Shown piece by piece: positions 1 through 26,836 of a stretch of DNA of 26,836 nt (within the stretch, counting starts at the first letter, position 1; the number at the start of each line of letters is the position of its first letter). The position numbers and the translations under genes are program-made. The notes beneath the pieces are model-generated. The model ran no database searches and was not told the origin of the DNA. It saw only the letters and a program-made list of their open reading frames with translations. Location of the stretch: NCBI GenBank assembly GCA_027600665.1, contig JADGJL010000287.1, positions 1-26,836 on the forward strand. Direction: 5' to 3'. The stretch comes from Irineochytrium annulatum (lineage: Eukaryota; Chytridiomycota; Chytridiomycetes; Chytridiales; Chytridiaceae).

Positions 1-44
1 TTTTTTGCCTTGCAAATCTGAACTTATTGCGTCCGCATCATCAG

Positions 45-1540
45 CATACGTGCCCATACAGCCGGATCATCTTCAACGGGTCCTACGCCGCTTATTACAC
101 ACGAGAGTGCGTGCGACCCATCTTTTCAACATTATCTAAGTCGTGTGATTGCAGCGCCTCACTCGATGGCAAGACGTCCTCGATGCTCCCGCCCGCCATT
201 TTCCTGGATTTCCACGACACCTACTCCTTCACGGTCGAGATCGAGCCGGCGTTCAAGACGTTCCACGGCGAGGATGCGACCCTGAGCTTTATGTTGTCGC
301 GGGGCGGGCAGGTTTTGCTCGAATCCGAGAGGATTGTCTTAAATAGTGGGAATATATTGTATCAGGTGTGTCTATACGGCGCTTTGTGAATTGTTCTGGT
401 TGACTATGCTGACATGTTCATGGAACGCGAAAAAAGGTGAACATCTCGGATCTGGGTGCGGCGTCGCAATCACCGCCAGGGGCTCATTTGGATGCGACGA
501 GGATGGATGTCACCGTGGAGGATGCGAACCTCGCCTGCACCGAGTGGGTCAACGGAGAACAGAAGGTGCATATTTCCTACTGCTTTTTATATAATTTAAC
601 AAATGCTGTCACGCCACGTGGATAGAGCCGGCCCGTCCACTCAATGCTCATCTACTCCGGCTGCGCGCCATACCAGTCCGTCTCCTACCACAGAAACAAG
701 ACCCACATCGAACAGACTTGCATGGAAATCTCCCCGCACCTCCCCTGTTTCTTCTTTGAGGACGAGCTGGCCCTCGCCTTCACCTTACTCGACGAGGTCA
801 CGGGCGAAAACTCGACCTTTGATTTAAACTATTATCTGCAAGTCGTAGCTGGGGGCAGGCACCAGCAGACGATGACGCGATACACCAACAGCGAGGTGTG
901 GGCGTACAACCCTAACTCGACCAATGCGGTGCAGAAGATCATCTGGGGGATTGGCAAGGAGTTTGCGGGCGTCACACCGTCGTTCGGGCCGGATCATAAT
1001 TTTGTCGAGTACGTCCACCCATGGCGGAAAGCGGGTGACTAACGGTTCGACTTTTCTCTTAGGTGGGCGTGCGCGGTCGGTAGCCCGTGCTACGGCGTGA
1101 TGCCCGATGCCAAGTCCTATGCGGCGGACTACTACTTCACGTTCCACCTCACAACGGCCGGCATAGTTCCGACGCAGTCCTACTGCGTGCTCGAGGTCGA
1201 GTTCGACTTTCGGCTCTACGGCATCCAGCTCGAGCTCCTGGCGTCCGTCGCCGTCACGCTGGGGAGCTTCGGCGCCGGGCTCGTGATCGTGCTTGTCGTG
1301 CTGCTCGTTCAGTGGAGGGTGGATGCGAGGAGGCTGAAGGAAGAGGCGCGGGTGCATCCGGAGGGGAGCGGTGAGTCGCTGAAGGAGGGTGGTGTGGCGG
1401 AGGGGAAGGAGGATGCGGCTGGACGGGAGTCGAAGGGAGGAGTGGACTCAAAGGCGGAGTCGAGACGCGTGTCGGACGCGATGACGGGTTCGTCGGACTC
1501 GTTCAAGCGCAGGAGCTTGGCGAAAGTTCATCCACAGTAA
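45..1540 (+). CDS. Type I membrane protein with Cys-rich ectodomain, 5' partial
   Basis: No family recognised. Exons: 45-365, 437-565, 626-1008 and 1063-1540. The last intron carries a clear CTAAC branch site and a pyrimidine-rich acceptor, and phase is kept at each join. A further 48-nt in-frame intron at 107-154 is possible. The start is not in the window: the open frame seems to begin after an acceptor at about 44, so upstream exons are missing. The product has a long hydrophilic domain with at least ten cysteines (for example WACAVGSPCYG), which suggests disulfides outside the cytosol. One strong transmembrane helix follows (about 1230-1310), then a basic stop-transfer stretch and a Ser/Lys/Glu-rich cytoplasmic tail of about 75 residues. 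A surface receptor or wall sensor is possible but nothing shows it. The model is well supported; the function is unknown. Confidence 0.6.
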
Positions 1541-3823
1541 AAAGAACATATTTCCATCCCGTTATCCAACCGCTCCACCTTCCCGCCGCCATCAGGCCTG
1601 ACGCCGTTCCCTGATTCGCGATCCTGTCCATCAAGCGTCATCGTCGACCACGCTCCGAAATCCACGACTCTCCTCCTTTGGAAAGCACATGTTTTCGCGT
1701 TGCCACCGGCTTTTTTCCTCACCATGGGACCCTCCCCCACGCTTATGGCGGAAGACGTCGAGGACGCAAGATTTGCCAACCAAGCTTTAACAACTCATTT
1801 CTTCCACCCACTCCCCTTCTGATGTCCTCGATGGCAGGCCGCTCGTCCCCAGGCCGTCCAGCCCACCGTAGTCGTTACAACGAGGAAACGGCGTGCATGC
1901 GCCTCCACCCCCTCACGACCATCCGCGAGGTCCTTTCAGCTCCGCGTTGAGGGCAGGATGGGCCTACCACGATCGAGCAAGACCATTGCACTCAAACTAG
2001 GAAACACCTGTTTGAGGCAAAGTCGTGTTTGTATGCAGGTATGAACTTCTGCGCTTATAGGTTCGTGGACTGATCGTTATTCTTCCACTCCCTGTTCTTG
2101 CCTTCAGTCTCCTAACGATAATCTTGATTTCGCCACTCTGCGAAATCATTTTCGATTCGCCTCGTAGTCGACGACAAGCACGGAGGACCTTCGCGACACA
2201 AAATCGTTGCGCACTGAACAGCTCTTTACGACAACCATCCGAGATCAACTGAGAATTACAGTGCGAACATCACATTGCTCATTGTTTACTCATTGCTTAC
2301 TCATGCCGTATGTGCTAGTATCATGCAATTCTGGATAACTTCACCGTGAGCCAAAAGCATCGTCAGCATGGTTGGGCAGTGAGCAGGGCAGCCAAGACGG
2401 CCACTAAATACCTCGGCCGGTCTTCCGCGCCACTATCCAACCGGATGTGGCGATCCACGAGTACGATTAAGCTTTCGTGTACATTGACCTGCTGTAGTTG
2501 AATGCAACACCGCGTGGACACCTACTGATCCCCGGTACAATACTTAGTTGACCAGATAGGCCGATACTGCGGGTTATTAACCTCCACATAATTAATAAAG
2601 CAACCAGTTGTTAGCCAACCACTCTCAACATGACCAAGCAAGTACGGGATTCTCACGACGACAACAAGGTCCTTGGGCGATCGAGGACACCCCTAGGAAT
2701 GGTCAGGGCTCTCCCAAGATTGCTAAGCCTGTAATGCACAGCAACAGGCGCCTATCCTCCTTCTGCGCACATTCCTACACCTCGGCAGGCATCATTTAGC
2801 GTTGGGCCTCGCTTACGGCAGCCCCTCGAGAAGTCCCGTCGGGAGCCCTGCGCCTAGCCGAGGCAACGGGAACTCCCCACGACGCGCGGTTCAAGAAAGC
2901 AACCTGCACGGCCGGCGAGATGGCCAGGCTGTGTCGGCGAGCGCCAGGATAAGCACTCCCACTCAAATTCGGCCGTACGCATGTCGATGGGTCCGTACAC
3001 TCGTTCACTGTTACCCACGCCCTACGCTGATCATCGTGGCCACATGTCCTGGCCAGAAGTCAGTCCGCCCGTCGAAAGGATTGTCGCCATCGGCGGCATC
3101 CTCCTGTGGGCGTCGGCGCCTTTCCGTGCCATTGATGTCCCCAAGCAGAAGGAGGCGGCGGCAAACTCAGAGGAAGATGGCAGTACACACCACCCTGGCG
3201 TCGTTGCAGGAGGCTGCCATCATTCCTCTGGTCTTGCGGCCGCGGGAGCCGGACATCCTCGTGGCGGCAACCATCCTCGCTATGAAACCAGGTCACTTCG
3301 CCAACAAACTCAAATGACGGTGACAGCCGGCTTGCTATCGCGCCCTTACTCATGATCTAAGAGGCGGGCTGGATCCACGGCGACGTTAGGGGGGAGCGTT
3401 CGCCTATGACATTGACGCCGTGGGGCAGCGGGTGGCGTGGTGGGGCGACCAAGAGGCGGCTGGGCGGCGACGGTAATTGAGAGGCTATTGGGAGGCGGTG
3501 ACGGTGTTCGGCCATTTAGACAGCGATCAATGAGTGCAGTGAATGGAGTGAATGGTGTTTAATCAAGGTCGTTACCACACTCAGGAACGAATAAGACCTC
3601 GTGTTGACCGGGACTTGGTTTTGTTGAGCATAGCTTGATGTCGATTTACGACGGGTTAGAAAACGTGAAGAACGAGCTTGGCGTTTTCCGAGCGAAGCTT
3701 CATCCAATCTTGCGTGCTCAAAAGGTGAAAAATGCATAAAATAGCTTTTCAGCATGTGCATGTGCGAATATATTCACAAGAGTACAAAATAATAATACAA
3801 ATTATTACAAACTTTAACTTAAA
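1541..3823. other. 2.3 kb stretch without a supportable gene
   Basis: No frame here shows homology, a convincing intron pattern or a signal peptide. The open frames overlap each other on both strands in a GC-richer patch (about 2800-3350) and look accidental. There is an AATAAA at 2594-2599, a G-rich patch with repeated gaggcgg-like words at about 3359-3505, and a short direct repeat of tgaatgg units at about 3540-3556. No tRNA-like cloverleaf or transposon ends were seen. The stretch probably contains the 3' UTRs of the two flanking convergent genes. A non-coding RNA or decayed gene cannot be excluded. Confidence 0.5.
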
Positions 3824-6033
3824 TTAAAACGCCGCAATTAATTCCCCGTCCGAGTTCTTCTCGTCCCTCTCTAATTCTGCAATCACATCCCCAGCCGTTG
3901 CAAACCCTGAATCGCCGCTGGTGTATATAACTACCGGTTCTTGAGATTCGATGCTGGCGATGCTTTCAGGAACAAAGACAAGCCCGTCCCACGCGTGTGG
4001 CAATACCGGCAAGACATCCTTCACTAAAGTCACTAACTTCGACGTCCTCGGAGCGTCTTGTGCAGTGTTCGTTCCGCCGTCACTCCCGCTATTACTGCTA
4101 CTGTTACTGCTGCTACTGCTCAAAGTACTGCTGCTATTAAAGGATACGTTGACGAAGGTCTTCAGTCGAACTCGGAAGGTGTCGGCGGTAGTTACTTGAG
4201 GGTTGGCGTTTCGGGGGTTGATGAGTTCAGTCTGGACGGTCAGGAGGCGCTTGGAAAGCGGCAAGGTCTGGTGAATGACGTGACCATCGAATACGAGGCA
4301 GTCAATGATGAGAAATCGAGGGATAGGATTCCCGTGATCGACATCCGTGACAAGTTCCCCTTGAATGACGGTGTTGGTTACGGTATTTGAGTGCGGAGTA
4401 GCAGGGTTTGGAGCCTTCCGAGGAAACGTGACTTTAACGTTGAAGAGCTCGCCATCCGCATTCAGAATGAAGACGCCTTCGCTAATTATAAGCATTGTAA
4501 AGTGAATGCCCTTTGTCTACACATTCATTAGACGAGCCACATATAAAACACCGACCTTCCATGTTGCATAATGTTCGGTAGCCTTCACCAATGCAACCGA
4601 TTCCTTTGCAAAAGGGACGCTTGGTCGTAGATGAGGTGAAAAATGCTTGCCTGCACCAAGTCAATGTCCGGGAGGAGAAACGTGCACGCACCATGGAGCA
4701 GCTTTACCAGCGTGTCTTTAAGCCGCTCGAGGTGTGGAGGCTTCACACTAACGCCAATATGTCGTGATGACGGGCTTGTCGGGCTTACGATCGTCGGACT
4801 TGGCATAAGGGCCCTGTGTTTCGTCGTCTCCTTCCCAATTTCTAAATCCGCAGGTCTTTTTCGCAAAGTCGGAAGGTCGGGCAGTTTAAAGACAGCAGGC
4901 GGCACGGGAACAGGTTTCTAATAGGTAGTCAGAACACGGTGTGACAGAACGCTCGAAGTAGTACCACAAGTTTCTTGTATTCGACATCCCAAGCTGGAGC
5001 CTCAGGATACTTCGCATGTAACGGCATATTTTCGTTATACTTTCGATACAAGTCGTCAATCATTGCCCCTGAAGAGAATGAATGTCTCAAACGAAGAAAA
5101 AAGCCTACGTGAGTAGATTCCTGGACTTCTTGCGGTTTTAAATGCGTCAATCGCCGCAAAGACGTCCCAACTGTTGACTTCTATTAAATATCGAACGATC
5201 ATGTAGCCCGTGAGATTGTATGACAGCGTATCATGAACTCCGATCACGGCTTTTGGTGTCTTCGCATGTTTTTAAGGCCCGCCAGAAGCAATAATGCAAA
5301 CCTTTCGAAACAAGACTTGACATGTCTTGACGAAAAGAGTAACGAGCTTCTCGCTCGGCGGATTGTAATCATCATCACACGCGAAGTTAACGTAGGTGAT
5401 CTTGGCAACGGTCAGATTCAGTCACGCGACGATACTACACATTATTTTCGTTCCAGGTCGATTTCTTGTATCTAGGAGGACGAAACGAAATAAACATGAA
5501 GAACAAACAAGCAGGCACGGCTGAACAACTCACCTCGGCGGGTCCGTCTCCGAGCTTAGGTCTACCACCATCATCATTTGGCGTTGCGCAGCGATCAACT
5601 ACCACACGAGCAAACATGAGCGTCCGAAAGGCCTGGAGCAAGCCGCAGACTGACGAGGGATGATAACGCACCATCTCTGGAGTAAATGTATGCTCCTCGT
5701 CCATGCCGTATCCGTCCCCGATCGGCGTCTTAAACGGAAGAAAGCCTGAAGAGGCCATTGAAACACTGCTCATTCTGCAAGAGCAACTTTACCCTCGACA
5801 ACTTTGCCCTTGCGTGCTGCATCAGTCCACAGAGCCGGGAGAGGCAACACGGCACTTGGCATCGCCGGGATCCCCTCCACCGAAGGTGGTCGGATTCCGC
5901 TGTTGTCGGTTGGCAACTGCCCGTGCGCTTCCCCTTGCTGGTCCAGGGGTTCGAGCTTCTGCTGAGGTTGGTGCTTCTCCCTCTCCTCGATAACGACCTC
6001 CTCGTCCGTTGTGAGGAGCGAGGACAGGAGCAT
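3824..6033 (-). CDS. Bifunctional mRNA capping enzyme homologue, probable pseudoenzyme
   Basis: Nine exons on the minus strand: 6033-5793, 5745-5534, 5464-5441, 5400-5302, 5259-5109, 5068-4968, 4917-4692, 4650-4556 and 4516-3824. They give about 613 residues, close to metazoan capping enzymes (about 600). A 39-nt in-frame intron at 5671-5633 is possible. Residues about 70-265 match the cysteine-phosphatase-type RNA triphosphatase (GFLPFKTPIG; ARSPGIY). About 345-570 match the guanylyltransferase (motif IIIa RFLIIDCLVFDG; motif IV DGLVF). In active enzymes the first removes the 5' gamma phosphate and the second adds GMP through a lysine, in the nucleus. Here HCxxGxxRTG reads HDTLSYNLTG (Cys202 to Asp, Arg to Leu), KxDGxR reads KTKGIH (Lys383 kept), DGE reads QGE, and motifs V and VI are absent. 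A Ser-rich insert fills residues about 509-530. The start at 6033 was chosen to clear the divergent gene; Met at 6129 is an alternative. The homology is firm, loss of activity is inferred, and the micro-exon 5464-5441 is the weakest part. Confidence 0.85.
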
Positions 6034-6121
6034 GGCGGGGAAGTGCAGGTGCTGATTTGGCGGACAAGCCACCCGAGTGCAGGGCGCGTAAATCGCTGCG
6101 ACATTATCTAAGGCGCGCGAA
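6034..6121. promoter_or_regulatory. Short divergent intergenic region
   Basis: These 88 bases separate the chosen start of the capping-enzyme homologue (minus) from the start of the small secreted protein (plus), so they must hold both promoters or leader sequences. No clear TATA box was seen. The assignment rests only on the divergent layout. Confidence 0.3.
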
Positions 6122-6579
6122 ATGAGCATGAGAGCGCTCCTTGCGTCGGTGCTGCTGATGTCGCTGATTTCGCTAGTGGCGACAGCGAGCCTGGAGGGAG
6201 ACGTCTTCTTTGCCCGGGACGTTTTCGTGGCAAACCTCACCACCGTGCCACTTCGCCGGGACATGGCCGCGACAAGTTTGCAGCCAAAACAGACGGCGAT
6301 ACCAACCTCGGCGGCACGACCTTGTAAGTTAAATTAAACGCACTCTCTCTCACACCGTATTTGACTATCGACGTTGCAGCTCCATCTGCCACGGGAAGCT
6401 TCGTTTGGCCAGTTCCTTTGGTCAAAAACCCGTACGGAACGACCGGCATATACGTGTATATTCCAACAAGCATCATTGTCGAACTGGGATACACCACCTC
6501 GGCGGCTTCCACTTTCCAAATATGTTGGCATCTCGTCGCGTTCCTCTCATGTTGGAACATATTCGCAGATACATTTTGA
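6122..6579 (+). CDS. Small secreted protein, unknown function
   Basis: Exon 1 is 6122-6323 and exon 2 starts at 6380. The intron has a textbook gtaagt donor, a ttgac branch-like site and a gcag acceptor, and it keeps phase. A second, in-frame 45-nt intron (6524-6568) is possible and would replace a hydrophobic, Trp/Cys-containing end with a short one. The N-terminus is a typical signal peptide: a basic start, a hydrophobic core (LLASVLLMSLISLVATA) and a likely cut after ATA. The mature part is only about 80-110 residues, Ser/Thr/Ala-rich, with a central hydrophobic beta-like stretch (TGIYVYIPTSIIVELGY). No family was recognised. It sits between two minus-strand genes and converges with the glycosyltransferase 44 bases downstream. 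A longer open frame on the opposite strand exists but lacks comparable splice and signal evidence. Confidence 0.5.
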
Positions 6580-6623
6580 ATATTTGCAGATGATTAAACA
6601 AAATACAGTGGATGGAAATAAGT

Positions 6624-8604
6624 CTAGCGATTTGCTCGCCGCCGCATAGTGTATGATGGTGATGAAAGCCCCGAATGAGATGAAAGCCCCGACTGAGCGC
6701 CTCTAAACTCCTGAAGTGAGACGGCAGGAAGAACAGCTAAATTCGCCTTCGACCGACTCATTCCGTTCGCGGTGTGCGCCGTCGTGTGATCCTCGCCATT
6801 CGACGGACGGTGTTTGTCCTCGGCGTCAACAGCGTTGCCCGATTCAGAAACGATAGAGTCTGCCTCCGAATCCATATCTTCGTCTCGGACGTCCTCATCC
6901 TCAGAAATATCATCCTCATCGTCCTTCTTCTTATCATACGGAGCGACCAAGAACGGTCCCGCCCCAGCCGAGAAGCTGGTGGTTGTCCCCGGTCCACTCC
7001 CACTTGATGGCAGCTTCCGGTGTTCGTTCGGAAGGCCATTCAAGACCTGAAACACCGCGTCCGCCGACATACCGAGGTAGGAATACATCACGACGCAGAA
7101 GCTCATCGCCAGCGTAGCTCTAGAAGCTGCTCCGCCCAATCCTCCGATATTCATGCCCACGCTCCAGGCCGAATAAGCTGACACGTTCTTTGCATTCGGC
7201 GCCCTCCCCCTTCCACTCGCAAACGCAGGGGTCTGCTTCAAACCCTTATTGGACGGCGGATACTGATGCATCGATGGCGACACGAAACCCGAAGTGACTG
7301 CCGGCGACGGGCCCATGTGCCCACTTGCTGCTTCTTCTCCTTCCATACCAAGGCATCGACCGCCTTCCAGACTGACCACCATGACGTCCTCCACCACCTT
7401 AATCTTCCCCATTCGATGAATTCGGCGCACCAGTTCATACATTTCGAATATCGGTTGGTCCGGAAAGCCCCCTGCTGCTAGGAACGTCTCCGGTCGAGTG
7501 AAAAATGATTGGGCCGGATGAAATGGTTGCTCCAAAATTCTCGACGCAGCGTTAGCTGTCTGCAACAGAGGAAAGAGAGTTGGATCATCGGACTCTGTAG
7601 AAAGCGTGAATGATCCGGCCAGGAAGGAGGGCTGTTGCATTTCCGCCTGACCGGTTGCGGGCACTGTTGAAGGCTCTGTCAACGTAGCTACAATCGTTTG
7701 ATCAAAGGCTTCGGGCTGCATCACCATTGAGAAATCGTCAATAAAAAGCTGCCCTCACCAGAAGCGTATCCGCATACAGAAAAATCAAGAAGTGCCCCGT
7801 TGCGATCCTGGCGCCAACGTTCATCCTCCGCGCCCTTGTACCCACGACACCCTCGACAACTTTAAAATCGTCGTTCAGACGTCGAATACACGCAACGGTT
7901 CCATCATTCGACCCTCCGTCTACCACAATGATCTCGGCGTGCGCGTTTGTTCTCATGGATTGCCTCACGCGCGTAAGTGTCCGCACGATGGATCCGGCGT
8001 CATTCAAAGTCGGAATTATAACAGATATGAGTAATGGCTTCTGAGGCAGAGGGGGAAGGACCGGACGCGCCGCCGCCTTGAACTATACACAGACTTAGAG
8101 AACGATACAACCACGAGGAACCAAACTCATAAAGCCTTAAATCCATCAAAACAAACAAACTACTTCGAAATCAAAGGCGTGACATACCGTAATGAAAGTA
8201 GCGAAGTTGCCCAAAAGCACACCACCAATTCCAATAGCAAGTGCCCACACGCACACCATCCACGCAACAGCCACGGAGAATGCAATTTGAATCGAGTCGA
8301 GCGGGTCCATAAAAAGCCGCTGCATCCTGATCGAGTACAATCGCATCTTCATGTAGGTCTTCTCCGTGTAGGTAAATGGGTGCCTGAAGTTGGAAGCTGC
8401 TGGCGGATGATATTGATAATGATGATGATTCACGTGCGCCCGTGCATTCCGACGATGCGTCGATGAGATATGAGGTTGACTTTTATGAGGGCGAGGTGGT
8501 GGTGGCCTGCTTCGGTGAACTGGCTGCATCGTCGGGAACCGATGATTAATCGCAGGATCCGGCCGAGCAACCGGCGGGGACTTCGACTGCGTGTGTGCCT
8601 GCAT
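6624..8604 (-). CDS. Membrane-anchored GT2-family glycosyltransferase, divergent
   Basis: Three exons (8604-8188, 8082-7759, 7715-6624) give about 610 residues; Met at 8529 is an alternative start. The N-terminal 140 residues are His/Pro/Ser-rich and end in one membrane helix (IAFSVAVAWMVCVWALAIG). A GT-A fold follows, resembling the TIGR04283 family 2 transferases: LLISVIIPTLNDAGS, AEIIVVDGGSNDGT (sugar-nucleotide aspartates), RARRMNVGA and YADT (usually HADT). Exons 2 and 3 join inside this conserved block, which supports the splice. Downstream, the usual GDQ is PAQ and the acidic MEDVE motif is FEMYE, so the likely catalytic acid is missing. Next come a Gly/Ser-rich insert, a hydrophobic segment (about 7050-7130) and a tail with a long Asp/Glu run (about 6815-6950). 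The family call is solid, the donor and acceptor are unknown, and activity is doubtful. It is transcribed divergently from the SNF2 gene. Confidence 0.75.
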
Positions 8605-8697
8605 CTCTAGGTGCGATTGCGCAGAGTACTGGCTAGCATTGGATCGTGTCTGTTGGCAGTTGACGCAAAATCCTTGACCACGACGACGGTTCACACG
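8605..8697. promoter_or_regulatory. Divergent promoter region, glycosyltransferase / SNF2 gene
   Basis: About 93 bases lie between the minus-strand glycosyltransferase start and the plus-strand SNF2 ATG at 8698. Both promoters must lie here or overlap the 5' ends of the genes. No specific element was recognised. Confidence 0.3.
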
Positions 8698-11600
8698 ATG
8701 GACGAGAGCGCTGTCGCCCTTTCGCTCTTGCTGGAGAGCCTGGGCGAGACCGTCGGCAATGGCGTTGGGGATCAGGGGTCTCAGCCCGAGCCGTCGCAAC
8801 CGAACAACCAACAGACCGCTATGAACGCGACACCGAACATGGCGTACAATCCCTTCGCCCAGCGTCCCGGCAATTCCTTTTTAGCCAACGGCTTCAATCC
8901 TGCGGCCGCTGGCTACATGCCGAATGCACTAGGAGGCTACTACCCTTCCGCGCACCCGAACCCAACCATGCCACCGTATCAAAGCCTGCGGCCTCCTGCC
9001 AATGGACAAGGCTATTTTGTCAATGGGGTGCCGTATCAGCCCATGGCGAATCCGTACGTCGCGATGGGCGGGTCGAGAAATTACAAGAATGGTGGTGGTG
9101 GGGGTGGCGGGAGTTCTTCGTGGTATTCGGATCATGGAGGCTCGCGTTTGATGGACCACATCGATCTGACGGACGACGACTACGATTTGCCTCCGAACAA
9201 ACGGTCACGGCCGAAAGACGACGATGGAGAGGACCCAAAGATTATGATGCAGATGGCATTGGCGCATCAGATCGCGATGGCGAAAGTGGCGGGAGATGAC
9301 GCGCTAGCAGCGCAGCTTGAGCAGCAGAAGGAAGCCTTAAACGTTATTAATGTCGATGACGACGATGAGGATGAGGCAGGTGTAGACGCTGCGTTACAAC
9401 GACTAGCTGTGCCAACAACTCCAAAAGCCAAGCGTCCGCGGTTTGATGACGGTGTGTTGATTCTCAGCATTGCCTGGTCCCTTCTGATTGCCTAATACGA
9501 AATTAGGCCGAACACTTTCGTCGGCGTCATCATCCGTGTCCTCATCTTCCGAAGTGATCGATCTGACGGATGTTACCAGCAAAGAGGAGGAAGAGCTGAA
9601 GCGGAATGCGCAGATTGCCATGGAGGCTCGCCGTCAGAAGAAAGAAATGTTTTATAACACCACTGTTTGCTTTGGAGTTATTCCCGCCCACGTCGTCGAG
9701 CTGGAGCATAAAACATATTTGCAGAGCTTTGAAGGTCAAAGAGAGTTGAGGGTTCAGCTGATACCGGAGGAGCGTATTAACGAGCCTGGGGTGTTTGATT
9801 ATTGTGTTCAGAACTATCGAAATCAACTGGTTGGTGTGCTCACACATTTTGAGCTCCCTTTTTTGCTGTTTACTGACTACTTTTTTAGCTTGGATACGTT
9901 GAAAAGCATGTCTCCGAGACAATCTCAAAAATTCGGAAAATGATACGAATGGATGCCGCCATTCCACGTACCCAATTCAATGTGAGGTTTCACTGCTTGC
10001 CGCATACGGAGCCTGAACATCACTTAGAAATTTTCGGCTGATATAAACATTACTATTTATGGGGCCCGACGACATGGCCATGAGATCGGCGCTGCGTTAC
10101 TCATGAACCGAATAACGCTTGGAACAATGATTGTTCGGCACAACCTTCCTTACGAAAACCCCCATCAACATTTAAGCGCTCCGCAAACTTTTGTCAGCGT
10201 GCAACGAAATGAGAGCAATACTGTTGAAGATGCGAAGTCGCAGATCGATGCTATATACAATGCTTTGACGGCTGCTGAGGATTTGCCGCAAATGGAGCCA
10301 GGTTTAATTTCTAACGACGGCATTTACTCAACGCGGTGTAGATCCCGCAATTATCACCTCAATGTACAAGCATCAAAAGCAAGCTTTGTATTTCATGTCG
10401 CAAAAGGAACAAACGGTCGGCTATGCTTCTTTCGATCCGAAGTTATCGCTTTGGCGTTTCGAAAATGGCGTTTACAAGAATGTCATTACGAATGAACAGA
10501 CACCGCAGAAACCTTCGCAGGCAAAGGGAGGGATTTTGGCTGATGACATGGGTCTTGGGAAAACGATTGAGGTCATATCCTTGATAACGAAGCAACGGGC
10601 GACGGATATGTCCGAAATAGTTTGCGATCGGTATCTCTCGTCGAGAGGGACCTTAATCGTTTGCCCGCTGAGCACCGTTCAAAATTGGGAGGAGCAAATC
10701 GCGAGCCACGTTAAAACCGACGCTCTGAAGTTCTGCGTATATCACGGCCCAAACCGAATAATGGACCCAGGACTTTTGGCCGAATATGTACGAGATTTGT
10801 TGGAGTGATGCATCTAATTGATGAAACTAGGACGTTGTGTTGACTACCTATAGTGTTTTATCTATAGAGTTCTCGAAGGACACGAAATCAGCCGCCGTTG
10901 CGAACGCGGTTGCTACAGGAGAGAAGCCGGCGAAGGGGGAGGCAGTGGTTCCTTTGCGTTGGAATTCGCCTCTGCAGTGCATTACCTGGTTCAGAGTGGT
11001 CCTCGATGAGGCACACATTATTAAGGACCCAAACACGGCGCAAGCGAAAGCAGCTTGCCAGCTGTCAGCCGACCGGCGGTGGTGTTTGACGGGAACGCCG
11101 ATTCAAAATCGCTTAGATGGTATGTGTCGGTGTCACCGGCGACGTTAACTGCATTGCAGACTTGTACAGCTTGATTAAATTCCTGAACCTGGAGCCTTTC
11201 AACTCGAAGAATCAATGGAACTTGTACATCTCCAAACCAGCCCGTTTTGCGACCAACTCGATCGGTGTTCAAAGGTTGCAGACGCTAATGAAGTGCATCA
11301 CTCTTCGAAGAACTAAGACCCAAAAAATTGACGGCAAGCCAATTTTAACGCTTCCGGAGCGAGTGGACAACAAGATCATGGTACAGCTAGCCCCCGCGGA
11401 GCAGGCGCTGTACGACCGCGTCCACGCTCGAGCGAAGGCGATCTTCCACGGCTTGCAGGAAAGCGGAACGGTCATGAGGAATTACGTGCATCTCTTGGAG
11501 ATTATTTTGAGGCTTCGGCAAGTGTGTGTTCATCCGCATTTGTGCAAAGACTCGGATCTGGATTTGAAATCGCCTGGTAATCATTTAGCTTAAGGTGTCG

Positions 11601-12786
11601 ATATCTGATGCTGATTGTGTAGACGAGCTCCCCGGAGGCGGGAACGGGCTACCTCCGCTTACTCGCGAGCGCGCTTATCATCTTCTGTCTCTTCTACGCG
11701 ATGCTGGAGACGATCGGTGCTGTAATTGTGAGATAAGTGTGGACACGTTGATAGGCGAGGGAAAGCCTGTAGTGATGGGTCGCTGCGGACATATGTTTTG
11801 CACGGATTGTTCGGGAGCATTCGCTCTTCAACAGTCTATCCCTACGTGTCCTATGTGTGCACACTTGCTTGTCTCCGGGGATCTGCTCGAGATCAAGCTA
11901 GATGAGTCGGTAAGATTATGCCTGTTAATAAAATTTCTTGTATCTTACTCCTATCAGGCTCAAGACGGAGACGATATAGAGGATACAAAGGCCAAGCCAA
12001 AACGGAGCGACGCGGCAACGGCGAAAGCGATGATAGCTCTCGGAAGCCAGCAGAGCACGAAAGTTCGGGCTTTGGTACAAAATTTGCTGGCTGCAAAGCA
12101 ACAGTGCTTAGAGCAAGGGTTGCCTTGTGATAAAAGCGTAATTTTTAGTCAATGGACATCGATGCTAGACCTTTGTACTGTAAGTTATAAAGAGAAAAAT
12201 CTGTTACGTGGGCTAACCCCAATTTGCTTGCCAACAGAAACCTCTTCAAGATGCTGGCTTCATTATCGCGCGGATGGACGGAAAAATGAACCGCATCGAC
12301 CGGTCGAACGCCATAGATCGGTTTAAGAAAGACCCCGCCGTTACCATTCTTCTCATTTCGCTGAAAGCCGGCGGTGTTGGCCTTAACCTGACGACCGCAA
12401 ACCGGGTATACATCATGGAGCCCTATTGGAACCCAGCCGTCGAACAGCAAGCGGTTGATCGTGTCCATCGAATGGGGCAAACGAAGGTCGTCAACACCGT
12501 TCGGTTCATCGCTAAAGGCACCATCGAGGACAACATTCTGCAGCTCCAAGAAAGAAAAATGCAGCTTGCGGAGATGGCGTTCAAAAATAGAGGTGCAGCG
12601 ACCGATGATGGCGATGACGGCATGGGGAAGAAAGGACACAAGAGGGCGAAGGCGCGTCAGGATAAAGCTGATGTAGCAAAACAAAGTGAGAAAAGAAATG
12701 AAATCTGCCTCCTTCAAGTAACATTTCTAATTATAAATGTTTTTGCAATAATAGGGATGCTCGACCTCAGTCTTTTGTTTCAATAA
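8698..12786 (+). CDS. SNF2-family ATPase with inserted RING finger (Uls1/HLTF/Rad16 type)
   Basis: Eleven exons: 8698-9451, 9507-9829, 9889-9981, 10028-10301, 10342-10787, 10831-11119, 11160-11576, 11623-11909, 11958-12179, 12238-12685 and 12755-12786. They give about 1194 residues with phase kept at every join. The N-terminal 300 residues are low-complexity (Asn/Pro/Gly, then acidic) with IDLTDDD, VINVDDDD and VIDLTD, which resemble SUMO-interaction motifs. The ATPase core follows: KHQKQAL at about 491, Walker A GLGKT at 552-556, DEAH at 689-692, TGTPIQNR and motif VI QAVDRVHRMGQ at 1106-1116. A C3HC4 RING (C898, C901, C920, H922, C925, C928, C941, C944) is set between the two helicase lobes. 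This architecture marks the nuclear Rad5/Rad16/HLTF/Uls1 group: DNA translocases that are also ubiquitin ligases, acting in damage tolerance or on SUMOylated proteins. A canonical HIRAN domain is not clear. The SUMO-like motifs favour an Uls1-like role, by inference. Confidence 0.92.
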
Positions 12787-13105
12787 TCATTGCTGCCCGC
12801 ATCGACCCGCAACTCCTAAACCAATAGTTTGTACACTATTTGTCAATACATACACGCATTCTGGCTGAACGGTTATTGCTTTACTTCTACCTGCCGTTTT
12901 GTGTTGTCGAACACTTCATAAAAAAGTAACAGCCCATCAGCGTAACATGAGGAGGGCGGAGATTCAAATTGATCTCCAGCTCCAACTCCTTTGCCAGCGC
13001 GGTTCCTCAGCCCGTCCTCAGGCATTTACCCATACCAAGTTGACCGCGTCCATCAACTTCGCCTCATTCTCTCGATGCCCTACTGCGAAGTTGGAAAGGA
13101 CAGGT
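12787..13105. other. Intergenic, SNF2 gene to alpha/beta hydrolase
   Basis: This stretch lies between two plus-strand genes: the SNF2 3' end and the hydrolase promoter. An in-frame ATG at 12947 would add 53 residues to the hydrolase, but that extension looks unlike the family. Nothing else was recognised. Confidence 0.45.
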
Positions 13106-14445
13106 ATGGCTTCTCCGCGTTTGCACCAACTGATGCATTCATTCAGATCTAAAGTTCCCATCAAATTATACTATGAGACGCATGGAAGCGGCCCGCAGAA
13201 GCTGTTGTTTATCATGGTTGACTCGAACATTCTTTTTGGCTGCTCTAACCGCTCTGCAGGGACTCACTGGTAGGACAACTTGACGCTAGGAACGCGCAAC
13301 TCAGCTAACCTCGTTTTCAAAGCCGACCACACGCGTTGGGATATGCAGAGACATTATTTCTCGGATTTGGACGAGTTCGAAGTTTGCGTTTTCGATAACC
13401 GCGGCGTTGGCTTCAGTTCCGCCCCGTCAGGCCAATACACGACGAAGATGATGGCGCTGGATGCGTGGGAGCTCATGCAACACCTCGGCTGGAAACGGGC
13501 GCACATTGTAGGCTTGTCAATGGGGGGAATGATTGCCCAGGAGTTCGCGCTGCACGTTCCTAATGCTTGCTTGTCACTCTCGTTGGTGTCTACCACTCCT
13601 GGGCGGTCCATACCGCCTTTAAAGACACTCTGGGGTGAGTCCGCGAAACTTCGATCTGAAATAACTCTTTGATGCAGCGATGAAAGGTGTGCACGGTGTT
13701 CTGCCGCCCGAACAAGACTTCAAGTTAATGACACGGTGGGGGCTGGCATTACATCACAATGTGCTGATCATAACTAGTATTATTTACCCTCGGTGGTGGC
13801 TCGACTCAAATGCGCCGACAGGCTCGGGATGCCTCACTAATATGGACCACATACGAATGGTGGGAGGCGATACACCGATACGGGCTAACGTCCCAAAAAG
13901 TGGTGGGAGGATCGACAAGACCGCGTCCCGCGTCCGCAGAATTGCGGTGTTCGAGGCCAACGGATGGCTTGCTATCGCCATTTTGTGAGCCGTGCCCGAC
14001 TGAGGAAACTTCGAGACTCTGGGATCCCCATTATTGTTCTTACCGGAGACGATGATATCGTTAGTAACGTTTTTTAGCCGCCATTAACGCCAACAGCTTG
14101 TTCGCCCGTCAAATTCCATTTATCTCGCGCGTAACTTGCGAGCACGTTTGGAGATTTTTGTGGGAGGAGGCCACGGTCTTGCAGTGCAATATCCTGAGAG
14201 GTTTAACAAGGTGCGCGCAAATTTTAAGTAAAGTTCTGACATTTTGGAACGTAAGGTGCTTCTCCGACATTTCCGCCGAAGCCTTGAAATCCTCCCTTTG
14301 CCGCTCGAGGTAAATCTTGAGTTAAATAGTTTGCCAACCTTTTCTGTCTCCTGTTCAGGACGAGGAGTTGTACCACAGCCAGCTTGACGACGTACATATC
14401 AATGGAGGTGCAGGCCCGAAGAAAGCGGGCCGTTTTCGAATTTAA
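13106..14445 (+). CDS. Alpha/beta hydrolase-fold protein
   Basis: Eight exons: 13106-13216, 13260-13269 (10 nt), 13323-13634, 13678-13859, 13901-14059, 14097-14210, 14256-14309 and 14359-14445. They give about 342 residues. The joins restore continuous family sequence: LLFIMGLTADHTRW at the oxyanion-hole region, VFDNRGVGFSS, the nucleophile elbow GLSMGG, the acid loop LTGDDDI and the catalytic His in GGGHGL. The triad therefore looks complete. Family members hydrolyse small esters, lactones or lipids; the substrate cannot be told from sequence. There is no signal peptide or membrane segment at the chosen start. Met at 12947 would give a 53-residue N-terminal extension and is less likely. Without splicing the gene looks frameshifted near 13810, but the intron 13860-13900 (CTAAC branch, AAAAG acceptor) resolves this. 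An AATAAA lies 61 bases after the stop. Confidence 0.88.
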
Positions 14446-14505
14446 AGTCATTTGTGTGTTTTAATCAATGCATTCGCATCATCTTCCACTGTCACAAACA
14501 TTCAA

Positions 14506-14511
14506 AATAAA
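14506..14511 (+). terminator. Polyadenylation signal of the hydrolase gene
   Basis: A perfect AATAAA lies 61 bases after the hydrolase stop codon and before the convergent transporter gene. The placement fits a 3'-end processing signal. Confidence 0.5.
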
Positions 14512-14571
14512 ACAATAGTCACATTTGGTATGAAATTTGGCATTAAAATACAATTGCAAAAAATCATCAGG

Positions 14572-16482
14572 TTAGGCGTCCCGCTTTCGAACCTCCCTCA
14601 ACCTCCACGCTAGTAGACCAGCAATTAGGCTAAATACGGCACCCGCCCTTAAACACCACCCGAATGGATCCAACGAGGCACCCCCTTTATTCGCCGCATC
14701 GACCATTGCGAATATAAAACTGGTCAGCAGCGTTGACATAAACTGCGGCAAAACAATGTAAATGTTGTGGATGCCTAAAACCATCCCTGCGTTCAATTGT
14801 TCTCCTGGTTGCGGGGATGACCTAGGCTCCGATTCCAATGCCGGCACTAGCTCATCCTCGACGATAGGGATGGATCGGTACCCAGACGAGGGGGATTCAG
14901 CAGCGGCAGCAGAAGCGGCGGCCTCGGCGTAGAAGGCGACATATTCCGCCAACAGCGTGAAAGGGACCCACTGCACAATCCCTATACATCGTCAGAATAA
15001 ATCATACAAGCACAACTCACCCCATGCTATCCCGCATATCGCCACTAATGCTGACGCCGAAACAACGTCGTTGGCGAAGAAGGTCAAGATCATGGTGGTT
15101 GCAAAGAGGACTAGGGAGGCCGACCAGATACCAGCGAGCGAGAACAGCTTCCGGAGGAACGGTGATACAATTTGAGGATGATCAAAGTCGCTTCGAATGC
15201 AAATCAAAGGAACGGTCCAACTTGCAACGAGCGACACGGAAGCTTTCAATAACAACGCGAATGCACCCGCCCTCATAGCCGCATCCGTGTTGTCGTCGTT
15301 TGGGTCTTTCCTAGCACGCTCTCCAACCCATTGCGATCTTCAAACGACGTTAGCACGCATTCGGCAATAGCGGGAAGTCATACACATAAAAGAGGAACGG
15401 AAACCACCCCAGCCACGCAAACAGTTGAACGTTGCATATGCCCTGCAAAGGTCCAGGCAACCGCCTCAACGACGTCACGATCTCGAGCATTGGCAGGAGC
15501 CAGGACGTTGAGGAACTCGAGGCGTCAGCCACATAGGGAACCTCCTTCACGAAAATGCAGGCCGGTATAAGGCATGCCAACAAAAACGAGTTCGATACGA
15601 AGCAGAGGATCTTCAACTGGGATCCAAATAAGACTGGGTATCCCACAGCGACGCCACGGAATAAAGCCATGAGATCGATAAAACCGGTGAAGTATCCCAT
15701 GACGTTCCCAAAACCCGCCATGCGAGAAGCCCAGACGCTGGCGGTGTTCTGTTGACTGAGAGGGACAGCGTCCACGATAAGCGCCCGCGCTGACGTAGTC
15801 ACCGTGTTGATCGAAAAGTCCAACATGTAGAAACCCAATACAGCAAAAATGATCGTCGCGTTCTGAGTTCTTCCGTCATCGTGAGATCCCATGACAACTT
15901 GTGCGAACTCTCGCGAGTAAGCGACCATTGTCACGGATAACACCATCACCGCTGCACCCGCTTAATGGAGGTTAATGTCCGAACACGAAGGACACCACCT
16001 ACCCATCAAAAACGGTCTTCTCCGCCCAATTTTCAATGTACATTTGTCGCTGTACGCTCCGACGATAGGCTGTATGCAAAGTCCTACACCAGGCCATCAG
16101 CTTCAGCGAACGAAGCGAGCGGGCACGAACCTGAAAGCGGTCCTGCTAACCATACGAGCGCCAACAGCGGCTTTGTGAGGCCCAAAGACAACAGGTATGG
16201 CGTTCCGTACGCAAACTCGACCGTCCAAGCAAACTGGATGCCGCCAAGCGTAGCTGTAAGTATCAGCAACCCCAACAGGGACATGGGCTTGATGCCTTCA
16301 TCGCTCCGGGTGATGAGGGCCTCCGTCGGCAGGGAAACAGAGAGGTCCGCGGATGAGGCATTCGCCGTGCCTCCACCGCCCAAGTCTGCACCAAGTTGAT
16401 TCATTGGCATACCGGCGGGCGAACAGGGCGATCGTTGCCGAATCACTTTGATTGTCGACCGTGATTTAAGTGGCTTAAGCAC
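14572..16482 (-). CDS. Sucrose/alpha-glucoside:H+ symporter-like MFS carrier (GPH family)
   Basis: Five exons (16482-16131, 16083-16003, 15960-15384, 15337-15021, 14981-14572) give about 578 residues. The joins rebuild hallmark carrier sequence: VWLAGPLSG, IQPIVGAYSDKC, then GRRRPF in the loop between helices 2 and 3, later FAWLGWFPFLFY and VQWVPFTLLAEY. Hydrophobic segments fit twelve membrane helices, with a long hydrophilic central loop (Ala/Ser/Glu-rich, about 14830-14950) and a hydrophilic N-terminus of about 65 residues. This pattern matches plant SUT and fission yeast Sut1-type carriers, which bring sucrose or maltose into the cell with protons across the plasma membrane. The exact sugar is unknown. 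Met at 16482 was chosen; an internal Met near 16410 is possible. It is convergent with the hydrolase gene. Confidence 0.87.
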
Positions 16483-16828
16483 GTCTGCAAAACTTGATAG
16501 AGGCAGTTGGGAGCGAAGAGGTGTTTGCCGTGGGTTTCAGCACGGCTTGGTCGCGAATTGGTATTGAGATCGTTGCCCCCAACACTTTGGAAGCGCAGGG
16601 ATGGACTCACAAGCTTCTTTTGGGACGAATAAAACCGCAACGGTGGTCGCCGCCATCGACCGAGTTGAATGTCGACCCCATAAAAGAGGTGGAGTCTACC
16701 TCGGCCCTGGGCGGGGGAAGGGCAACGAGACTTCGTGCAGGCATGAAAGTACTATGGATTTATTGTATTTATCATTGCCAGCCCATTGCTATCGGCCGGC
16801 ACAAACAAAATGTGATGAATCTAAAAAT
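16483..16828. other. Intergenic, transporter promoter and NTF2 3' region
   Basis: The two flanking genes are both on the minus strand, so this stretch holds the NTF2 3' UTR and the transporter upstream region. A 65-residue minus-strand open frame here (16443-16640) overlaps the transporter start and has no recognisable features. Confidence 0.45.
16759..16764 (-). terminator. Polyadenylation signal of the NTF2 gene
   Basis: TTTATT on the plus strand reads AATAAA on the minus strand, 65 bases past the NTF2 stop, a normal position for 3'-end processing. Confidence 0.45.
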
Positions 16829-17472
16829 TCAGTGGACTGAAAGACATGTTAGTAATTGCAGTAACGGGGTGAATGGGAAGGTAGAATGGCAACACAGCCA
16901 GTAATTACCAATCAGCCGGAATATATCTGTGATATTGATATACTTCCAGTTAGTGCCGTGAAAGATAAGGAAGAAACTTACCGTTAAAAACAAAATATTG
17001 GCCAGGACCCTCCGGGTATAAGTTGAATGTTTGCATAAAGTTGAAGGGGTGCTGCTCGTTATCAATCTAAAACACCAAGCAACGTGATTAATAAACACTC
17101 AACGAAAAACAATACAAACCTGCAGCTGGCCGAACACGGTGATCATAATGGAGCCGGCGGTGGGGTGGGATGGCTGTGCATCGATCTTGGTGATGACATG
17201 ACGGATTTGTTGGAAGCCGAGGTTCTGGGCGAGATTTGAGCCTTTCTGCCGGCAACATATCCTTACCGTCAGCTTCTCCACGATTGAGTTCACCCCCTGG
17301 AACTGTGTCCCCTCGTACGTCAGCATGCTGGTATCGCGCTATGTGAACGTGATTAGTTGGCGAGCCTGCCCACAAGCCGACATACGTAGAGAGCCGCCAG
17401 CTGCGCGCGATTGGTGTCGAACGTGGAGTAGTAGAAATCCGTAAACTGCTTTGCGATAACGTCGAACGACAT
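16829..17472 (-). CDS. NTF2: Nuclear transport factor 2
   Basis: Six exons: 17472-17386, 17338-17267, 17224-17120, 17066-16982, 16926-16909 and 16836-16829 (8 nt). They give 124 residues, the usual NTF2 length. The sequence runs from MSFDVIAKQFTDFYYSTFD through TSMLTYEGTQFQGVNSI, KIDAQPS and NEQHPFNFMQTFNL to FVFNDIFRL, all family landmarks. NTF2 is a homodimer that binds Ran-GDP and FxFG nucleoporins and returns Ran to the nucleus for protein import. The last intron (16908-16837, 72 nt) carries a perfect TACTAAC branch site and a ctttcag acceptor. If it were left in, the frame stays open and adds 24 odd hydrophobic residues, so a caller without splice evidence would over-extend the protein. 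The gene is divergent from UPF1 across 151 bases. Confidence 0.93.
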
Positions 17473-17623
17473 GATGCTCGCGACGTCGAAGAAGGAACAG
17501 GAGGGAAAGGAAGCAGACCAAGCTCGTAAAAAGACGGCGTCCCTCTCTCAGAAGCCTTGCGCCCTCTTGCACCGCAGTTCCACACGACGGATCACTGCCG
17601 GGAGTCTTGGGGTTTAGGTTACA
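17473..17623. promoter_or_regulatory. Bidirectional promoter region, NTF2 / UPF1
   Basis: These 151 bases separate the divergent starts of NTF2 (minus) and UPF1 (plus). With no room elsewhere, both core promoters must be here. No TATA box stands out; the pair looks like a housekeeping bidirectional promoter. Confidence 0.45.
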
Positions 17624-20600
17624 ATGTCCCAGCTGTCGTTTCTCGAATTCGCTCCCGACACTCAGGGGAGCCAGTATGAGCACTCGGTGGACTTCACGGG
17701 AGAGTCGCAGCTGGATACGCAGACCCAGACGCAGACGCAGACCCAGCTGGACCTTTCGATTACTCAATCTCAGACGGAGGGTTCCCTACGAGCCGGTCGC
17801 TTCGCCCGGCATGATTATGGCGAGGACGAGCGGATGGATCTGACGCAGGCGACTTCGGAGATGAATGCTCGCGATGATTCGCTGGTGGCGGAATGTGAAG
17901 GTTGCCCTGGCGTAGATTTTTTCTAAATCTACTTTAGTGGATGATGTGAACGGAGATGAGGATGAAGAGAGTCAGGTTGACTTTAAGGACCTTCCCGAGC
18001 ACGCTTGCAAGTCCGTTTATTGTTATGTCTGTATTGTATCTTATTGAATCCATAGATACTGTGGGATCCATTCTCCACCGTCCGTCGTAAAGTGTCTCCA
18101 CTGCTCGAAATGGTTTTGCAACTCTCGTGGCAGCACTTCAGGTGCTCATATTATCTCGCATTTGGTGCGAGCGAAACACCGCGAAGTGTGTCTTCATCCG
18201 GAGGGCCCACTGGGTGAAACAATTCTGGAGTGCTACCTTTGCGGGTGCCGAAACGTGTTTTTGTTGGGCTTCATTCCTGCAAAAAGTGACACGGTCGTCG
18301 TTCTTTTGTGCCGGTATTTGCTTAATGCCGTCGACTTACAATTAAAGTAATTGCCAGCCAACCGTGCGCATCGACGCCTTCCTCGAAGGATGCGACGTGG
18401 GATGTCGCTCAGTGGCTTCCATTAATTCAGGACCGGTCTTTCCTTCCGTGGCTTGTGAAAACTCCGACTGATGCCGAGACGAGCCGAGCCCGCCACGTCA
18501 CTATGGCAAACATCCAGGCGATCGAGGAGGTATGGAAGGAGAATGCGAATGCCGGCATTGAGGACTTGGAGAGGGGCGTCTTGGGGGAGGAGGATGAGCC
18601 GATTCCCGTCTTACTCAGGTTCGCTTATCTTGCTAATCCTTATTCTCAGTAATGTTTAGGTACGAGGACGCGTATCAGTATCAGAACATCTTCGCGCCGC
18701 TGGTGGCATTGGAAGCAGAGCACGATAGGAAGTTGAAAGAGGCGCAAACCCAAGACAGTGTTGTTGTGCGGTGGGATATCGGCCTTAACACGAAGAGGAT
18801 CGCGTATTTTACGTTGCCGAAGCTTGAGCAGGGTGAAGTTCGTCTTGCTGTCGGGGACGAGCTGCTTCTGCGATACAAGGGCGAGTTAGCGGCGCCGTGG
18901 GAAAGCCGAGGACATGTCATTAAGATTCCCAACTGTAGGCATTAGACGAGTGTTAAATCAGCATGTTAATGACCTTGCAGCGGCTTCGGACGAGGTTGCG
19001 CTTGAAATTAAAAAGCAAGACAAAGCTCCTGTCGATTGCACGCATAACTTCACTGTCGATTTTGTGTGGAAGTCCACTTCGTTCGATCGGTAGGGTACTG
19101 AGTTTGGTGGGGCTGATAATGGTTAGCATGCAGAGTGCCATGAAGAAATTTGCCGTCGACGAAAACTCCGTGTCCGGTTACATCTACCACCGTTTGCTTG
19201 GACACGACGTCGAGCCTCAAACTCTCCAGGTCAAAATGCCGAAGCGATTCACGGCTCCGGATCTGCCTGATTTGAACCATTACCAAGTGTCGGCCGTGAA
19301 GGGTGTTCTGATGAAGCCGCTGAGTTTAATTCAAGGTATTATATTTATACAGACTAATCTAAATTGAGTAAAGGTCCGCCTGGAACTGGTAAAACTGTTA
19401 CATCGGCGACTATTGTGTACCATTTAGCGAAGATGATGCCTGGGCCGGTTCTTGTTTGCGCCCCGTCGAACGTCGCTGTGGACCAACTGACGGAAAAGAT
19501 CCATCTGACTGGTTTGAAAGTGGTTCGCGTTGCGGCGAAGTCTCGGGAGGAAATGGATTCGCCGGTGGCGTTCCTCTCGCTTCACGAGCAAGTTGCCAAT
19601 AATGATACAAACCCCGAGCTGCAGAAGCTTATTCGATTGAAGACGGAGCAGGGCGAGCTCAGCTTCCAGGATGAGAAAAAGTATAAGTCCCTGAAGAAGC
19701 AGGCAGAAAAAGAAATTCTGGGAAATGCAGACGTTATTTGCACGACTTGTGTCGGCGCGGGAGATCCTCGACTGTCGAAGTTAACCTTCCGGACCGTTCT
19801 CATCGACGAAGCAACTCAAGCTGGCGAACCCGAATGCTTGATCCCGTTGGTAATGGGAGCCAAACAAGCCGTTCTTGTCGGCGATCATCAGCAACTTGGC
19901 CCCGTTATCATGAACAAGAAGGCGGCTAAAGCTGGTTTATCGCAGTCCTTATTTGAAAGGCTTGTCATTTTGGGAATTCGTCCGATCCGTCTGCAGGTTC
20001 AGTACAGAATGCATCCATGCTTGTCCGAGTTTCCGTCAAACATGTTTTACGAAGGCTCTCTGCAAAACGGTGTCACGGTTGCTGATCGCCTGAGAAAGTC
20101 CGTAGACTTCCCGTGGCCAGTTCCGGAGACCCCGATGTTCTTTTTGGGCTCTTTTGGGCAGGAGGAGGTGTCGGCTTCAGGCACGTCATACTTAAACCGA
20201 ACGGAGGTTTCGAACTGTGAGAAGATTGTTACGCGCTATTTACAAGCCGGCATCCTACCATCTCAGATTGGAGTTATCACGCCGTACGAAGGGCAGCGTG
20301 CGTTCATCGTTTCTTACATGCAGTTTACGGGATCGATGAAGAAGGAGCTGTACAAGGAGATTGAAGTAGCATCGGTGGATGCTTTCCAAGGACGTGAGAA
20401 GGACTACATCATCCTGTCATGTGTGCGCTCGAATGAACATCAAGGCATTGGATTCTTGTCGGATCCACGGCGTCTAAATGTTGCCCTCACCCGCGCCAAA
20501 TACGGCATTTGCATCCTTGGAAACCCGAAAGTGTTGGCGAAGCATGCGCTCTGGTATCAGCTTTTAATGACATTTAAAGAGAGGGGATGTCTCGTGGAGG

Positions 20601-21229
20601 GGCCGCTTAACAACCTTCATGAGTCTGCGATTCAGTTTATGAAGCCAAGACGCGGCTTGAATCCTAACGATATGAACTACAAATACAGGCGTCTGCAAAG
20701 CGAGATGCGCGTTATGCAAACCCCTCCTGCTATTCAAGGTACGGCTTTTGGCAAGTAATTTTTCATTAACGATTTGGAAGGCATGCGGCCGCGCAACGCC
20801 TTCGATAGTGGCGGCATGGTTCAACCGTTCGATTACCGATTTGATGCCTACTCGGACGGGCAAATGACTCAAGAACAAGCGTATATGCGCATGTCTCAGA
20901 GCTACTCGAACTCCTTTGCTAGGCCTCAGCCTGTCCCGAAATCGAGTAAGACGAATGGGGGCTTGAGCAAAATGCCTCTCTCGCAGCAATCGAGCGGCAT
21001 GCCGTTGACGCAAGGATACTCCTCGCAGGCGGCTTCTCAAGGCGCATCCACTTCCGGGCCCTCGACGCAGCCGTTGTCGCAGGCGCCGTCGACAGGGATG
21101 TCTCAGACGGATAGGCTGGGCCTTGGCGATGACGCTGACGACTACAAGAGCCAGGGTGATCCGTTCTTGCTGAGTCAAGACTTCGGCAGCCTCGGCTTAA
21201 ACAGCCAGACGGGATTTACGCAGTACTAA
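17624..21229 (+). CDS. UPF1: UPF1-type RNA helicase of nonsense-mediated decay
   Basis: Nine exons: 17624-17900, 17938-18010, 18056-18313, 18358-18618, 18660-18934, 18981-19089, 19127-19335, 19374-20738 and 20781-21229. They give about 1091 residues, like animal UPF1. The Gln/Thr-rich N-terminus is followed by the Cys/His-rich UPF2-binding domain from C116 ([19 protein letters not shown]). Then come the 1B region ([12 protein letters not shown]), Walker A GPPGTGKT at 488-495, motif II DEATQ at 633-637, [14 protein letters not shown] and the motif VI region VALTRAK. UPF1 is an ATP-dependent 5'-3' RNA helicase that, with UPF2 and UPF3, triggers decay of mRNAs with premature stops in the cytoplasm. 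Both ends are rich in SQ/TQ pairs, as in animal UPF1 where SMG1 phosphorylates them. The exon 8-9 intron separates the helicase from the SQ tail. Confidence 0.96.
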
Positions 21230-21609
21230 ACGGAGAGTATCGCGATAGGGTCACTACGCTCGTGAGAGGAGTAAATGAGGTCGTGCACGTCAAATCATCC
21301 CCACCACCAGCACGCAAGTCCGCTTGTGCGATGCGAATCGCCCGATACTAGGGTCATCAATTTATCGCCAGACTTTGCGTTGGGATGCGACGGCACATGA
21401 AATGTGGCTTCGTGGAGGGAAAGGGGTTATGGTAATATTGGTGCAATGAAATGCTTGGTGACGTGGGGACCGGAGCGATATGTTGGCGGGGTAGACGATC
21501 TAAATAAAAATACAAGTTTCGCTTGTTATTTCGATGAAGTTCGCTTAACATGTCATGGACAAAAGACCGTCGTTAGTCAAGCTTTTTTAAGCCCCTTCCG
21601 ATATCAACT
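21230..21609. other. Convergent intergenic region after UPF1
   Basis: This holds the 3' ends of UPF1 (plus) and of the coiled-coil gene (minus). An AATAAA on the plus strand at 21503-21508 may serve UPF1. Nothing else was recognised. Confidence 0.45.
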
Positions 21610-22461
21610 TTAACATGCTCTGGTGCACGGTAAGTAAACCTTGGCAACAAAGCAACGGGGAACCTTCTGCACTGCTTTAAATTCCTGTTCGAACTGCATG
21701 ATATGTGAAGACACGTACTTCGCCAGGAATCGAGAATAAAAACAAACCTTTTGCGAAGACGTGGCATGTTTGTATTCCCCGATAGCTACCAACTAAAAGT
21801 ACTGCATTAGACGTCATTTCAGACATGTATTCGTGAGTCACCATCTTGTCAAAGAGCGCGGTCTCTCGCTGACGCATGTCTTTCTCTACAAACGTAATCA
21901 ACGTTTCGCTCATCAATACATCGGCGTACGGAGAGCCGAGAAATCTGCAACGAAATCCATGTGAAGTTTCTTCATCTGCTGTGCGTTCTTCGCCAGAGCC
22001 TCGTTCAGCGACATCACGGTCGACTTAGTGTAGGTGACACGTCAGCATAGCATAAAGAGTCGTACAAATACCTTCGTCTTCGTGAACCGTCCTTTGAACT
22101 TGGACAGCAGCGCCGACTCGGACTTGGCCAGCTCCTCAAACTTCCTCTTCTTCGAGGCCAGGACTGGCTGTCTGTTTTCCTCCACCGTGAGAAATTCGCC
22201 CCAACCGCAATGGAAGCGCACCGAATGCACCCACATGTTCGTCTCCTCGAACTTCAAAACGCCAAGAAGAATCCGCTTGCTGTCCTTCAAGCTCTGCTTA
22301 CAATTTTGGTCGAAGACCTATGAAGGCGTACCATCCGCGATTTAGTCAGACCAACGCATTTATGCACCACTACAGACCTCGAGGACGCTCTCGGCGCGGT
22401 CGGCATACACGCCGGCGATGGCTTTCGAGATGTCGGACGCGTTCAGAGGCTCGGTGTCCAT
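21610..22461 (-). CDS. Predicted coiled-coil protein, unknown function
   Basis: A five-exon model (22461-22378, 22317-22072, 22023-21930, 21885-21803, 21747-21610) keeps phase throughout and gives about 214 residues. I recognise no family. The middle is helical and charged (SKKRKFEELAKSESALLSKF; LNEALAKNAQQMKKLHMDF; LQKDMRQRETALFDKM) with heptad-like spacing, so a coiled coil is likely. A basic KKRK cluster could act as a nuclear signal. There is no signal peptide or membrane helix. The last exon is the least certain: the end after about residue 200 contains basic and cysteine residues without pattern, and another 3' splice could exist. The gene diverges from the complex I gene by 74 bases. 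Confidence 0.5.
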
Positions 22462-22535
22462 GCTTGCTGTTGTCGAGGATTGACAACGATTTGGAAATTC
22501 GCAAGCCTCACTCCCTCAATCGCAAGCAAGGAACG

Positions 22536-23125
22536 ATGTCGCTGTCGTCCGCCTTTCGCGCCTTCATGACGAGGCACTTTGGCGGCGTCCCGACCAAGAT
22601 CGCGGACCTGGAGTGGATTTACAGGACAAGACCTGACATCCCGCCCATCGTCGTCTCCGCGAAGGAGTTCCGTGATGTTGCCCCCGGGTAACTACAGGCT
22701 GCGATGTGATTCACACTGGCTTCGATGTTAACGATCGTGCTTGGTTATCTATCAGCTCGCAACCCGATTTCCAACCGCCAAAGAACGAGGCGATCTCGAA
22801 AAACTACTATTTCAACCGGGACGCCAGGAGGTCGTACCCCGAGACCGCCATTTACAACACTCAGGACATCCACCGGGTTTTGGTTGCCGGGCCCACACAA
22901 GCAAGGTTCGTAGTCGACGGTGCACTTTTGCCCCCTTTTTTTGTGCTTACCTCTTCGTGCAGAATTGCTGGCGGCGAGGCCGAGGAAGGAGGGGACGTTG
23001 CGCAGAAGTCCGAGGATGCGTACTACCCGCCTTTAATCAACAACCGGCATCAGTGGAAGCCCTCCATGCCGCACCTTGTGCCGGATGAGGTTAACCCGCA
23101 CCTGTCTATCCGCGGCCGCACTTAA
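22536..23125 (+). CDS. Probable NADH:ubiquinone oxidoreductase 21 kDa-type accessory subunit
   Basis: Three exons (22536-22687, 22756-22905, 22963-23125) give about 154 residues. Donors are gtaact and gttcgt, with pyrimidine-rich acceptors. The central block NYYFNRDARRSYPETAIYN resembles the C-terminal domain of the fungal 21 kDa accessory subunit of respiratory complex I, which carries an NRDxRRxYP-like signature and sits at the inner mitochondrial membrane. The basic, hydrophobic N-terminus (LSSAFRAFMTRHFGG) could be a mitochondrial targeting region. The C-terminal half is acidic, then Pro/Tyr-rich, and ends in a basic tail. The family call is from memory of that motif and is moderate only; the gene model is better supported than the function. 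It is convergent with the KMO gene, 53 bases apart. Confidence 0.55.
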
Positions 23126-23128
23126 AAG

Positions 23129-23134
23129 AATAAA
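23129..23134 (+). terminator. Polyadenylation signal next to the complex I subunit gene
   Basis: AATAAA begins four bases after the stop codon. This is very close, so the 3' UTR would be short; the 53-base gap to the convergent gene leaves little choice. Confidence 0.35.
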
Positions 23135-23173
23135 GATAGCTCATACCCCCAACAGTCTTAACATATGACCAAG

Positions 23174-23178
23174 TTTAT

Positions 23179-23179
<1 letters not shown>
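23174..23179 (-). terminator. Polyadenylation signal overlapping the KMO stop codon
   Basis: On the minus strand TAAATAAA joins the KMO stop codon directly to an AATAAA hexamer. It is plausible as a 3'-processing signal with a minimal UTR, or it may be coincidence. Confidence 0.3.
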
Positions 23180-24938
<1,759 letters not shown>

Positions 24939-25019
24939 TTGAGGTGATGAGTGAACAACAGCAGTTTTGACGATGTGGGTTTTGAGTAGATATCCTGCCT
25001 GCACCATTCCCTTTTTCAT

Positions 25020-25503
25020 TCATCGACCGTCTTGATATCAGGTGCACATAGCTCTATAATTTTGACCAGCGAAAGGGCATTAAGGGGAGTAGCAGAATAG
25101 CAAGTCTAAGAACGCAAGCATCGTTAACAGTTAAAAGGGTTTGTTAAAAGATACGAGCAGAACGGGGGTAAAAAAAGAAGAGAAACAAACAGCGGCAGTG
25201 CAGCATTAAGAAGAAACTGATGGAGAGTTAAACAAAGAACGAGGGAGAAATAACGGAGGGAGGCAGAAAAGTCCACGGAGTATCGGTAATGAGGTGTAAA
25301 CCACATAGGAGAAAACGTGAGGTCGACAGAATATCGCCGCAATAAACCAAATTCAAGAGCCTTGCCGAGCAAGGTGAATGATAAAACGGGAAAAGAGAAA
25401 GCTAAATTGGCTTCAGACCAAATGGATGATCCTTGAAAAGTAAAAGAACCACTACAATATTGTAAAGAAAAGTCCGTAAGCTCCACTTCTAGGCCCGCCT
25501 TAA
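25020..25503. other. Intergenic, upstream of KMO
   Basis: This A/G-rich region holds the KMO promoter and the 3' UTR of the next minus-strand gene. A 127-residue minus-strand open frame (25124-25507) consists of hydrophobic, Phe/Leu-rich sequence with no splice or family support, as expected from the complement of purine-rich DNA. No gene is called. Confidence 0.45.
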
Positions 25504-26836
25504 TCACTCGAATGTTGTTAAAACAACTCCGGACTCCACCGCCTCCACCTCCCTGTCCTCCTCCTCCACGACCACGACCTCCTCCGGCTCCTCCTGCGTC
25601 TCCTGCCCTTGAACCGCGACCGCCACCGCGATGCCCTGCTGCCCACTCTCACCCATCGGTCCTTGCCCCGGCATCATCCCGTAACCTTGTTGCTGTTGCT
25701 GCTGCATCCCCGCAGCCGCCATGGCGTACCCATACGCAGCGGCCTGCTGTTGCCTCTCGTACTCCATTCGCGCGTACGCCGCGTAGTCCGGGTTCTCGGC
25801 GTAATACCGGGCCCACTGCTGCTCGTAGCTCTCAAAGCCGTACCCGCCCGCGGCTGCGCCGGGGCTGCCCGAGCCGGCGCCGCCGGCGTTCGCAGAGGCG
25901 GCGTACGCGGCGTAGTAGGCCGCCAGCTGCGTCGGGTCCATCGCGGGACGATGCTGCTGGTGCTGCTGCTGCTGGCTCGCGTAGGCCGCGGCGGCGGCGG
26001 CGTAGTCGGCCGCCTCGTAGGATGGGTCGTATGCGGAGACGCCGAGGTGGGGGGAGTGGTCGCCGTGGATGGGGAGGGCGGTCGTGGGACCAATGAAGGA
26101 GGAGGGGCGGTCGATGGTGGTCGCGCCCGGCGTAAGGGTCGACGATCCGCCAGCATCGCTGGACACGGGCCCACCGACGACGCTGCCGGGCGGCGGCGTG
26201 CTTCCACCGCCCAGCATCGGTTTCACGTCGCGAGGCGTCGACGGCGCCAGGCTCGTGGAGTCGTTGGTTCGGGACGCGCGCTTCGCGGCCGCGTTGAGCG
26301 CGGACAGGTCGAAGTTGACGAGGTCCTTGTCGTCATCGCTGTCCCTCCTGCGCTTCCGCACGATGAAGTAACCCACAAGACCTCCGATGGCTGCAAGCAC
26401 GAGGAGGCCGATGACGACACCGACGACGACGGCTGAGGATGAACCGCTGGAGCCCGAGGATCCACCTTGCGATTGATCTCCGTTGGCACCGGGAACAGCG
26501 GACGATCCGGTCGCGGCGGGATCCAGGGAAAGTGTCGGATTGCCTCCGATGCCTGTGGAAAGCTTGACGGTCATGCCCGGCAGGGCGGTCACCGATGTGA
26601 GCGCGGTTGAGAGGGATGACGCGGAAGGTCGGGTGGCGGTGGTGGTGACGAGGCCAGTAGAAGAAAGAATGCTGGAGCCGACAGTGACCGGGGGGACGAT
26701 AACTGTGGGTATCGTGACGGGCGGGACTACCACGGGCGGGACCGTCACAGGCGGCACAATCACGGGCGGCGGCGGTGGTGTCTGGGTCGTAGGGGTCGGG
26801 GTAGGTGTTGGCGACGGCGGAGGAGGTGGAGGGGGT
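25504..26836 (-). CDS. Transmembrane protein with Pro-rich ectodomain and Q/Y/A/G-rich tail, 5' partial
   Basis: The frame is open to the edge of the window, so the N-terminus and any signal peptide are missing. In order it shows a Pro/Thr run, about five imperfect (V/I)xVPPV(T/V) repeats and a Ser/Thr-rich stretch, likely O-glycosylated. One clear transmembrane helix follows (about 26355-26420, AVVVGVVIGLLVLAAIGGLVGYFIV) with a basic RKRRR stop-transfer. The cytoplasmic part has a Ser/Pro-rich linker, a low-complexity region of Tyr, Ala, Gln and Gly (about 25660-26010) and an acidic end with EEVVVVEEEDRE. The layout resembles fungal wall-stress sensors and mucin-like surface proteins, but no specific family was recognised. 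Base composition is markedly GC-rich compared with its neighbours because of the repeats. Confidence 0.7.
   Translation of the reverse strand, partial: PPPPPPPSPTPTPTPTTQTPPPPPVIVPPVTVPPVVVPPVTIPTVIVPPVTVGSSILSSTGLVTTTATRPSASSLSTALTSVTALPGMTVKLSTGIGGNPTLSLDPAATGSSAVPGANGDQSQGGSSGSSGSSSAVVVGVVIGLLVLAAIGGLVGYFIVRKRRRDSDDDKDLVNFDLSALNAAAKRASRTNDSTSLAPSTPRDVKPMLGGGSTPPPGSVVGGPVSSDAGGSSTLTPGATTIDRPSSFIGPTTALPIHGDHSPHLGVSAYDPSYEAADYAAAAAAYASQQQQHQQHRPAMDPTQLAAYYAAYAASANAGGAGSGSPGAAAGGYGFESYEQQWARYYAENPDYAAYARMEYERQQQAAAYGYAMAAAGMQQQQQQGYGMMPGQGPMGESGQQGIAVAVAVQGQETQEEPEEVVVVEEEDREVEAVESGVVLTTFE
26684..26836 (-). repeat. Proline-rich coding repeat, VPPV units
   Basis: Imperfect 15-18 nt units encode VPPVT, VPPVV, IPTVI and similar, next to a run of Pro and Thr-Pro codons. 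The repeat is inside the reading frame of the membrane protein and continues to the window edge. Confidence 0.6.

Follow-up and report, generated by a model that had tools for sequence, protein, structure and literature searches.

The minus-strand gene described here, judging from its sequence, encodes a protein homologous over its full length to the bifunctional capping enzyme of metazoan/plant type, and neither of its catalytic sites retains all of its defining residues. The gene lies in contig C311 of a 26.9 Mb assembly of 1082 contigs; this contig, 26,836 nucleotides long, is the whole stretch of DNA that was analysed and is referred to below as the window. The active-site losses and a truncated C-terminus are common to this protein and its two orthologues, pointing to a conserved double pseudoenzyme, and the presence of the same altered protein in two related chytrids suggests that it has been retained for a non-catalytic job and is not a broken gene. 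The explanation that we favour, with a probability of roughly 0.45, is that the protein may act as a non-catalytic regulator of capping that docks on the Pol II CTD and derives from an ancestral opisthokont fused enzyme.

Gene model and kinship with fused capping enzymes

The rebuilt open reading frame runs from 6033 to 3824 on the minus strand in nine exons separated by GT..AG introns of 39-69 nt, and encodes 613 aa with no stop or frame break across all nine exons (Table 1). Exon 1 is supported by the alignment, in which its W-T..R-G-VVEGFLPFK block is common to both orthologues. The model is uncertain in the region of exons 2 and 3, at about residues 107-159. Reading in frame through the 69-nt "intron" gives 636 aa, and a number of alternative splices also obtain good scores with the orthologue models in a scan that mostly rewards length. 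None of the catalytic motifs lies within this region. A serine-rich insertion inside the GTase-like domain (NSSSTLSSSSSNSSSNSGSDGG; 4073-4138, minus strand, residues 510-531 of the 613-aa model) is missing from both orthologues. When the orthologue from Chytridium was searched against the whole 26.9 Mb assembly, every one of its six matches at E up to 10 fell within the capping-like gene, so that the fused protein was seen in a single copy.

Table 1. Positions in the window of the exons, former catalytic motifs and CTD-pocket arginines of the capping-like gene
Feature	Position	Strand	Remarks
Exon 1	5793..6033	-	Start codon and N-terminal tail; ends in WT-xxRKG-VVEG block, ahead of triphosphatase domain
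Exon 2	5534..5745	-	Triphosphatase-like (DSP) domain begins, FLPFKTP; 3' end uncertain
Exon 3 (KSTWNENN)	5441..5464	-	Boundary uncertain; may continue from exon 2 by read-through
Exon 4	5302..5400	-	DSP domain, ITYVNF..VLFRK
Exon 5	5109..5259	-	DSP domain, holds altered P-loop
Exon 6	4968..5068	-	End of DSP domain
Exon 7	4692..4917	-	Linker, then start of GTase-like region (PHLERL..KLL)
Exon 8	4556..4650	-	GTase-like domain as far as motif I lysine (codon 4558-4556)
Exon 9	3824..4516	-	Remaining GTase-like domain and stop codon, no OB fold after; PF01331 E 1.1e-18
Altered phosphatase P-loop, HDTLSYNL	5212..5235	-	HCTHGFNR in human; Cys replaced by Asp, Gly by Ser, Arg by Leu
Motif I (altered) after its lysine, TKGIH	4502..4516	-	K-TKGIH in place of KxDGxR; Asp replaced by K/Q/Q, Arg by His
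Motif III (altered), QGE in place of DGE	4355..4363	-	By alignment to human
Motif IV, DGLVF	3974..3988	-	Retained, with the DG
Motif V (KWKP) position, EPVVIYTS	3917..3940	-	Both lysines gone
Arg at human R358 (CDS2)	4316..4318	-	Retained; Arg also in four fungal-type GTases compared
Arg at human R392 (CDS2)	4211..4213	-	3/3 chytrid proteins, 0/4 fungal-type GTases
Arg at human R411 (CDS2)	4166..4168	-	3/3 chytrid proteins, 0/4 fungal-type GTases

The protein is colinear over its full length with mammalian bifunctional capping enzymes (8p4b, E 7.2e-46, with a profile that includes the two orthologues), and it displays a cysteine-phosphatase-type triphosphatase (TPase) domain N-terminal to a fused GTase domain. 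In a 542-aa version without exon 1, Pfam recognised the capping-enzyme GTase domain PF01331 (E 2.6e-23) and gave a DSP match (E 0.017) that falls under Pfam's cut-off. The profile of the TPase domain scored 112-113 bits with mammalian capping enzymes, 41 with 1yn9 and 38 with DUSP11 (4nyh), while that of the GTase domain scored 52-53 bits with the mammalian enzymes versus 32-33 with yeast GTases. Identity to the human TPase domain is 49/155, 52/152 and 50/150 (32-34%) for the three chytrid proteins. Meanwhile, identity in the GTase domain is 22-27% to all 14 compared sequences alike (1 human and 13 fungal-type).

A tree of the GTase domain (17 sequences, one of them animal) placed the chytrid proteins without support (value of 31 at the decisive node; stem of length 2.4), and the AU test gave p values of 0.47-0.50 for three trees, the third nearly the same as the ML tree, so that neither a human-side nor a fungal-side position is rejected. 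Since the tree does not decide and the identities are alike, the putative animal-type origin is based on the fusion of the two domains, on the TPase domain, on the profile scores and on R392/R411. Two scans of IMG/VR for a viral source yielded 106 and 84 pattern matches, none of them confirmed, which is weak evidence as each scan used two short peptide patterns.

The window also holds several neighbouring genes. A divergent ORF on the plus strand (6122-6324) begins 89 bases upstream from the start codon of the capping-like gene and has a hydrophobic, signal-peptide-like N-terminus (MSMRALLASVLLMSLISLVATAS); the two genes would have a very short promoter region in common. On the minus strand, 6624-8082 contains exons of a gene with the stretch SVIIPTLNDAGSIVRTL..IIVVDGGSNDGT, which presumably resembles a family-2 glycosyltransferase; the 376-aa ORF at 6627-7754 on this strand had no Pfam match at E 0.01. 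Further along the plus strand, 11589-12783 holds a RING-like match that narrowly misses Pfam's cut-off and, after it in another frame, a helicase C-terminal domain, perhaps exons of one RING-helicase gene, and 19358-20755 is a 466-aa open frame with AAA_11 and AAA_12 domains, which we take to be the make-up of UPF1-type superfamily 1 helicases.

Active-site residues in three chytrid proteins

Two orthologues passed E 1e-3 among the 8000 candidates scored from a collection of 5.8 billion proteins. One, HDU67_005580 from Dinochytrium kinnereticum, is 43% identical over 96% of the query; the other, from Chytridium lagenaria and named "protein-tyrosine phosphatase-like protein", is 42% identical over 97%. 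Each has E about 1e-113. Since both species are Chytridiaceae, the window comes from a chytrid and probably from this same group. The search was word-based, and more distant relatives, canonical capping enzymes included, are absent from the matches listed. A second, alignment-based search with 8000 candidates scored added only the Circinella GTase (E 2.4e-4).

In the phosphatase P-loop, the HCxxxxxR(S/T) signature is replaced by HDTLSYNLT, HDVLSYNVT and HDILSHNVA in the three species. The human residues H125-C126-G129-R132 correspond to H-D-S-L in the window protein and to H-D-S-V in both orthologues, so the Asp and Ser are common to all three proteins while the Arg has become Leu, Val and Val. 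In the Trichomonas enzyme, the P-loop is reported to be necessary for phosphatase activity (PMC2904801).

The GTase-like domain displays comparable losses. Motif I reads KTKGIH, KTQGTH and KTQGTH in place of KxDGxR, motif III reads QGE in place of DGE in all three proteins, with G and E retained, and both lysines of motif V (KWK) are replaced in all three. In human numbering, K294, G297, G344, E345, D363, D438 and G439 are retained throughout, and D296 (to K/Q/Q), R299 (to H), D343 (to Q), K458 (to I/T/V) and K460 (to T) are lost throughout. Past motif IV the protein continues for about 50 residues (about 35 in the orthologues), and the profile of the OB fold with motif VI (PF03919) matched none of the three; as the protein ends shortly after motif IV, the OB fold and motif VI are missing. 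The motif V lysines and motif VI of GTases contact nucleotide phosphates, and guanylyl transfer needs both motifs.

The protein has thus lost conserved catalytic residues and is conserved across species, and we infer that it is a pseudoenzyme without RNA-capping activity; the survival of the motif I lysine speaks against this. By these marks it is a homologue of the fused capping enzyme that falls outside that enzyme class and has the sequence features of a pseudoenzyme. The initial annotation had described nine phased exons giving about 613 residues colinear with bifunctional capping enzymes, which the rebuilt frame and the profile match bear out. It had also described the P-loop and motifs I, III, V and VI as altered or missing; this holds for the P-loop, D296, R299, D343, motif V and motif VI, and has to be narrowed for motif I, where Lys and Gly are retained, and for motif III, where GE is. 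A structure predicted for the Chytridium orthologue was poor (mean pLDDT 51, with block means of 55-88 over residues 331-480 and below 60 over the TPase part), its input being an alignment of eight sequences that left out the window's protein.

CTD-binding residues, other capping genes and possible roles

In the human capping enzyme, the Ser5-phosphorylated Pol II CTD is described as binding at CDS1 (R330, K331, R386) and at CDS2 (R358, K403 and R411, with R392), with a Tyr1 pocket around L381 and with E436 as a proposed link between CTD binding and the active site (PMC8034621). L381 is retained in all three chytrid proteins, as are the CDS2 arginines of Table 1; R358 and L381 are also present in all four fungal-type GTases used for comparison, which come from C. 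albicans, S. pombe, Circinella and one further source. The chytrid proteins have lost CDS1 (R330, K331, R386) and most of CDS-Y1, K403 is replaced by T, and E436 by A/I/A. The last loss says little, because the four fungal-type GTases do not have Glu at this position either. With CDS1, K403 and most of CDS-Y1 not conserved, CTD docking would be partial at best, and the retained CTD-pocket arginines may be structural. Collectively, the retention of R358, R392, R411 and L381 together with the loss of CDS1 and of catalysis fits a CTD-docking protein that shed catalysis.

Based on these residues, we propose that a pseudoenzyme without RNA capping docks on the Ser5-phosphorylated Pol II CTD via the remaining CDS2 pocket. 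Docking would then be uncoupled from catalysis, and the protein would serve as a scaffold or competitor that adjusts how the active TTM-type capping enzymes are recruited. By the simplest account it would descend from the ancestral opisthokont fused enzyme, retained once the TTM system took over the catalytic work.

Part of this system is readable in the same genome. A TTM (Cet1-type) RNA triphosphatase is encoded on contig C221 (9049-10000), where the strands LEIEAKLG, KVRV and ELEVEF can be read in the unspliced frames; one matched stretch runs over a stop, which is probably an intron. A cap methyltransferase is encoded on contig C503. Meanwhile, no intact guanylyltransferase was recognised in the assembly with the PF01331 profile, two fungal GTase proteins and two motif patterns. 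The PF01331 profile at E up to 10 matched, besides the capping-like gene, one exon of a DNA ligase IV-like gene (identified by reading of the frames). S. pombe Pce1 as query gave a single match (E 0.18) that was judged from the frames to be chance, and the single match of the Circinella GTase (E 2.3) lay outside its GTase domain. The pattern EK[STA]DGxR matched twice, once out of frame in a PPR-like gene and once as EKADGSS in an unrelated frame. Neither of the two matches to [hydrophobic]LKWKP was GTase-like, one lying in a frame with stops close by and the other in a frame that overlaps a second long open one. Such patterns would miss a GTase gene with a motif split by an intron. In the six frames of 38 loci, the GTase profile at E up to 1 matched only the loci of the capping-like gene, and the PF03919 profile matched nothing in the genome, nor did it match the controls.

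Fourteen proteasome subunit loci are expected, and by our count 12-13 were found, on 12 contigs, placing the completeness of the assembly at about 90% by this proxy. Because of this figure, we consider an assembly gap the likeliest reason for the missing guanylyltransferase. The intact second capping enzyme that the initial annotation had suggested looking for in this genome was therefore recovered in part, as a TTM-type triphosphatase and a methyltransferase without a guanylyltransferase, and the regulator view has against it that no active guanylyltransferase was found in the assembly for the protein to regulate.

A TTM triphosphatase in the genome would also suit a non-catalytic structural partner of that triphosphatase or of a GTase, one that does not itself bind the CTD. 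The sequence is enough to recognise both domains, and Cet1 binding is reported to stimulate Ceg1 in yeast (PMC3813497). We regard this role as somewhat unlikely, since residue-level signs of such an interface are absent and the only non-catalytic residues tested, the CTD-pocket arginines, point to the CTD.

Conservation of the former active sites bears on another possibility. Identical columns among the three proteins make up 46/60 in the former P-loop and motif I, III and IV segments, whose borders were picked by us, versus 164/466 in the ungapped columns elsewhere (Fisher p about 1e-9), suggesting that the pockets have changed yet been held fast. Such strong conservation, together with the remaining motif I Lys, motif III GE and motif IV DG, would be consistent with a sensor or decoy for 5' ends or nucleotides, one that binds RNA ends, GTP or caps in its altered P-loop and GTase pocket without turning them over. 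However, the P-loop Arg is Leu or Val and its Cys is Asp, and the motif V lysines and motif VI are gone, which makes this role unlikely in our view.

Residual or new catalysis, with the retained motif I lysine still bonding covalently to a nucleotide or the pocket catalysing some other reaction, would find a basis in K294, present in all three proteins, and in the migrated catalytic residues mentioned for some pseudoenzymes (PMC10211241); the loss of D296, R299, D343, K458, K460 and the OB fold from all three makes it improbable. Even less credible is that this is the sole guanylyltransferase-family protein of the fungus, with capping performed by it and a partner, or by a guanylyltransferase of some other kind: the failed searches and the completeness estimate given above speak for it, but an assembly gap suffices for one missing gene, a motif-internal intron would hide it from the patterns, and the capping-like protein is without motif V, motif VI and the OB fold. 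Equally hard to credit is a decaying relic or pseudogene, for while catalytic residues and a whole domain are lost, two orthologues share the same losses and the truncated C-terminus, and in simulations of neutral drift to about 46% identity (two lineages) stops averaged 8.6 per lineage, with zero stops in 2/20000 runs, against none across the nine exons here. The earlier view of a protein kept by selection and not a decaying copy is upheld by these orthologues and simulations and by the conserved former active sites. The roles put forward with it, a scaffold or regulator of capping or a decoy, are conjectural, and the CTD-pocket arginines add a partial argument at residue level for CTD docking.

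The gene also bears on the history of capping in fungi. According to PMC2904801, the TTM-type triphosphatase and the guanylyltransferase of fungi are separate, the cysteine-type enzyme of animals and plants is fused, and the way in which this difference between lineages arose is an open question. A fungal genome with both a TTM triphosphatase and an altered fused enzyme offers a concrete test case for when fungi swapped capping systems. More tentatively, and with less confidence than in the regulator itself, Chytridiaceae might keep the ancestral animal-type enzyme as a dead, CTD-bound regulator of the TTM-type system that replaced it. If true, this would be a living record of a capping-system switch inside fungi and evidence that the opisthokont ancestor carried both systems. 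A capping-enzyme homologue with both sites lost would also be a natural way to separate Pol II recruitment from catalysis. A literature search for "capping enzyme" with "chytrid" returned, by title, only virus papers (subscription journals and preprints being outside its scope), and the best-ranked titles listed in searches with other terms included no paper on such a chytrid protein.

Comparison with known capping enzymes and pseudoenzymes

The closest known system is the metazoan/plant bifunctional capping enzyme (human RNGTT, mouse Mce1, Trichomonas TvCE), which has the same domain order, full-length colinearity and the CDS2 arginines R358, R392 and R411 in common with the chytrid proteins. 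These differ in that they have lost Cys, Gly and Arg from the P-loop, Asp and Arg from motif I, Asp from motif III, the motif V lysines, the OB fold and motif VI, and in that their hosts are fungi. The fungal guanylyltransferases Ceg1, Pce1 and Cgt1 have the GTase domain family PF01331 in common with the capping-like protein. Unlike it, the members compared are without a phosphatase domain and R392/R411, and possess KxDGxR, KWKP and the OB fold; the capping-like protein is thus no stand-alone GTase of the Ceg1 type.

An inactive GTase-like domain is found in CMTR1. As in the capping-like protein, this domain resides within a protein of the capping pathway, and the G-patch, RrmJ methyltransferase and WW domains described for CMTR1 (PMC6071836) had no match in the capping-like protein, the RrmJ/FtsJ methyltransferase giving no Pfam match at E up to 1 in the 542-aa version. 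STYX-type pseudophosphatases are likewise members of the DSP family with an altered catalytic motif (PMC10211241). STYX is described in the same source as revertible by one residue change, whereas Cys, Gly and Arg are all changed in the capping-like P-loop, and the DSP domain of the capping-like protein further differs from the STYX type in being fused to a GTase-like domain.
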